Source: Pseudomonadota bacterium
GTDB lineage: Bacteria > Pseudomonadota > Gammaproteobacteria > Steroidobacterales > Steroidobacteraceae
Direction: 5' to 3'
Length of the DNA stretch: 64,000 nt
NCBI GenBank assembly: GCA_021849615.1
Contig: JAJZSQ010000003.1
Coordinates: forward strand, 1-64,000
Part shown: piece after piece, positions 1 through 64,000 of the stretch
How the letters are laid out: every line of letters starts with the position of its first letter
How positions within the stretch are numbered: the stretch's first letter is position 1
Notes under the pieces: model-generated
Told to the model about the DNA's origin: nothing
The model's input: only the letters and a program-made list of their open reading frames with translations
Database searches by the model: none
Program-made: the position numbers and the translations under genes

Positions 1-222
1 GAGCAAGCCATCCGCGACTACCTCGCCGCCACCAATCGCAATCCCAAGCCCTTCTTATGGACCAAGACCGCAGACGAAATCCTCGAGAGCATCAGGCGGT
101 TCTGCATGCGAACGTCTAACTCAAGACTCGTGAGTCTCAGGTACACGAGCGCAACAGCGGAACCAACGAGGGCCCAGCACGCGAGGATGCTCGGTATGTG
201 TCACGACTTGAGGAGTAGATAA
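1..222 (+). CDS. C-terminal fragment of IS630-family transposase (cut by window edge)
   Basis: Reading frame 1 is open from the first base to a TAA at 220-222. Its first part (IRDYLAATNRNPKPFLWTK, then TADEILESIRRFC) is the typical end of IS630-family DDE transposases, the region after the last catalytic Glu. Most family members stop shortly after the 'RFCxRTSNS' stretch. Here the frame runs about 30 more codons (RLVSLRYTSATAEP...) that look non-homologous, so the original stop is probably lost and the frame now reads through the IS end into flanking DNA. The rest of the element lies outside the window. Family call is by motif recognition; activity cannot be judged. Confidence 0.7.
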   Translation, partial: EQAIRDYLAATNRNPKPFLWTKTADEILESIRRFCMRTSNSRLVSLRYTSATAEPTRAQHARMLGMCHDLRSR

Positions 223-496
223 CAGAATGGGATGGCGCGTGTTGCGGCACATGCCGCGTGTGACGCCGATCGAATGGTCTCAGTGCTTGTCCGCTCAACT
301 GTGACCTCGCGCGGGCGGAGATGGTGATTGAATCAACCTGGCTTTGCTGCCTTCGGCAGGGCTCCCGTTCCCGTCGGACTGACGTGCACGTGTGACGCCC
401 CTGCAGTGTAATGGAGCGTGCGACGCGCACTTCCGGCGTTGCGCAGCGGAGAGTATCAAGCGTAAGCTCGTTCGTGGTTTCCTGGCGAGTGGGCAG

Positions 497-1852
497 ATGG
501 CCGCAGAGACGTACGACGAACAGGACGGGGCGCGTCCGCGAGCGATCATCGCCGCGACCGTCGGTAATGCCCTCGAATTCTACGATTTTTTCATCTACGG
601 GCTCTTTGCCGTACAGATCGGCCGGACATTTTTTCCGGAATCCAATTCCTACGTGAGCCTGATGCTGTCGTTGGCGACATTCGGGGTCGGGTTTCTCACC
701 CGGCCGTTGGGCGCCGTCGTGCTCGGTGCCTACGCCGACAGAGTGGGGCGCCGGCCCGCCATGGTCCTGAGCCTGTCAATGATCGGTATCGCCATGGCGG
801 GGCTGGCGTTCATTCCGTCCTATGCCGCGATCGGCATTGCGGCGCCCGTGCTGGCGGTGACTGCGCGTCTGCTCCAAGGCTTTTCACTGGGCGGAGAGGT
901 CGGCGCGAACAGCGCATTTTTGCTGGAGGCGGCCCGGCCGGACCGTCGAGCGGAGATTGTCTCATGGCAGGGTGTGAGCCAGGCAGTCGCGCTGGTGCTC
1001 GGAAGTCTCGTGGGGACCGTGCTCGCGACGCTCCTCTCGCCCGTGGCGTTCGAGGATTACGGTTGGCGTATCGCTTTTCTGATCGGGGCGGCGATTGTGC
1101 CGTGCGGATACTGGCTGCGCCGGCATCTCACGGAGACGCTGCATGCCCAGGATGCGCAATACGTCCAGGCGGCCGACCCGTCCTCGCCGGCTGCCGTCGA
1201 GCCCCGAGGTCTGGAACTCGCGCGCACGCACTGGAGAGCGATGGCATTCGGCTTGATGGCGATCGCCGCAGGCAGTGTCGGCACCTACATCTTCGTGTAC
1301 ATGGCCACGTACGCGCAGGCGACCTTGCATCTTCCGGCACGCGCCGGATTCCTGGCGAGTCTCGCCGGATACAGCGTGGAGATTCCCTGCATCCTGATCG
1401 GCGGTCGTCTCTCGGATCGCTATGGACGCAAACCGATCAACGTATGGGGAAATCTTGCGTTCCTGCTCGGCATCTATCCGGCATTCGTCTGGGTGGTCGC
1501 AGCGCGATCGGCCACGGCGTTGATTTGGGCCATGGTCATCCTGAATGCCGCATATTCCCTGCGCATGGGTTCGTTCTACGCGGCATTCATCGAGTCGCTG
1601 CCGCCGAGAATCCGCAGCGGTGGCTTCGGAACAGTGTATGCGCTTTCCGTTGCGATCTTCGGTGGCACGACCCAGCTCGTGGTCACGTGGATCATTCACG
1701 TCACGGGCAGTGCGGTCGCCCCCGCTTGGTACCTGATCGGGTTCACCCTGATCGGACAGATTGCGTACATGCTCTATCCGGAGACAGCGCCGGTTCGCCT
1801 GCGCGCGAAGGCGGTGGCCGAGGCCGGAAGCCGCAGTCCAGTCGAATATTGA
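497..1852 (+). CDS. MFS transporter, metabolite:H+ symporter (MHS) type
   Basis: About 12 membrane segments of the major facilitator superfamily. The opening VGNALEFYDFFIYG and the loop 'GAYADRVGRRPAM' (the DRxGRR motif between helices 2 and 3) are characteristic of the citrate/proline/alpha-ketoglutarate proton symporter group. 'RLLQGFSLGGEVG' is the conserved helix-4 stretch. A second 'GGRLSDRYGRKP' marks the C-terminal half. The open frame begins at 392, but residues before Met-36 look unlike the family, so the ATG at 497 (451 aa) is preferred. The substrate cannot be read from sequence; an organic acid or amino acid is likely. Only 35 bases separate it from the dienelactone-hydrolase-like gene, suggesting co-transcription. 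Confidence 0.85.
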   Translation: MAAETYDEQDGARPRAIIAATVGNALEFYDFFIYGLFAVQIGRTFFPESNSYVSLMLSLATFGVGFLTRPLGAVVLGAYADRVGRRPAMVLSLSMIGIAMAGLAFIPSYAAIGIAAPVLAVTARLLQGFSLGGEVGANSAFLLEAARPDRRAEIVSWQGVSQAVALVLGSLVGTVLATLLSPVAFEDYGWRIAFLIGAAIVPCGYWLRRHLTETLHAQDAQYVQAADPSSPAAVEPRGLELARTHWRAMAFGLMAIAAGSVGTYIFVYMATYAQATLHLPARAGFLASLAGYSVEIPCILIGGRLSDRYGRKPINVWGNLAFLLGIYPAFVWVVAARSATALIWAMVILNAAYSLRMGSFYAAFIESLPPRIRSGGFGTVYALSVAIFGGTTQLVVTWIIHVTGSAVAPAWYLIGFTLIGQIAYMLYPETAPVRLRAKAVAEAGSRSPVEY

Positions 1853-1887
1853 AGATGCCGTCATTAAGTTGAAGCAAAGGGGAGCCG

Positions 1888-2760
1888 ATGTGCGACCAAG
1901 ACGACTTCGACGAGATGAATTATGGGCGCTCCGCCACGGTGTCGCGCCGGCAGTTCGGGGCCCTGGTGGCCGGCGCGGGCCTCGTATCGCTGCTGCCGCG
2001 GGAGGTGCACGCTGGGGCGGTCACCGGCGCCTCTGTCGACATCCGCACGCCGGATGGAATCTGCGATGCGTACTTCACTCATCCGAAGACGGGAACTCAT
2101 CCCGGTGTCCTCATGTGGCCCGACATCTTCGGGCTGCGACCGACGTTTCAGGCCATGGCCGACCGGCTGGCCGGCTCGGGCTATGCCGTGCTGGTCGTCA
2201 ATCCGTTCTATCGGATCAAGCGGGGCCCGACCGCACCGCCGCACCCGGACTTCAATGACCCGACGACGCGCAGGGAGCTGATGCAGCTCATGCACTCGTT
2301 GACGCCGGAGAAAGCCGTTACCGATGCGCGCGCCTTCGTGCCCTGGCTCGAGGATCGGGCTGCCGTCAGCAAGACGCGCAAGATGGCGAGCACCGGTTAC
2401 TGCATGGGGGGGCCATTCACCCTGCGGACCGCCGCCGCCTTTCCCGAGCGCATCGGCGCCGGGGCGACCTTTCATGGAGCGGGGCTGGTCACAGATGCGC
2501 CGGATAGTCCGCACCTGCTGATCCCGCACATCAAAGCGCAATACCTCATGGCCATCGCCGCGAGCGACGACGAGAAGCAACCGGAGGCCAAGACCGTCCT
2601 GCGCGAGGCATTCCGCAGAGCGCATCTCGAGGCCGAGATCGAGGTCTACCGCGGCACCCAGCATGGCTGGTGCGTGCCCGATTCACGGGTCTATGACCCT
2701 GTGCAGGCTGAGAAGGCATGGGCCCGAGAGCTCGTGCTGCTGAAGCGGGCCTTGGCGTAG
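1888..2760 (+). CDS. Dienelactone hydrolase family protein, Tat-exported
   Basis: 290-aa alpha/beta hydrolase. Residues 18-42 form a twin-arginine signal (SRRQFGALVAGAG then a short hydrophobic stretch ending HAG), so export of a folded enzyme to the periplasm is expected. The nucleophile motif is GYCMGG, with Cys in place of Ser, as in dienelactone hydrolases. An Asp-containing 'AIAASDDE' and the late His in 'GTQHGWCVPD' complete the Cys-Asp-His triad. A good ribosome site (AGGGGAG) lies just before the ATG at 1888. Family members hydrolyse cyclic esters and lactones; the real substrate is unknown. It may work with the upstream MHS carrier. Confidence 0.85.
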   Translation: MCDQDDFDEMNYGRSATVSRRQFGALVAGAGLVSLLPREVHAGAVTGASVDIRTPDGICDAYFTHPKTGTHPGVLMWPDIFGLRPTFQAMADRLAGSGYAVLVVNPFYRIKRGPTAPPHPDFNDPTTRRELMQLMHSLTPEKAVTDARAFVPWLEDRAAVSKTRKMASTGYCMGGPFTLRTAAAFPERIGAGATFHGAGLVTDAPDSPHLLIPHIKAQYLMAIAASDDEKQPEAKTVLREAFRRAHLEAEIEVYRGTQHGWCVPDSRVYDPVQAEKAWARELVLLKRALA

Positions 2761-2953
2761 CGTCGGCCCGGCCCTCGCGCAGCCGGTGGCCTTCGCCAGG
2801 AATCACCGGTCGCGCGGCGTACAAGACTCGTTCGGGAACGGCCGGCTGTGGTTCTCCGCTGTGCTGCGGCACGCGTCATTCCTGCAGCCGAGGAATTTGG
2901 CACACTGCGCTTCCCCTGCCGCGTATTCGATTCACCAGGAGTTTCGTTTGCAC

Positions 2954-3478
2954 ATGAGACGGACCGCCCCCCTCCTACTGTCGGCCCTGCTGCTGCTCCC
3001 TGCGACCGCCTTCGCACGCTGGCACCACTGGCGCCATGACCGCCGAATGTTCCCGGCGAGCGCCGCGCTACCGAACCCGTCCCGTACGCCTGGTGCGCTC
3101 AATCCTGCGGTGACGCAGCGTGATATCTATTCGACCATCTGCGTGCGCGGCTGGACGCGCACCGTTCGGCCGCCCGAGGCCTATACCGAGCATCTCAAGC
3201 GCGAACAGATTCGCCTGTACGGCTATCGGGACCGGTGGCTGCGAGACTACGAGGAGGATCACCTCGTGCCCCTCGAACTCGGTGGATCGCCGGCCTCGCC
3301 GCGCAATCTCTGGCCCGAGCCGCATCACGTCGCGGGCGGGTGGGGCTCGTACCGCAAGGATCAGCTCGAGAATCGACTGAATCACCTGGTCTGCCGTGGC
3401 CGGATCACGCTTGCGGTGGCGCGGCGCGCGATTGCGCGGAACTGGATCGCTGCCTACCGGCGGTTCATGTATCGCTGA
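2954..3478 (+). CDS. Small secreted HNH-like protein
   Basis: 174 aa. The open frame begins at 2786, but the ATG at 2954 starts a clean Sec signal peptide (MRRTAPLLLSALLLLPATAFA), so that start is chosen. The mature part carries 'TICVRGWTRTVRPP' and 'YEEDHLVPLELGGSP...NLWPEP', the arrangement of a small conserved proteobacterial family usually flagged as HNH-nuclease-like (the DH of EEDHLVPLELGG and the following Asn match the HNH core). Two Cys residues (ICVRG, LVCRG) could pair in the periplasm. Whether it cuts nucleic acid is unproven. It is convergent with the POT transporter gene. Confidence 0.6.
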   Translation: MRRTAPLLLSALLLLPATAFARWHHWRHDRRMFPASAALPNPSRTPGALNPAVTQRDIYSTICVRGWTRTVRPPEAYTEHLKREQIRLYGYRDRWLRDYEEDHLVPLELGGSPASPRNLWPEPHHVAGGWGSYRKDQLENRLNHLVCRGRITLAVARRAIARNWIAAYRRFMYR

Positions 3479-3608
3479 TTACACTGTGCAGCCGTCGATT
3501 GCAGGAGGGGGAGGCTGCGCGGTGGAACACACGCACTGGCGCCCGCGGAACGTGCTCAATGCTGAGCCGCTCAGGACCGCGCACCGGCTTCACTGCTCCG
3601 GAAGGACC

Positions 3609-3652
3609 CCGGTCGCTCGAGCGCCGTTAGGGACAGGACGCTGAGCGACCGG
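3609..3652. terminator. Inverted repeat between convergent genes, probable bidirectional terminator
   Basis: Perfect 10-base arms CCGGTCGCTC and GAGCGACCGG are separated by 24 bases. They lie between the stop codons of the HNH-like gene and the POT transporter. No T-run follows, so termination is inferred from position. Confidence 0.4.
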
Positions 3653-3665
3653 AGGAGCGCTGCGG

Positions 3666-5168
3666 CTATTCTTCCTCGCGGATGGTTCCCGGAACCCCCG
3701 CGGGGAGGGCCGTGCCCTCAACCGTGGCCGACAGACGCTTCATCAGGGGCACGATGGCAATGGCCGCCGCGGCGCCGATGATCGCGACGATGCCAAGCCC
3801 GTAAAACAGATGTGAGTACAGCGGCAGGGTCTGCACCGGGTTAGTCACCTGGCGGGGCACGGCTGCGAATGTCGCGACGAAGCCGCCGAGATATTCCGAA
3901 ATGCCGACGGCGAGGAAATACGATCCCATGATGAAGCCCCGCAATCGAGGCCCTACATAGCGGGACACCATCGCGAGTCCGAGTCCGCTGATGAGCAGCT
4001 CGCCCAATGCCTGCAGGCCGAATCCGCCGATCATCCACCCGAACGCGACTTTGCCCTGAACCGCGAACAGGCTGCTCACGCCATAGGTGAAAAATCCGAT
4101 GCTGAGAATCACGAAGCCGATCGCGAACTTCGTGGCGATGTGCAAGTCGCCGCGGCCACGGCCCAGGTGGTTGTAGAGCCACGCGAGTATGGGGCTCAGG
4201 ACGAAGATCCAGATGGGGTCGAGCGCCTGAACCTGGCCTGCGGGCACGGCGTAATGCAGGCCGAGCAGGTTCAGATGAAGGTCAACGTTGCGCAGTGAGA
4301 ACAGGGTGAGGGAGGTCGACATCTGCTGATAGAAGATGAAAAACAGCATCGTCTCGACGGTCAGGATGATGATGGCCCAAAGCCCTCGGCGTTCCTGCGC
4401 ATCCCCCTTCCAGATGAGCATGGCGAAGATCACGACCAAAGCGATGAACGCGAGCCACACGACCGCCTCGGCCAGGGCGAGATTCTGCACGATCATCGTG
4501 ACCAGACCGATCCCGACCACGGCGGCAGCCACGACCAGTACGGTCTTTTTGAGCGGGAACGGCTCAAAATCAGGCTCTGAGCCCACGGCGGCGAGGTGGC
4601 GGCGCATCACCAGATAATTCAGGATCCCGACGACCAGGCCGGCGGCGCAGACTGCGAACGCGACGTGCCAGCCCACCCAGACCGCGATGAGGGGCGTTGC
4701 AATCTGCGAGAGCGTCGATCCGACGTTCACCGCCATGTAATACATCGTGAAGGCGCTGTCGATCTTGGCCGTGTCGCCTTCGTACAGCTTGGAAATCAGG
4801 TTGGCGGGATTCGCTTTGAAAATGCCGCCACCGACCGCCACGATGCCCAATGCGACGAAGAGCAATCCAGGGTAGGGCACTGCGAGCAGTGCATAGCCAA
4901 TCGCCAGAATGATGGCGCCGAGCAGCGTCGTGCGGCGGCTGCCGAGAACTCGGTCGCCAATCCATCCCCCGATGGCGGGTACCGCGTACGCCATGGCGGC
5001 AAACGCACCGAAGGTGAGATTCGCGCGGTCGTCGCTGTACTTGAGGTTCTGCACCATGAACAGCACCACCACGGCGGTCATGCCGTAGTAGCCGAATCGT
5101 TCCCACATTTCGATCAGGAAGAGGGTGACGAATCCTGCGGTCCGCGAGGCGGCTTTCTTTTGTGTCAT
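3666..5168 (-). CDS. POT-family proton-dependent oligopeptide transporter
   Basis: About 500 aa with 12 or more membrane helices. The N-terminal 'FLIEMWERFGYYGM' is the ExxERFxYYG signature of the POT/PTR (Dtp) family, needed for proton coupling. 'GGWIGDRVLGSRRT' is the MFS helix 2-3 loop. Family members import di- and tripeptides across the inner membrane with protons. The frame can begin at TTG 5192, but ATG at 5168 (MTQKKAASR) matches normal POT N-termini and is chosen. It is a single-gene unit with a long non-coding stretch upstream. Confidence 0.92.
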   Translation of the reverse strand: MTQKKAASRTAGFVTLFLIEMWERFGYYGMTAVVVLFMVQNLKYSDDRANLTFGAFAAMAYAVPAIGGWIGDRVLGSRRTTLLGAIILAIGYALLAVPYPGLLFVALGIVAVGGGIFKANPANLISKLYEGDTAKIDSAFTMYYMAVNVGSTLSQIATPLIAVWVGWHVAFAVCAAGLVVGILNYLVMRRHLAAVGSEPDFEPFPLKKTVLVVAAAVVGIGLVTMIVQNLALAEAVVWLAFIALVVIFAMLIWKGDAQERRGLWAIIILTVETMLFFIFYQQMSTSLTLFSLRNVDLHLNLLGLHYAVPAGQVQALDPIWIFVLSPILAWLYNHLGRGRGDLHIATKFAIGFVILSIGFFTYGVSSLFAVQGKVAFGWMIGGFGLQALGELLISGLGLAMVSRYVGPRLRGFIMGSYFLAVGISEYLGGFVATFAAVPRQVTNPVQTLPLYSHLFYGLGIVAIIGAAAAIAIVPLMKRLSATVEGTALPAGVPGTIREEE

Positions 5169-5763
5169 GCGCTGATCCGGATGAAGAGGCAAAGTTTTCA
5201 GTTTATGCGCATACGGGCGTGAGCGCTATCCCTGGGTGTGCCGCATCGATTCCAGTGGTGCCCATGGTCCCGACCCCAAATGTATAGCGTTTGAGCACGT
5301 GGCATGAACGGAGGGTATTCTGGCCGCTCGCAGGAAGACCTACGGGTTGCGGTCTCGCGTTGTCGTCGCGAATTCTGGTGTCCGGGTGAGCGCACAGAAC
5401 GCAGGCGAATCTCGTGGATCGGGAGCGGGGAGTCGGGCTCAAGCGGTATGCAGAGAGAGGTGGGCTTGGTGACGACCCCGAGCGCCTCAAGAGCAGCGGT
5501 TTGCCCGATGGTGATCCCGATTGCAGACCCACCGTGATGCAGATCTCGACGGACACGGGATTGCCCGGTCGGATCGTCGTATGCCTTGAACTCGATAGGG
5601 AGCTCAGTTTGCCTCGAACTGAGGTCCGCAACGAACGCGGGCAATGGCCGCATGGGCCGTGTGCGCGGGGTGCCGGCTTTCCCGATAGCGTAATTGCCGA
5701 TAAACTCGTTCGAGTCCTGATGATGGAAGTGTTTCAGGTACGCAGGATGTCAGGTCTAAAGTC
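5169..5763. other. Non-coding stretch upstream of the POT gene
   Basis: About 595 bases between the POT gene start and the DUF1648 gene. The overlapping open frames here (5198-5653, 5203-5631 and others) are Arg/Pro/Ser-rich, show no recognisable domain and are treated as chance frames. Promoters for both flanking divergent genes should lie here, but no convincing -35/-10 pair was identified. Confidence 0.4.
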
Positions 5764-6114
5764 ATGAAGGATCTACGTCTCTTCCGGCTCGCGGTCCTGT
5801 TGGTCTCTGCCACGCTCGCGCTGTCCGTGCTGTTCTATCCGAGGCTTCCTAAGTTCATTCCAACGCACTGGAGCGCCACTGGCGTAGTCGACGGGTGGAT
5901 GCCGAAATGGCGTGGGGCGTTCTTTTCTCCCGCCCTGTCGTTGGTGCTTGTGGCCTGCCTGATCGTGTTCGAGCCGATCAGGATTCAGGAAGACGTCGGC
6001 GGTCTGGACCCCCGGCATTACCCGATCGTCGTCGCGGGTGTTGCCGGACTGATTTTCTTCGTCAACCTCTGGGTGCTCCTGGAGGGGCTGGGTTGGTATC
6101 CTGCCTTGCCCTAG
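5764..6114 (+). CDS. DUF1648-domain membrane protein (short SdpI-like)
   Basis: 116 aa with three probable membrane helices (residues about 8-25, 53-70, 86-104). The segment 'YPRLPKFIPTHWSATGVVDGW' is the DUF1648 signature found at the N-terminus of SdpI-type immunity and signal-transduction membrane proteins. Those proteins normally continue with further helices to about 200 aa. This one stops after helix 3, so it is either a short version or a truncated remnant. The ATG at 5764 is the natural start. No toxin partner or regulator gene is visible beside it, so an immunity role is not supported. Confidence 0.6.
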   Translation: MKDLRLFRLAVLLVSATLALSVLFYPRLPKFIPTHWSATGVVDGWMPKWRGAFFSPALSLVLVACLIVFEPIRIQEDVGGLDPRHYPIVVAGVAGLIFFVNLWVLLEGLGWYPALP

Positions 6115-6766
6115 CGATGGAACCTCCCGGGGAGTCATTCGCAGATCGTGCAGAAGTCTCGCCCTCATCACATCACTGAAATCCGGCGGCGAGAACCACC
6201 CTGTTCTGGCCGCGATTCGGCGCTGAGCCCAACATGGATTTTCCAGCGGGCGCGGTGCAGTACTTGCCAGCGGCGCATCATGGAAAATCCCCAGTACGGG
6301 TGTGCTCATGCTCGTGGGAGCGAAGCGAGGGAACTTCAGAGGCTGATAGGCGCAGAACCGACAGACGCCGAGTTCCCTTCGGCTCCGCTTCCGTTCGAGC
6401 ATGACCGGCGTGAGGATGCCGTCCGGCCAGTGCCATTGCCAGCAGGTCGTTCCTGCGCCGACCATCAGGGCACAGTGCGGTCAGTCGGTGGCTGCCAGCC
6501 ACAGGGAGTTCAGACGCGTTCTTCTGGGAGCATCGAACTGGCGCAGTAGGGCCGAACGACAGGTGCGTCGCGCCCGTCGAGGGGCGACGCGCTTCGGATC
6601 CTCCTGCTCTTCATAGCGGGGCATTGCGCCCGGCGTCTCGGTGCCGTGACCGGCCGGCGCGTGTCGCACCGAATCTGCTCAGGGATGGGCGGCGCGAATC
6701 CGCTCCACCGTGTACTCTCGGCTTCAAGGGCACCGCGTGCCGCCCCGTCTGAGCGGAACGAAAGAC
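6115..6766. other. Gene-poor stretch with long imperfect hairpins
   Basis: About 650 bases in which no frame shows a recognisable protein. It contains a long imperfect inverted repeat (6306-6404, listed separately) and a shorter hairpin with GCGTCGC/GCGACGC arms at 6565-6590. The ORF-track frames here are compositionally odd and mutually overlapping. This could be remnant mobile or repeat DNA. The promoter of the downstream efflux gene should be at its right end. Confidence 0.35.
6306..6404. repeat. Long imperfect inverted repeat
   Basis: Outer arms TCATGCTCG (6306-6314) and CGAGCATGA (6396-6404) are exact complements. Inner arms AGGGAACT/AGTTCCCT with flanking GAAGCG-like blocks continue the pairing imperfectly. 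The folded structure would be roughly 100 nt. It could be a structured RNA, an IS end remnant or a dispersed repeat; nothing here decides. Confidence 0.4.
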
Positions 6767-8194
6767 ATGGTCCGAAGAGAACACAATCGCTGGCTGGCCA
6801 TGGGCATCCTCTGCCTCGGGGCGCTGATGATCGTGCTCGACATCACGATCGTGAACGTCGCTCTGCCTTCGATCCGGGCGGATCTGCATTTCAGTGAAGC
6901 ATCGCTCGCCTGGGTCGTGAATGCGTACATGCTCACCTTCGGTGGGTTCCTGCTGCTCGGCGGGCGGCTCGGTGACCTGTACGGGCATCGCCGCGTATTT
7001 CTGATCGGGCTCGCGGTGTTCACGTTGGCCTCGCTCAGCTGCGGGCTGGCGAGCTCACGCGGCTTTCTGGTAGTGGCCCGTGGCGTGCAGGGTCTCGGCG
7101 GCGCCGTCGTGGATTCGGTTTCGCTCTCGCTCATCATGAACCTGTTCACCGATCTGGCGGATCGGGCCAAGGCGATGGGCGTGTACGGCTTCGTCTGTTC
7201 AGGTGGGGGCTGCATCGGTGCGGTGTTGGGCGGTGTCCTGACCGGCAGCTTCAATTGGCACTGGATTTTCCTGGTCAACGTCCCGCTCGGAGCGATCGTG
7301 TTTGCATTGTGTTGGCACGTTCTGCCGACGCATGCAGGGGAGGCGAGGGGTTCTCGGCATCTCGACGTCGGTGGTGCGGTGACGGTGACGCTCGCCTTGC
7401 TCCTGGCGGTCTACGCCACGATCAATGGCAATAGTGAGGGCTGGACGTCGGCACGCACGCTGGGTGTGTTCGGCATTGCCGCGGTGGTTTTCGCGATGTT
7501 CCTGCGCATCGAGTCGAAGTCGCGTCAACCGCTGGTGCCGCTCAGCCTGTTCCGGCTGCGCAATCTCTCCCTCGCAAGTGTGTCCGCCATGCTTTGGTCG
7601 GCGGCGATGTTCGCCTGGTTCTTCCTCTCGGCGCTGTACATGCAGCGTGTGCTTGGCTTCACGCCTATGCAGATCGGCATCGCCTTCGTTCCGACCAATC
7701 TGGTGATGGCGGCGTTCTCGCTCAGCCTGTCCGCTAGGCTGGTGATGCGCTTCGGCGTGCGGCGCCCGCTCGGCGCGGGGCTCGTCCTCGCGGCCATCGG
7801 CCTCGCACTATTCGCGCGCGCACCGGTTACCGGGACGCTGATCCGCGATGTCCTGCCGGGCATGCTCTTGCTCGGAGTCGGCGGCGGCATCGCCTTCAAT
7901 CCGATGCTGATGGCGGCAATGAGCGAAGTGGCGCATACGGAGTCCGGGCTGGCATCGGGGATCGTGAACACCGCATTTCTGCTCGGCGGCGCGTTGGGGC
8001 TGGCGGTGCTGGCGAGTGTGGCGGCGGCGCGCAGCGGCGGACTGCTCGCCGACGGCGCACCCCACCTGGAAGCACTTGCCGGTGGCTATCAGGCGGCCTT
8101 TGCCACGGGCGCGGTCTTCGCTCTGGTTGCGGCGGTCTGTGGCAGTGTCTGGCTGCGGCGTGTCGCACCGGCGACGTCGTCGGTCTCGGCCTGA
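6767..8194 (+). CDS. DHA2-family MFS drug efflux transporter (EmrB/QacA-like)
   Basis: 475 aa with about 14 predicted helices, the size and topology of drug:H+ antiporter-2 proteins. Helix 1 contains 'LDITIVNVALPSI', the motif D1 of this family. 'WVVNAYMLTFGGFLLLGGRLGDLYGHRR' is motif A, and 'GGCIGAVLGGVLTG' matches the antiporter motif C region. Met at 6767 is preferred over 6710 because the protein then begins directly before helix 1. It would expel small amphipathic compounds across the inner membrane. No EmrA-type adaptor or regulator gene lies adjacent. Confidence 0.88.
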   Translation: MVRREHNRWLAMGILCLGALMIVLDITIVNVALPSIRADLHFSEASLAWVVNAYMLTFGGFLLLGGRLGDLYGHRRVFLIGLAVFTLASLSCGLASSRGFLVVARGVQGLGGAVVDSVSLSLIMNLFTDLADRAKAMGVYGFVCSGGGCIGAVLGGVLTGSFNWHWIFLVNVPLGAIVFALCWHVLPTHAGEARGSRHLDVGGAVTVTLALLLAVYATINGNSEGWTSARTLGVFGIAAVVFAMFLRIESKSRQPLVPLSLFRLRNLSLASVSAMLWSAAMFAWFFLSALYMQRVLGFTPMQIGIAFVPTNLVMAAFSLSLSARLVMRFGVRRPLGAGLVLAAIGLALFARAPVTGTLIRDVLPGMLLLGVGGGIAFNPMLMAAMSEVAHTESGLASGIVNTAFLLGGALGLAVLASVAAARSGGLLADGAPHLEALAGGYQAAFATGAVFALVAAVCGSVWLRRVAPATSSVSA

Positions 8195-8533
8195 ACGGCG
8201 GGTCTCGGGTCTGGAGGGGGTGGGGCGGTCGATCCTTCCAAGGGACCCCGATGATGTCGTGAAAGCGGTTCGCGCGACCCGTGTGGAAGCGCAAAAATAT
8301 TTTGCCTTTCAATCGCTTGGGATCGAATTCCGTGGGCATCTCTTGCCCGCAGCGCCACGATGCCTCAGTCGTGGACAGCACCTGAGGAGCAGTACCGATT
8401 CGTAGCCGGATGCCGATCGCAAAGACTATCGGCGGATGCGCGTGCAGGTCGCCAGCGGGTTAGTCCGTCGACCATCCGCGTTTCGTGGCGGGTCGCGAAG
8501 AGCCCGGTTCAGTGTCTCCGGGCTGGTCGTGGC
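8195..8533. other. Non-coding stretch after the efflux gene
   Basis: About 340 bases without a convincing gene. A minus-strand frame starting near 8341 (MPTEFDPKRLKGKIF...) looks protein-like for about 35 codons but runs antisense into the efflux gene and matches nothing recognised. Confidence 0.35.
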
Positions 8534-8641
8534 TCAGCGTCCCCGCGACTCACGCTTCTCCCGTTTGGCCGCACGCTTCTCTTCGAGGGTCTTCGCCGGC
8601 TTCTTCTTCGCTTCCTTCTTTTTATCCATGCCTTTGCTCAT
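8534..8641 (-). CDS. Tiny Lys-rich conserved-type protein (35 aa), below the ORF-track cutoff
   Basis: Read directly from the minus strand: MSKGMDKKKEAKKKPAKTLEEKRAAKREKRESRGR followed by TGA. A strong ribosome site (GGAG in CCGGAGACTCGT) precedes the ATG by about 7 bases, which argues for real translation. The protein is almost half Lys/Arg, has no hydrophobic stretch and should be a cytoplasmic, nucleic-acid- or ribosome-associated peptide. Very similar small 'KKKxAKTLxEKRAAK' proteins are familiar from other gammaproteobacteria, where function is not assigned. It sits alone between the efflux gene and the histidine-kinase gene. Confidence 0.7.
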   Translation of the reverse strand: MSKGMDKKKEAKKKPAKTLEEKRAAKREKRESRGR

Positions 8642-8771
8642 ACGAGTCTCCGGTGTTGAGGGTGGATCGAGTATACGTCGGCGCCGTCGGGCAATTCTAC
8701 GGTGGCCTGAATGGGTCGCGGGGGCGCATCGCGCCTGGTGCGGGTGTGTCGGCGGGAATGATCAGGGTCCG

Positions 8772-10736
8772 TCATCCCAGCATCCGATCGACACTCAGTC
8801 GCTGCGCACCATTCGACGCATCTCCGGGCGGTGCCTGGGGCGCGATGCAGCTGATGACGGTGCCGCCCGTCTTTCCGGCCCGAATGGTCAGCAGTCCCCC
8901 GATGGCGCTCGAGCGGTAGCGCATGGCATTGGTCCCGAATCCCGATCCTTTCGCGCGGTCCCGGTCGATGCCGTGACCGTCATCTTCGATCTCCAGCTTC
9001 ACTGCGGTGGACCGCACCGTCAGGCGCACCGCGATGCGGTGCGCATCGGCGTGCTTCAGTGCATTCTGAATCGCTTCCTGTGCGATGCGGTACAGGTGTG
9101 TCCGGGCTTCGAGCGACAGCCGCAGTTCCGATTCAATGTGGGTACTGGCCTCGATGTGTGTGTCGCCCACGGCGCTCGATCGGGCGAGCTGTGCCAGCGC
9201 TGCGGCCAGATCGCCATTGGAACTCATCAGCGGCGAGAGCCCGTGAGCAATATTGCGCGCATTGTCGAGCGCCGAGCCGATCCGGTCCGAGAGCCGGCCG
9301 AGCTCGGGGAACATCGGCAAGCTATGTTCCTCGAACCTTGCAGCGAGTTCACTCGTCAAGATTGAGGCGACGGTGAGGTCCTGCGCCAGTCCGTCGTGAA
9401 GATCCTGCCCGAAGCGGCGCTGCTCATCGGAAATGGCGGTGACCAGGGCACTCTCGAGCGCCTTGCGTTCGGACACATCGAAGGCGAAGACGAGCCATGC
9501 GGCGCATCCGCCGTACTCCACGCTCTGCGCCCAGATCTCGACGAAGACCGTCGTGCCGTCCCGGGCCCGTTGGCGTAACTCCAAGGGCTGGACGACGTTC
9601 GCGGTCAGCATCGTCGCCAGCGTCAGTTCCTCGTGCGGCATCGCCAGGACCGAGATCGTGGATTGAAGCAGCTCGCCTCGAGCGTAGCCGTACTGGCGTT
9701 CAGCAGCGGAATTCACTGCCAGGAAGCGCAGTGTCTCCCGGTCGTGCACCCAGAGTGGCTGCGGGCAGGCGTCAAACAGCTGTTCGTAGCGCCGCTCCAG
9801 ACGCCGCTGCTCGGCGAGCAGCCAAGCGATGAGCAGCACCGGCACGGTGGTGGCTCCGATGTACGACCAGAGCATCACCAGTCCATCGATTTGATCCATC
9901 CGGCTCAGGATGCCGACGTCAAATGCCATTCCGCATACGGCCGTCGCGGTAAGCACGAGTCCGGCCGCGGCTGCGGGTACGAGCCCGAATCGCAGACACG
10001 TCGTCGCCACCAAAATGGTGCACGCGAGCAGGGCCGGGGCGCGCAGGAAGCGGTAGGCCGGAACCATGCCGGGCGCAAAGAGCATGACGGCGACGAGCGT
10101 GAGCAGCAGCACCAGGAGCAGACTGGCCGCGATCGGCTGCGCTCGCAGCGGCTGAAGGGCTTTCCATCGGGCGGCTACCAGCAGCGGGCCCAGGATCAAT
10201 GCGCCCATGAAGTCGTTCAGCCACCACCGGAGCCCGTCGATCAAGGTCCAGGCGGAGTGGTACATCGGGTCAATGGGGTACCACGCGGCGAACGTTCCAG
10301 CCCCCACCGCGGCGGGGATGAGCGTGCCGATCAGCGCCGCTGCCGCAAACAATGGGATGTCGCGTCCATGCTCGAAAGTGTCGTCAAAGTCGTAGCGTTG
10401 CAGGAGCCAGACAACGGTGAACACGCCCGCCGGCAGGCCCAGCTCGGCGATCATCGCCGGCGCGAGACTGCGGCCGTTGAGCAGGTCCACGAGCACGTTG
10501 GCTGCGTAGACGGGAACGTACTGCACGGGGCCCCAGCGGATCACCGCCGCCAGCGCGACCCCGCTGCCGAGCAGCCAGACCGCGACCCGGCCGCTCCAGC
10601 CCGGCGGTTGGATGCCGTGCGCGCAGATCGCGACGATGGCGACGAATACGATCAGGATGCGCGCGGCGATCCGAAGGGGGCCCGGCTCCCTCGGCGGACC
10701 CTTCGTGCCTGTCATCGCGGCATCGCTGCGCGGCAT
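8772..10736 (-). CDS. MASE1-PAS histidine kinase, NarL/HisKA_3 type
   Basis: 654 aa. Roughly residues 20-310 are a multi-helix membrane sensor of the MASE1 kind (WLLGSGVALAAVIRWGP, 'WWLNDFMGALILGPLL'). A PAS domain follows (about 325-440; 'QLFDACPQPLWVHDRETLRFLAVN'). The dimerisation domain has 'RRFGQDLHDGLAQDL', whose His is the phospho-acceptor of HisKA_3 kinases. The ATPase domain contains 'RIAQEAIQNALKHA' (N box) and 'EIEDDGHGID' (G1 box). Such kinases usually phosphorylate LuxR-type regulators, but none is adjacent. The REC-EAL gene lies upstream on the same strand with a 186-base gap and is the nearest possible partner. Confidence 0.88.
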   Translation of the reverse strand: MPRSDAAMTGTKGPPREPGPLRIAARILIVFVAIVAICAHGIQPPGWSGRVAVWLLGSGVALAAVIRWGPVQYVPVYAANVLVDLLNGRSLAPAMIAELGLPAGVFTVVWLLQRYDFDDTFEHGRDIPLFAAAALIGTLIPAAVGAGTFAAWYPIDPMYHSAWTLIDGLRWWLNDFMGALILGPLLVAARWKALQPLRAQPIAASLLLVLLLTLVAVMLFAPGMVPAYRFLRAPALLACTILVATTCLRFGLVPAAAAGLVLTATAVCGMAFDVGILSRMDQIDGLVMLWSYIGATTVPVLLIAWLLAEQRRLERRYEQLFDACPQPLWVHDRETLRFLAVNSAAERQYGYARGELLQSTISVLAMPHEELTLATMLTANVVQPLELRQRARDGTTVFVEIWAQSVEYGGCAAWLVFAFDVSERKALESALVTAISDEQRRFGQDLHDGLAQDLTVASILTSELAARFEEHSLPMFPELGRLSDRIGSALDNARNIAHGLSPLMSSNGDLAAALAQLARSSAVGDTHIEASTHIESELRLSLEARTHLYRIAQEAIQNALKHADAHRIAVRLTVRSTAVKLEIEDDGHGIDRDRAKGSGFGTNAMRYRSSAIGGLLTIRAGKTGGTVISCIAPQAPPGDASNGAQRLSVDRMLG

Positions 10737-10922
10737 GGCTGTGATTGCGCCCGTGGCTCTGGACGGTGATCGGGGTGTTCAGCCGGCTGCTTCTGACTTG
10801 AAAATCATGGTATCACAGGGGCTCAGCCCCAAGATGCGAGGCCCTTCTCAGGGTGCCGACTCGTCCTCGCTGGCTCACAGCCGATGAGTCCTCAGCCCCC
10901 GCCGTGGGCCGCAGAGGTGAGT

Positions 10923-12044
10923 TCAGCCGAGCAGGCCGACGGTCGGACGGCCGAACAGATAGCCCTGCAGGAAGTCCGCACCCAGTCTCGTGACCATCTC
11001 GGCCTCGGCATGCGTCTCGATGCCTTCGACGATGAGTTGTGCCTGGGTTGCCTTGGCGACGCTGACCAGCAATTCGAAGAGTCGTTGTTTGCGCGTATCG
11101 GAATCGATGTCCCGTGCGATGGTCATGTCCACCTTGACGAACGCGGCACGAAGCTCGGCGAGGACCGACAGAGAGTTGTAGCCGGCGCCGAGGTCATCCA
11201 CCGCGATGCGAAAGCCGGCCTGGGTGAGGAATTCGACGGCATGGCGCCAGTTCATGATCTGCAGCACATCGGCCCGTTCGGTGATCTCGACGACGATGCG
11301 CGAGGCATGGGCGGCGAGCGGCTCGAGCCGGCGGCGCACCTGTTCGAGATCGTTCAGTTCCGCCGGGTGCGAGTTCATGAACAGCAGCGCGTCGGCCGGC
11401 ATGACCGTGAGGACTCGTTCGACGCACCCGGCGACCGCATCCGCGAGCCGCCCGATCATTCCGTGCGCTTCTGCGGCGGAAATCATCGCGAGCGGAGAGT
11501 CGAATCCCGGATGCCTGCTGCGCAGCAGCGCCTCGTAGCCGATCACGCTGTGATCGATCGCGCGTACCAGCGGCTGCAACGCGAGGGTGAACGCGCCAGA
11601 GAGCAGGCATTCCTCGAGTTGGCGGTGCTGCTGATCGAAGCCGTCGCGCAGCGAGCCGATGTAGACCTCGCGCAGCTTGGCGCGGCCCTCGAGAGCGCCC
11701 TCGAGGGCGCTGAGAATGTGCTGCCGGTCGAAGGGCTTGGGTATGACGCGGGCGATCTCGCCGCGGTTGACGGCATCCACCACGACCGGAAGGTCGAGCG
11801 TACCCGACATCAGGAGGCGGACACATTTCGGCTGGATCTCGCGCAGCCGGTTGAGCACGTCGAGCCCGTTGGGTGGCGGAATCTGATAATCGACGATCGC
11901 GGCGTCGTAATCCGCCCCGAGGGTGCGCGTCAGCGCCTCAGTGCCGTCCGCGGCCGTGTCCACTTCGTGACCCAGCCGCAGCAGAATCGAACTGAGGACC
12001 TCGCGCAGACCGGCGTCATCGTCGACCACGAGTATGCGCGGCAT
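10923..12044 (-). CDS. Response regulator with c-di-GMP phosphodiesterase (REC-EAL)
   Basis: 373 aa. Residues 1-120 are a receiver domain: acidic pocket 'VVDDD', phospho-acceptor Asp in 'AAIVDYQIP', conserved Lys in 'VIPKPFD'. The EAL domain occupies about 135-370 with 'YEALLR' (the EAL signature), 'MNSHP', 'VEITER', 'AVDDLGAGYNS', 'VKVDM', 'VEGIET' and 'QGYLFGRP'. The metal-binding and catalytic acidic residues and the Lys all appear present, so it is probably an active c-di-GMP hydrolase (c-di-GMP to pGpG) controlled by phosphorylation. The start has a strong AGGGGGG ribosome site. Partner kinase unknown; the neighbouring MASE1 kinase is a candidate. Confidence 0.9.
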   Translation of the reverse strand: MPRILVVDDDAGLREVLSSILLRLGHEVDTAADGTEALTRTLGADYDAAIVDYQIPPPNGLDVLNRLREIQPKCVRLLMSGTLDLPVVVDAVNRGEIARVIPKPFDRQHILSALEGALEGRAKLREVYIGSLRDGFDQQHRQLEECLLSGAFTLALQPLVRAIDHSVIGYEALLRSRHPGFDSPLAMISAAEAHGMIGRLADAVAGCVERVLTVMPADALLFMNSHPAELNDLEQVRRRLEPLAAHASRIVVEITERADVLQIMNWRHAVEFLTQAGFRIAVDDLGAGYNSLSVLAELRAAFVKVDMTIARDIDSDTRKQRLFELLVSVAKATQAQLIVEGIETHAEAEMVTRLGADFLQGYLFGRPTVGLLG

Positions 12045-12258
12045 GATGCGGCCCCCCTGAGGCGATCAGTGACGCTCATCATGCGCCGCGCCCGCGCGGG
12101 TGTACAGGCACAGCCCATCGGTTCGGCCTCGGGGGGCGCAGCGCTCGGTGCCGTCCGTGCGAGCCGGGAGCGCGGGCGGACCTCAAATCACTTCCGCCCC
12201 GGGGACTCGCGCTCGAGGAGGTGAGGCGAGCGGGGCCTGCGCGGCCGAACGGGCCGGC

Positions 12259-12474
12259 TCAGAGGCGTTTCAGAAGGCCCGCGGCCAGCAGGATGACACC
12301 GGCGCCGAGTACCGTTCCCCCGACCCAGCCGGGCAGGGTCCTTTCGTGGCGCACGCTCGCTTGCACACCCGCGAATTTGAAGACGCGCTGCTGCGAGGCG
12401 TAGTGCGGCGGCCGCAGGATCAGAAACAAGCCCCCGGCTGCGAGAATGAGTCCGGCAACGATCGATACTTTCAC
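12259..12474 (-). CDS. Small two-helix membrane protein (DUF3185-like)
   Basis: 71 aa from a GTG start (VKVSIVAGLILAAGGLFLIL...). Two hydrophobic helices (residues about 3-20 and 49-67) flank a polar loop of about 28 residues. This layout matches a family of very small inner-membrane proteins of unknown role, with Lys at position 2, 'AAGGLFLI' in helix 1 and 'LGAGVILLAAG' in helix 2. No neighbouring gene explains it. The ribosome site is weak. Confidence 0.6.
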   Translation of the reverse strand: MKVSIVAGLILAAGGLFLILRPPHYASQQRVFKFAGVQASVRHERTLPGWVGGTVLGAGVILLAAGLLKRL

Positions 12475-12626
12475 GTTTCTACACCGCTTGAGGTGGGCGT
12501 CGAGGGAATTCTAGCATTGATCCGAATTCGCCTGCGTGCGGCGGCTTCCGGTGATGAACGGCTCGGAGAACCCGCACCGGGTGCGCTCAGATGTCCGCAC
12601 GGCACCACCGACGCTCTGCGGAGACA

Positions 12627-13766
12627 CTAGTTGACGACGTCGGTCTGCGCGGGTGCGGCATCACCGGCCTTGATCGCATAGGGCAGTACGTCATCGACGA
12701 GGTGTACCAGGAAGTGGCCGGGCTGTTCTTCGAAGATCATATGGGAAGAGTGGGCGAAGATGACGAGCCGTTTCGATGGGGCATGCAACCGCTTGAACCA
12801 CTGCACAGTGAGCGACGCGGGAGTCGTTTCATCATGGGCGCCGACGAATTCGATGATCGGACAGGCAAAGTCGGTCACGTGGTCGAAGTTGACCTTCAGC
12901 AGCGGACCGAGCAGGTGGTGCAACGAGTAGAGGCTGCCGGCGTCGATGGCCTTCAAGTCACGGCTCGAGTATTCGGGGGACAGCCGCCAGGTGCGCGAAT
13001 CCCACTCGAAGTTGCGACGTCGGAACGTGAGTCCGCCGTAGTACATCTCCCAGCGGCTGCGTACCGAGACTCGCTTCAGCGTCAGGGCAGGGCCGGGATA
13101 GGGTGCGATCGCTTCGAGCTGATGGATCGCCTTGAGGTTGTGATGCGTTTCGGCCTCGCGTAGCGCAAAGTCGTAACCGAGCCGCTCGCCGCGGCGCATG
13201 TTGACGATTTGACCCACGCCGATATAGGCGTAGAACCAGTTCGGATGACGCTCGGCCAGTTCGACTCCGAGCACAGTGCCCCAGGAATGCCCCAGCAGAA
13301 AGATCTTTCGCTTGTGGAAACGCGTGCGCAGATAGCGTACGAGCTGAGCGGCATCGTGGGTCATGCCGGCGATGGTCATGCCCGGTGACTGAGCGGCGCG
13401 CGTATTGGCCGCGAAGGTCTTGCCGGTGCCGCGCTGGTCCCATTCCACCACGGTGAAATAGTCCTCCCAGGGACGCTGGAAGGTCCAGGCCGCCGGCATT
13501 TCCGGAGAACCAGGTCCGCCGTGCAGCACCAGCAGAATCGGATTGCGCAGATCGGTTCCGCGGATCGAAATCCATTGCCGAATCCCGTCGATCGGCACGT
13601 ACAGCTGCTGCTCGATCCCGTGCGGCGAGACGATGTCGTTGCGGGCGGAAATGATCGCCTTGACCTCGGCGAGTGGAATCTGACGGGTCGCGGCCTGCGC
13701 GGTGATCGAGAGTGCGGCGCACACGGCGGTTGACGTGAACACGCGGGTCCATCGGCTGTACGGCAT
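12627..13766 (-). CDS. Secreted alpha/beta hydrolase, proline iminopeptidase-like (S33)
   Basis: 379 aa. ATG at 13766 has an excellent ribosome site (AGGGGAG) and opens a Sec signal peptide (residues 1-25, ending TAQA), so it is chosen over the longer frame from 13865. 'LVLHGGPGSPE' is the oxyanion-hole motif of S33 peptidases, 'LLGHSWGTVLG' contains the Ser nucleophile, and 'EFVGAHDETTP' and 'FAHSSHMIFEE' provide Asp and His. The family removes N-terminal proline or hydrolyses related amides and esters; here the enzyme would act in the periplasm. It is followed by the divergent Fap-like cluster. Confidence 0.85.
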   Translation of the reverse strand: MPYSRWTRVFTSTAVCAALSITAQAATRQIPLAEVKAIISARNDIVSPHGIEQQLYVPIDGIRQWISIRGTDLRNPILLVLHGGPGSPEMPAAWTFQRPWEDYFTVVEWDQRGTGKTFAANTRAAQSPGMTIAGMTHDAAQLVRYLRTRFHKRKIFLLGHSWGTVLGVELAERHPNWFYAYIGVGQIVNMRRGERLGYDFALREAETHHNLKAIHQLEAIAPYPGPALTLKRVSVRSRWEMYYGGLTFRRRNFEWDSRTWRLSPEYSSRDLKAIDAGSLYSLHHLLGPLLKVNFDHVTDFACPIIEFVGAHDETTPASLTVQWFKRLHAPSKRLVIFAHSSHMIFEEQPGHFLVHLVDDVLPYAIKAGDAAPAQTDVVN

Positions 13767-14183
13767 GCTGCTCCCCTGGTGAATCGAGCGTTGTGAAGGT
13801 CTGGCTGCTGTAGCGTTCAGCGTCTCTCTGCCGTTCAGAACACGGCCACGCCTCACGAGTTGCATGCCGTGAGCAGGGGGCGCCGAATGTGACCCCGGCC
13901 TGACTCCAGGGTGGTGGTTCTCGTCGTCCGTGCGCGGGGAATCCGCCTCAGGAGACCGCCATCCGGAAGGTGATTCGGTCCCGACACATGTCTCGCCGCC
14001 GCAGCGGCCGGACGGCTGGGTCGTGCGGGACGCCTGCCAATTATTTCAGGCACTTGGCGGTCTGTCTCTTCGTGGCACGGGGGTTGCTTGAAGAGCGCTG
14101 CAGCCAGGAACCGACTGTGTGCAGTGGTGAGCGGCGGCGCAATGCATCGCGAAGTCAAACCATCCATGTGCGGAGAACCCTCA
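13767..14183. other. Divergent regulatory region before the Fap-like operon
   Basis: About 415 bases between the S33 peptidase gene start and the Gly-rich protein gene. It holds the sigma-54 promoter at 14073-14089. Upstream lie two small inverted repeats that could be activator sites: GACA-CA-TGTC at 13983-13992 and GCCAA-N13-TTGGC at 14036-14058. Both have short arms and are weak candidates. Confidence 0.45.
14073..14089 (+). promoter_or_regulatory. Sigma-54 (RpoN) promoter
   Basis: TGGCACGGGGGTTGCTT matches the sigma-54 consensus (TGGCACG-N4-TTGCW): GG of the -24 element at 14074-14075 and GC of the -12 element at 14086-14087 are separated by exactly 10 bases. The predicted transcript starts near 14099, about 85 bases before the Gly-rich gene. 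A sigma-54 activator gene sits at the other end of the same cluster. Confidence 0.85.
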
Positions 14184-15374
14184 ATGAAGACGAATAAACT
14201 GATTGCCATGGCCATCGCCGTGGCGCTGGCGTCGGCCTCTGGGCTGGCGATGGCGAGTAACGGAGGTGGAGGAGGCGGTCCTCCATCGAAGTCCGTCACG
14301 AAGAACAGCACGGCAACGCAGGGCGGCAACGGCAGCCCGCAAGCGAACCTCGGTTCGTCGGCGAACGTCAGCAGTTATGACCCGACGACGACGACGAATA
14401 TGAACGTGACGAAGACCGTCACCAACGATACGTGGAACACGACAGTTGCGGCGACGTCGAATCTGAACGCGACGGTGTCCGGAAATACGGTTGCCGGCGT
14501 CGGCAATACCGCCTGGAATACCGGCAATGCCAACGGTGCCAGCGGAGCCGCGGGCGGTCGCGGTGGCGCCGGATATGGCGGCCCGAGTGGTGGATCCTCG
14601 GCGAGTATGTCCACCGCCGGAGGCAACGGAGCGAAGGGCGCCGTCGGGGCGCAGGGCGGTTCGGTGACCGCTGGCGACACCACCAACGGAAGCGCCAGCA
14701 ACGGCAGCGCGCATGCCGGTGAAGGTGGAAACGGCGGGGACGTTGGTTTCACCAAGACCGGAGCCGGAGGCGGAGGCGCCGGGATGGGCGGACCGGCGAC
14801 GGGCGGACTCAGTGCCGCAACGAACAATGGCTCGAGCGGCAGCGGATCGGGACGGCCGGGACCCTACAGCAGCTATCCGGGTGGCTCGAGTGCTCAGCCG
14901 AATAACGCGAGCAGCGGCAACGGCGGGGATGCCTCGGCCGGCAGTGGCACCGGTGGCGGCGCGGCCAACACGGTGGCGAGCACGAATACGGCCGGACAAG
15001 GCGGGTCAGGCGGCTCTGCCGCCAATGGCTACGCGGCGAATGGCAGTGCGACGGCATCGCTCGGCAATGCCGGCAGCGGCGGCAGCGGTGGCAACGGCGG
15101 CAGCGGCGGATCCGGTACCGGAGGCACGCAGGCGACGACGACCGGAACCGGTGGCGTCGGCAACGGAGCGGTCGGGGGAGCGGGTGGCGCAGGGGGCATG
15201 GGCGGAAACAATACCGTGACCGCCGGGACATTCGATATGTCCAACAACATCAGCAGCGCCTTCACCAATGGGGCGGGCATCACGGTGGCGAGCCAGAACA
15301 GCGGCATGTCGTCGCTGATTCAGCAGAGCGTCAACGTGCAGGCCAACCTGTCGCTTTCGGCGACCGGTCATTAG
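14184..15374 (+). CDS. Gly-rich secreted fibre/amyloid-like protein (FapB/C-like candidate)
   Basis: 396 aa from ATG 14184, which has a GGAGA ribosome site; the open frame from 14088 is too long at the front. Residues 1-25 are a signal peptide (ending LAMA-SN). The body (about 25-350) is dominated by Gly, Ser, Ala, Asn and Thr with repeated GGxGG, GNGG and NGSA blocks and no Cys. The last 45 residues differ: 'FDMSNNISSAFTNGAGITVASQNSGMSSLIQQSVNVQANL'. A near-copy of this tail occurs in the next protein. With a C39 peptidase and FapF-like barrel in the same locus, a major subunit of an extracellular fibre or adhesin is the best guess. This is inference; no single residue proves amyloid formation. 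It may instead be a non-polymerising adhesin. Confidence 0.65.
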   Translation: MKTNKLIAMAIAVALASASGLAMASNGGGGGGPPSKSVTKNSTATQGGNGSPQANLGSSANVSSYDPTTTTNMNVTKTVTNDTWNTTVAATSNLNATVSGNTVAGVGNTAWNTGNANGASGAAGGRGGAGYGGPSGGSSASMSTAGGNGAKGAVGAQGGSVTAGDTTNGSASNGSAHAGEGGNGGDVGFTKTGAGGGGAGMGGPATGGLSAATNNGSSGSGSGRPGPYSSYPGGSSAQPNNASSGNGGDASAGSGTGGGAANTVASTNTAGQGGSGGSAANGYAANGSATASLGNAGSGGSGGNGGSGGSGTGGTQATTTGTGGVGNGAVGGAGGAGGMGGNNTVTAGTFDMSNNISSAFTNGAGITVASQNSGMSSLIQQSVNVQANLSLSATGH

Positions 15375-15388
15375 CACCGGGGAGCGTT

Positions 15389-15419
15389 CCGGAGCGCGCG
15401 CCTCGGGCGCGCGCTCCGG
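15389..15419 (+). terminator. Strong intra-operon hairpin after the Gly-rich gene
   Basis: CCGGAGCGCGCGCC - TCG - GGCGCGCGCTCCGG is a perfect 14-base-pair stem with a 3-base loop, 14 bases after the stop codon of the Gly-rich gene. The sequence CCGCTCTTTG follows. It would act as a partial terminator or as a 3'-end stabiliser, giving more message for the first gene than for the genes below it. Confidence 0.6.
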
Positions 15420-15440
15420 CCGCTCTTTGCGGAGGTTGCC

Positions 15441-15938
15441 ATGAATCACCCCATAGTACCGATCATCATGCTGGCGTCCCTGGGCGCTCTCGGGTGTGCT
15501 GCCGCGCGGGGTGAGACGCCGAAGCCGCCCCCCGTTCCGGCGCCGAAGGTCCAGGCCCGTTCGGCCGTTCAAGGGACTGCACGGCAGACCTCGCCCGTGC
15601 GGACCGCTGCTGCGGTGCGCCCGTCAAAGACGCCAGCGCACGCAAAGCCGGATGCGAAATCCCCTTCGGACTCGGCGGCCCTGCTGAGCGCGGCGGTGAT
15701 CGGGGATGCCCTCCTCGCCAAGGAGCGCGGTGGCACCGATACCCAGCTGAGTCAGAACAATTCCAACGGTGCGGTCAGCGGAAACGTGGCCTCGCAGCTG
15801 ACCACCGGGTCGAACTCGATCAGCAGCAGCGCGTTCTCGAACTCCTCGGGCATTCCGATCGTCATCCAGAATTCCGGCAACAACGTGTTGATTCAGAACT
15901 CGACGATCCTGAACCTGCAGCTGACCGGCCAGAAGTAA
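15441..15938 (+). CDS. Small secreted protein of the Fap-like cluster with GG motif and shared tail
   Basis: 165 aa. The N-terminus is a short hydrophobic segment (about residues 4-22) ending at a Cys (GALGCAAARG) that is only a poor lipobox, so the type of signal peptide is unclear. Residues 27-85 are Pro/Ala/Lys-rich and disordered-looking. A double-Gly site follows ('GDALLAKERGG', Gly 97-98), then a 67-residue C-terminal part ending 'SSSAFSNSSGIPIVIQNSGNNVLIQNSTILNLQL'. That tail closely parallels the end of the Gly-rich protein. It may be a minor or nucleating subunit, matured by the adjacent peptidase. Good ribosome site (GGAGG) 7 bases before the ATG. Confidence 0.65.
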   Translation: MNHPIVPIIMLASLGALGCAAARGETPKPPPVPAPKVQARSAVQGTARQTSPVRTAAAVRPSKTPAHAKPDAKSPSDSAALLSAAVIGDALLAKERGGTDTQLSQNNSNGAVSGNVASQLTTGSNSISSSAFSNSSGIPIVIQNSGNNVLIQNSTILNLQLTGQK

Positions 15939-15948
15939 AGGCGCTGTC

Positions 15949-16650
15949 GTGAAAAGGGTTCAGGGGGCGACGCTCCCGATGGCGCTCGGGCTGCTGGCGG
16001 TAAGCGCCGCGCACGCCGAAGGCATGATCCAGGTGAGTGCCGGGGAGTCGTATTCGGTGCCCGTGCACACGTTGCAGCAGATGCGTTATGAATGGGCATT
16101 CCGCCGCACGGTGCATCAGCGATACGACTTCAGTTGTGGTTCGGCGGCGCTCGCGACGCTACTGACCTACCAATACGGGCGCCCGACTACCGAGACCGCC
16201 GTGTTCCGCTCGATGTACGCGGTGGGCAATCAGGCGCAGATCCGTGTCGAGGGCTTCTCGCTGCTCGATATGAAGCGTTATCTGCAGAGTCTGGGCTACG
16301 TGGCTGACGGGGTGCGGGTCCCTCTGAGCACGCTGATCAGGATCGGCATCCCGGCGATCGCCCTGATCACCGATCACGGCTACCGGCACTTCGTCGTCGT
16401 CAAGGGCGCCAGTGCCTATCGGGTGGTGCTCGGGGATCCGGCGCTTGGCCGCCGGGTCATGTCCCGCAAGGCGTTCGCGCGCGTGCGGGTGGGCAATCTG
16501 TTCTTCGTGATCCGCAACGATCTGAATATCGCCCGGTTCAATCTGCCGGCCGACTGGAGATCGGCGACGCCGCCGCCGCTGTTCCTCGGCGTGGATCGGC
16601 ATTCACTGGCCCTTGAATTCCTTGAAATTCCAAACGGGAATCGCTTCTGA
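15949..16650 (+). CDS. Periplasmic C39-family cysteine peptidase (FapD-like)
   Basis: 233 aa from a GTG start, 10 bases after the previous stop, with an AAGG ribosome site. A signal peptide (residues about 1-24, ending AHA) puts it in the periplasm, unlike the C39 domains fused to ABC exporters. The catalytic set is intact: Gln and Cys in 'HQRYDFSCGSAAL', His in 'GYRHFVVVKG', Asp in 'VLGDPALG'. C39 peptidases cleave after double-Gly leaders. Two secreted neighbours carry such motifs, making them the likely substrates. In Pseudomonas the equivalent gene fapD is required for functional-amyloid export; orthology is inferred from context and fold. Confidence 0.85.
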   Translation: MKRVQGATLPMALGLLAVSAAHAEGMIQVSAGESYSVPVHTLQQMRYEWAFRRTVHQRYDFSCGSAALATLLTYQYGRPTTETAVFRSMYAVGNQAQIRVEGFSLLDMKRYLQSLGYVADGVRVPLSTLIRIGIPAIALITDHGYRHFVVVKGASAYRVVLGDPALGRRVMSRKAFARVRVGNLFFVIRNDLNIARFNLPADWRSATPPPLFLGVDRHSLALEFLEIPNGNRF

Positions 16651-16666
16651 GCGAGTGGAGGCCCGT

Positions 16667-17755
16667 ATGCGCATTCTCAAACCGTTGATCCTGGGGCTGT
16701 GCGTCGGCTCCAGTGCGGCTGCGGTGGCCTCGCCGGTGAGCATTCTGGCCGCGGAACGGGCCGAAGCTTCCTGGGTCGTCGTGCCGGATGCGGAGCTCGC
16801 CCGGCTGCACGGCGGCTTCGACTTTGGTCAAGGCAACCTGGTTGCGTATTTCGCCATCGCACGCACCGTGGAGGTGAACGGCCAGGTGGTGGCCCAGATG
16901 CAGCTGGTGATCTCCAATCTCGGCAATCTCGCCTCCGGTGGCCAGCCGCAGATTTCCGTTACCGGTCCGCTTGCCCAGCTGATCCAGGTGCTCAATTCGG
17001 GACAGGGAGCATCGGCGAGCGGTGCGGCGGGAGTGCCGGTTGACGCCGCCCTGCCGCTCCTCGCCTCGCCGGCGGGAGCCACTCCGGTCGCAAGCTCGGT
17101 TGTCGCTGCCTCGAGTTCCCCGGGCGTGACGAGCGGCTCGGTGAGCTCTCCTGACGTGCAGAGCGGATCGACGGCCCAATTCGGTGGTGCGCTCTCCAGT
17201 GCCGTTGCGGCGGCCAATGGTGCACTGACCGGGGGAGGCGGCGGAACGGCGCCGGCAACCGCTGCGCCCGCCGCCGGAGCCGTCGGTGCGCGCACCGCGC
17301 CGTTGCCGGCCCAGGTGAGTCCGACGGTCCAGGCCGGCCCCGTGGCCTCTGCGAGTCCGCCAGCCTCGGTAGCGCCGGCAACCACTGCGCCCGCCCCCGG
17401 ACCGGCCGGCGCGCGGACTGCGCCGCTGCCGGCGCAGGTGAGTCCGACGGTCCAGGCCGGTCCCGTGGCCTCTGCGAGTCTGCCAGCCCCGGTAGCGCCA
17501 GCCCCAGCCGCGGTGGCGACCGCATCGCCGCCGGTGACGAGTGCGCCCGGCCCCGGCGGGGTGGTGCCCGTCATCGTGATCAGCAATCTCCCGAACGCAA
17601 CCGCCATCACGACGGCGGTGCAGAACGACGTGCAGGCAACCACCGTCCAGACTCAGACCACCATCACCGCGACGCTGGGCAGCCTGCCTGTGGTCAATGC
17701 GATGTCGCTGGCGGCTGCGATCCAGTCGCAGGTGGCCGCCTCGATCGGACACTGA
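16667..17755 (+). CDS. Secreted protein with canonical double-Gly processing motif (Fap-like cluster)
   Basis: 362 aa. ATG 16667 follows a GTGGAGG ribosome site, 16 bases after the peptidase stop. A signal peptide (about 1-21, ending AVA) is followed by a short pro-segment and 'VVPDAELARLHGG' (Gly 49-50), with EL at -8/-7 and Leu at -4, exactly the C39 leader pattern. Next comes a folded-looking part ('FDFGQGNLVAYFAIARTVEVNGQVVAQMQL'). A long Ala/Pro/Ser/Val-rich region includes a 41-residue unit present twice. The last 60 residues are Thr/Gln-rich ('NDVQATTVQTQTTITATL'). It fits a cell-surface or fibre-associated component (FapE-like by position only). It converges on the barrel gene with a 14-base gap. 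Confidence 0.65.
   Translation: MRILKPLILGLCVGSSAAAVASPVSILAAERAEASWVVVPDAELARLHGGFDFGQGNLVAYFAIARTVEVNGQVVAQMQLVISNLGNLASGGQPQISVTGPLAQLIQVLNSGQGASASGAAGVPVDAALPLLASPAGATPVASSVVAASSSPGVTSGSVSSPDVQSGSTAQFGGALSSAVAAANGALTGGGGGTAPATAAPAAGAVGARTAPLPAQVSPTVQAGPVASASPPASVAPATTAPAPGPAGARTAPLPAQVSPTVQAGPVASASLPAPVAPAPAAVATASPPVTSAPGPGGVVPVIVISNLPNATAITTAVQNDVQATTVQTQTTITATLGSLPVVNAMSLAAAIQSQVAASIGH
17255..17500 (+). repeat. Two tandem 123-bp coding repeats
   Basis: Units 17255-17377 and 17378-17500 each encode 41 residues (…GARTAPLPAQVSPTVQAGPV…). The middle third is almost identical at DNA level and the ends differ by scattered substitutions. This is an in-frame duplication in the Pro/Ala-rich linker of the double-Gly protein. 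Confidence 0.85.
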
Positions 17756-17769
17756 TGCGTCGCGCCCCC

Positions 17770-18819
17770 TCAGAAGGACATCGGCAGACGGATGGTCGCC
17801 TCGAGATCGGGCGAATCGCGTGTGACGCCCACGCCGATCGTTATGTTCATCAGCGTGCGCGGATTGACCCGATAGGTGACGCCAAAGCGCAGCGTACCGA
17901 GCTGCAGGGTGCCGACCCGGGCGAGCGCCAATCCGCTCGCAGGAGTCGTCTGGGTGGTCTGGAAGACGATGCTGTGCTGGTAGCCAATGCTGAAAGACGC
18001 GCGCGCATTGAGCGCAAGACCCATGCCGAGGGTCACGTCGATGATGGCTCCGGGGTGGATGTACCCGTATCCGTGTCCCACATTGCGACTGATGCTGTAC
18101 GTGTAATCGGCACCTCCGAAGAAGACGGCCGGATCGGATGGCAGCAGGAACGTAATGCCGGGTTGAACCGCATTGAACCCGGAGCCCGTGGCGAGCGTGC
18201 TCTGCAGGCCGGTGTTCGGGTCGATCGGCTCCTGGAAGATGCTGGTCCCAGTGTGCGACTTGAACAGCAGCGACCCGATCCACACGATGTTGTTGCCGTG
18301 AAACTCGTTCAACTGCGCGCGCAGCGCCACTTCCGCATCGCCGATATCGCTGCCGGACGCATCAAAATACGAATTCGTGGTGGCTGCAGTGGCCAACGGG
18401 CGGGTCTCCGTGGTGGTGTTTGCAATCACGTACGGCACGCGCACTTCGATTTCAAGACGCCGCAGCAGCCCGTAACGTGCCGTCAGGTTGTAGGTCGTCA
18501 AATTGCTTTCGATGCGCTGAACGTCGATCAGCCCAATGGTCAGCGCAGGCAGGACCGTGTACCCGAGCAGGGCGATCTGATTGTTGGTGGAATGCACGTA
18601 TTGGATAGACGGTTCAAGAACGAGTGTGCCCTGTGGCGTCAATGCCGTTGGTTCGGAGAACACCTGTGCCGCCGGCGCCGGACCCTTCGGGGCCGCTGGC
18701 GCCTGGCCGACCGGAGCCGGCTGGGCAGCCGGTGGAGAATCGGCGGCGAATACATGAGCGCTGTGGGTCAAGGCCGCTGCGAGCAGCGCGCTTGCGGCAA
18801 GAATGTGGGAACGGCGCAT
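17770..18819 (-). CDS. Outer-membrane beta-barrel, FapF-like transporter
   Basis: 349 aa from ATG 18819, preferred over 18834 because GGGAG lies 8 bases upstream. Signal peptide about 1-26 (ending VFA). A Pro/Ala-rich linker (about 27-55) precedes 'ALTPQGTLVLEPSIQYVHSTNNQIALLGYTVLPALTIGLIDV', the recognisable start of FapF-type barrels. Alternating hydrophobic strands continue to 'EATIRLPMSF', whose terminal Phe is the usual barrel-assembly signal. In Pseudomonas FapF forms the trimeric channel that secretes amyloid subunits. Here the gene is on the opposite strand from the putative cargo genes and 33 bases after the sigma-54 activator, probably co-transcribed with it. It could alternatively be a general porin-like exporter. 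Confidence 0.75.
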   Translation of the reverse strand: MRRSHILAASALLAAALTHSAHVFAADSPPAAQPAPVGQAPAAPKGPAPAAQVFSEPTALTPQGTLVLEPSIQYVHSTNNQIALLGYTVLPALTIGLIDVQRIESNLTTYNLTARYGLLRRLEIEVRVPYVIANTTTETRPLATAATTNSYFDASGSDIGDAEVALRAQLNEFHGNNIVWIGSLLFKSHTGTSIFQEPIDPNTGLQSTLATGSGFNAVQPGITFLLPSDPAVFFGGADYTYSISRNVGHGYGYIHPGAIIDVTLGMGLALNARASFSIGYQHSIVFQTTQTTPASGLALARVGTLQLGTLRFGVTYRVNPRTLMNITIGVGVTRDSPDLEATIRLPMSF

Positions 18820-18852
18820 TGTTCTTTCTCCCATGGCGTGGCGACGGATCGC

Positions 18853-20211
18853 TCAGGAGTCGAGCGCACTGAAACCCCGACGCGGTGACATACCTAGGCG
18901 CTTGAGGATCCGGTAGAGAGTGACCCGCGAGACACCGAGCTCGCGCGCGGTTGCCGCGATGTTGTGGCCGCTGCGGTCGAGTGCTGTCTCGATGAGTTGC
19001 CGTTCAGTCCCCGCACGCGCATCGGCCAGTGAGCCGCTGGCGCAGAGCGCGCCGCGCCGTTCGAGCTGCAGGTCCGCCGGAGTGATGAGCGATCCGTTGC
19101 ACATCACGACGGCATGCTGGACTTTGTTCAGAAGCTCACGGATGTTCCCGGGCCAGCTGTGATGCCGGATCGCAGTGAGCGCCGCTTCGGAGAAGCCGCG
19201 CACGCCGGGCTGTCGGCCGGTGACTTCCCGGCGCAGGAAGTGCTCGGCCAGCAGGACACTGTCCGCGCCGCGTGAGCGCAGCGGCGGGATCTCGACATGC
19301 AGGACATTCAGCCGGTAGAACAGGTCCTCGCGAAACTCTCCGGATCGAACCGCGGCACTGAGGTCCTTGTGCGTTGCGGCGATGACGCGCGCATCGATCC
19401 GCAGCTCGTGAGTCGAACCGACACGAGTCACCGTGGACTCCTGCAGAAAGCGCAGCAGGCTCGCCTGGGCCGCTCGCGGCAGGTCGCCGATCTCGTCGAG
19501 GAAGATCGTGCCATGATGCGCCGCTTCGATCGAGCCGATCTGACGTTCGTGCGCGCCGGTAAAGGAGCCGCGTTCATGTCCGAACAGCAGGCTTTCAATG
19601 AGCGCCTGGGGCAGCGCGCCACAATTGACCGGCACGAACGGACCGGCGGACCGTTCGGATCCGCAGTGCACTGCGCGGGCGGCGAGCTCTTTGCCCACGC
19701 CGCTCTCGCCGGTCAACAGCAATGGCGCGCCGGCTCGCATCACCCGCTCGAGCTGCCGATACAGCGTCTGCATGCCGGGGCTCTCGCCGATCATGCCGTA
19801 CTGGCCGCGGCCGGGCATCGCTGGGGCGAATGCGGCGCGGCGCAGCACCGATTTCCCGTAAGCGTGCCCCAACGAATGCAACAGGCGCGCACCGTCGAGC
19901 GGCAGCGTGTGAAAGTCGAAGAATACCGAGGCGAGCGCACGCGCCGTGCGCGGGTCTTGAGGCGCTTCCTTGGGGATGACGGCCAGCCATTCCATGTCGC
20001 TTGGCGCGCCGACGGTCAAGAAGTCACCCGGGGTGCAGGCGAGCGCTTCGTCGAACACTGCAACCCCAACAGTAGTGTCCAATTCACCACCCGGCTTGCG
20101 GACCTCGGCCAAGGAGGTTGCACGGCGGATCTCCCAGTTCTGGGCGGTGAACAGACTGACGAGATCCAGTGAGGAGCCGTCGCCTTGAAGTACGACAACG
20201 CGCCGAAGCAT
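18853..20211 (-). CDS. Sigma-54-dependent transcriptional activator, possibly VpsR-like
   Basis: 452 aa. Residues 1-125 are a receiver-like domain lacking a clear phospho-acceptor pocket, reminiscent of the VpsR group. The AAA+ domain (about 140-375) has Walker A 'TGESGVGKEL', Walker B 'GTIFLDEIGDL', and the sigma-54 contact loop as GSFTGA rather than GAFTGA. 'RLNVLHVEIPPLRSR' and 'HSWPGNIREL' follow. The C-terminus is a Fis-type helix-turn-helix ('NIAATARELGVSRVTLYRILKRLG'). It very likely activates the sigma-54 promoter at 14073 and so the Fap-like operon. Some VpsR relatives bind c-di-GMP; that is not shown here. Confidence 0.85.
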   Translation of the reverse strand: MLRRVVVLQGDGSSLDLVSLFTAQNWEIRRATSLAEVRKPGGELDTTVGVAVFDEALACTPGDFLTVGAPSDMEWLAVIPKEAPQDPRTARALASVFFDFHTLPLDGARLLHSLGHAYGKSVLRRAAFAPAMPGRGQYGMIGESPGMQTLYRQLERVMRAGAPLLLTGESGVGKELAARAVHCGSERSAGPFVPVNCGALPQALIESLLFGHERGSFTGAHERQIGSIEAAHHGTIFLDEIGDLPRAAQASLLRFLQESTVTRVGSTHELRIDARVIAATHKDLSAAVRSGEFREDLFYRLNVLHVEIPPLRSRGADSVLLAEHFLRREVTGRQPGVRGFSEAALTAIRHHSWPGNIRELLNKVQHAVVMCNGSLITPADLQLERRGALCASGSLADARAGTERQLIETALDRSGHNIAATARELGVSRVTLYRILKRLGMSPRRGFSALDS

Positions 20212-20767
20212 TGGGTGGGCTTCTTATGCTACGTGCATGCCGCGGCACGCTATAGCGGCACGGGTGCGACTCACAGTGGGGGTTGTACGTAGCGCGGTTA
20301 GTGCCTGAGGTTCCGCACCGTGTCTGGTTCCCTCAGTTGCTAAAGTGAAGAACGTGTAAAAAGACTGCGGGAATCAGCGCCGGCCGACCCCAATCGGACT
20401 CGATCGGTGTCGTCAATAAACGCGGGCAGCTCCGAACGCGAGGGGTTTCAGGGTTTTATGTATCAGGTGTGACACAGGGTCAGTTTTGATCCGAGTCACG
20501 CGTGAGCCGGTAAGGATGAAAAAAGGCATCTGCACGCAATTTGAGAATGACTGTCCGCGCGGAAGGTATCGTCAAGAAGCCCGGTGAAAAGGTGTGCAGC
20601 GGACGGGGCGCGACCGACTCAACGCGCAGACTGCGCGGGCGGGACCTCGACCGTTCCGGTGCGCAGAATTTCTGCGTCCTGTTGTGGCCTGGGACGACAT
20701 GAGGACGCAACCGCGAGTGGTTGGGCGAAATGACGTTCGGCGCCGACCTCGGCGTTGCCGCGGACCC
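20212..20767. other. Intergenic stretch before the activator gene
   Basis: About 555 bases without a convincing gene. It holds a perfect 10-base palindrome CGCTATAGCG (20248-20257), 37 bases upstream of the activator start, a possible operator, and an AT-richer patch around 20350-20480 unlike its surroundings. Frames such as 20480-20710 show no coding character. The region must carry the activator's promoter and the 3' end of the permease transcript. Confidence 0.4.
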
Positions 20768-22069
20768 TCAAGTCGACTTTGCTCGTGACCATTTCTGCCG
20801 TGCATAGACCGGCAGGCCGGCCAGCATCACCAACGTACCCCAGTAGAGCGAGCGTTGTCCGGTTCCGGCTGCTGCCCAGAGGGCGAACACGAATGCCGCG
20901 CACGCCAGCAGCACGTTGCGCTGCCGATGCGGATACTCGCGGCTGCTGAGCACCTCCGCCACCGCGCACAGCATGTACGGGACAAGGGTGAAGAACGTGG
21001 CGATCAGGATGATGATGTCGAAGGTGCCGATGAGTCCCCGGCTGTAGTTCATCGCAATCAGCACGCTGGCGATGAGCCCGGAGAGCACCAGTCCAATCGC
21101 CGGTGTACCGCGGCGGATTTCCCGAGCGAAAACACTCGGGAACAACTGGTCGCGGGCGACAGCCTGCGCGAACTGCCCGGCCATGAGCGTCCAGCCGTTG
21201 AGTGCACCGAAGCACGAAACCGCCGCGGCCGCCGCGATCAGTCCGCCGGCCCAGCCGCCCCAGAGCGCTTGCGCGGCGGCGGCGAACGGCGCATCGGAGC
21301 GGGCGAGCGTCGCGGCAGGAACGATGCCCATCACTGCCGTGGTGCACGCGATGTAAAAGACCGCGGCGATGATCGTGCCGAGCAGGGTGGCTCGGGGAAT
21401 GGTTCGCGCCGGGTCTTTGACGTGATCGGCAGGTACGGTGGCGCATTCCAGACCGACGAACGCCCACATCGTCAGTGCCGCGCAGGCATTGATCGAAGCG
21501 AAGGGGCTGGCAGTGGCCGGTCCTGCCGTGATCAATTTGGGGTCGAAATAGAAACTGCCGACCGCGGCAAGCACCAGCAGCGGGGAGAGTTTGAGGATCA
21601 CCGTGATCAGTTGCAGCCGGCCCGCGGTGCGCACGCCCCAGATGTTCACACCCGTGAGCAGCCACGTCACGAGCAGCGCGGCGCCGGCACCGGCTGCGCG
21701 GTGCGCGGCCAGTGCCGGCGCGAAGGGCACGAGGTAACTGACGAACGCAACGGCAATCGCGGCTACGGATGCGGCGATGCTGATCCAGTACATCCACGCG
21801 ACCAGGAAGCCGGCAAATTCGCCGAGCCCCTCGCGCGTGTAGGCATACGGTCCGCCGGAGCGGGGCATGCGTCGGGCGAGATCGCTGAACATCCACGCCA
21901 GCAGCAGCGCCCCGACGGTGCTGAACCCCCAGCCCCACAGGCTGTAGCGCCCGTATGCGGCGAGCGCCGCCGGCAGCAGGAAGACTCCTGAGCCCACCAT
22001 GTTGCCGACCACCACGGAGGTGGTGGTGGCCAGTCCCAGGCTGCGTCGCGGTTCGCTGCCGGAATGCAT
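20768..22069 (-). CDS. APC-family amino-acid permease, AdiC-like
   Basis: 433 aa, about 12 helices. ATG 22069 has GGAGG upstream and begins the family-like N-terminus ('SLGLATTTSVVVGNMVGSGVFLLPAAL'). The GSGVFLLPA stretch is the substrate-binding unwound helix 1 of APC carriers and is especially like arginine/agmatine antiporter AdiC. 'MWAFVGLECATVPADHVKDPARTIPRA' is the conserved helix 6 region. A dimethylargininase gene is transcribed divergently from a 94-base shared promoter region, suggesting that arginine, methylated arginine or a related compound is the substrate. An antiporter mode is possible but cannot be inferred. Confidence 0.85.
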   Translation of the reverse strand: MHSGSEPRRSLGLATTTSVVVGNMVGSGVFLLPAALAAYGRYSLWGWGFSTVGALLLAWMFSDLARRMPRSGGPYAYTREGLGEFAGFLVAWMYWISIAASVAAIAVAFVSYLVPFAPALAAHRAAGAGAALLVTWLLTGVNIWGVRTAGRLQLITVILKLSPLLVLAAVGSFYFDPKLITAGPATASPFASINACAALTMWAFVGLECATVPADHVKDPARTIPRATLLGTIIAAVFYIACTTAVMGIVPAATLARSDAPFAAAAQALWGGWAGGLIAAAAAVSCFGALNGWTLMAGQFAQAVARDQLFPSVFAREIRRGTPAIGLVLSGLIASVLIAMNYSRGLIGTFDIIILIATFFTLVPYMLCAVAEVLSSREYPHRQRNVLLACAAFVFALWAAAGTGQRSLYWGTLVMLAGLPVYARQKWSRAKST

Positions 22070-22163
22070 GTCGAGGAGTCCTCCGAAGACGGGACGGAGA
22101 ATTCGAGCACGTACACAGTACCTGATATTCTTCGTGACGAGTATCGTTGCCCTCGAGGTGTCC

Positions 22164-22967
22164 ATGCCGAGCAGCCCGCAACAAGCGCGCATCGCCGTGA
22201 CGCGCTCGGTGAGTCCGGCGATGGCGTGCTGTGAGCTGACGCATCTGCCCCGGACGCCAATCGACATCAGCCTGGCGCGCGAGCAGCACGCCGCCTACGA
22301 ACGGGCGCTCGAGAGCCTCGGGTGTCACCTCGAGCGTCTGCCCGAGGCGCCGGCGCTGGCCGACTCGGTGTTCGTCGAGGACACAGCCATCGTGCTCGAT
22401 GAAATCGCCGTCGTGACGCGGCCAGGCGCGCCGTCCCGGCGCGCCGAGACTGACTCGGTGGCGCGCCTGCTCGGTCGATACCGCCCGATCGCAGAGATAG
22501 CTGCGCCGGCAACGCTCGATGGCGGCGACGTGCTGCGCGTGAACCGCACGCTTTATGTTGGGCGCTCTGGCCGCAGCAACCGTTGCGGCATCGAGGGGCT
22601 CGCGGCGCTGGTGGCGCCGTTCGGCTACCGGGTCGAAGCCATCCCGGTGCACGGCTGTCTGCATCTGAAGAGCGCCGTAACCCTGGTGGCCCCCGAGACG
22701 GTGCTGGTCAATCCCGAGTACATCGCGCCTGAATCCCTTCGCGGCCTCGAGTGGATCGAGGTCGATCCCGCCGAGCCGCTCGGCGCCAATGCGCTGCCGC
22801 TCGGCGACGAGGTGATTTATCCGGCCTCCAAGCCACGCACTGCGGAGCGGCTGCGCCGCCGTGGCGTGCAGGTCCGTGTGGTCGATGTTTCCGAACTGGA
22901 AAAAGCCGAGGGTGCAGTCACCTGCTGCAGTCTGATCTTTGCCGGCGACGGCGCTCGCGAGTCCTGA
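22164..22967 (+). CDS. Dimethylarginine dimethylaminohydrolase (DDAH)-like amidinotransferase-fold enzyme
   Basis: 267 aa from ATG 22164 with GAGGTG upstream. The pentein fold residues are visible: 'SVFVEDTAIV' (substrate Glu/Asp), 'TLDGGDVLRV', the catalytic His in 'GCLHLKSAVT' and the nucleophilic Cys near the C-terminus ('GAVTCCSLIF'). DDAH converts asymmetric dimethylarginine to citrulline and dimethylamine in the cytoplasm. Length and motifs fit DDAH better than arginine deiminase, which is longer. Pairing with the divergent AdiC-like permease supports a guanidino-compound uptake and degradation unit. Confidence 0.85.
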   Translation: MPSSPQQARIAVTRSVSPAMACCELTHLPRTPIDISLAREQHAAYERALESLGCHLERLPEAPALADSVFVEDTAIVLDEIAVVTRPGAPSRRAETDSVARLLGRYRPIAEIAAPATLDGGDVLRVNRTLYVGRSGRSNRCGIEGLAALVAPFGYRVEAIPVHGCLHLKSAVTLVAPETVLVNPEYIAPESLRGLEWIEVDPAEPLGANALPLGDEVIYPASKPRTAERLRRRGVQVRVVDVSELEKAEGAVTCCSLIFAGDGARES

Positions 22968-22979
22968 GCTGCGTGTGGG

Positions 22980-23678
22980 TCAGCCGCGGCGGCGGGGCGT
23001 GCGGGGACGGCGCCGGGCCGCCGCCCGTGCCGGCGACGTGCTGAGCAGACTCGGGAACGCGCCTTCGCTGAGGGCACTGATCCAGTCTTCGCACAATGCC
23101 ACGGCTTCGGCCGGCTTGAACGTCCGTGGGGTCATGCTGGCTTCGATCCACAGGCCATCGAGCAAGGCCGAGAGTGCGATGGCGGCCGGCCGCAATTTGA
23201 ACGCCGGCGTCCCGTCTGATCCGGACAGTTCCCCGAGCATCGATTCGAGCGCGGTGCGATAGGCGACGTAGGTGCGGTTGTGGACTGCGCGCACACTCGC
23301 GTCATGGGCCGTCATGCTCCAGAACACGAGCCAGGTATTGAACAGTCCCGGTTCGAGCAGTCCCGGGGCGAACGAGGCCTCGAAGAACCGCCGCAGCCGC
23401 TCCCGGGCTGTGGCCTCCCGCTCGCGGGCATGCTGCTCGATGGATTGCAGCAGCGACATGGCGAGCGATTCGTAGGCGGCCGCGACCAGGGCCGAGATGC
23501 TCGGAAAATGATGGGTGATCAGTCCCGGGGACACCCCCGCCTCGGCGCCGATGCGCCGCGCCGACACCCCCGCATGGCCCTGCGCACGCAGGCACGCGAG
23601 GGTTGCTTCAATGAGCGCTTCGCGCCGCACGGTCGGCGGCGCGCGGCGGAATTTCGGCCGGCGAGGCTCTGGGGCCAT
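22980..23678 (-). CDS. TetR-family repressor, BetI-like
   Basis: 232 aa from ATG 23678 with AGGGAG upstream; the GTG at 23702 is less likely. The N-terminal helix-turn-helix is 'RREALIEATLACLRAQGHAGVSARRIGAEAGVSPGLITHHFPS', the sequence type of BetI, the choline-responsive repressor. The C-terminal ligand domain keeps 'WLVFWSMTAHDASVRAVHNRTY'. The last 20 residues are Arg-rich. It is divergent from the Rieske oxygenase gene, and a small palindrome lies in the shared region, so it probably represses that operon and responds to its substrate, perhaps a quaternary amine. Confidence 0.85.
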   Translation of the reverse strand: MAPEPRRPKFRRAPPTVRREALIEATLACLRAQGHAGVSARRIGAEAGVSPGLITHHFPSISALVAAAYESLAMSLLQSIEQHAREREATARERLRRFFEASFAPGLLEPGLFNTWLVFWSMTAHDASVRAVHNRTYVAYRTALESMLGELSGSDGTPAFKLRPAAIALSALLDGLWIEASMTPRTFKPAEAVALCEDWISALSEGAFPSLLSTSPARAAARRRPRTPRRRG

Positions 23679-23795
23679 CAGCGAACTCCCTTTACATTGC
23701 ACGATCGATACCCGCGGGTCCGTCCCCGCAGCTCACCCATGATACCCCGCGTGCTGGCTCCGGCAGTGACGTGCGTGCCCCGGACCGCGTCCGCT

Positions 23796-23830
23796 TGACC
23801 GAGATCAAAATACTGCTGTACAGTCGTTCA
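23796..23830 (+). promoter_or_regulatory. Probable sigma-70 promoter with palindromic operator for the Rieske operon
   Basis: TTGACC at 23796-23801 and a GTACAG/TGTACA-type hexamer about 16-17 bases later resemble a -35/-10 pair. The -10 area overlaps the palindrome CTGTACAG (within ACTGCTGTACAGT). Divergent placement with a BetI-like gene makes this the natural repressor site. Both assignments are by eye. Confidence 0.45.
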
Positions 23831-23854
23831 ATAGTAGGCCATGCGAGTCCGGCC

Positions 23855-25033
23855 GTGAGCGCATCTGCGATCGACATCGTCTCCGCAGTCGACGAGGAGT
23901 CGCTGAGTCTGCCTGCCTGGATCTATCGTGATCCGGAGTTCTTCGCCCTCGAGCAGGAGCGGATATTCCGCACCAGCTGGCAGCTGGTCTGCCACGTCAA
24001 CGACATTCCGCAGCGCGGCGATTTCCACACGTTTGATTTCCTCGGCCAAAGTGTCGTCTCGGTCCGCGGCGATGACGGCGAGATCCGCAGCTTCCACAAC
24101 GTCTGCCGGCATCGCGCCGCGCGCCTGCTCGATGGTCCGAAGGGACATTGCGGACGGCGTATTACGTGCCCGTACCACGCCTGGACTTACGCGACCGATG
24201 GACGTCTCATTGCTCTGCCGCAGCGCGACGCCTTCCAGGGCCTCGACCGGCAGCGACATGGGCTCGTCTCGCTGGAGCAGGAAATCTTCTTCGGATTCGT
24301 GTTCGTCCGGTTCGCGCCCGGCGCGCCGAGCGTGCGCGAGATGGCGGCACCGTACCTGCAGGAGCTCGCCGAATACCGGCTCGAGGAGCTGGTTCCGCAG
24401 GGACGGGTCACCTTGCGCCCGCGTCCCGTGAACTGGAAGAACATCGCCGACAACTACTCCGACGGACTGCACATTCCGGTGGCGCATCCGGGCCTCTCGC
24501 GGCTCTTCGGGGACACCTACGGCATCGAGGCGCAGCCCTGGATCGACAAGATGTGGGGGCACTTGCGCGCGACGCCCTCGAGCAATTGGTCCGAGGCGCG
24601 CTACCAGTCGCTGTTGCCGCCCGTGGCGCATCTGTCCGCGTCGCGCCAGCGGCTGTGGATCTACTTCAAGCTATGGCCCAACGTGGCCTTCGACATTTAT
24701 CCGGACCAGGTCGATTTCATGCAGTTCGTGCCGATTTCCCCCACTGAGACGTTGATCCGAGAGATCGCGTATGTGCATCCCGACGAGCGGCGCCAGATGC
24801 GCGCGGCGCGCTATCTGAACTGGCGGATCAACCGGCAGGTCAATCGCGAGGACACCACGCTCATCGAGCGCGTGCAGGCCGGCATGGCCTCGGACAGCTA
24901 CACCGTCGGACCGCTCGGCGCCAATGAGGTCTGCCTGCGCAGCTTCGCGCGCCGCATGCGCGCGACGCTCCCCGAGGCGCGTGCGCCCCGGGCGCCGCAG
25001 CCGGGTTGGAGTCATCGTCACCATGACCGCTGA
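23855..25033 (+). CDS. Rieske 2Fe-2S aromatic-ring-hydroxylating/demethylating oxygenase, alpha subunit
   Basis: About 392 aa from GTG 23855. The longer frame from GTG 23771 would begin upstream of the probable promoter, so it is disfavoured. The Rieske cluster ligands are 'CRHRAAR' and 'CPYHAW'. The catalytic mononuclear iron site is 'NWKNIADNYSDGLHIPVAHPGL' (Asp and two His). Overall it resembles oxygenases acting on betaine-like substrates such as stachydrine or glycine betaine. No ferredoxin reductase gene is adjacent; the next gene is an FAD oxidoreductase overlapping by 11 bases. Substrate unknown; a quaternary or cyclic amine is inferred from the BetI-like regulator. Confidence 0.85.
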   Translation: MSASAIDIVSAVDEESLSLPAWIYRDPEFFALEQERIFRTSWQLVCHVNDIPQRGDFHTFDFLGQSVVSVRGDDGEIRSFHNVCRHRAARLLDGPKGHCGRRITCPYHAWTYATDGRLIALPQRDAFQGLDRQRHGLVSLEQEIFFGFVFVRFAPGAPSVREMAAPYLQELAEYRLEELVPQGRVTLRPRPVNWKNIADNYSDGLHIPVAHPGLSRLFGDTYGIEAQPWIDKMWGHLRATPSSNWSEARYQSLLPPVAHLSASRQRLWIYFKLWPNVAFDIYPDQVDFMQFVPISPTETLIREIAYVHPDERRQMRAARYLNWRINRQVNREDTTLIERVQAGMASDSYTVGPLGANEVCLRSFARRMRATLPEARAPRAPQPGWSHRHHDR

Positions 25034-26648
25034 GGTCCGCGATGTCGTGGTGGTCGGGGGCGGCCACAATGGGCTGGTGTGCGCAGCTTATCTGGCGCAG
25101 GCCGGACTGAAGGTGACCGTCCTCGAGCGCCGGACGGTGGTCGGGGGCGCGGCGGTCACGGAGGAGTTTCATCCGGGCTTTCGCAACTCGGTGGCGGCGT
25201 ACACCGTGTCGCTGCTCAATCCGAAGGTGATTCGCGACCTCAAGTTGCACGAGCACGGTCTGCGCATCGTCGAGCGCCGGCTGGCCAACTTCCTGCCGAC
25301 TTCGGACGGCCGCTATCTGTGCAGCGGGGCGGGGCGTACCCGGGGCGAAGTTGCCAAATTTTCTGCCGCGGATGCCGAGCGGCTCGAAGGCTACGGCGAG
25401 CGCCTGGAGAGAATCGCGGACGTGCTGCGCGAGCTGGTGCTGCAGACTCCGCCGAATGTGGTGTCGGGGAGTTGGACCGCAGCGATTCCCGAATTGCTCC
25501 GTACGGCGCGGCTCGGTTCGCGTCTCGGGCGACTCGACATGGACTCGCGGCGTGAACTGCTGCGGCTGTTTGCGACCTCCGCCGGCGATTATCTCGATGA
25601 CTGGTTCGAAAGTGATCCGATCAAGGCGCTGTATGGCTTCGACGGCATCGTCGGGCATTACGCCAGTCCGTACAGCGCCGGATCGGCGTACGTGCTGCTG
25701 CACCATTGCTTCGGCGAAGTGAACGGGAAGAAGGGCGCCTGGGGCCATGCGGTGGGCGGCATGGGTGCGATCACCCAGGCGATGGCCAAGTCGGCCGCGG
25801 CCCGCGGCGTCGACATCCGTGTCGGCTGTGGTGTACGTGAAGTGATCGTGGAGCAGGGGCGCGCGGTCGGTGTGGTCACTGCGGACGGACAGACCGTGCG
25901 GGCGGCGGCGGTGGTCTCGAATCTCAATCCCAAGCTCCTCTATCACAGTCTGATCGACCCGGCGGTCCTGCCGAAGCCGTTTCTCGAGCGCATCGGTCAG
26001 TGGCGGTGCGGATCGGGGACCTTCCGCATGAACGTTGCACTGTCGGAGTTGCCGGATTTCACCTGCCTCCCGGGCACAGCCGTCGCCGACCATCACACCG
26101 CGGGCATCATCCTGGCGCCGACGCTCGGCTACATGGAGCAGGCCTACTTCGATGCGCGTACCGGCGGCTGGTCGCGCAAGCCCATCGTCGAGATGGTGAT
26201 CCCCTCGACGCTGGATGATTCGCTCGCCCCGCCCGGAGGGCATGTGGCGAGTCTGTTCTGCCAGCACGTCGCGCCGGAATTGCCCAATGGCGCCTCTTGG
26301 GACGATCACCGCGAGCAGGTTGCCGATCTGATGATCGAGACGGTGAACCAGCATGCCCCGAATTTCAAACGGTCCGTGCTCGGGCGGCAGATCATGAGTC
26401 CTTTGGATCTGGAGCGCACGTTCGGGTTGATCGGCGGGGACATCTTCCACGGCCGACTGCAGCTCGACCAGATGTTCTCCGCCCGCCCGATGCTCGGGTA
26501 TGGAAATTATCGCGGGCCCCTGCGCGGGCTGTACCTGTGCGGATCGGGGACGCATCCCGGAGGCGGTGTCACCGGCGCGCCGGGCCACAACGCCGCCCGG
26601 GAGATCATGAGCGACTTTCGCCGCAGGCGCCTGCGCCGAAGCGGTTGA
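25023..26648 (+). CDS. FAD-dependent oxidoreductase, phytoene-desaturase/PYROXD2-like
   Basis: 541 aa starting at ATG 25023, inside the end of the Rieske gene, so the two are translationally coupled. 'DVVVVGGGHNGLVCAAYLAQAGLKVTVLERR' is the N-terminal FAD-binding GxGxxG fold. 'GGAAVTEEFHPGFRNSVAAY' is typical of the PYROXD2/crtI-like amine-oxidase superfamily. The late 'LYLCGSGTHPGGGVTGAPGHNAA' is the second FAD-contact motif. Proteins of this type oxidise C-N or C-C bonds. Here it may process the product of the Rieske enzyme rather than feed it electrons, since no reductase iron-sulfur or NAD domain is visible. Confidence 0.85.
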   Translation: MTAEVRDVVVVGGGHNGLVCAAYLAQAGLKVTVLERRTVVGGAAVTEEFHPGFRNSVAAYTVSLLNPKVIRDLKLHEHGLRIVERRLANFLPTSDGRYLCSGAGRTRGEVAKFSAADAERLEGYGERLERIADVLRELVLQTPPNVVSGSWTAAIPELLRTARLGSRLGRLDMDSRRELLRLFATSAGDYLDDWFESDPIKALYGFDGIVGHYASPYSAGSAYVLLHHCFGEVNGKKGAWGHAVGGMGAITQAMAKSAAARGVDIRVGCGVREVIVEQGRAVGVVTADGQTVRAAAVVSNLNPKLLYHSLIDPAVLPKPFLERIGQWRCGSGTFRMNVALSELPDFTCLPGTAVADHHTAGIILAPTLGYMEQAYFDARTGGWSRKPIVEMVIPSTLDDSLAPPGGHVASLFCQHVAPELPNGASWDDHREQVADLMIETVNQHAPNFKRSVLGRQIMSPLDLERTFGLIGGDIFHGRLQLDQMFSARPMLGYGNYRGPLRGLYLCGSGTHPGGGVTGAPGHNAAREIMSDFRRRRLRRSG

Positions 26649-26653
26649 TCCGA

Positions 26654-26677
26654 GGCTCAGCGCTCCGGCGCTGAGCC
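26654..26677. terminator. Bidirectional hairpin terminator
   Basis: GGCTCAGCGC - TCCG - GCGCTGAGCC, a perfect 10-base-pair stem, lies between the convergent oxidoreductase and carboxylesterase genes that end at 26648 and 26692. Confidence 0.65.
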
Positions 26678-26691
26678 CCCGGCGAATTCAA

Positions 26692-28281
26692 TCAGTGCGA
26701 GCCGTTCATGCGCGCCAGCACGACTTTGCGGAACAGTCGGCATTGCGCGCGGCGGATGTGGCTGGCGTAGCCGAGCCGCCCGTTGGCCAACACCTCGACG
26801 TATCGGCCCGTGTGGCCGAAGGCCGGCCACGGGGGCAGCCCCGGCCCGTTGGGATTGCCGGTCCTGGCGAAATTCGTCCAATAGCGCTCGATCAGCCCCG
26901 AGAGCCGCAGGTCTTGCGCGCCGAAGCGGGCGCCGTCGAACCCGTGGGTCGGAAAATCCCCGAACACGTACGGCAGCTCCGTGGAATGGACCGCGAATGC
27001 GTGGCCCGGCAGCGGATGATCGAACTCATACTCATAGACGGGGTGGCGCGCCGCGACGTGCCAGCGGGCCTCCAGCACCGCTGGACACCTGAAGGGGTCA
27101 TCGGCGAGCAACTGGTTGATCGCGCTGCCGTACTTCGGGTCGCGGCGGCCCTGCCCGCCGTGCGCGAATCCGTAGAGAGCGAGCATCTGCGGTGCCAACG
27201 ATCCGGCCGCACTGCGGATGCTCGCGCGTACGACGCTCAGCGGCAGCGGGAAATTCATCTCCCGGGTGGTCGTGCCGAACAGCAGCGGTACGGGCGCCTC
27301 GTGTCCCGAGGCGAAGCTCATGAGCGGCACACGCCGGATCACCCAGCCGTCGACGTCCGGGAGCGGATACTGCCCGGAACCGCGCGGCAGCGCCGAGAGC
27401 TTGGCGAGCAGCGTCCGGGCCGGCATGCGGCGCAATTGGGCGATTCCGGCGGGCCCCGGCTTTGCACCCAAGGCCGCCACGAGGTGCGCCCCGGCGCGCT
27501 CCGCTTGCGCCAGTGGAGCGACCGGCGGGACGAACGGCGTGCCGCTTTCCTCAATCGCCTTCTGGAACAGTCCGCGCGCGCTCAAGGCCATGAGCAGTCC
27601 GGTGTCGGTGCCACCGGCAGACTGACCGAATACCGTGATGTTGTGCGGATCGCCACCGAAGCGCGCAATGTTTGCGCGCACCCAGCGCAGCGCGAGCATC
27701 TGATCCATCAGGCCATAGTCACCGGAGGCGTGGTGTGCAGACTCGCGGCTGAGCGCCGGATCGGCCAGAAATCCGAAGATGCCGAGCCGGTAATCGAGGG
27801 TGACGAGGATGACGCCGTGCTCGACCAGCGTGCCGAAGTTGTACAGCGGCCGTGTGCCGGTGCCACCGATGTTGGCGCCGCCGTGGATCCAGAACATCAC
27901 CGGCAAGGGCCGCTTCAGCGGCCACCGCGGCACGATCACATTCAGGTACAGGCAGTTCTCGCGGCCCGTGGCCGCAGCGCGCTCGTTCCAGGTGCCGAGC
28001 GGGGGTTGCAGGCAGGGCGCGCCGAAGCGCACTGCGATGCGCATGCCCCGCCAGGGCTTCACCGGCACTGGAGGCTTCCAGCGCAGCGGACCGACGGGCG
28101 GTTCGGCATACGGAATGCCGAGAAATTCAGCTCCTCCGCCGGGTCGCGGCCGACCGCGAAGCAGACCGTCTTCGGTGGACACGAGCGGTGCGCGCAAACC
28201 GACCGCAGCGTGACCGGGTGAGGCGCAGAGCACGCCGTAACTCAGGGCAATGGCCGCGAACATGCGCAGCGGACGCCTCAT
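26692..28281 (-). CDS. Secreted type-B carboxylesterase/lipase
   Basis: 529 aa from ATG 28281, where a Sec signal peptide begins (residues 1-25, ending GHA). 'VSTEDGLLRGRP...EFLGIPYAEPPVGPLRWKPP' is the type-B carboxylesterase N-terminal signature. 'ENCLYLNVIVPR' and 'MFWIHGGANIGG' (oxyanion hole) follow. 'ITVFGQSAGG' carries the Ser nucleophile, 'TTTREMNFP' probably the acid, and 'AVHSTELPYVFGD' the His. Length is normal for bacterial members. It would hydrolyse ester substrates in the periplasm or outside the cell. No operon partner; a long gap separates it from the OmpW gene. Confidence 0.9.
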   Translation of the reverse strand: MRRPLRMFAAIALSYGVLCASPGHAAVGLRAPLVSTEDGLLRGRPRPGGGAEFLGIPYAEPPVGPLRWKPPVPVKPWRGMRIAVRFGAPCLQPPLGTWNERAAATGRENCLYLNVIVPRWPLKRPLPVMFWIHGGANIGGTGTRPLYNFGTLVEHGVILVTLDYRLGIFGFLADPALSRESAHHASGDYGLMDQMLALRWVRANIARFGGDPHNITVFGQSAGGTDTGLLMALSARGLFQKAIEESGTPFVPPVAPLAQAERAGAHLVAALGAKPGPAGIAQLRRMPARTLLAKLSALPRGSGQYPLPDVDGWVIRRVPLMSFASGHEAPVPLLFGTTTREMNFPLPLSVVRASIRSAAGSLAPQMLALYGFAHGGQGRRDPKYGSAINQLLADDPFRCPAVLEARWHVAARHPVYEYEFDHPLPGHAFAVHSTELPYVFGDFPTHGFDGARFGAQDLRLSGLIERYWTNFARTGNPNGPGLPPWPAFGHTGRYVEVLANGRLGYASHIRRAQCRLFRKVVLARMNGSH

Positions 28282-28428
28282 GGTGAAATCCGCCTGGAAC
28301 ATGCGGCGCATGCCGCAGCGCGGCACTATAGCATGCGCACCCGTTGAACCCTGGCGGGTCGTATCGGCGCGCGGGTACGCAGTTCCCGCCCGAAACCAGT
28401 CTCGATCAACGTGCGGCGACTGGCGGTC

Positions 28429-29091
28429 TCAAGAGGCTTCCTCGCCGAAGCGGTAACCGATGCCGACACCGAACAACAGCGGGTCGAGCTGCGCGGCCGA
28501 GATTTTCACACCCCGGTATTTCACGTCCGAGCGGATCATGATCCACTTCAGGTCCATATTGAAATACCAGTGCGGCGCCAGGCGATAGTCGAATCCGGCC
28601 TGCGCGGCCGGACCGACGCTCGTCGAGTCGAGCTGCAGCGACCCGACGGTCGGGACGGTGAGGTGCACAGCGGAGATGAGCGTGAGATTGACGCCGAGGC
28701 CGACATAGGGCTGAAAGGCATCTTCGGGCAGAAAATCGTATTTCAACAGCAGCGTCGGCGGAAGATGTTTGAATGTGCCGAGCACGGTCGGACTGCCGAG
28801 CACGCTGTGCTGCAGCGTGACGGTCTGGGACTGTGGGTAGGTGAGCAGCAGTTCACCGGACCAGTGCGGGGTGAAGAAATACTCGACATCGAGATCCGGG
28901 ATCCATTTGCCGTTGATGCGGATCGCATCGGCGGGAATCCCGAGCGGAAGGTAGGCATCGGAGTGATTTTCAGGATCGAGATAGACGGCCCGCACCCGGA
29001 CTTCCCAGTGACCGTCTTGTGCGCTTGAGGGTCTTGCGGCGAGGGTGAGTATCGCCAACGCCGTGGCGGCGATGAGCATGACTCTGCGCAT
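28429..29091 (-). CDS. OmpW-family outer-membrane protein
   Basis: 220 aa from ATG 29091, which has an excellent AGGAGGAG ribosome site; the frame from 29184 is too long. Signal peptide 1-25 (ending SSA). 'WEVRVRAVYLDPENHSD' is the first strand of the eight-stranded OmpW barrel, 'FKHLPPTLLLKYDFLPEDAFQPYVGLGVNLT' is the family core, and 'DLKWIMIRSDVKY...LDPLLFGVGIGYRF' is the end. The barrel normally ends in Phe; here RFGEEAS adds a short tail. OmpW forms a narrow hydrophobic channel for small hydrophobic molecules. Confidence 0.93.
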   Translation of the reverse strand: MRRVMLIAATALAILTLAARPSSAQDGHWEVRVRAVYLDPENHSDAYLPLGIPADAIRINGKWIPDLDVEYFFTPHWSGELLLTYPQSQTVTLQHSVLGSPTVLGTFKHLPPTLLLKYDFLPEDAFQPYVGLGVNLTLISAVHLTVPTVGSLQLDSTSVGPAAQAGFDYRLAPHWYFNMDLKWIMIRSDVKYRGVKISAAQLDPLLFGVGIGYRFGEEAS

Positions 29092-29292
29092 GAAGACTCC
29101 TCCTGATGATGCCCTGGAGGAATGATGCGTGTGCGTGGATCGTGCCGGAATACGTGCTACTACGTGCCGAACTTCGGGTTGCACGAGCGATTCTGCCGGC
29201 CGACTGCGCAGCGCCGCAGCCGGGTCGCGCAGTCTTGATGTGCCGCGCGGGTCCTTGCGGCTACCTGGGGCTCTGATCCGGACCGACTGCGG

Positions 29293-32235
29293 TCATCCGA
29301 TGCGGTAATCCATGCTGGCGTAGACCGTCTGGCCGGGCGCGCGATAGATCGACGGATCGTAGTGCGATGGCTGTGTGATCGAGACCGGCGGCGCGGTGCC
29401 GAACAGGTTGTCGACGCCGGCGGTCACGGTCAGTCGGTGCGTGAACCGATAATCGAGGTATACGTCCTGATACAGAGTCGTGCCGAGATGATTGCGGGAG
29501 AGACTGGGGTTACTCGGGTCCGGCTCGGAACACAGACCGAGTGCGGTGTAGCTGTACGGTGTGCCGTCGTAGCGGTCGGTGCAGGCTTCGCTCATCGGGC
29601 CGATGGCCGTGACCTGCCAGCCGGCATCCCAGGGGCCGCGCGTCCATTCGAGCATTGCGGTGCCGCCCCAGCTTGGAATACCGCTCGGGGAGCCCGAGCC
29701 CAGTTCGACGCCGGCGAGCTCCTGCACCGTCATGCCATGGCTCGTCGCAGTCGCGATGGTGTAGTGGTGGGTCCAGGCGAGGTCGCTGCGTACGCTGAAT
29801 CGGCCAATTGCCGTCCGCCACGCATACTGCAGTCCGCCGGTCAGCCAGTCGGTGAAGATACTCTGGTCGTTGGTCGCCTGAGTCGAAATGACCAGCAGTT
29901 GCCCGTCTGGTGCGCGGTCGATGCCCGCGCAGGACGATGCACTGCCGAGGTCGTAGCAGTCGAGCAACGTCTGTTGTGCGCTGAGGCGGCCGATCGCGTG
30001 GTTGATCCTGATGCGGTAGTACGCGACGTTCAACGACAACCCCGGCACGGACCGGGGCGTCCATTTGGCGCTGAGCCAGGCGTTCTCGCTGCGTTCGGCC
30101 TGTAAGGCGGGATTGCCGACCTTCAAGTTCTGCACCTGGTTGTTCGTCTGGATGTAGCCGGCGGGGATGCCCGCTGCGGTGCATGCCGCTGCAACGGCTG
30201 GTGCGACCACCCCCGCACCGTAGTTGTTGCAGGGGTCGCTGATCGTGGCGGCGGCGCCGGGCATGGATTGTCCGAGCTCACGCAGATCCGGCGTGCGAAA
30301 TCCCTGTGTCCAACCGGCTTGCAACGTCAGATCGGCGCGGGCATCGAAGGTGAGAGTGGCTTCGGCGACATGGCCGGTGCCCGTATCCGAATAGCGGTAG
30401 ACACGCATGCCGGCACCGAGTGTGAGGGCGTGAACGCCGCCGATGATCGGGACGATGCTCTGGGCCCACAGGGCATTGCCCGTGTAACCGCCGATGTAAG
30501 CCGGGACCTGCAGCATCGGCACGGCGCTGTCGATCCCCTGGCTCGCCGCCGGATCGGGCGTGAAATCTCCGTGCCGCGCCAGATACTGGTAGCCGACGCC
30601 GAGGGCGAGCGGACCGCCCGGCAGGTCAAGAAGCCTGCGCTCAGCGAGCTTTACGTTCAGCGTCTGGAGCGAATTGGCGATCTGATTGTGTTCGGGAAGG
30701 CCAATGAACTGGAGCATTGCCGCGGTCATGCCGCCTGGTCCGCCGAAAAGGTTCAGGGGCGTGCACTGTGGTACCGCAGCGCAGACCGTCGGGCTGGCGA
30801 GTGCGAGGGCGAGATTGTTCAGGTTGATCCGCCCCTGATTCTGGTTGTCGACGCGACTGGACGACCAGAGATACTGAATATGCCAGCGCCAGGGTGAGCG
30901 CTCGCCACGCCCCAGACTGCCGGTGAGCGAGACGGTGGCGCGGTAGGTGTCGGACCGGTCGTGAAACACGACCGGTCCGAGTCCGGTAAATCGTTGCGAC
31001 AGGGTGAGCAGGTTGGCGTTGGCACCGCTCGCGTCGAGTGCCATTGCGAACGGGTTGTACGGCTGGTTCGCGCTGACGGAGATCGGCAGGCCGGAAGTGC
31101 CGAGGGTGATCGTGCTCGGGGCTCCGGACTGGCTCGCGGTGCGCCGGCCGACGAACACGCTCGCATCAGCCCGCACGCCGCCGCCGAGGTCATGGAAGCC
31201 GCTGACGTAAAAGCCCCACTGCTTCAAGGGCATGATCAGATCGTTGTAGGGCAGGGTGTTGAACGCCTGGCTGGCGCTGAACGGCACGTAGCCGCCGCTG
31301 GCAGCAGGTGAGGCCGTCAGGTTACACAGACGCGAGCCGGTGCTCTGCACCGGGCAGAGGCTCGAGTTCGCGTAAGGACCGCTGGTCGGCACAAACGTGA
31401 ATTGTCCATACGGCGTGATGGGGCTCTCGCGGGTGGTGCCGGTGCCTGCCAGGGGTGCGCCGGTGAGCTTGCGTGCCGCGCTCGAGACACCGTTCTGGTC
31501 CGACCAGCTGAGCAGTGCCATCAGCCCTGAGGACGTGTCGCGCCGGCCGAGCGCCAGACTCGCCCAGGTGCGCTGCCCATCCCAGTGGCCGTTGCCGTGC
31601 GACATACCCGTGCCGGCTGAGGTCATGACGCCGTTGAACGAGGGTACGGTGATGATGTTGACCACGCCGGCGATCGCGCCGTCGCCGTACGCGACCGAGC
31701 CGCGGGCCGGATAGACCTCGATCTTCTGGATCAGCGCCACCGGAAAGGTCGACAGATCCGTGTCGCCTTGAAACCCCTGGATCCAGCGTTGCCCATTGAC
31801 GAGGATCACCACCCGCGAGTTGGTCAGATCGAACAGATCTGCGCTCTGTTCCCCGCCGTTGGTGAACTTGCTCGTCTTGCCCGTGCCGAGCCCGTTGGAG
31901 CTGCCGAACAGCGGCATCAGTCGCAGTGCCTGCCCGAGGTTCTCCACGCCGAGGTTGTGCAGTGCCGTGGCCGTGAGCACCTTCACGGGCGCATGTGTCT
32001 GCAGTCCGAGTACCGACGGCTGGCGAGCCTCGATCAGGACCGGGCCGATCTGCGCGGCGGCCGGTCCCTGCTGCGTGGCAGCCGCGGCGTGGTGCGAGAG
32101 AAGCGCGACGCATAGTGCCAGGAGTGATCGACGCCACCTCGCGGGTCTGTGACGCTTCGGGACCGCCCCATGGGCCGGTATGCCCATAGGAGAAGCAGCT
32201 GCAGCGGACGGCACAGCGCCGAGTGGATGGGGCAT
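29293..32235 (-). CDS. TonB-dependent receptor
   Basis: 980 aa from ATG 32235, with AGGGAG upstream. The track's start at 32238 is a TTG one codon earlier. An unusually long N-terminus of about 30 residues precedes the signal peptide hydrophobic core ('SLLALCVALLSHHAAAA'). The plug domain (about 65-190) has 'LGQALRLMPLF', 'VVILVNGQRWIQGF', 'VALIQKIEVYPARGSVAYGDGAIAGVVNIIT'. A 22-strand barrel follows ('TLQAGWTQGFRTPDLRELG' and 'DYRFTHRLTVTAGVDNLFG' near the end). It imports a bulky ligand using TonB energy. No Fur-box, siderophore or SusD gene is nearby, so the ligand is unknown. The promoter region is shared with the divergent blaI-like gene. Confidence 0.93.
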   Translation of the reverse strand: MPHPLGAVPSAAAASPMGIPAHGAVPKRHRPARWRRSLLALCVALLSHHAAAATQQGPAAAQIGPVLIEARQPSVLGLQTHAPVKVLTATALHNLGVENLGQALRLMPLFGSSNGLGTGKTSKFTNGGEQSADLFDLTNSRVVILVNGQRWIQGFQGDTDLSTFPVALIQKIEVYPARGSVAYGDGAIAGVVNIITVPSFNGVMTSAGTGMSHGNGHWDGQRTWASLALGRRDTSSGLMALLSWSDQNGVSSAARKLTGAPLAGTGTTRESPITPYGQFTFVPTSGPYANSSLCPVQSTGSRLCNLTASPAASGGYVPFSASQAFNTLPYNDLIMPLKQWGFYVSGFHDLGGGVRADASVFVGRRTASQSGAPSTITLGTSGLPISVSANQPYNPFAMALDASGANANLLTLSQRFTGLGPVVFHDRSDTYRATVSLTGSLGRGERSPWRWHIQYLWSSSRVDNQNQGRINLNNLALALASPTVCAAVPQCTPLNLFGGPGGMTAAMLQFIGLPEHNQIANSLQTLNVKLAERRLLDLPGGPLALGVGYQYLARHGDFTPDPAASQGIDSAVPMLQVPAYIGGYTGNALWAQSIVPIIGGVHALTLGAGMRVYRYSDTGTGHVAEATLTFDARADLTLQAGWTQGFRTPDLRELGQSMPGAAATISDPCNNYGAGVVAPAVAAACTAAGIPAGYIQTNNQVQNLKVGNPALQAERSENAWLSAKWTPRSVPGLSLNVAYYRIRINHAIGRLSAQQTLLDCYDLGSASSCAGIDRAPDGQLLVISTQATNDQSIFTDWLTGGLQYAWRTAIGRFSVRSDLAWTHHYTIATATSHGMTVQELAGVELGSGSPSGIPSWGGTAMLEWTRGPWDAGWQVTAIGPMSEACTDRYDGTPYSYTALGLCSEPDPSNPSLSRNHLGTTLYQDVYLDYRFTHRLTVTAGVDNLFGTAPPVSITQPSHYDPSIYRAPGQTVYASMDYRIG

Positions 32236-32375
32236 CAAATTCTCCCTGCAAGGCGGACGCTGCGCCGGCGATCAGCAGTGCGCGGCAGCGATTTCTTGGA
32301 GTGCGGGCGAACGAGCCCCGCGCATGCGCCGTAACGGGCATCACTGTGAAGAAGTGTAAAGAGCCACCGGGCTCT

Positions 32376-32393
32376 ACTACCAGGGATCGTAGT
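32376..32393. promoter_or_regulatory. Candidate BlaI-type operator
   Basis: ACTAC-CAGGGATC-GTAGT is an inverted repeat in the 230-base region between the TonB receptor and the blaI-like gene. BlaI/MecI repressors recognise ACTAC...GTAGT-type dyads, though the known examples have a shorter centre. A GAGCC-ACCG-GGCTC hairpin lies directly to the left (32361-32374). Confidence 0.45.
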
Positions 32394-32465
32394 TGCACGC
32401 CGGGCCGGCAGTGCAACCCGGGCATTGCAGACTGGACGGGAACTTGCGAGGCTTCGGCTGCGGCG

Positions 32466-32897
32466 ATGGGTCGCAGCGGTACGGGGGCCGGGGTACGCGT
32501 GGACGATCGGGTCGAACTGGGGCCACTCGAGCGTCGGGTGCTCGCCGTGCTCTGGGAGCGGGGGCGGGCCGCAACGGTGCGCCATGTGCATGCGTCCTTC
32601 CCGCAACTGGCGTACACGACCCTCATGACGACGCTCGATCGTCTGTACCGCAAGGGGGTGCTGCGCCGCTGCCGGCTCGGGCGGGCCTTCGGATACGAAC
32701 CGCGGTGCACGCGCGATGAATGGCTCGGTCAGAGGATGTCCGGGCAGGTCATCGATCTGCTCGGGGCCTGCCGCGACAGTTCGATGCTGCTCTCCACGCT
32801 GGTGCAGGCCGTCGGCCACGCCGACGCCGAACTGCTCGATGAACTCGAGGCGCTGGTGCACGCCGAGCGGCAGCGGCTGCGGGGAGCGGGCCGATGA
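32466..32897 (+). CDS. BlaI/MecI-family winged-helix repressor
   Basis: 143 aa from ATG 32466. The winged-helix domain 'LGPLERRVLAVLWERGRAATVRHVHASFPQLAYTTLMTTLDRLYRKGVLRR' is the BlaI DNA-binding domain. The C-terminal helices ('MSGQVIDLLGACRDSSMLLSTLVQAVGHADAELLDELEALV') make the dimer. BlaI proteins are inactivated by cleavage by a partner M56 protease. That partner follows with a 4-base ATGA overlap. No beta-lactamase is present, so the pair probably senses something else. Confidence 0.9.
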   Translation: MGRSGTGAGVRVDDRVELGPLERRVLAVLWERGRAATVRHVHASFPQLAYTTLMTTLDRLYRKGVLRRCRLGRAFGYEPRCTRDEWLGQRMSGQVIDLLGACRDSSMLLSTLVQAVGHADAELLDELEALVHAERQRLRGAGR

Positions 32898-33832
32898 GTT
32901 TTCCGACCACCCTCGTGCTGGTGCTCCTGGCGAGCTACGGTTTGTGCAATCTGCTGCTGTCGGTGGCCGTGGGCGCGCTCTGGCGGGCAGGGGGATTTTT
33001 GCCGCTGAAGCGCGCCGATGCGCTGCTCGCCCTGCGGTTGCTGCCGGCGGCGGGCTCGGCGCTTGCGGTGCTCACCGTCGTGCTGCCGGCATTTCTTCTC
33101 TATGAGCCGGCGCACGCCGACGATAAGCCCGGAGCGCTACTGGTGGTGGCGGCGGGACTGGCGTTGCTCGTGATTTTTGACGGAATCCGGCGGGCCGCTC
33201 GGGCCGCCCGGGCCGCTAGCGCCCTGGTGCGCAGCGCCCCGTCGCTGCGGACCGAGGCGTTCGAAGATGGCGCGCAGGTCAGCCTGGTGAACCTGTCCGA
33301 GCCGGTGGTGGCGGTGGTCGGCGGCTGGCGGCAGCGCATCGTGGCGGCGCACTGCGTGGCGGCGGCCTGCGACGGCGAGGAGTTCCGGCAGGTCGTGGCG
33401 CACGAGACGGCGCACATCGATGCCCGGGACAACCTGAAGCTGCTCGCGTTGCTCGCCGTGCCGGACGTGCTTGCCTGGATGCCCGCAGGCCGGGCCTTGA
33501 ATGCCCAGTGGCAGGCGGCCGCCGAGATCGAGGCCGATGAGCGCGCGAGCGGTGCCGATCCGCACAAGCGCGTCGCGCTGGCGTCCGCGCTGATCAAGGT
33601 GGCGCGCCTGGCGATCGCCGGTCCGCGCTCGGCACGCGGCGCGCACGCTGACGGACCCGGCGACGGACTCGAACAGCGGATCAAGCGCCTGCTGGCGCCG
33701 CCTGCGGGCGGTGCCCCGGCGTTCCCCGGCCGGCGCATTGCGACCTCCGCGCTGCTGGTGCCGCTGCTCGCCGTGCCGCTCTACGCCTTCGTCCACCGGG
33801 TCATCGAGTTCCTGGTCGCCTTCGGCCGCTGA
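32894..33832 (+). CDS. M56-family membrane metalloprotease (BlaR1-like without penicillin-binding domain)
   Basis: 312 aa. Four probable helices: residues about 8-30, 42-72, 78-98, and near the C-terminus. 'VVAHETAHIDARDN' contains HExxH, the zinc ligands and catalytic Glu of M56 peptidases. 'AEIEADERASGADP' supplies the third ligand region. Unlike BlaR1 it has no extracellular sensor domain, so the signal could be sensed by the membrane part or by an interacting protein. Overlap of start and stop (ATGA) couples it to the repressor, its expected substrate. Confidence 0.88.
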   Translation: MSFPTTLVLVLLASYGLCNLLLSVAVGALWRAGGFLPLKRADALLALRLLPAAGSALAVLTVVLPAFLLYEPAHADDKPGALLVVAAGLALLVIFDGIRRAARAARAASALVRSAPSLRTEAFEDGAQVSLVNLSEPVVAVVGGWRQRIVAAHCVAAACDGEEFRQVVAHETAHIDARDNLKLLALLAVPDVLAWMPAGRALNAQWQAAAEIEADERASGADPHKRVALASALIKVARLAIAGPRSARGAHADGPGDGLEQRIKRLLAPPAGGAPAFPGRRIATSALLVPLLAVPLYAFVHRVIEFLVAFGR

Positions 33833-33842
33833 GCGGCCGAAG
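33820..33842 (+). terminator. Hairpin whose loop is the M56 stop codon
   Basis: CTTCGGCCGC - TGA - GCGGCCGAAG: a perfect 10-base-pair stem closes exactly on the stop codon. It probably ends the blaI-M56 transcript before the next gene. Confidence 0.6.
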
Positions 33843-33970
33843 AGGGCAGCCGGTCATCGGCCTGTCATTTATCGTCAGTACCCTCGCGCAGCGCCAGTTG
33901 TTCCCGCGCACCGCGGCTGCCCCGCCGCAGGCCGGGTGCGGCGGCTCGTTCCTACTGGAGAGACGACACA

Positions 33971-36874
33971 ATGCCAGAGACGAAGATCACGATGCCCCGC
34001 AGCCGAACCGGGCTGCTCGGGGTCCTGCTGGGCCTGAGTCTGCCGGCCCTGGCGGCGGCGGGTGCGGGAAGTCCGCGCGATTTCGTGGCGGCACCGGTGA
34101 CCGTGACGGCGGCCAACCGCGCCCACTACATCGGGGTGCTGCCGACCTGGCGTCGCGTGTCACCGGTGGGTACACTGGTCAGCACGCCGAATTTCCCCAC
34201 CAAGGTGCTGCGCACCGGCGCACACGTGCTGGTGCTCGCCAACGGCTCGACACCCTTTCAGACCGTCACGTGGTACAGCCCGCAGCTGCGCCGCGAGGCA
34301 CGCCTTGCCGCGTTCTCGGCCGCCGCGCCGCACCAGCCTACCGTGCAGGCATTCGGAGGCGGTACGGCCATCGCGGTCGACCCCCGGCATGCCGGCGCGG
34401 GCGGCACCGTCTACAGCACGAACGAGCCGGCGAAAACCCGTGCGGCGCAGGCGCTCGCGGCCGAACGGGCGGAGCGCAATCCGCACCCGGTCGCCACCTC
34501 GGTCATCTCGCATCGGGACCTGTTTCAGGGGCTGGCCGCAGGCGCCCACGGCATCGTGTACGCCACCGGTGGGGCCTCCGACCGGGTGCTGGCGCTGCAG
34601 TTGCATCACGGCGCAGTGCGCGTGGTGCGCGAATATCCGCTGCAGTGGCAGGCGTTTCCGCACACGCAGTATCCGTACACCTACCAGGGCGATCACAGCC
34701 GCAAGCCCTACCTCTTCTATCCGGACTCCGTGGCCGTCGGGCCACACGGTGCGCATCTGTATGTGACCGGCATGCTCGCCAACAGCCTGGCGCGGATCGA
34801 CCTGCGCACCGGCCAGACCCGCTACGTCAACGTGGGGCCGTATCCGTTCGAAGTCGTGCTGGCCGATGGCGGGCGACGCCTCGCGGTGAGCAACTGGGCT
34901 GGAAGCGGCGTGACGATTCTCAGCCGGCGCACCCTGAAGGTGCTCGGTGTGGTGCCGACCGGCCCGAAGGTCGGCCCGCACACCGTGGCCGCCGGGGTGC
35001 ATCCGACCGCCATGGCGGCGGTTCCCGGCGGACCCGAGGTATGGGTCGCCAATGCGAACGATGACCAGATCGTCGAGGTCAATGCCCGCACGCTGCGCGC
35101 CGACCGCGCCATCAACGACGGCCCCTATGCGGGCGCACCGCCCGGCAGCTATCCCGATGCGCTGGCGGTGGGGGGCGGCAGACTGTTCGTCGCCAATGCT
35201 GGCAACGATGACGTTGCGGTGTATGAACTCGCCACCGGTCGGCGGCTCGGGCTCATCCCGACCGGCTGGTATCCGAGCGCACTGAGCATCTCGCACCAGA
35301 CGCTCTACGTGGTCGCCGCGAAGGGGTTCGGGACCGGACCGAACCTGCAGTGGCAGTACATCGGCAACATGATGCACGGTCTGCTGCAGAAAGTGCCTCT
35401 GCAGGGTCTCTCGCGCCACCTCGGGGCGTGGACGCACGCGAGTCTCTCGAACGACGGCTTTCTGCCGGCGCAGCGCGCCGCGCTCGCACAGAGCAATGCG
35501 CATGCGGCGGCGTTCGTGCGCCGCCACATCCACTACGTCGTGTTCATCCTGCGCGAGAACAAGACGTTCGATGAGGATATGGGCGAGTATCGGCCCGCCG
35601 GCGCCTGGGCCAACGCCCATTTCAATCTGTACGGGCCGAAGGAGCTGCCGAACCTGTACCGGCTGGCGTCCCATGACGTGCTGTTTGCCAACTTCATGGC
35701 GGACGGGGAAGTCACTGCGCAGGGACATCAGTGGACGGACGGTGCGTCGGATTCGGACGTGGTGCAGCGGCTCTGGCCCGAGTACTACTCCAACCGTGGC
35801 CTGATCTGGAACGCCGGTCCCGGCGGCACCGGGGCGCTGAGCCCCAAGGCGCGCGCCAGCCACGATGCGCTGGAGTACGCCCACCGGCAGCTCGGCGCGT
35901 TCGCCAATCCCTGGATCAGCTATCCGCAGCGGCTGTATCTGTTCAACAACCTGCTCGCGCATCACGTGTCGTTCGAGGACTTCGGGGAGAACCTCTCGCG
36001 CGCCCGCGACGGGGTGATCCGCCGCGCCATGCTCGCGCATGTCGATGAGACCTACCCGGGGTGGGATCGGATGATCCGCGACACCGAGCGGGTCTCCACC
36101 GCGATCGGCTGGCTCAAGGCGCATCCGGGCAAGGCGTTCCCGCACTTTGTGTTCATCTGGATTCCGGACGATCACACGGCGGGGGCGAGTCCGTGCTACT
36201 ACAGTCCGCCGTATTACGTGGCCGACAACGATCACGCCACGGCGCAGCTGCTGCACTACCTGTCTGGAACGCCCCAGTGGCGGCACATGGCCGTCTTCCT
36301 CACCGAGGATGATGCGCAGAGTGGCGCTGATCATATCAATGCGCACCGGACGCTCGCCCTGGCGATCGGTCCCTGGGTCAAGTCCGGTGACCTCGATACG
36401 CACCCGCTCTCTCAGGTGAACATCGTGCGCACCATCGAGACCGCCTTCGGCCTGCCGCCGATGTCGCAGTGGGATGCCAATGCCCAGGTGCTTTCCGGCA
36501 TCTGGGCGAGTTCGCCCCGCGAGGAGACCGTGCCGGTGCTGCCGATGCAGGTGCCGGTCCAGTTCAATGCCGGCAAGTGCAGCAATGAGCTGCTCCTGCG
36601 CCGCGAGGCGGGTGCGGCGGGGCACGCGTTGAGCACCACGTGGCTGCAGCGCCATACGAACCCGCGCGGACATGGCATCTCGCTCACGGCGAGCGAACGC
36701 TATACGCCGACGTCCATTCTGACCGTGGAAGGACCTGAGCAGATGCGTCAGGAGTGGATCGCGAGCAAGGGCGCACGCAGCTATAGTGCGTTCGAGCGGT
36801 ATCTGCGCGCCTATGCGGCTCGACGCGGCAACACGCTGGCGACCTACGAGGCCAACGACGGCGAAGTTCACTGA
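33971..36874 (+). CDS. Secreted bifunctional YncE-like beta-propeller / phosphoesterase
   Basis: 967 aa with a signal peptide (about 8-31, after MPETKIT). Residues about 45-490 are a seven-bladed YncE/YVTN-type propeller ('VYVTGMLANSLARIDLRTGQTRYVNVGPYPFEVVLADGGRRLAVSNW', 'VWVANANDDQIVEVNARTLRADRAI', 'LFVANAGNDDVAVYELATGRR'). Residues about 520-880 are a phosphoesterase/alkaline-phosphatase-superfamily domain ('VVFILRENKTFDEDMGEY', 'WIPDDHTAG', 'VFLTEDDAQSGADHINAHRT'), with metal-binding Asp/His residues in place. Similar fusions are known in proteobacteria and likely act on phospho-compounds in the periplasm. Substrate unknown; the propeller may position it. Good GGAGAG ribosome site. Confidence 0.9.
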   Translation: MPETKITMPRSRTGLLGVLLGLSLPALAAAGAGSPRDFVAAPVTVTAANRAHYIGVLPTWRRVSPVGTLVSTPNFPTKVLRTGAHVLVLANGSTPFQTVTWYSPQLRREARLAAFSAAAPHQPTVQAFGGGTAIAVDPRHAGAGGTVYSTNEPAKTRAAQALAAERAERNPHPVATSVISHRDLFQGLAAGAHGIVYATGGASDRVLALQLHHGAVRVVREYPLQWQAFPHTQYPYTYQGDHSRKPYLFYPDSVAVGPHGAHLYVTGMLANSLARIDLRTGQTRYVNVGPYPFEVVLADGGRRLAVSNWAGSGVTILSRRTLKVLGVVPTGPKVGPHTVAAGVHPTAMAAVPGGPEVWVANANDDQIVEVNARTLRADRAINDGPYAGAPPGSYPDALAVGGGRLFVANAGNDDVAVYELATGRRLGLIPTGWYPSALSISHQTLYVVAAKGFGTGPNLQWQYIGNMMHGLLQKVPLQGLSRHLGAWTHASLSNDGFLPAQRAALAQSNAHAAAFVRRHIHYVVFILRENKTFDEDMGEYRPAGAWANAHFNLYGPKELPNLYRLASHDVLFANFMADGEVTAQGHQWTDGASDSDVVQRLWPEYYSNRGLIWNAGPGGTGALSPKARASHDALEYAHRQLGAFANPWISYPQRLYLFNNLLAHHVSFEDFGENLSRARDGVIRRAMLAHVDETYPGWDRMIRDTERVSTAIGWLKAHPGKAFPHFVFIWIPDDHTAGASPCYYSPPYYVADNDHATAQLLHYLSGTPQWRHMAVFLTEDDAQSGADHINAHRTLALAIGPWVKSGDLDTHPLSQVNIVRTIETAFGLPPMSQWDANAQVLSGIWASSPREETVPVLPMQVPVQFNAGKCSNELLLRREAGAAGHALSTTWLQRHTNPRGHGISLTASERYTPTSILTVEGPEQMRQEWIASKGARSYSAFERYLRAYAARRGNTLATYEANDGEVH

Positions 36875-36879
36875 GCCGA

Positions 36880-36910
36880 CCGCACCCCGGGGCACAACCC
36901 CGGGGTGCGG
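36880..36910 (+). terminator. Strong hairpin terminator
   Basis: CCGCACCCCGGGG - CACAA - CCCCGGGGTGCGG, a perfect 13-base-pair stem starting 5 bases after the phosphoesterase stop codon. No T-run follows. Confidence 0.7.
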
Positions 36911-37113
36911 CACGCGGCCCTGGGCCGCGGCGGATTGCGCCGCGAAACCCCTCGTCGTACCGCAGCGCCGGGGCACCGGCCGCTCGAGGAGGCCAGGCTG
37001 CCGGGGGGCATCGCCAGGCCCCCGTTGCGCCATCGTGGCGAGGCTCTCCGGACGCCTTGGGCCGGACGAACCGTGATTTTTGCCATGGACGGCGGCGCGC
37101 CCAGGGACGCCGG

Positions 37114-37137
37114 TGCACACGTTCACAATCGTGTGCA
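37114..37137. promoter_or_regulatory. Inverted repeat upstream of GGDEF gene (possible operator)
   Basis: TGCACACG - TTCACAAT - CGTGTGCA: perfect 8-base arms around an 8-base centre, immediately before the AT-rich patch expected to contain the promoter. The layout is that of a dimeric repressor or activator site. No candidate regulator is adjacent. Confidence 0.4.
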
Positions 37138-37286
37138 AATGGAATAAAATCTTCCGGTTATGTAAAGACGCCGTTTACGCATCCGGCATAAGAAGAAAGG
37201 CATCGCCATTCCTGCCGCGGGCACCAGGGGTTCACGTACCGACACCACGCGCCGCACACCGTGCGGGGCGATTGATTGATATCGCC

Positions 37287-38387
37287 ATGAGATACATCGA
37301 ATCCAAAGAGCAAAGCGCCGAGTTGCTGCGCCTGACGCTGCCGCTGATGACGCGTCAGAGTGCCGCCTACCATCCGATCAGCTACACCATCTGGTATGAA
37401 CATCTCGCCGGCATCAATCCGCCGCTGAGCACCGCGCTCGCCGCCCGCATCGAGGCGAACGAGCCTCTGAACGACGACGAGGTGTACGGGCTGTACATGC
37501 GCCACGTGTCCGAGCGCGACGCGGCGGTGCTGGATGACCTACAGTCGCGCCTGCAGAACCTGCTCGATGACACCGCGCAGACCTTCAACAGCGCTGGCGA
37601 GGACACCGGACATTTCAGCCGCACCCTGCGCGAGAGCCGCTCGGATCTGACCGAGGAGGTCACGGTCGCGAAGATCCAGCAGGTCATCTCGCGCCTGCTG
37701 AGTGAGGCGCTGCGCATGGAGACCATGACGCAGATCCTCACCGAGAAGCTCGAGGGCCGCACGCAGGAGGTTAAGGCGCTCACGCAGCAGCTGCAGCGAG
37801 CACAGGCCGAGGCAGTGATCGATCCGCTCTGCGGCATCCACAACCGGCGCGGTTTTCTGCGCGAGGCCAAGGCAGTGCTCGAGACGGACAGCGGGCTCGC
37901 CGGCAGCGCCCTCGTGCTTGCCGACGTCGATCACTTCAAACAGATCAACGACACCTTCGGACATGTGCTCGGCGACAAGGTGTTGCGCAGCATCGCCGGG
38001 ATCTTCCGCGACAGCATCAAGGGCCGGGACATCGCGGCGCGCATCGGCGGGGAGGAATTCGCACTCCTACTGCCGCAGACGACGCTCGAGGGGGCGCGCA
38101 CCGTGGCTGAGCAGATCCGCTCGACCATCTCGCGGGGGCGTATCTGCCGCGACCAGAACCGCGAGACCATCGGCACGATCACCGTGTCGCTCGGTGTGGC
38201 CGCGGGAGCACCGGGCGAGTCGCTCGACACGCTGATGTTCCGAGCCGACCAGGCGCTCTATGCGGCCAAGCGTGCCGGTCGCAATCAGGTCTGTGTCGAG
38301 TCGCCCGAAGCGCAGCGGCTCGGGAACGACGAGGCGCACATGGAGCTGCTCGCCAAGACGCTCGGCGAGGGCGGTTCCGCTCCTTAG
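37287..38387 (+). CDS. Soluble diguanylate cyclase (GGDEF)
   Basis: 366 aa from ATG 37287; upstream residues in the open frame do not look natural. The N-terminal 190 residues are all-helical ('PISYTIWYEHLAGINPPLSTALAARI', then a coiled coil to about 200) without membrane segments, a type often seen in cytoplasmic cyclases. The GGDEF domain (about 205-340) has 'DPLCGIHNRRGF', 'ADVDHFKQINDTFGH' and active-site 'GGEEF', so c-di-GMP synthesis from GTP is expected. The inhibitory I-site reads KGRD rather than RxxD, suggesting loss of product inhibition. Confidence 0.9.
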   Translation: MRYIESKEQSAELLRLTLPLMTRQSAAYHPISYTIWYEHLAGINPPLSTALAARIEANEPLNDDEVYGLYMRHVSERDAAVLDDLQSRLQNLLDDTAQTFNSAGEDTGHFSRTLRESRSDLTEEVTVAKIQQVISRLLSEALRMETMTQILTEKLEGRTQEVKALTQQLQRAQAEAVIDPLCGIHNRRGFLREAKAVLETDSGLAGSALVLADVDHFKQINDTFGHVLGDKVLRSIAGIFRDSIKGRDIAARIGGEEFALLLPQTTLEGARTVAEQIRSTISRGRICRDQNRETIGTITVSLGVAAGAPGESLDTLMFRADQALYAAKRAGRNQVCVESPEAQRLGNDEAHMELLAKTLGEGGSAP

Positions 38388-38603
38388 CACGCGGCCGGCG
38401 CATCCTCCGGGGGGGGACTCTATCGACACCGGTGCGGTGAGCCGCTCGGATCTTGAGAGACGGGGGGGTGTTCCGCGGCTCGAACAGCCCGACGGCGATC
38501 GCAGCCGACGCGAGGCGCTCCGTCGGAAAGGCGGCCGGGTTCGGCGCATACTTGCGCGACGAATCCGGCGGGTTCGCATCCCCGCCGCAGCGGAGGCATG
38601 CCC

Positions 38604-40046
38604 ATGTCCACCCCGGTATCCGGCATGGTCGGGGAAAATAACGCAGACGGTAGCGCGGCCGTGTCCGGCGCAAACGGCCGGTTGGTGAATGAGATCGCAA
38701 CCCGGGTCGGTTCGCTCGGGGTCGAAGTCGCCGACATCGCCGCGCAGCTCGAGGAGCTCACCACGCGGGTCTCGGGTCAGGCCGCGCAGTTCGAGGAACT
38801 GCACCAGTCGACCGAGGCCATGGTCACGGGCAACCGGGATATCGATCGGGCCGCGCGCGAGGCGCAGCAGGCCGCCTCCACGGCCGGCGCGGAGATCGCC
38901 GAGTCGCGCGAACTGCTCGGCAAGGCACTCGAGCACATCGGTGCGCTCACCGGCGCGGTGCGGCGGATCGAGGAACGTCTGGGGTCCTTCGGGGCGGTGT
39001 TGAAGGAGATCACCTCCGTTTCCGCCTCCATCGAGGACATCGCCAGACAGACGCGGCTGTTGTCGCTGAATGCCGGTATCGAAGCGGCGCGCGCCGGGGA
39101 GGCGGGACGGGGCTTCGCGGTGGTGGCTGGCGAGGTGAAGAACCTCGCCGAAGGCACGCGTGCGGCCACCGAGCGAATCACCAGCACTGTACGCTCGCTC
39201 ACCATACAGATTGAGGGGCTGATCGGTGAAAGCGGCGCTGCGGCCCGCCACGCCGGACAGGCCGGTCAGGGGGCCGAGGCCGTGCACGGGGTCGTCAACC
39301 GCGCGCACGGCGCATTCTCCACGGTGCGCCGGGAGATCGATGCCATCGCACGGGCGGCGGCTGCGAATTTGGAGTCGTGCAATGCGACACTGGAGGAACT
39401 CGGCACCTTGGCCGAGGGCGTGCAGCGGTCCTCGGGCAACCTCGCGCAGGCCGATCAGCGGGTCGAGCGGCTGCTCGGGGTGAGCGAGGCGCTGATCGGC
39501 CTGATCGCCGCGAGCGGCGTCGAGACTGCCGATACGCCGATCATCCGGCTCGGCATGGATGCCGCGCAGCGCATCGGCAAGCTCTTCGAGACGGCGATTG
39601 CGCGCGGGGAGATCACCGAGGCGCAGCTGTTCGATGAGCGCTACCGGGAGATCCCCGGCACCAATCCGAAGCAATATCTGACCGACTACGTCGCGTTCAC
39701 CGACCGCGTGCTGCCGGCGCTGCAGGATCCTCTGCAGGGCGCCGACCCGCGTATCATCTTCTGCGTTGCCTGGGCGCGCGGCGGGTATCTGCCAACGCAC
39801 AATCCGCAGTACCACCAGCCGCAGAGCCGCGACCCGGTGTGGAATGCCGCGCACTGCCGCAATCGCCGGATCTTCAAGGACCGGGCCGTGCAGAAGGTGG
39901 CGCGCAGCACCCAACCGTTTCTGCTGCAGACCTATCGGCGCGACATGGGCGGCGGACAGTTCGTGCTGATGAAGGATCTCTCGGCGCCGATCTGGGTCAA
40001 CGGTCGGCACTGGGGCGCCTTTCGCATCGGGTATCGTCAGTCATAG
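38604..40046 (+). CDS. Soluble chemoreceptor with C-terminal sensory domain
   Basis: 480 aa. The track starts at ATG 38598, but GGAGG lies right against that ATG and 7 bases before the next one (38604), so 38604 is the better start. There is no membrane segment. Residues about 25-330 are a coiled-coil methyl-accepting signalling domain, with the hairpin tip '[43 protein letters not shown]' that binds CheA and CheW. Residues about 345-480 form a distinct domain ('[18 protein letters not shown]', '[18 protein letters not shown]', '[39 protein letters not shown]'), probably a Cache/PAS-like sensor. Sensing at the C-terminus is the reverse of the usual order. No che genes are in the window. Confidence 0.85.
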
Positions 40047-40190
40047 GCTCGCCGTGCCGCTGCCCGAGGCGGCTCAGAGGCGCTCGAGAAGGTCGACGGC
40101 GAGATTCAGCGAGTCCCAGACGATCCCAACGGCGGTGGGCACGCCCGTTGAGGTGATGTCGACGACGCCGTGCAGCGCGCATCGACCGGC

Positions 40191-40773
40191 TTAGGCGAGC
40201 AGTTCGTGCCGGTGGCGGCGTGCGTACGCGAGCGCAATGCGCTCATCGGTGCGCGCCGCGGCGCGCTCGGCGGCATTGAACTCGTCGGGCGGGATGGCGG
40301 TGACGCGCACGGGCGCGGTGCCGCTCAGGTAGTCGCCAAGCTCGCGGGCCACGGCGGGCGTGGCATCTAGGACGCGGCCCGGATAAAACGGGCCGCGGTC
40401 ATCGACCATCGCGATCGCCACCCGGTCGTTGCGGCGGTTGCGGATGCGCACCCAGGTCCCAAACGGCAGCGTCTTGCTCGCGACGCGCGCAGCGTCAGGA
40501 CCGAAGGGCACCTCGCTCGCCGTCGGCCGTCCCACCGAGTGCAGTCCGTACCAGGAGGCGATGCCCTCGGCCCGAAAGCCGGCGGCCGAGGCAAGTACGC
40601 GATAACACCCATAACCCCTGACGCAGTAGCCGTCGTGCGGGGCTCGAGGCGCAGCCGGCGAGTACGGCGGCGGCGAGGGCACCCCAGAGGATCCTGCGAA
40701 CCGGTGTGCCCCCGCGAGGCGGGCGGCCGCTACCGCCGGTCCGTGCATCCGCCCGTCGTTGGGAGTGATGCAT
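40191..40773 (-). pseudogene. rlpA: RlpA-family lipoprotein split by a frameshift
   Basis: The 3' frame encodes a double-psi beta-barrel: 'GIASWYGLHSVGRPTASEVPFGPDAARVASKTLPFGTWVRIRNRRNDRVAIAMVDDRGPFYPGRVLD', as in septal-ring lytic transglycosylase RlpA. It has no sensible start or signal. In the adjacent frame, beginning at ATG 40773 with GGAGG about 10 bases upstream, is a perfect lipoprotein signal ('RRILWGALAAAVLAGCASSP', lipobox LAGC). The two join if one base is gained or lost near 40638-40650. RlpA cleaves naked glycan strands at the outer membrane or septum. This is either an inactive allele or a sequencing/assembly error. It follows the SDR gene on the same strand by 22 bases. Confidence 0.75.
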
Positions 40774-40794
40774 CGCCGGGCAGCCTCCGCGCTA

Positions 40795-41553
40795 TCAGTG
40801 CACGTACGACCCGGCGTTGACGTCGATCGTGCAGCCGGTTGCGTGATCGGCCAGACCGCTGGCCAGAAAGACCACGATGGGTGCGACGTCGCGCGGCTCG
40901 GTGAGGCGGGTGAGGGCGATGTCCGAGCTGGCGTACGCCTCGCCGTACTGGCGGATGAAGTCCTCGGCCATCTCGGTGCGCGTGAATCCCGGCGCAACGT
41001 TGAACGCGAGCACGCCGGCCTTGCCGTAGCCGCGCGCGATCGAGCGGGTGAGTGCGACCAGACCGGCCTTCGAGGCGGCGTACGCGAGATAGTGCGGCTG
41101 ATCGCCACGGAACGCTGCGCGCGAGCTGATGTTGATGATCCGGCCGCCGCCCTGGGCGCTGAAGTGCTCGACGGCGAGTTTGCTCAAGATGCCTGGGGCG
41201 CGCAGGTTGGTCGCGAGCGTCGCGTCCCAGTCGCCCACCCACTGATCGAGTGGCGCCTCGGGCGCACTCGAGAGGGCGATGCCGGCATTGTTCACCAGCG
41301 TGTGCACGCGGCCGAAGCGCTCGATGACGCGGCTCCAAAGTCCGGCGCACGCTTCGGGCTGCGCGAGGTCGGCCTGGAAGATCTCGGCGTTCGCGCCGAG
41401 TTCGCCCGCCAGCGCCTCGGCCGGTGCGCGCTGGCGATGATAGTGCACGGCCACCAGCGCACCGGCCTCGGCCATCGCGCGCGCGATCGCCGCGCCGATG
41501 CCCCGGCTCGCCCCGCTCACCAGCACCGCCGTGCCGGTCAAATCGATCCGCAT
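40795..41553 (-). CDS. Short-chain dehydrogenase/reductase (SDR)
   Basis: 252 aa from ATG 41553, with GGAGAGCGGAG upstream; the frame from 41607 is longer but unlikely. 'TAVLVSGASRGIGAAIARAMAEAGALVAVHY' is the Rossmann TGxxxGIG motif, 'LVNNAGIAL' is NNAG, 'NISSRAAF' carries the catalytic Ser and 'YLAYAASKAG' is YxxxK. It has the size and pattern of classical FabG-type SDRs reducing 3-oxo compounds or sugars with NADP(H). Substrate unknown. It is divergent from the oxoprolinase gene (91-base gap) and may be co-transcribed with the broken rlpA. Confidence 0.88.
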   Translation of the reverse strand: MRIDLTGTAVLVSGASRGIGAAIARAMAEAGALVAVHYHRQRAPAEALAGELGANAEIFQADLAQPEACAGLWSRVIERFGRVHTLVNNAGIALSSAPEAPLDQWVGDWDATLATNLRAPGILSKLAVEHFSAQGGGRIINISSRAAFRGDQPHYLAYAASKAGLVALTRSIARGYGKAGVLAFNVAPGFTRTEMAEDFIRQYGEAYASSDIALTRLTEPRDVAPIVVFLASGLADHATGCTIDVNAGSYVH

Positions 41554-41644
41554 GCTCCGCTCTCCGGTGAGTCTCGCTGCACGTGAGTCTAGCATCACCC
41601 TGGCCACTGCCCATGCGCGCGAGAGGGCCTGCTAAGATCCCGCG

Positions 41645-44600
41645 ATGAACGCGTGGCAGTTCTGGATCGACCGCGGGGGAACGTTCACCGACGTCATCGG
41701 TCTGGCACCCGACGGACGGCTGCACGTGCGCAAGGTGCTCTCGCGTCAAGTCGAGACGCACGGCGCGCAGGACGCGGGCATCCTCGGGATACGACGCATC
41801 CTCGAGAGCGAGTGCGGACCGCGTGATCGGTTCGAGGGGTGTATCCAGTCGGTCAAGGTTGGTACGACGGTCGCCACCAATGCGCTGCTAGAGCGCCAGG
41901 GCGCCGACGTACTGCTGGTGACGACCGCCGGCCATGCCGATGCGCTCGTCATCGGCTACCAGAACCGTCCGGACATCTTTGCGCGGCACATCGTGCTGCC
42001 GGAGCGGTTGTACTCGCAGGTGATCGAGGCCGAGGAGCGCCTCGATGCGCTTGGCCGCGTGCTGACACCGCTCGAGGAGCCACCTCTGGAGGCGCAACTT
42101 CGGGCCGCCCATGCGCGCGGCGTGCGTTCAGTGGCCATCGTGTTCCTGCACGGATGGCAGCATCCTCGGCACGAGCGTCGGGCCGCAGCACTCGCCCGGC
42201 GCATCGGCTTCGAGGAGGTGTCGGTGTCCCATGAACTTTCCCCGCTGGTGCGATTCGTTGCGCGCGGGGATACCACGGTGCTGAACGCGTACCTCGCGTC
42301 ACCGCTGGGTGCGTATCTGGAGGGTCTCGCCGCGCAGCTGCGTGCGCTCGATCCCGGTGCGCGCCTCGAACTGATGCAGAGCAACGGCGGTCTGGCGGCG
42401 CTCGAGCGCTTCCGGGCACTCGCCAGCGTGCTCTCCGGACCGGCGGGCGGCCTGATCGGCATGGCCTGGATCGGCGCGCATGCCGGCATCGAGCGGCTGA
42501 TCGGCTTCGACATGGGCGGCACCTCCACTGACGTCTCGCTGCTCGATGGGGCGGTGCCGCGGCGGTTCGAACATCTCATCGCCGGCGTGCGGCTGCAGCA
42601 GACCATGCTCGATGTGCACACGATCGCGGCCGGCGGCGGCTCCGTTCTGGCGGTGTGCGATGGGCGGCTCGCCGTCGGCCCGGCCTCGGCCGGATCGGCG
42701 CCGGGGCCGGCCTGTTACGGGCGCGGCGGCCCGCTGACGCTGACGGATGCGCAGGTGCTGCTCGGGCGGCTGCGCCCTGATACGCTGCCGGCGCTCTTCG
42801 GTGCGCAGGGCGATGCGCCGATCGAGCGAGAGCGCGTGGCGCAGGAGTTCAATGCGCTCTGCGCCGCGGTGCCAGGCGGCGCACAGCATTCGGCGGAGGC
42901 GCTCGCGGGCGCGTTTCTCGACGTCGCGGTCGAGTCGATGGCCAATGCCATCCGGGAGGTCTCGACGCGCCAGGGACTCGATGCGGCCGAGTTCACCCTC
43001 TTTTGTTTCGGTGGCGCGGCGGGGCAGCATGCCTGCCGTGTGGCCGCCGCGGCGGGTATGCACCGCGTGCTGGTGCACCCGCTCGCCAGCGTGTTGTCCG
43101 CCTTCGGCATCGGCGTCGCCGACCGTCTGGCGGTGCGCCGCGCCAGCCTGCGGCTGCCGCTCGATCCGGCGGCGCTCGAGGCCGCAGGCGCGCGGCTCGC
43201 GGAGCTCGAGCGGGCCGCGCGCGAGGAACTCTCGCCCTACGGTGCGGCGGCGACTTCGCAGGCCGTGCACCTGCTCGAAGTGCGCGCCGGCGACAGCGAC
43301 ACCACATTCTCGCTGCCGCTCGCAGCTCAGGCGGCCGTGCGCGCGGCGTTCGATGAGGAGCACCTGCGCCGCTTCGGATTTGCGACTGCGGCACTCGAGA
43401 TCATCATCGAGGCGGTGCGCGCCGAAGTGCGCATGCCCTCGCTCGTCCCCGGCACGCTGCGCATGCCCGAGGAGCCGCTCGGGACGGTGCTGCCATCGCG
43501 CGCGCCGGTCTGGTTCGACGGGCAGTGGCGCGAGGTACCGCTAGCGGCGGTCGATGGACCGCAGGACTTCCTCGAGGGGCCCGCGCTCATCGTCGGACGG
43601 CACTCGACCGTCGTGCTCGAGCCGGGATGGCGCGCGCAGCGGCGGGCCGACGGACAGTGGTTGCTCGAGCGCACCGCCGCGGCCGTCGCGGCGCTGCCCG
43701 GCGTGCAGAGCGGCCCCGAGATGCGGCCCGATCCGGCGCGGATCGAGATTTTCAACAACCTCTACATGCACATCGCCGAGCAGATGGGCGAGGTGCTCAG
43801 GGCGACCGCCCAGTCGGTGAACATCAAGGAGCGGCTCGATTACTCCTGCGCGCTGTTCGATGCGCGCGGTGGACTCATCGCCAATGCCCCGCACATGCCG
43901 GTGCATCTGGGTTCGATGGGCGCGAGCGTGCGCTCGGTCATCGAGGCGCGCCGCGGCGCGATGCGCCGCGGCGATGCCTGGTTGCTCAACAGCCCCTATC
44001 ACGGCGGAACGCATCTGCCGGACATGACGGTCGTGACGCCGGTCTTTTTGTCCGCTGGCGATGCGCCGGACTGTTTCGTCGCCTCGCGCGCCCACCACGC
44101 CGACATCGGCGGCAGTACGCCGGGCTCGATGCCGCCGTTCAGCCGCAGCATCGAGGAGGAGGGAGTGCTCTTCGAGTGCTTCCATCTGCTCGAGTCGGGG
44201 CGGCTGCGCGAGAGTGAGCTGCGTGCGGCGCTCGCCGCTGGGCCGTATCCAGCGCGCCGCCCGGATCAGAACGTGGCGGACCTGCGCGCGCAATTGGCGG
44301 CAAATGCCCGCGGCATCGCCGAGATCGAGCGCGCCGTGGCGCGTCACGGATTGACACGGGTGCGCGACTACATGGCGCATGTGCAGGCGAACGCCGCCGA
44401 GTGCATGCGCGAGGCGATCGCACGGCTGCGCTCGGGCTCGTACCGGTACGAACTCGATGACGGCGCGGTGATCGCGGTCGACGTGCGCATCGAGGGCGGC
44501 CGGGCGCACATCGACTTCGCGGGCACCTCCGCGGTACACCCGGGGAATTTCAATGCGCCGCGGGCCGTGTGCCTCGCGGCGGTGGTGTACGTGTTCCGTA

Positions 44601-45250
44601 CGCTGATCGAGCGACCCATCCCGCTCAACGAGGGGTGTCTCGAGCCGCTCACGATCCACATTCCGGCCGGCTCGCTGCTCGACCCGACCTATCCGGCGGC
44701 CGTCGCCGCCGGCAACGTCGAGACATCCCAGTGCATCGTCGATGCGCTCTACGGCGCACTCGGCGTACTCGCCGCCTCCCAGGGGACGATGAACAATCTG
44801 ACCTTCGGCGATGCGCACCTGCAGTACTACGAGACCATTGCCGGGGGCGCCGGCGCCGGAGCGGACTTCGACGGCTGCGATGCCGTTCAGACTCACATGA
44901 CCAACTCCCGGCTGACCGACCCGGAGATCCTCGAGATGCGCTTCCCGGTGCTGCTGCGCGAGTTCGCCATCCGCCGCGGCTCCGGTGGTGCCGGGCGGCA
45001 CCGCGGTGGCGATGGCGTGTTGCGCCGAGTGGAGTTCCGCGCGCCGCTCACCGGCGCGCTGCTCGCCAACCATCGGCGGGTGCGTCCGTTCGGACTGCAG
45101 GGCGGGGCAAGCGGGGCGGCCGGTGCCGGGACGTTGCGCCGGGCCGACGGCTCGCTCGAGGCGATCGGCGCCACGGCGAGCTTCGCGGTCGGGGCGGGCG
45201 ATGTGCTCACCCTCCTCACCCCGGGCGGCGGGGGATTCGGGGCACCGTGA
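41645..45250 (+). CDS. oplAH: 5-oxoprolinase / hydantoinase, fused A and B subunits
   Basis: 1201 aa. Residues about 1-680 are hydantoinase A: '[19 protein letters not shown]', '[25 protein letters not shown]', '[13 protein letters not shown]...[16 protein letters not shown]'. Residues about 690-1200 are hydantoinase B: '[39 protein letters not shown]', '[12 protein letters not shown]', '[20 protein letters not shown]', '[10 protein letters not shown]'-like, '[15 protein letters not shown]'. The fused, ATP-dependent form is characteristic of OplAH, which opens 5-oxoproline (pyroglutamate) to glutamate in the cytoplasm. A related hydantoinase or caprolactamase activity cannot be excluded. It starts a four-gene operon with DUF969, DUF979 and DUF2891. 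Confidence 0.9.
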
Positions 45251-45930
45251 ATCTCTGGCCGCTGCTCGCCATCGCGGTGCTGGTGGTCGGCTTCGCCGCC
45301 GGCCTCAATCCGCTGCTCGTCATTCTGGTGACGGCCTTCACGGCCGGACTGGCCGCGGGGATCACCCCACTGCGGGTGCTGGCTGCGCTCGGTCATGCCT
45401 TCAACGCGACGCGCTACGTGTCGCTCATCTGGCTGATCCTGCCGGTGATCGGGCTGCTCGAGCACGAGGGTCTGCGCGAGCGGGCGCGCACCCTGATCGG
45501 CCGGCTGCGCACCGCGACGGCCGGGCGGATCATCCTGGGGTATCTCGCACTGCGCCAGTTCACCGCGGCGCTCGGCCTGACGTCCCTTGGCGGCCCGGCG
45601 CAGATGGTGCGTCCGATCGTCGCGCCGATGGCCGAGGGTGCTGCCGAGAGCCGCTTCGGACGGCTCTCCGAGCGCATGCGTCATCTGGTGCGCGCCTATG
45701 CGGCCAGTGCGGACAACGTCGGAGCGTTTTTCGGTGAGGACATCTTCATCGCCATCTCCTCGATTCTGCTGATCAAGGGCTTTCTCGCCCAGAGCGGTTA
45801 CGACATCGCGCCGTTTCGGCTATCCATGTGGGCGATTCCGACGGCGTTGCTCGCGTTCTTGATTCACGGCGTGCGCCTCTGGCACCTCGATGCGAAGTTG
45901 AAGCGCCTCGCGCGCGGAGAGCCCCCTTGA
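45247..45930 (+). CDS. DUF969 membrane protein (permease half)
   Basis: 227 aa from GTG 45247, overlapping the oxoprolinase stop by GTGA. About six helices ('LLAIAVLVVGFAAGLNPLLVILVTAFTAGLAAG', 'YVSLIWLILPVIGLLEHEGLRERAR', 'LTSLGGPAQMVRPIVAPMAEGAAE', 'NVGAFFGEDIFIAISSILL'). This matches the DUF969 family in length and layout. DUF969 and DUF979 genes occur together and often beside pyroglutamyl-peptidase or oxoprolinase genes, so together they are thought to make a permease, probably for 5-oxoproline. Transport is inferred. Confidence 0.85.
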   Translation: MNLWPLLAIAVLVVGFAAGLNPLLVILVTAFTAGLAAGITPLRVLAALGHAFNATRYVSLIWLILPVIGLLEHEGLRERARTLIGRLRTATAGRIILGYLALRQFTAALGLTSLGGPAQMVRPIVAPMAEGAAESRFGRLSERMRHLVRAYAASADNVGAFFGEDIFIAISSILLIKGFLAQSGYDIAPFRLSMWAIPTALLAFLIHGVRLWHLDAKLKRLARGEPP

Positions 45931-46883
45931 TCGGGCTGCACGACGTCTACGGACTCGCCGGCACGATGTTCGGGGCGTTCGCGCTGCTTAGCGTGCGCGA
46001 CCGCAGCAATCCGCGGCGCTTCGGCAACGGCGCCTTCTGGGCGCTGCTCGCGGTGAGTTTCCTCTTCGGCTCGCAGCTCGGAGATACCGCCAACGGGGTC
46101 CTGGTGGTGGCGCTGATCGCACTCGGCGGCACCGGGGCGCTCGGGCGTGGCTCGACCGAACGACGCAGCGCCGCGGAGCGCGCACAGCGGGCGGCCCGGC
46201 GCGGCAATGCACTGTTGGTTCCGGCGCTGCTGATTCCGCTCATTGCGGTGCTCGGCACCTTCACGCTCGGGCACATCGAGGTCGGTGGCGCACCGCTCGC
46301 CGATCCAGACAACGTGACACTCATCGCGCTCGCCGTCGGCATCCTCGCGGCGCTCCTGGTCGCGCTCTGGCAGGCGAAGGCGCCGCCTGCAGCGGCGCTC
46401 GAGGAGGGCCGGCGGCTCGCCGACATGATCGGCTGGGCGCTGATCCTGCCGCAGTTGCTGGCGGCGCTCGGGGCGGTCTTTGCACTCGCCGGTGTCGGTG
46501 CCACGGTGGGCCACCTTGCCACGACCTGGCTGCCGCTCGGCCACCCGTTTGCGGCGGTGCTCGTGTATTGCGTGGGCATGGCGCTGTTCACCACGGTCAT
46601 GGGCAACGCGTTCGCAGCCTTCCCGGTGATGACTGCGGCGGTCGGAGTGCCGCTGATCGTGCAGCGCTTCGGCGGCGACCCGGCCATCATGGGTGCCATC
46701 GGCATGCTCTCGGGCTTCTGCGGAACGCTGGTGACGCCGATGGCCGCCAACTTCAACATCGTACCGGCGGTGCTGCTCGAGCTGCCGGACCGCAATGCCG
46801 TGATCAAGGTGCAGGTGCCGACGGCGCTCGTGCTGCTCGCCTGCAACGTCATACTGATGTATGGGCTCGTCTACCGCTTCTGA
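45927..46883 (+). CDS. DUF979 membrane protein (permease half)
   Basis: 318 aa starting at TTG 45927 with GGAGAG upstream; the start overlaps the DUF969 stop as TTGA. The track's 45828 start lies inside the DUF969 gene and is rejected. About nine helices; 'VYGLAGTMFGAFALLSVRDRSNPRRFGNGAFWALLAVSFLFGSQLGD', 'GNALLVPALLIPL', 'FTTVMGNAFAAFPVMTAAVGVPLI', 'CGTLVTPMAANFNIVPAVLLEL'. The pattern of short Gly/Pro-rich loops resembles ion-coupled permeases. It should form one transporter with DUF969. Confidence 0.85.
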   Translation: MIGLHDVYGLAGTMFGAFALLSVRDRSNPRRFGNGAFWALLAVSFLFGSQLGDTANGVLVVALIALGGTGALGRGSTERRSAAERAQRAARRGNALLVPALLIPLIAVLGTFTLGHIEVGGAPLADPDNVTLIALAVGILAALLVALWQAKAPPAAALEEGRRLADMIGWALILPQLLAALGAVFALAGVGATVGHLATTWLPLGHPFAAVLVYCVGMALFTTVMGNAFAAFPVMTAAVGVPLIVQRFGGDPAIMGAIGMLSGFCGTLVTPMAANFNIVPAVLLELPDRNAVIKVQVPTALVLLACNVILMYGLVYRF

Positions 46884-46890
46884 GGCTGCC

Positions 46891-47916
46891 ATGAACCGTT
46901 CCCTCACGCTCGGGCTCGATCTGGCCGAGCGCTTCGCGCGCATCGCGCTCGGGCACGTCGGGCGCGAATATCCGCACAAGCCCGACCACGTCCTGACTGA
47001 CGAGACCGACATGCGCAGTCCGCGAGCGCTGCACCCGATTTTCTTCGGCAGCTTCGACTGGCACTCCTGCGTGCACACGCACTGGCTGCTCGCGCGGCTG
47101 GTTCGGCGCTTTCCGGCGCTGGCAGCGGCAGGGCAGATCCGCGCGCTGTTCGATGCGCAGTTCACACCAGCCAAGGTCGCCGCCGAGTGCGCCTACCTGC
47201 AGGCGAGCTCGACCCGGGGCTTCGAGCGGCCGTACGGCTGGGCTTGGCTGTTGATGCTGCAGGGGGAGTTGCTGCGCCACGAGAGTGCCGAGGGGCGCGC
47301 ATGGGCGGCGCGGCTGGCGCCGCTCGCCGCGGCGTTCGTCGCGCGGTTCGAGGCCTTTCTGCCGCTCGCGACCTATCCGATCCGTTCCGGCGCGCACGCC
47401 AACACCGCGTTCGCACTGCTCCTGGCGCGCGACTACGCCGCGGCGGCCGGCGACGGGACGCTCGCCGAGCACTGTGCGCAGCAGGCGCGCCGCTGGTACG
47501 GCGAGGACCGGGGCTGTCAGGCCTGGGAGCCTTCACTCGATGAGTTTCTCTCCCCGGCACTCACCGAGGCGGCGCTGATGGCTGAGGTGCTGGGGCCCGA
47601 GGCGTTCGGCGCGTGGTTCGAGGCGTTTCTACCGGAGGCGGCCGAGGGCAGGCCAGCGACGTTGTTCGCGCCGGCAACCGTCAGCGACCGCACCGACGGG
47701 AAGATCGCGCATCTGGATGGACTGAATCTCGCCCGGGCCTGGTGCTGGCGGCGCATCGTGGCGGCGCTGCCCGGCGGCCATCCGCTGCACCGGAGGGCCG
47801 CCTCGAGCATCGAGGCGCACCTGGCGAGTGCGCTCGGGCAGGTCGCGGGGGACTACATGGGCGAGCATTGGCTGGCGAGCTTCGCGCTGCTCGCGCTCGA
47901 TCCGCGCAGCGGCTGA
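46891..47916 (+). CDS. DUF2891 family cytoplasmic protein
   Basis: 341 aa from ATG 46891, 7 bases after the DUF979 stop, with GAGG upstream. No signal peptide or membrane helix. 'HPIFFGSFDWHSCVHTHWLLARLVRRFP' and 'RGFERPYGWAWLLML' are the conserved blocks, and 'GEHWLASFALLAL' closes it; the fold is probably an alpha/alpha toroid as in glycosidase-like or epimerase-like proteins. Function is unknown. Its constant company with DUF969/DUF979 and pyroglutamate enzymes suggests a role in that pathway. The His and Trp residues of FDWHSCVHTHW look like an active site. Confidence 0.8.
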   Translation: MNRSLTLGLDLAERFARIALGHVGREYPHKPDHVLTDETDMRSPRALHPIFFGSFDWHSCVHTHWLLARLVRRFPALAAAGQIRALFDAQFTPAKVAAECAYLQASSTRGFERPYGWAWLLMLQGELLRHESAEGRAWAARLAPLAAAFVARFEAFLPLATYPIRSGAHANTAFALLLARDYAAAAGDGTLAEHCAQQARRWYGEDRGCQAWEPSLDEFLSPALTEAALMAEVLGPEAFGAWFEAFLPEAAEGRPATLFAPATVSDRTDGKIAHLDGLNLARAWCWRRIVAALPGGHPLHRRAASSIEAHLASALGQVAGDYMGEHWLASFALLALDPRSG

Positions 47917-47928
47917 TCGGGCTGCGTG

Positions 47929-47980
47929 CTGCACCCGGGCGCTTCCCGTCCGGGTGCAGGATCCGGGTCCGCGGACCCGG
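47929..47980. terminator. Double hairpin between convergent genes
   Basis: CTGCACCCGG-N11-CCGGGTGCAG (47929-47959) is followed by the 18-base palindrome CCGGGTCCGCGGACCCGG (47963-47980). Together they fill most of the 69-base gap between convergent stops at 47916 and 47986. Confidence 0.65.
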
Positions 47981-47985
47981 GGGAC

Positions 47986-48459
47986 TCAACGTTGGCGCGA
48001 ACGGCTCCACAGCGGGAAGCCGCGCGAGTCGCGCAGCATCATGGACTGGTGTCCCTTGCGGATCTCGGCGGCGATGAGAACGGGTTGACCTTCGTACGTG
48101 ACCTGCGATCCGGTCACCTCGATCATCTCATCCGGCGCGAGCTTCAGGTGCTGACGCGCAATGTACCAACTGGGTCCCAGGTGCACCGAGACATTGCCTG
48201 CGGCGGTCTTCAGCAGCAGGTGAATGCCATAGGCGCGGCTGCCACGATAGGCCACTTTCTCGATCGCGATGATGTCCCCGCGGATCGTCTCGACGGTCCG
48301 GGTGTCGTACATCCGCGCACCCATGCCGCCCATGCCGCCCATCTGGCTCATGCCACCCATCTGGCCCATCCGGCCCATGTTCTGCTGCGCCAGCGCAGCC
48401 GAGGGAGCCGCACAGGCCGCACTCATCGCCAGAACACACAACCCAATGATCCGTTTCAT
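47986..48459 (-). CDS. Small secreted Met/Gly-rich protein with OB-like domain
   Basis: 157 aa from ATG 48459 with GAGGA upstream; the track's 48480 start is a GTG. Signal peptide 1-24 (ending ALA), then a Met/Gly repeat 'MGRMGQMGGMSQMGGMGGMG' that could bind copper or be a flexible linker. The remaining 100 residues ('VETIRGDIIAIEKVAYRGSRAYGIHLLLKTAAGNVSVHLGPSWYIARQHLKLAPDEMIEVTGSQV...GQPVLIAAEIRKGHQSMMLRDSRGFPLW') form a compact beta domain found in many unnamed periplasmic proteins. Metal binding is a guess from composition only. Confidence 0.7.
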   Translation of the reverse strand: MKRIIGLCVLAMSAACAAPSAALAQQNMGRMGQMGGMSQMGGMGGMGARMYDTRTVETIRGDIIAIEKVAYRGSRAYGIHLLLKTAAGNVSVHLGPSWYIARQHLKLAPDEMIEVTGSQVTYEGQPVLIAAEIRKGHQSMMLRDSRGFPLWSRSRQR

Positions 48460-48678
48460 GATGGCCGGTCCTCGAGTCACATTACGGTGGACTCTCCTTG
48501 TACGCTTCGTGATCGGGGACTTCGATCCGCACAGCTACCTACTGTACGAGCCGGGAGCGGGCGGCCGTCCCTCGCCTGAGCCTGACGGCGACCCCGCGGA
48601 TTCGACGCACCATTTCGGGGCATGGGCCGGGCGTTCCGCGAGCCGCCAGTTCACGCGACCGATCAATGCCATACTGGT

Positions 48679-49965
48679 ATGCCCACCCCGCGTGAACGCC
48701 TTACCCAGATGATCGAATTCGGACGCGATACGCTGCGCTTCCTGCGAGACAACACCCGCTGGATCGGCGCGGGCTTCCTGCTCATGATGTTTTCCTCCTT
48801 CGGGCAGACGTTCTTCATCGGCATGTCCGGCAAGGCGCTGCGCGAAACGTTCCACCTCTCGGCGGGCGGCTTCGGCGGGCTGTACATGCTCGCCACGCTC
48901 GCCAGCGCGGTGAGCCTGCCGTGGCTCGGGCGAACCCTCGACGTGATGCCGGGCTGGAAGGTGGTGCGCTTCACCCTGCCGGCGCTCGCACTCGCCTGTG
49001 TGCTGATGGTGCTGGCGCCGAACCTCGTGCTGCTCACCGGAGCTCTGTACCTGTTGCGCCTGTTCGGTCAGGGCATGATGACCGAAACGGCCTACACGGA
49101 ATTGGGACGCTGGTTCATCGCCAACCGAGGGCGCGCCATGGCGCTGATCGTACCCGGCCAGCAGGCCGGCATTGCGCTCTTGCCGGTCTTCGTCGTGCTG
49201 GTCGATCGGGCGGGCGGCAGCTGGCGGGCCGCCTGGATCGCCTCCGCCGGGCTGATCGTGCTGGTCGGGCTGCCCTCGATTCTCACCCTGATGCGCATTG
49301 CCCGCGTGCCGCACTCCCAGGAGGTGAAGGCGAGCGCACTGCGTACCGCGCGCAGCTGGACGCGCGCTGAGGTCCTTCGCGACCCGGTGTTCTATCTGCT
49401 GCAGTTCGGCGCGCTCGCCCCGCCGTTCATCGCGACCGTCATCTTTTTCAACCAGGATTACCTGATCGCGCTGCGCGGGTACGACCCGCTGATCTTCGCT
49501 GCGGCCTTCCCGGTGATGTCGGTCACGACCGTCGTGTTCGGCTTGGTCGGCGGACACCTGATCGATCGGTTCGGCGCGGTGCGGCTGCTGCCGTACTTCC
49601 TCGTACCGCTTGCCGTGACGTCGGCGGCCCTCGGGCTGATCGCGCCGGTCTGGGGCGTGTATCTGTCGATGTTTCTGTTCGGCATCAGCAACGGGATCAC
49701 CTCGACGATGCTGGGTGCGCTCTGGCCGGAGATCTACGGCCTTGCGAATCTCGGCGGTATCCGCGCGATGATCGTCTCGGCGATGGTGCTCTCCACGGCG
49801 ATCGGGCCGGGGCTCTCGGGTCTGCTGATCGACCACGGGGTGGGGCTGCCGCGCCAGTTGCTCTGGTTGTCCTGCTGGTGTGTGCTCGCCTGCTTCGTGC
49901 TGGCGTATGCCGCGTGGCGGGTGCGCCAGCGCGAGGCCGGCCCGGCGGCGCTGCGCGCAGCCTGA
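48679..49965 (+). CDS. MFS transporter
   Basis: About 428 aa with 12 helices. 'FSSFGQTFFIGMSGKALRETFHLSAGGFGGLYMLATLASAVSLPWLGRTLD' is the first repeat, and 'GGHLIDRFGAVRLLP' the central loop. 'GLANLGGIRAMIVSAMVLSTAIGPGLSGLLID' is typical of oxalate/nitrate-type or unclassified MFS. The start is uncertain: ATG 48679 gives a short cytoplasmic head, and ATG 48712 is an alternative. Substrate not assignable. It is a stand-alone unit that ends at a strong hairpin. Confidence 0.82.
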   Translation: MPTPRERLTQMIEFGRDTLRFLRDNTRWIGAGFLLMMFSSFGQTFFIGMSGKALRETFHLSAGGFGGLYMLATLASAVSLPWLGRTLDVMPGWKVVRFTLPALALACVLMVLAPNLVLLTGALYLLRLFGQGMMTETAYTELGRWFIANRGRAMALIVPGQQAGIALLPVFVVLVDRAGGSWRAAWIASAGLIVLVGLPSILTLMRIARVPHSQEVKASALRTARSWTRAEVLRDPVFYLLQFGALAPPFIATVIFFNQDYLIALRGYDPLIFAAAFPVMSVTTVVFGLVGGHLIDRFGAVRLLPYFLVPLAVTSAALGLIAPVWGVYLSMFLFGISNGITSTMLGALWPEIYGLANLGGIRAMIVSAMVLSTAIGPGLSGLLIDHGVGLPRQLLWLSCWCVLACFVLAYAAWRVRQREAGPAALRAA

Positions 49966-50035
49966 GCGGGCGAAGCATCCGGGGTGCGCGAGCGGCTGAA
50001 GCGCTGCTCGGTCGTAAGAGAATCGATCGGCAGCC

Positions 50036-50068
50036 GTGGGGGCGCAGCCGTTGCGGCTGCGCCCCCAC
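50036..50068. terminator. Very strong bidirectional hairpin terminator
   Basis: GTGGGGGCGCAGCCG - TTG - CGGCTGCGCCCCCAC: a perfect 15-base-pair stem with a 3-base loop, between convergent genes that end at 49965 and 50075. Confidence 0.75.
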
Positions 50069-50074
50069 GAGTGC

Positions 50075-53000
50075 TCAGGCGCCTGCGGCCGGCGGGAGTG
50101 CCGGCGGGGTGTGCAGTGTCACGGCCGACCCGGTCGGCAGCGTGGCGACGCCCGCGGCGTAAGCGGCGCTGTTCCAGGCCTTCACCTGCGTCAGCACCGA
50201 ACCGTCGTAGCGGCTGAGCAGTTGCTCGATCAGCGTGCGGTCGGTGCGGATCAGCCCGAGCAGCTGCGCGCGCGGTTTGGCACCCCAGAGTCCGGCGCTC
50301 ATGCCGTACAGGGTGTCGACCTTGCGGTGCAGGTGCGAGAAGTGCCGCAGGAAGTCCTCCTCCGCCTTGTGCTGGGTATGCGAGTTCCACAGCGTGTTCT
50401 GGTAGGAGGTCAGGGTCTTCTGCAGTGTCTTGCCCTGGGCGAGGAGCGCGGCGTGTCGACGACCCCAGGCCGGATCGGATTTGCCGCGCGCCAGCACGCC
50501 GGCGAGGCTCTTGCGCATGCTCGCCACGTGGTTCAGCAGGCGATTGACTGCCGAGAGCTCCTCACGTGCGGCCAGACCGGCCTGGGTATCCGCACGGGCG
50601 GTGGCGAGCGAGACCGAATAGCGCGGATCAGACTCGACCTTCAGCGTCACCCGCTGCATCGAGGTCCCGGCGTGCACGGTGGCCGTGTACTGGCCGGGCA
50701 GGGCAGCTGGCCCGAATCCACCGCCGTGGCCGGAGCCGAGCGGCGGGTCGAGTTTGGCTGCACCCTTGTAACGCAGGTTCCACACGACGGTGTCGAACCC
50801 AGCCTTGCCCGGTCCGTACAGCGTCGTCACCAGCGTACCGGCGGCATCACGGATCGCGATGCGCACCGGACCGTGATGCGCTGCCTTTTCGGCCGGCGTC
50901 GGCTTCAGTGTTTTGGCGAGGTGGTAGCTGATCATCGCCCCGGTCGGTGCGTTCGGCGCGACATAGCCGCTCGGACCGACACCGTTGGTGTACGAGTGAT
51001 ACAGCTGCACGCCCGCGGAGGCGCTGAACAGATGGAACGGTGCGCGCATCGCCGCGGCGCGGTACTGCTCGAGCGGCCTGAGGTTGTCGAGCACCCAGAT
51101 GCCCCGGCCGTGCGTGGCGAGCAGCAGGCCGCGGTGATCGGGTGCAAAGTTCACGTCCCACACCGACAGGCCGCGCGGCAGGTTGGCATGCAGTGGCTGC
51201 CACTGCGCGCCATCGTCGAACGACACATACAGGCCGGCCGAGATCGTTCCGGCGAACAGCAGCCCGGCGTGATTCGGATCTTCGGTGACCACCTCGACGC
51301 TGCTGTCCGGCAGTCCGCGGGTGATGCGGGTCCAGTGCCTGCCGTAATCGGTCGTGCGGAACACGTACGGGGCATCGTTGCCGATCTCGTGGCCGTCGAA
51401 GGCCGCGTAGGCCGTGCCGGCGGCAAACGGCGAGGGCTCGACGTGGTAGACGCGGGCCCACTGCGGTGCGCCGGGCGGGGTCACCTTGTTCCAGTGCGCG
51501 CCATCGTCACGGCTCACCCACACCCAGCCGTCGTCGGTTCCGACCCAGATGACCTTCGGATCGGTCGGGGCGAGGGCGAGCGACTGAATGGTGTCGTACG
51601 TCTCCGCGCCGCTCATGTCCAGGTCGATCGGACCGCCGCTCGGCTGCTGCTTGGCCTTGATGTTGCGCGTCAGGTCCGGGCTGATGACGCGCCAGTGCCT
51701 GCCGCCGTCGGTGCTGTGGAACACCACGTTTGCGGCGGTGTACACGTTCTTCGGATCGGTCGGCGAGACCGCGACCGGGGTGGTCCAGTCGAAGCGGTAT
51801 TTCTGCGCGTAGGTCGGCTTGCCCGAGAGCAGCAGCCCGGCGAGCACGTCACGCAGGTAGGGATTGATCTCGCGCTTGCGGCCGGTGGCGCGGTTCAGCG
51901 CCGTCGCGAAGCCGTCGTCGGTGGTTGCGTAGATCATCGAGGCGTCGTTCGGAGCCGGCACCACGTACTGGCCGTCGCCGCCGGCGACGTCGAACCAGTC
52001 CTGTGCGCCCGTCACGCCGCCGCGCTCGTAGTCGCTGCTCGCGCCGCACCAGGCGTCATTGTCCTGCAGTCCGCCGCAGACCAGATACGGCCAGGGATGG
52101 GCGGTCGCGCTCGCGGCCACCTGGTAGAACTGCTCGATCGGCAGATTGTCGAGGTGCCGCCAGTGCTTGCCGGCATCGAGCGACAGGTACACCCCGCCGT
52201 CGTTGCCCTGGATGATGCGGTTCGGGTTGGTCGGGTCGATCCAGATGGTGTGGTGATCGACGTGCACGCCCTTGTCGGCGTAGAACACGTGCTTGCCACC
52301 GTCCTTGCTCTCCATCATCTTCATCGACAGCAGGAACAGGCGCCGGGCGTCGTTCGGCATCACCGCGAGCTGCGTGAAGTAGAACGGCCGCACGTCGCTG
52401 TTGTGATTGTCGCTGACTTTCTGCCAGTGGCTGCCGAGGTCATGTGAGACCCACAGAACGCCGCCCTTGGCTTGCAGCACCGCGTACACGGTCTCGGGCT
52501 GACTCGGGGCGAACGCGACCGCGCTGCGCCCGATGCGCCCGCCCGGCAGGCCGTGAGTGAGCTTCGTCCAGTGCACGCCGCCGTCGCTCGAGCGGTACAG
52601 ACCGCCGCTCTTGCCGCCGCTGGTGAGCATCCAGGCGCGCCGCTGCAGCGGCCACATGCCGGCGATCAGTACTTTGGGGTTGCCCGGCTCGAAGGCGATG
52701 GTGCTGCAGCCGGTGTGGTCGTTGAGGTACAGCACCCGCTGCCAGTGCGCGCCGTCATCGGTGCTCATGAACACCCCGCGCTGCGGGCCGCGCTTCCACA
52801 GGTTGCCCTCGGCGCAGGCGAACACGGTGTTGGTGTTCTCGGGGTCCACCGCGATGGCCGCGATCTGGCCGGCGTGGTGCAGGCCCTTGTCGACCCAGGT
52901 CTTGCCGCCGTCGGGGCTGAAGTACACCCCATCGCCGTTCAGCACGTCGTTGCGCGGGTTGGCCTCACCGGTACCGACCCACAGCCAGTTCGGATTGCCG

Positions 53001-53302
53001 CCGGCGAGGGCCATCGAGCCGATCGACTGCGTCGGCTCGTGGTTGAAGATCGCCTTCCAGCTCATGCCGCCGTCCTCGGTCTTCCACACGCCGCCGCCGG
53101 CAGCGCCGACGTAATAGAGTGCGGGATTGCCGGCGACGCCGAGCACGCTGGTGACGCGGCCGCCGGCGACCGCCGGGCCGAGATCGCGGAACTTCAGGCC
53201 GTGAAACGGCCCCGGCTGCTTGGGCACGGCCGGGGTGGCCGCCGCGGCCAACAGACTCGTGCCGAGAAGCGCAGCGGTCGCCAGTGCCAGGATGGGGCGC
53301 AT
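50075..53302 (-). CDS. Large secreted BNR/Asp-box repeat protein (sortilin-like propellers)
   Basis: 1075 aa with a signal peptide (about 1-22, ending LAAA), ATG 53302 preceded by TTGGAG. Repeated Asp-box units (S/TxDGGxxW: 'KTEDGGMSWKAI', 'FSPDGGKTWVDKG', 'MSTDDGAHWQRV', 'RSSDGGVHWTKL', 'HSTDGGRHWRVI', 'VSRDDGAHWNKV') span about 60-730 and should build one or two ten-bladed propellers. Residues 730-1075 include a beta-sandwich part ('PVRIAIRDAAGTLVTTLYGPGKAGFDTVVWNLRYKG') and a helical tail. Such proteins are often labelled glycosyl hydrolase, but no glycosidase catalytic residues are evident. Probably an extracellular or periplasmic binding or structural protein. Confidence 0.88.
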   Translation of the reverse strand: MRPILALATAALLGTSLLAAAATPAVPKQPGPFHGLKFRDLGPAVAGGRVTSVLGVAGNPALYYVGAAGGGVWKTEDGGMSWKAIFNHEPTQSIGSMALAGGNPNWLWVGTGEANPRNDVLNGDGVYFSPDGGKTWVDKGLHHAGQIAAIAVDPENTNTVFACAEGNLWKRGPQRGVFMSTDDGAHWQRVLYLNDHTGCSTIAFEPGNPKVLIAGMWPLQRRAWMLTSGGKSGGLYRSSDGGVHWTKLTHGLPGGRIGRSAVAFAPSQPETVYAVLQAKGGVLWVSHDLGSHWQKVSDNHNSDVRPFYFTQLAVMPNDARRLFLLSMKMMESKDGGKHVFYADKGVHVDHHTIWIDPTNPNRIIQGNDGGVYLSLDAGKHWRHLDNLPIEQFYQVAASATAHPWPYLVCGGLQDNDAWCGASSDYERGGVTGAQDWFDVAGGDGQYVVPAPNDASMIYATTDDGFATALNRATGRKREINPYLRDVLAGLLLSGKPTYAQKYRFDWTTPVAVSPTDPKNVYTAANVVFHSTDGGRHWRVISPDLTRNIKAKQQPSGGPIDLDMSGAETYDTIQSLALAPTDPKVIWVGTDDGWVWVSRDDGAHWNKVTPPGAPQWARVYHVEPSPFAAGTAYAAFDGHEIGNDAPYVFRTTDYGRHWTRITRGLPDSSVEVVTEDPNHAGLLFAGTISAGLYVSFDDGAQWQPLHANLPRGLSVWDVNFAPDHRGLLLATHGRGIWVLDNLRPLEQYRAAAMRAPFHLFSASAGVQLYHSYTNGVGPSGYVAPNAPTGAMISYHLAKTLKPTPAEKAAHHGPVRIAIRDAAGTLVTTLYGPGKAGFDTVVWNLRYKGAAKLDPPLGSGHGGGFGPAALPGQYTATVHAGTSMQRVTLKVESDPRYSVSLATARADTQAGLAAREELSAVNRLLNHVASMRKSLAGVLARGKSDPAWGRRHAALLAQGKTLQKTLTSYQNTLWNSHTQHKAEEDFLRHFSHLHRKVDTLYGMSAGLWGAKPRAQLLGLIRTDRTLIEQLLSRYDGSVLTQVKAWNSAAYAAGVATLPTGSAVTLHTPPALPPAAGA

Positions 53303-53354
53303 TGCAGATCTCCAATGCCAATGGATCGAAAAAAGGGAGGATTAAGGTAGCGCT

Positions 53355-54689
53355 TTGGCGCAGTCATCGGTCGCTGATTTGGCTCGGTCCGTCGCCTCTC
53401 GGGGCGCCGCGGCGTTGACCGGAGGCCGCGGCGGTACGTTAGGCTGCCGACCGGAGCGAACAGCCGGGGAGACGATCATCGCAGCAGGCCGTGAGAACAG
53501 ACTGACCCCCACGGGTTTCGTGCTCGCCTTCGGCGCGGTCAGCATGCTCGCGGACATGGTGTACGAGGGGGCGCGCGCGATCGTCGGACCGTATCTGGCC
53601 ACCCTCGGGGCCTCGGCGGCACTCGTGGGGTTGATCACCGGCGCAGGGGAAGCCGTGGCGCTGGTGTTGCGTCTGGTCACCGGCCCGCTCGCCGACAAGA
53701 CCCGCCGGTACTGGCGCTGGTCGCTCGCCGGATACCTCACCACGATCATCGCCGTGCCGCTGCTGTCTGCGCCGGTCGATCTGGCGCAGGCCTGTGTGCT
53801 GGTGATCGCCGAGCGATTCGGCAAGGCGGTGCGCACCCCGGCCCGCGACACGATGTTGTCGCACGCGGGCGGAGCGAGCGGCCGGGGCCGGGCATTCGCG
53901 TTGCACGAGATGCTCGATCAGACCGGGGCGCTGCTCGGGCCGCTGATCGCTGCGCTGATGATCGCGTTCGGAAATTTTCGCCTCGCGTTCCGTGTGCTGA
54001 TCATTCCGGGGCTCGGTGCGCTCGCGCTGCTGGCCTGGCTGCGCCGAGCGGTGCCGAACCCGCAGGCCTACGAGGAATCGGCCGCGGCGATTTCCCCGGC
54101 GCGGCGCGATGGTGCCCCGGGGCCGTGCGGACTGCCGGGGCGGTTCTGGCGGTACAGTCTGTTCACGGCGCTCTCGATGCTGGGCTTTTCCACCTTCGGG
54201 GTGATTTCGTATCACCTGGAGGTTCGCCACGTGCTCGCCCCGGAGCTGATCCCGGTGCTCTATGCCGCCGCGATGGCCGCCGCGGCGCTGACGGCGCTGC
54301 TCGCCGGTCACGCCTATGACCGCATCGGCGTGCGCAGCGTGGCACTCGCGCTGCCGCTCACCGCGGCGGTCCCGCTGCTGGCCTTCTCGGTCGCGCCGGT
54401 ACGGGTGTGGTGGGGCGGGGTGCTCTGGGGGGCGGTGGTCGGCCTGCATGGCTCGACCATGCGCGCGGCGGTGGCGGACCTGGCCCCGGCGGCCCGGCGC
54501 GGCCTGGCCTACGGGATCTTCGGGGCGGCCTACGGCGTCGCCTGGCTGTGCGGCGCCACGGTGATCGGCGCGCTGTACGAACACTCGCTGCATGCGGTGG
54601 TACTGCTGGCGGGGATCACGCAGACGCTGGCGCTGGTCGTGTTCCTGCCGTTCCTGCGCCGCGGCGCGGATGGATCCCTCGCGCCGTGA
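53355..54689 (+). CDS. MFS transporter
   Basis: Up to 444 aa. The helices start at about residue 50 ('LTPTGFVLAFGAVSMLADMVYEGARAIVGPYLATLGASAALVGLITGAGEAVALVLRLVTGPLADKTRRYWRWSLAGY'). The preceding 45 residues (Arg/Gly/Ala-rich) are probably not translated, but no in-frame ATG or GTG with a good ribosome site was found, so the TTG start at 53355 is kept with low trust. The helix 2-3 loop is 'GPLADKTRRYWRW'. The substrate is unknown. The gene is divergent from the BNR protein. Confidence 0.75.
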   Translation: MAQSSVADLARSVASRGAAALTGGRGGTLGCRPERTAGETIIAAGRENRLTPTGFVLAFGAVSMLADMVYEGARAIVGPYLATLGASAALVGLITGAGEAVALVLRLVTGPLADKTRRYWRWSLAGYLTTIIAVPLLSAPVDLAQACVLVIAERFGKAVRTPARDTMLSHAGGASGRGRAFALHEMLDQTGALLGPLIAALMIAFGNFRLAFRVLIIPGLGALALLAWLRRAVPNPQAYEESAAAISPARRDGAPGPCGLPGRFWRYSLFTALSMLGFSTFGVISYHLEVRHVLAPELIPVLYAAAMAAAALTALLAGHAYDRIGVRSVALALPLTAAVPLLAFSVAPVRVWWGGVLWGAVVGLHGSTMRAAVADLAPAARRGLAYGIFGAAYGVAWLCGATVIGALYEHSLHAVVLLAGITQTLALVVFLPFLRRGADGSLAP

Positions 54690-54769
54690 CGACCGGGAGG
54701 GCGGGCGATGACGCCGCCGGGCCCAAATGGTAAGTTGCGCGCTTTCATCGGCTTCATTCGAGGCGGATC

Positions 54770-55183
54770 ATGATTACGCTCATCAAGCGATGCGGAGCAC
54801 TCGTGCTGCTGGCTGGCGCCCTCGGCGTGGCGAGCGCGACGACGGTACACGTTCGGTTGAGCGGTGCTGCGGAAGTGCCTGCGGTCAAGAGCGCGGCCAG
54901 CGCCACGGCCGTGATTTCGGTGCTGCCCGATCACGCGGTGCGTGGCGAACTCACCACCCACGGGATCCGTCCCACCATGGTGCACATCCACGAGGGGGCC
55001 GCCGGCACCAATGGACCGATCGTGATCTGGCTGAAGCACACCGGTGCGAACGTGTGGCGCGTCCCGGCCGGGGCGAAGCTCACGCCGGCCCAGTATCGGG
55101 CCTTCCGGGCTGGGGACCTGTACCTCAATGTGCACAGCCATCGCCATCCGGCCGGTGAGCTGCGCGGGCAGATAAGGCCGTAA
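54770..55183 (+). CDS. CHRD-domain secreted protein
   Basis: 137 aa with a signal peptide (about 1-23, ending ASA) and GAGGCGG before the ATG. 'VHVRLSGAAEVPAVKSAASATAVISVL' and 'VHIHEGAAGTNGPIVIWL' then 'FRAGDLYLNVHSHRHPAGELRGQI' are the hallmark strands of the CHRD (chordin) domain, complete in this single-domain protein. Bacterial CHRD proteins are exported and of unknown role; the His-containing strands might bind a metal. Single-gene unit. Confidence 0.88.
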   Translation: MITLIKRCGALVLLAGALGVASATTVHVRLSGAAEVPAVKSAASATAVISVLPDHAVRGELTTHGIRPTMVHIHEGAAGTNGPIVIWLKHTGANVWRVPAGAKLTPAQYRAFRAGDLYLNVHSHRHPAGELRGQIRP

Positions 55184-55303
55184 TTCATTGATGTAGAAGA
55201 GTTTTCAGAATCACCCGGCGGGCCACGGGCGCGCCGGGTACGCATGTTCATACCTTGCGCCCGGTCACGGCGCGACGAGCAGACCCTGGATTAACTTAAG
55301 TCT

Positions 55304-56542
55304 ATGAATGAGGGCTTGAGCTTCGAGACGCTTCCGGACTCGAAATACGCCGCGCAGCTGCAGCAAGAGACGCGCGCCGCGCCGTTTCCGGAACCGCTCG
55401 AGTCGCAATATCTGCGCAGCGTGCTGCGCAACAACCGCATCGTCGTGCGCGGTGCATGCACGCTCGCGGCCCTGCTCGGTGTCTTGCGCATTGCGCAGAC
55501 GCTGATGCACCACCAGTTTGGGGGGCTGATGAGTGCTCCGGTGGGCGTTGTGCTCGCCAGCAGCGCGTGGCTGCTCTGGCTGGTCTGGAGCTCGAGTTAC
55601 GAGCGCCAGTACCTGCCGGTCGCCAAGGTGCTGGTGCCGTTGCGCAACGTGCTCGGGATGGCACTGGTCGTGCACGCAGCGGCCGCCGGCGCGACCGACG
55701 CGCTGATGGTGGCCCCGCTCGCCCTCATCGGGCCGTTCTTCTTTCTCGGCCTGACGTTCCGCCCCGGACTGCTGGCCGCCGCGCTGGCGCTGGCGAGCGA
55801 GCTGGGCGCGGCCTGGTGGTATCACCTCTCGGTGAGTGCGGCGGTGAGCAGCGCGCTGTTCATGCTCACGACCTTCGTCGCCTGCGCCTTGGGTGCGCTG
55901 GTGCTCGAGCGCCAGAGCCGGCGCGCGTTCCTCGAAAGCCAGCTGATCGGGGAACTCGCCCAGCATGACGTGCTCACCTGGACGAAGAACCGGCGCATGT
56001 TCGATGAGAGTCTGGCGCGTCTGTGGCGCCAGGCGAGCGGCGATGCGCGCCCGATGGCGATCATGCTCATCGACATCGATGACTTCAAAGCCTACAACGA
56101 CCGCTACGGGCATCAGGCCGGGGATGTCGCGTTGCGCCAGGCGGCGCTCGCCATGCAGTGCTGCGTGCGCCGGCCGCTCGATCTCGTGGCGCGCTACGGT
56201 GGAGAGGAATTCGGTGTCATCCTCTTCGATACCGACCGGTCCGGTGCGCAGGCGGCCGCCGAGGCGATGCGCCGCGCGGTGCAGGAGTTGTCGATCGAAC
56301 ACGATTCCTCGCGCTGCTGCGACGTGCTTACGATCAGCGTGGGCGTTGCGGTGGTCGAGCCGACCGCGTGGCGCAAGCCCTATGGCGCGTTGCAGCTGGC
56401 CGACGAGGCGCTGTATCGGGCGAAGTCCAACGGCCGCAACCGGGTCGAACTGATGGACGACGTGGAGCATCGGCTGTTGGTGACGGGTGAGTTCTCCACC
56501 GACATCATCGCGCAGCTGAAGGCCGGCGCCTCGGGCGCCTGA
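55304..56542 (+). CDS. Membrane-bound diguanylate cyclase (GGDEF)
   Basis: 412 aa. Residues about 50-205 contain six hydrophobic helices ('GACTLAALLGVLRIA', 'GVVLASSAWLLWLVW', 'VLGMALVVHAAAAGA', 'LALIGPFFFLGLTF', 'GLLAAALALASELGAAW', 'ALFMLTTFVACALGALVL'), a compact membrane sensor seen in other GGDEF proteins. The catalytic domain has 'DVLTWTKNRRMF', 'LIDIDDFKAYNDRYGH' and 'RPLDLVARYGGEEF': active-site GGEEF and an intact I-site RPLD, so product-inhibited c-di-GMP synthesis is expected. Start has no clear ribosome site. Confidence 0.9.
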   Translation: MNEGLSFETLPDSKYAAQLQQETRAAPFPEPLESQYLRSVLRNNRIVVRGACTLAALLGVLRIAQTLMHHQFGGLMSAPVGVVLASSAWLLWLVWSSSYERQYLPVAKVLVPLRNVLGMALVVHAAAAGATDALMVAPLALIGPFFFLGLTFRPGLLAAALALASELGAAWWYHLSVSAAVSSALFMLTTFVACALGALVLERQSRRAFLESQLIGELAQHDVLTWTKNRRMFDESLARLWRQASGDARPMAIMLIDIDDFKAYNDRYGHQAGDVALRQAALAMQCCVRRPLDLVARYGGEEFGVILFDTDRSGAQAAAEAMRRAVQELSIEHDSSRCCDVLTISVGVAVVEPTAWRKPYGALQLADEALYRAKSNGRNRVELMDDVEHRLLVTGEFSTDIIAQLKAGASGA

Positions 56543-56769
56543 ACGGCAGGCGGCGGCAGCGGCAGGGTGCGCGGCCCCGGGAACTGCGATCCTCGCCGCG
56601 ATGGGATGGGGCCCTTGCAGGTCAGACTCTGCCAGTGGTCCGGAGGGTCTGCGCGGGGCGGGTTTGGCGCAGCGCGGCGGATTGTCGGGGCTGCGGCATT
56701 CCGCACAGCATGCCCGTGGCTTGCGGCGGTAAAATCTGCGCCAGATGAGGGCCTGCAGGCGACCGCAAT

Positions 56770-57939
56770 GTGAGCCAGAACCCGTCCGAGAACACCGCCC
56801 AGGGGGCCGACGTCGAGCGCCTGCGGCTGGTCTACGGCAATTTCACCTTCATGCTGAGCGGGGCGGTGCTGGCCGCAGCCGTGCTGGTCGTGCTGCTCTA
56901 CGAGGTGACCTCACGCACCGAGCTGTTCGGCTGGCTGGCGCTGGTCGTCGCCATTTCGCTACTACGCCATCTTGAGAGCCGAGCCTTTGCGCGCGATCCG
57001 GGCGCGCGGACGCCGCGGGAGTGGATGCAGCGGCTCGATGCGGCGACACTGGTTTCGGGCATGATCTGGGGCCTCGGGGCGCTGCTGTTCCTGCCGCTCG
57101 GGGACGTTGCGCACCAGATGCTCACCGTGCTGGTGTTCACCGGGGTCATCGCCGGGGCGATGACCTCGTACGGGGCGATGTGGCGCTGCTACATGATCTT
57201 CATGATGCCGCTGGCGCTGTCGATGGAATGGCGGCTGCTGACGGACCGGCTGGCGCTGCACTACGCACTGGCGTTCGTGAATATCGTGTACGTCGCCGTG
57301 GTGGCGTATTCGGCCTACAAGACGGACCGGACCATCGGCAAGGTGCTCGACATCACCGCCGAGAACGCGCAGCTCACCCGGGCGCTGCAGTATCAGGCGA
57401 CGCACGATCCGCTCGTCGACCTGGTCAATCACCGCGAATTCAACGTCCGGCTGCGCGAAGTGGCCGCCCGCCAGCACGAACCCTGCGCGCTCGTGTTCAT
57501 CGACCTCGACCGTTTCAAGGAGATCAACGACCTCGGCGGTCACGCCGCCGGCGATGAGGCGCTGCGGCGGGTCAGTGAGATTCTCAAGGCGCACGTGCGC
57601 GCCAGTGACACTGCTGCGCGGCTCGGCGGGGATGAGTTCGCGCTGCTGCTGCCCGGCTGTCCGGGCGAGCGGGCCGAACAGGTGGCTCGCGCGGCCCTCG
57701 CGGCGATCGAGGAGTTCGTGCTGCATTGGGAAGGGGGGCATTATTTTCGGGTCGGAGCGAGCATGGGGGTCGCCTGGGCCGAACCCGGAGCGGCCGATGC
57801 GGCGGCACTGCTGCGCGTCGCCGACGCGGCCTGCTATGCGGCAAAGAATGCCGGGCGCGGCCGCATCGAAGTGCGTCGGGCCACGGCGCGCTATGAACCG
57901 AGCCGTTTCGAACTCGAGGCGCTCGATCCGCTCAACTGA
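56770..57939 (+). CDS. Membrane-bound diguanylate cyclase (GGDEF), second copy
   Basis: 389 aa from a GTG start (56770). Residues about 25-190 hold six helices resembling a MASE-type sensor ('FTFMLSGAVLAAAVLVVLLYEV', 'LTVLVFTGVIAGAMTSYGAMWRCYMIFMMPLALSMEW'). The GGDEF domain is complete: 'VFIDLDRFKEINDLGGH', 'RASDTAARLGGDEF' (active site and I-site RASD), 'VGASMGVAWA'. It lies 227 bases after the other membrane cyclase in the same orientation. The two differ in their sensor parts and are not a simple duplication. Confidence 0.9.
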   Translation: MSQNPSENTAQGADVERLRLVYGNFTFMLSGAVLAAAVLVVLLYEVTSRTELFGWLALVVAISLLRHLESRAFARDPGARTPREWMQRLDAATLVSGMIWGLGALLFLPLGDVAHQMLTVLVFTGVIAGAMTSYGAMWRCYMIFMMPLALSMEWRLLTDRLALHYALAFVNIVYVAVVAYSAYKTDRTIGKVLDITAENAQLTRALQYQATHDPLVDLVNHREFNVRLREVAARQHEPCALVFIDLDRFKEINDLGGHAAGDEALRRVSEILKAHVRASDTAARLGGDEFALLLPGCPGERAEQVARAALAAIEEFVLHWEGGHYFRVGASMGVAWAEPGAADAAALLRVADAACYAAKNAGRGRIEVRRATARYEPSRFELEALDPLN

Positions 57940-58009
57940 AGCGCCGGTGAGCGCAGGCGAATCTGCCGAGCGGCAGCGGCCCGGGCTCGGTAAACTCGGG
58001 TGCAGCCGT

Positions 58010-58085
58010 GCCCCCGTAGCTCAGTGGATAGAGCGACCGCCTCCTAAGCGGTAGGTCGCAGGTTCAACTCCTGCCGGGGGCGCCA
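58010..58085 (+). tRNA. tRNA-Arg (anticodon CCU)
   Basis: GCCCCCG/CGGGGGC acceptor stem, D arm GCTC-AGTGGATA-GAGC, anticodon arm ACCGC-CTCCTAA-GCGGT with CCT at the anticodon, T arm GCAGG-TTCAACT-CCTGC, discriminator G and an encoded CCA. All four stems pair perfectly. It reads AGG Arg codons. Confidence 0.95.
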
Positions 58086-58375
58086 TCGCCCGCCGGCCCG
58101 GTATCCTCGGCCGGGGCATTGCGGGTACGTTCGTAGGCGGCAAATGCCGCCCAAATCACGCACACGATCCACACCGGCAGGAAGATCACGGCGTTGATGA
58201 ACAGCCCGAGCAGGACCGGCACCAGCACGATTACCGCCACGATCAGCATCACCACCGCGCCGGTGAGACTGGCGTAGGCGAGGCCGAAGGGACCGAACAG
58301 GAAGGCGAGGGCCACGGCGAGGCCGAGTGATTTTCCTCGCCTCTCTCGAACGGGGTTGATGGCGGTCTGGCTCAT
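58064..58375 (-). CDS. Small membrane protein whose 3' end overlaps the tRNA
   Basis: 103 aa from ATG 58375 (MSQTAINPVRERRGK). Two long hydrophobic stretches (residues about 17-45 and 45-78, 'LAVALAFLFGPFGLAYASLTGAVVMLIVAVIVLVPVLLGLFINAVIFLPVWIVCVIWAAFAAY') end in 'ERTRNAP', a pattern seen in small inner-membrane proteins of unknown function. The natural end may be near 'ERTRNAPAED'. The last codons run antisense into the tRNA-Arg 3' half, and the stop lies inside the T arm. No clear ribosome site. The larger frame to 58798 is rejected. Confidence 0.55.
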   Translation of the reverse strand: MSQTAINPVRERRGKSLGLAVALAFLFGPFGLAYASLTGAVVMLIVAVIVLVPVLLGLFINAVIFLPVWIVCVIWAAFAAYERTRNAPAEDTGPAGDGAPGRS

Positions 58376-58603
58376 GAGGGGTCTCGCGCAGGTGCACCGG
58401 TGCGCATCACTATACTCCCGCTCACCGTGCAAGCCTCCGGCCCATGCTTCGAACGCCCGCGTCCGAGCGGCGCAGCGGGCGCCCCGCCGGACGGGTGCGT
58501 CGCGCCGACGGCTGCGATCGGTATCACACTTCGGGGCGCTGCGGGCGGCGCGGACGGGGCAGGGCCCTACAATCCGGCCCACCCTCCTTTGCGCGCGCCC
58601 ACC

Positions 58604-59104
58604 GTGTCCAGACCCCTTCCCGACCGCGCCCCCGGCGCCCGTGAGCCGCCCAGTGAGCCCGCCGAGCTCGAGCGGCGCCGCGGGCCGGATCGGCGCACCA
58701 GCGTGCTGCGGGCCCTGGTCTTGGGCAGCATGCGCCCGCGCCGGCAGGGACCGCGCCGCAGCGGTGAGCAGCGTCTCGGGGCGGTCGACTGGCACCATCC
58801 CTGGTGGCTCGCGGTGGCGACGCTCATCGTCGCGCTCTCGTGCGCCGATGCGGCCCTGACGCTGCTGCTGATCAATCAGGGCGCCTACGAAGTCAATCCA
58901 CTGCTCGCGACTCTGGTGCGCGGCAGTGCAGCGGCGTTCATCGCGGTGAAGGTCGGCCTCACCGGCATCGGCATCGTCTGTCTGACGATGCTCGCGCGGC
59001 TGAAGGCCTTCGGACGCTTGCCCGTGCCGCTCATTCTGTACGCGGTACTCGCCGGATACGTCGTACTAATTGTCTACGAGCTGGCGCTGCTCGGCATGCT
59101 GTGA
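58604..59104 (+). CDS. DUF5658 membrane protein
   Basis: 166 aa from GTG 58604; the open frame from 58400 overlaps the upstream divergent region, so this later start is preferred. A -10-like TACAAT lies 31 bases before it. The N-terminal 60 residues are Arg-rich and cytoplasmic ('ELERRRGPDRRTSVL'). Three helices follow: 'WWLAVATLIVALSCADAALTLLLI', 'AFIAVKVGLTGIGIVCLTMLARL', 'VPLILYAVLAGYVVLIVYELALL'. 'ADAALTLLLINQGAYEVNPL' is the DUF5658 signature (Asp in helix 1, then NPL). Function unknown. Confidence 0.7.
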   Translation: MSRPLPDRAPGAREPPSEPAELERRRGPDRRTSVLRALVLGSMRPRRQGPRRSGEQRLGAVDWHHPWWLAVATLIVALSCADAALTLLLINQGAYEVNPLLATLVRGSAAAFIAVKVGLTGIGIVCLTMLARLKAFGRLPVPLILYAVLAGYVVLIVYELALLGML

Positions 59105-59231
59105 GACCGTGGCGTGTACCGTGCACTCACATCCTGGACCGGCGTTAAGTTTCAGCGTATGACGCAAGATTGCATATTCCTCGCCTGTGGCCTTTCCGTT
59201 ACACTAGCGATTCGCGGTTGCTTCTCCCAGC

Positions 59232-62110
<2,879 letters not shown>

Positions 62111-62114
<4 letters not shown>

Positions 62115-63325
62115 CGACTGAAATCAAAGTCCCGCAACTTCCGGAGTCCGTTTCCGACGCGACGCTCGTCGCCTGGCACAAGAAGCCCGGCGATGCGGTG
62201 CGCCGCGATGAGAACCTCGCCGACCTCGAGACCGACAAGGTGGTGCTCGAAGTGCCCTCGCCGGCCAACGGCGTGCTGCGCGAGCTGAAAGTGGCCGATG
62301 GCACGGTGGTCACGAGCGGGCAGGTGCTCGCGGTGATCGAAGAGGGGGCGGCGGCGGCGAGTGCCGCGCCGGCTCCGGCGCCGGCGGCCAAGAGCACTGC
62401 GGCGGCCGAGACCAAGAGTGCCCCGGCCAAGGAAGACGCGGCAGGCAAAGACAAGCTCAGCCCGTCGGTACGCCGGCTGGTGGAAGAGAATCGTCTCGAT
62501 CCGGGCACGATTCCCTCGAGCGGCCGGGACGGACGGCTCACCAAATCGGACGTGGTCGGCTTCCTCGGCCAGCAGGGCGCTGCGGCGCCCGCCGCGCCGG
62601 CGGTGCCGGCACCGCCGGCGGGCGCACGCACCGAGCACCGCGTGGCGATGACGCGGCTGCGCCAGCGCATCGCGCAGCGCATGGTGGAGGCCCAGTCCAC
62701 CCAGGCGCTGCTCACCTCGTTCAACGAAGTCGACCTCACGGCCGTGCAGAACCTGCGCGCCCGCTACAAAGATCGCTTCGAGAAGGAACTGGGCGTGAAG
62801 CTCGGCTTCATGTCCTTCTTCGTCAAGGCGTGCATCGAGGGGTTGAAGAAGTTCCCGGTGGTCAACGCCTCGGTCGACGGCAATGAGATCGTCTACCACG
62901 AGTTCTACGACATCGGCGTCGCGGTCTCGACCGAGCGCGGCCTAGTGGTGCCGATCGTGCGCGATGCGGACCTGAAGGGCTTCGGGGCGATCGAGAAGGA
63001 GATCGGCGAGTACGCCAAGAAGGCGCGCGCCGGCACGATCGGCATCGACGATCTGACCGGCGGGACCTTCACCATCACCAACGGCGGAGTGTTCGGCTCG
63101 CTGATGTCCACGCCGATCGTGAATGCGCCGCAGAGCGCCATCCTCGGCATGCACAAGATTCAGGAACGGCCGATGGTGGTCGACGGGCAGATCGCGATCC
63201 GCCCGATGATGTACATCGCCATCAGCTATGACCACCGCATCATCGACGGCCGCGAGGCGGTGCAGTTCCTGGTGACCGTCAAGGAGTGCCTGGAGGATCC
63301 GGGCCGCATGCTGTTGGGGATTTGA
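62111..63325 (+). CDS. sucB: Dihydrolipoyl succinyltransferase, E2 of 2-oxoglutarate dehydrogenase
   Basis: 404 aa. Lipoyl domain at residues 1-77 with the lipoylated Lys in '[13 protein letters not shown]'. An Ala/Pro linker precedes the peripheral-subunit-binding domain ('[34 protein letters not shown]'). The catalytic domain (about 180-404) has the C-terminal '[15 protein letters not shown]' with active-site His and Asp. It transfers succinyl to CoA and forms the 24-meric core. Start codon overlaps the sucA stop (ATGA); lpdA begins 2 bases after its stop. Confidence 0.98.
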
Positions 63326-63327
63326 AC

Positions 63328-64000
63328 ATGGCAGATTCATTCGACGTCATCGTCATCGGCGGCGGGCCGGCCGGATATCCGGCGGCGATCCGCGCCGGTC
63401 AGAACAAGCTCTCGGTGGCCTGCATCGACGAATGGCGCAACCGCGACGGCAGCTATGCATTCGGCGGCACTTGCCTCAATGCCGGCTGCATTCCCTCCAA
63501 GGCGCTGCTCGAGTCGAGCGAGCTCTATCACCGTGCGCGCGAGGAATTCGCGGTGCACGGGATCAAGGTGGGCGAGGTTGGCTTCGACGTCGCGCAGATG
63601 CAAAAGCGCAAGGGCGGCATCGTCAAGGCGAGCACCCAGGGCATCATGGCGCTGTTCAAGGCGAGCGGCGTCACCGCGCTGCAGGGCCACGGCAAGCTGT
63701 TGCCCGGTCGGCGTGTGGAGTTCACCGCCGCGGACGGCACCAAGCGCGAACTCAGCGCCAAGCATGTGATCCTCGCCTCCGGCTCCACGCCGGTCGAGCT
63801 CAAAGTGTCGCCCTTCAAGGCGCCGCACATCATCGATTCATGGGGCGCGCTCGATCTGGAGGCGGTGCCGAAGCGCCTCGGGGTCATCGGGGCCGGCGTG
63901 ATCGGACTGGAACTCGGCAGCGTGTGGCGGCGCCTCGGCGCCGAGGTCACGGTGCTCGAGGCGATGCCCGAGTTCCTCGCCATGGCCGATCAGCAGCTCG
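63328..64000 (+). CDS. lpdA: Dihydrolipoamide dehydrogenase, E3 (5' part, runs off window)
   Basis: First 224 codons are present. N-terminal FAD-binding '[20 protein letters not shown]', the redox-active disulfide in '[17 protein letters not shown]', and the start of the NAD-binding fold '[30 protein letters not shown]'. E3 reoxidises the lipoyl group of E2 and makes NADH. The '...[24 protein letters not shown]' stretch between the FAD motif and the disulfide is longer than in E. coli Lpd and matches the SucAB-linked form. The C-terminal dimerisation half is outside the window. Confidence 0.97.

Follow-up and report, generated by a model that had tools for sequence, protein, structure and literature searches.

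Canonical double-glycine leaders carry hydrophobic residues at positions -12, -7 and -4, and the cut follows the second glycine. In C39 substrates described so far, the residue pair ahead of the cut is GG, GA or GS. In the Fap system (FapA-F), FapD is a periplasmic C39 peptidase whose catalytic cysteine is required for secretion, and secretion of FapC is abolished in a FapD C38A mutant (PMC5557850). The target of FapD was reported as unknown, although FapE has been suspected as its substrate (PMC5557850; PMC6173800), and we found no later paper that assigns one. Canonical C39 sites were described as absent from the Fap proteins by Rouse et al. (2017; PMC5557850).

In the nap island of Neisseria, a free C39 peptidase (NapP) and a FapF-like channel (NapF) are accompanied by GG leaders, and periplasmic cleavage was proposed for this island in 2025 (PMC11798529). 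The Fil system of Acinetobacter (FilA, FilB and FilC) contains the C39 protein FilB, and the Sec signal of FilA is directly followed by the leader-like stretch MDDAALSAATGQ. An earlier note on the DNA studied here had proposed that two proteins flanking an exported C39 peptidase are cut at double glycines after Sec export, and had contrasted this with ordinary bacteriocin systems, where C39 cuts in the cytoplasm. Because FapD is already known (PMC5557850), such action is not new in kind; the system type, a Fap pathway with a periplasmic FapD, is an established one.

Gene organization and relation to Fap

The features of the locus are collected in Table 1, in which positions refer to the window, the whole 64,000-nucleotide stretch of DNA that was analysed. 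Proteins are called by the first position of their genes.

Table 1. Features of the locus, their positions in the window and the basis of each assignment.
Feature	Position	Strand	Basis
Sigma-54 (-24/-12) promoter TGGCACGGGGGTTGC, 97 bases upstream of first gene	14073..14087	+	pattern match
Secreted, Gly-rich protein (Sec signal), candidate for the main fibre subunit	14184..15374	+	translation
Small exported 15441 protein: Sec signal, Pro/Ala-rich pro-region, C39-type leader, C-terminal part	15441..15938	+	
Leader AVIGDALLAKERGG, residues 85-98 of 15441 protein	15693..15734	+	rank 2/84,460 14-mers
Sec-exported C39 peptidase, FapD-like; GTG start, Sec-type N-terminus	15949..16650	+	Pfam, NCBIfam
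Exported protein at FapE position (first gene past peptidase)	16667..17755	+	translation
Leader VVVPDAELARLHGG, residues 37-50 of 16667 protein	16775..16816	+	rank 1/84,460 14-mers
FapF-like outer-membrane channel, convergent to operon	17770..18834	-	NCBIfam, profile search
Sigma-54-dependent activator, VpsR-type N-terminal domain	18853..20211	-	Pfam

The peptidase is a solo protein of 233 residues without an ABC transporter domain. It matches Pfam C39 (2.2e-17), NCBIfam C39_FapD (3e-37; at 128 bits, below the equivalog cut-off of 330 bits) and NCBIfam FilB (4.7e-31), and the catalytic residues and oxyanion glutamine (Gln57, Cys63, His147 and Asp163) are intact. Its predicted fold (mean pLDDT 63) is nearest to the peptidase domains of ComA and PCAT1, and the fold matches include 6mpz, a C39 domain solved together with a leader peptide. 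Elsewhere in the genome, C39 was matched just once, by a 754-residue frame on another contig, and no relative of the peptidase was found among viral contigs.

The C39 fold and catalytic residues are shared with the ABC peptidases and class II bacteriocin systems represented by ComA, PCAT1, LahT and colicin V, as is the leader rule of hydrophobic residues at -12, -7 and -4 followed by GG. Unlike those enzymes, the window's peptidase is not fused to an ABC transporter, and since the peptidase and its candidate substrates all carry Sec signals, the reaction would be periplasmic rather than cytosolic. The relationship to Fil is seen in the FilB match given above; the Fil substrates belong to another family, and the Fil leader ends in GQ. 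Nap substrates are described as small class II microcin-like peptides (PMC11798529), whereas the candidate substrates of the window are longer, Sec-exported and of fibre type.

The channel matches NCBIfam FapF (2e-31) at 109 bits, short of the 700-bit equivalog cut-off, and a profile of the channel and its relatives matches the FapF crystal structures 5o67/5o65 at 5e-24 to 1e-23. A fold search likewise gave 5o67 as best match, from a model of low confidence (mean pLDDT 47), and therefore only the sequence-profile match is relied on. As in Fap, an exported C39 peptidase is followed by a gene for an exported leader protein at the FapE position and accompanied by a FapF-type channel, and a sigma-54 activator-like gene lies nearby in several loci. 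Unlike Fap, the window's locus has GG in place of G[RK] at the predicted cut site, the channel gene is on the opposite strand, and none of the remaining proteins shows detectable homology to the FapA, FapB, FapC and FapE models. Given FapD and FapF scores below the equivalog cut-offs, the sequence comparisons identify a divergent Fap-type (functional amyloid) locus, Fap-like rather than Fap proper; the earlier note had not recognized this character. Loci with the order small gene, C39 peptidase, leader gene and channel also occur in Alpha- and Betaproteobacteria and in further Gammaproteobacteria.

The promoter is the only exact match to TGGCAC-N5-TTGC within the window, and it is kept ahead of the orthologous gene in the relatives L003-L009 (five exact, two with one mismatch). 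The activator, which matches Pfam Sigma54_activat (7.7e-66), VpsR (1.3e-8) and HTH_8, is likely to be the regulator of the locus. Control of the fibre locus by sigma-54 is probable, given the perfect, conserved promoter and the activator encoded next to the channel.

In the 14184 protein, no C39-type leader and no family match were found. Its C-terminus resembles that of the 15441 protein, and in relatives the two are 51-54% identical over approximately 40 amino acids. The C-terminal part of the 15441 protein comprises 67 residues, with N, Q and S abundant. A search at the protein level gave no paralogue of the 15441 protein. A lipoprotein reading of the N-terminus of this protein (LGC) was rejected because the cysteine is replaced by alanine in L004 and L005. 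A profile of FapB/FapC-type repeats from classical loci gave matches with E<1 only in the 15441-type proteins of relatives, where they are weak (E 0.2-1), and none with E<1 in the window's own 15441 protein.

Leader sites in the window and at other FapD-type loci

Translation places both genes, their glycines and the coordinates where the earlier note had them, and both proteins begin with a Sec-type export signal ahead of the GG site. The N-terminal region of the 16667 protein reads MRILKPLILGLCVGSSAAAVASPVSILAAERAEASWVVVPDAELARLHGG and continues with FDFG; PDAELARLHGG occupies residues 40-50, and the GG lies approximately 28 residues past the likely signal-peptidase site. With V at -12, L at -7, L at -4 and GG, this site satisfies the double-glycine rule, and the fit that had been claimed for it is thus borne out. 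In the 15441 protein, AVIGDALLAKERGG is followed by TDTQ, with Gly 97-98 at the end of the leader. Here I, L and GG are present but Glu occupies -4, which agrees with the partial fit described before. The two sites have a common pattern of a hydrophobic residue at -12, mostly Asp at -10, Leu at -7, a basic residue at -3, and GG, in proteins that are otherwise unlike.

To score these sites, a position-specific model was trained on FapE-position sites only, leaving out loci whose C39 peptidase was at least 60% identical, and was applied to the window, whose open frames, in all six reading frames, contain 84,460 14-residue stretches. At 21.3 bits the 16667 site scored highest, followed by the 15441 site at 13.2 bits; the third-ranked stretch, at 12.7 bits, lies in an unrelated frame. 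FapE-position and 15441-type sites likewise take first and second place in the eight closest relatives (L003-L010; genome contigs, C39 identity 50-94%), and all eight have GG in both proteins. A simple regular expression found three matches in the window's open frames, two of them the sites discussed here; residue shuffles gave 0.35 matches on average and reached three in 2 of 300.

FapD-type or related C39 peptidases were present in 49 of 369 genomes of the class and in 38 of 399 of the phylum sample. The gene after the peptidase carries the leader in the 47 training loci, and when relatives were left out of the scoring its site topped the whole locus in 44 and ranked second, second and fourth in the remaining three. 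Since presence of the site was a condition for choosing the training loci, new loci provide the fair test. Outside training, the leader was found in 25 of 26 FapD-type loci, two identical repeats not being counted: in the window's clade 12 of 13 have GG (L113 shows no leader), and all 13 classical loci have G[RK]. Among the loci fetched, L064 is the only one in the FapD-type part of the tree for which no leader gene was found after the peptidase, and its peptidase frame is short (173 residues).

Double glycines are frequent in this setting, and Gly- and Ala-rich proteins of a high-GC genome might resemble leaders by chance. The two sites nevertheless rank first and second of 84,460, their GG is invariant among near relatives, and the leader recurs at nearly all of the held-out loci, so that we consider the probability of a chance resemblance negligible. 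The glycine-site observation is confirmed.

The cut-site residue and the peptidase tree

A tree was built from 55 C39 peptidases; L046 and L087 were omitted, as the frames used for them showed no catalytic Cys. It separates an RGG clade, to which the window belongs, from the classical and Fil-type rest at 99/99 support. In the window's clade, 29 of 30 tree rows have the motif [VIL]x[DSE]xxLxx[LM]RGG after the Sec signal of the post-peptidase gene, and the sites end in RGG or HGG with F, I, M or L as the next residue; L086, with VGR, is the one exception. Sites of the classical FapD clade end in RG[RK][YF], for example SEIPDPELNLMRGRYT in L048, and the 15 classical tree rows have RG[RK]. By this comparison of sequences, the residue at the predicted cut site changes together with the peptidase clade.

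Residue 120 of the peptidase is a clear clade-specific position (25 of 29 RGG-clade rows have Asp, 13 of 15 classical rows have Arg) and a candidate specificity determinant. In L087, on a plasmid of Vibrio sp. SCSIO 43009, the C39 match is split in two (6001-6589) where no gene is annotated, and no catalytic Cys is present in the open frame that was used; the peptidase gene is possibly broken, and the adjoining leader genes are intact.

The C-terminal region of the 16667 protein, for which NCBIfam gave no match, is homologous to same-position proteins of RGG-clade loci (hhalign 92%, E 8e-7). Between the RGG and classical clades, no homology of the mature FapE-position proteins was detected (hhalign about 1%). 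As the mature parts do not align, the correspondence of the 16667 protein to FapE rests on position and leader, and we therefore call it a FapE-position protein, not FapE.

Between distant relatives the leader is 44-49% identical, compared with 10-18% for the 24 residues upstream and 24-31% for the 40 residues downstream, and it is thus a conserved island. The moderate conservation of the segment that comes next would suit a motif with which the mature fibre domain simply begins, or one that is read by the FapF-like channel, in either case having nothing to do with the peptidase. We consider this quite improbable, given that the motif is common to unlike proteins (the 15441 type, the FapE position and some FapF-like proteins), that it matches the C39 leader rule, and that its P1 residue tracks the peptidase clade.

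The leader, as judged from alignments, is more widely conserved than its GG. FapE-position sites have an invariant Gly at -2 and G, R or K at -1, and the wider 15441-type relatives keep the leader with the endings RGG, RGR, RGM, RGT, RAK, RAM or SGR. The check that the earlier note had named, conservation of GG in homologues, thus succeeds in the eight nearest relatives for both proteins, and nearly always for the FapE-position protein across the window's peptidase clade, but not more widely: the second Gly is Arg or Lys in classical FapE and varies in the wider 15441 relatives.

C39-like chaperone domains exist in type 1 secretion, and a leader whose core is kept where GG is not, as with RG[RK] in classical FapE, could serve for docking or targeting only, with the C39 protein acting as a periplasmic chaperone like the inactive C39-like domain of HlyB. 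Such chaperone domains have also been raised in PMC5557850. This explanation is improbable in our view, because Gln, Cys, His and Asp are invariant in 44 of 44 aligned FapD-type peptidases of both clades, the C38A exchange in FapD abolishes FapC secretion (PMC5557850), and the RGG clade retains GG in the FapE-position protein.

Cleavage guided by the leader is our preferred explanation, and the position of the cut admits a variant of it. The first glycine is the position conserved across both clades, so the peptidase might cut directly after it, between R-G and whatever residue follows. The invariant Gly at -2 of FapE-position sites would fit this, as would upstream proteins in which RG is followed by G, R, M or T, or RA by K, and Fil-type leaders in which TG is followed by Q. 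The hydrophobic spacing, however, agrees with canonical leaders if the cut follows the second Gly, where known C39 enzymes place it after GG, GA or GS, and we regard the variant as rather unlikely. We know of no C39 peptidase that accepts Arg or Lys at P1, so in classical loci the leader could dock only, or the cut could lie one residue earlier. Since the second glycine is not universal and the first is constant at the FapE position, cleavage may occur after GG or directly after the first glycine, or the role of the leader in some lineages may be limited to binding.

The leader in genuine FapE and a proposed processing route

One Pseudomonas locus (L126) has FapD, FapE and FapF scores of 426, 351 and 765 bits, all above the NCBIfam cut-offs (330, 250 and 700), the FapF being almost identical to that crystallised from Pseudomonas sp. 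UK4 (5o65). The N-terminal region of its FapE, MNTSRWLTVLCLAASMPAYASSGFKPIELKDAEMAELRGRYVMPGR, comprises the signal peptide and, within 20 residues of it, the leader PIELKDAEMAELRGRY. Divergent loci keep the canonical GG, and it is therefore that the degenerate site in genuine FapE can be recognized. In published mass spectrometry, FapA peptides were obtained throughout the protein and FapE peptides only beyond approximately residue 70, not exactly at the motif; FapE is the sole Fap protein without N-terminal peptides (PMC5557850). The new part, as read from these sequences, is the conserved leader that links the window's locus to genuine FapE.

We put the probability at roughly two in three that the two fibre-associated proteins of the window undergo Sec export, leader-guided periplasmic processing by the C39 peptidase, and secretion through the FapF-like channel. 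The type of locus, the exported and intact peptidase, the two leaders with their conservation, and the joint change of cut-site residue and clade are consistent with this route. The products of the locus would cross into the periplasm via Sec. The free FapD-like peptidase would then bind the leader that lies past the signal peptide in the 15441 and 16667 proteins and cut at or beside the double glycine, and the mature parts so freed would be secreted and assembled into fibres through the channel. From the earlier proposal of Sec followed by C39, the arrangement of a Sec signal and then a leader, beside an exported intact C39 peptidase, stands and is kept across a wide clade; (near-)invariance of GG is confined to the FapE-position protein of the peptidase clade to which the window belongs.

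The window's FapF-like protein was considered as a third leader substrate and rejected, as it has no leader site. Elsewhere, FapF-like proteins have an RGG leader before the barrel (L057, 3315-4568; L065, 3390-4661; L082, 7871-9376; L092, 7811-9337), and the channel itself may therefore be a third substrate in some lineages. L082 is the locus of Cupriavidus metallidurans CH34, which has three RGG proteins. The leaders of FapF-like proteins recall the GG/GA motifs that Rouse et al. noted in FapF (PMC5557850).

More broadly, the leader might mark the substrates of all solo Sec-exported C39 peptidases, as part of a general Sec-then-C39 route for surface fibres of Gram-negative bacteria, an extension we hold tentatively and regard as close to evenly balanced. 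FapD would then act on FapE at PIELKD.E[ML]..LRG[RK]Y, while the two GG leaders would be targets of the window's peptidase and GQ or AG leaders those of Fil-type peptidases, and peptidase and cut-site residue would have switched jointly between clades.

Other solo C39 loci, Fil-like and unnamed (L075, L076, L077, L089 and L125), have Sec-exported neighbours with a leader-like mature start ending in AG, GQ or GG, such as APTELTEAQMDQVSAG; in L075, three genes of this kind follow one another. On plasmid p12SAAs474 of Acinetobacter sp. SAAs474 (L091), three small genes with the common leader LELSRQEMKDTQGA precede a solo C39 peptidase. Contig C11 of genome G012 carries an RGG-type and a classical FapD-type locus together, at approximately 249 kb and 338 kb (L071 and L046), a pair that is useful for asking whether two peptidases keep their own substrates.

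The question of the FapD substrate dates from the demonstration that the catalytic Cys is necessary for amyloid secretion. A tag that can be traced to real Pseudomonas FapE suggests, at the level of sequence, what FapD may act on, and narrows this question to a prediction on a single short segment. It also provides one rule that solo C39 peptidases of fibre-type loci could share.
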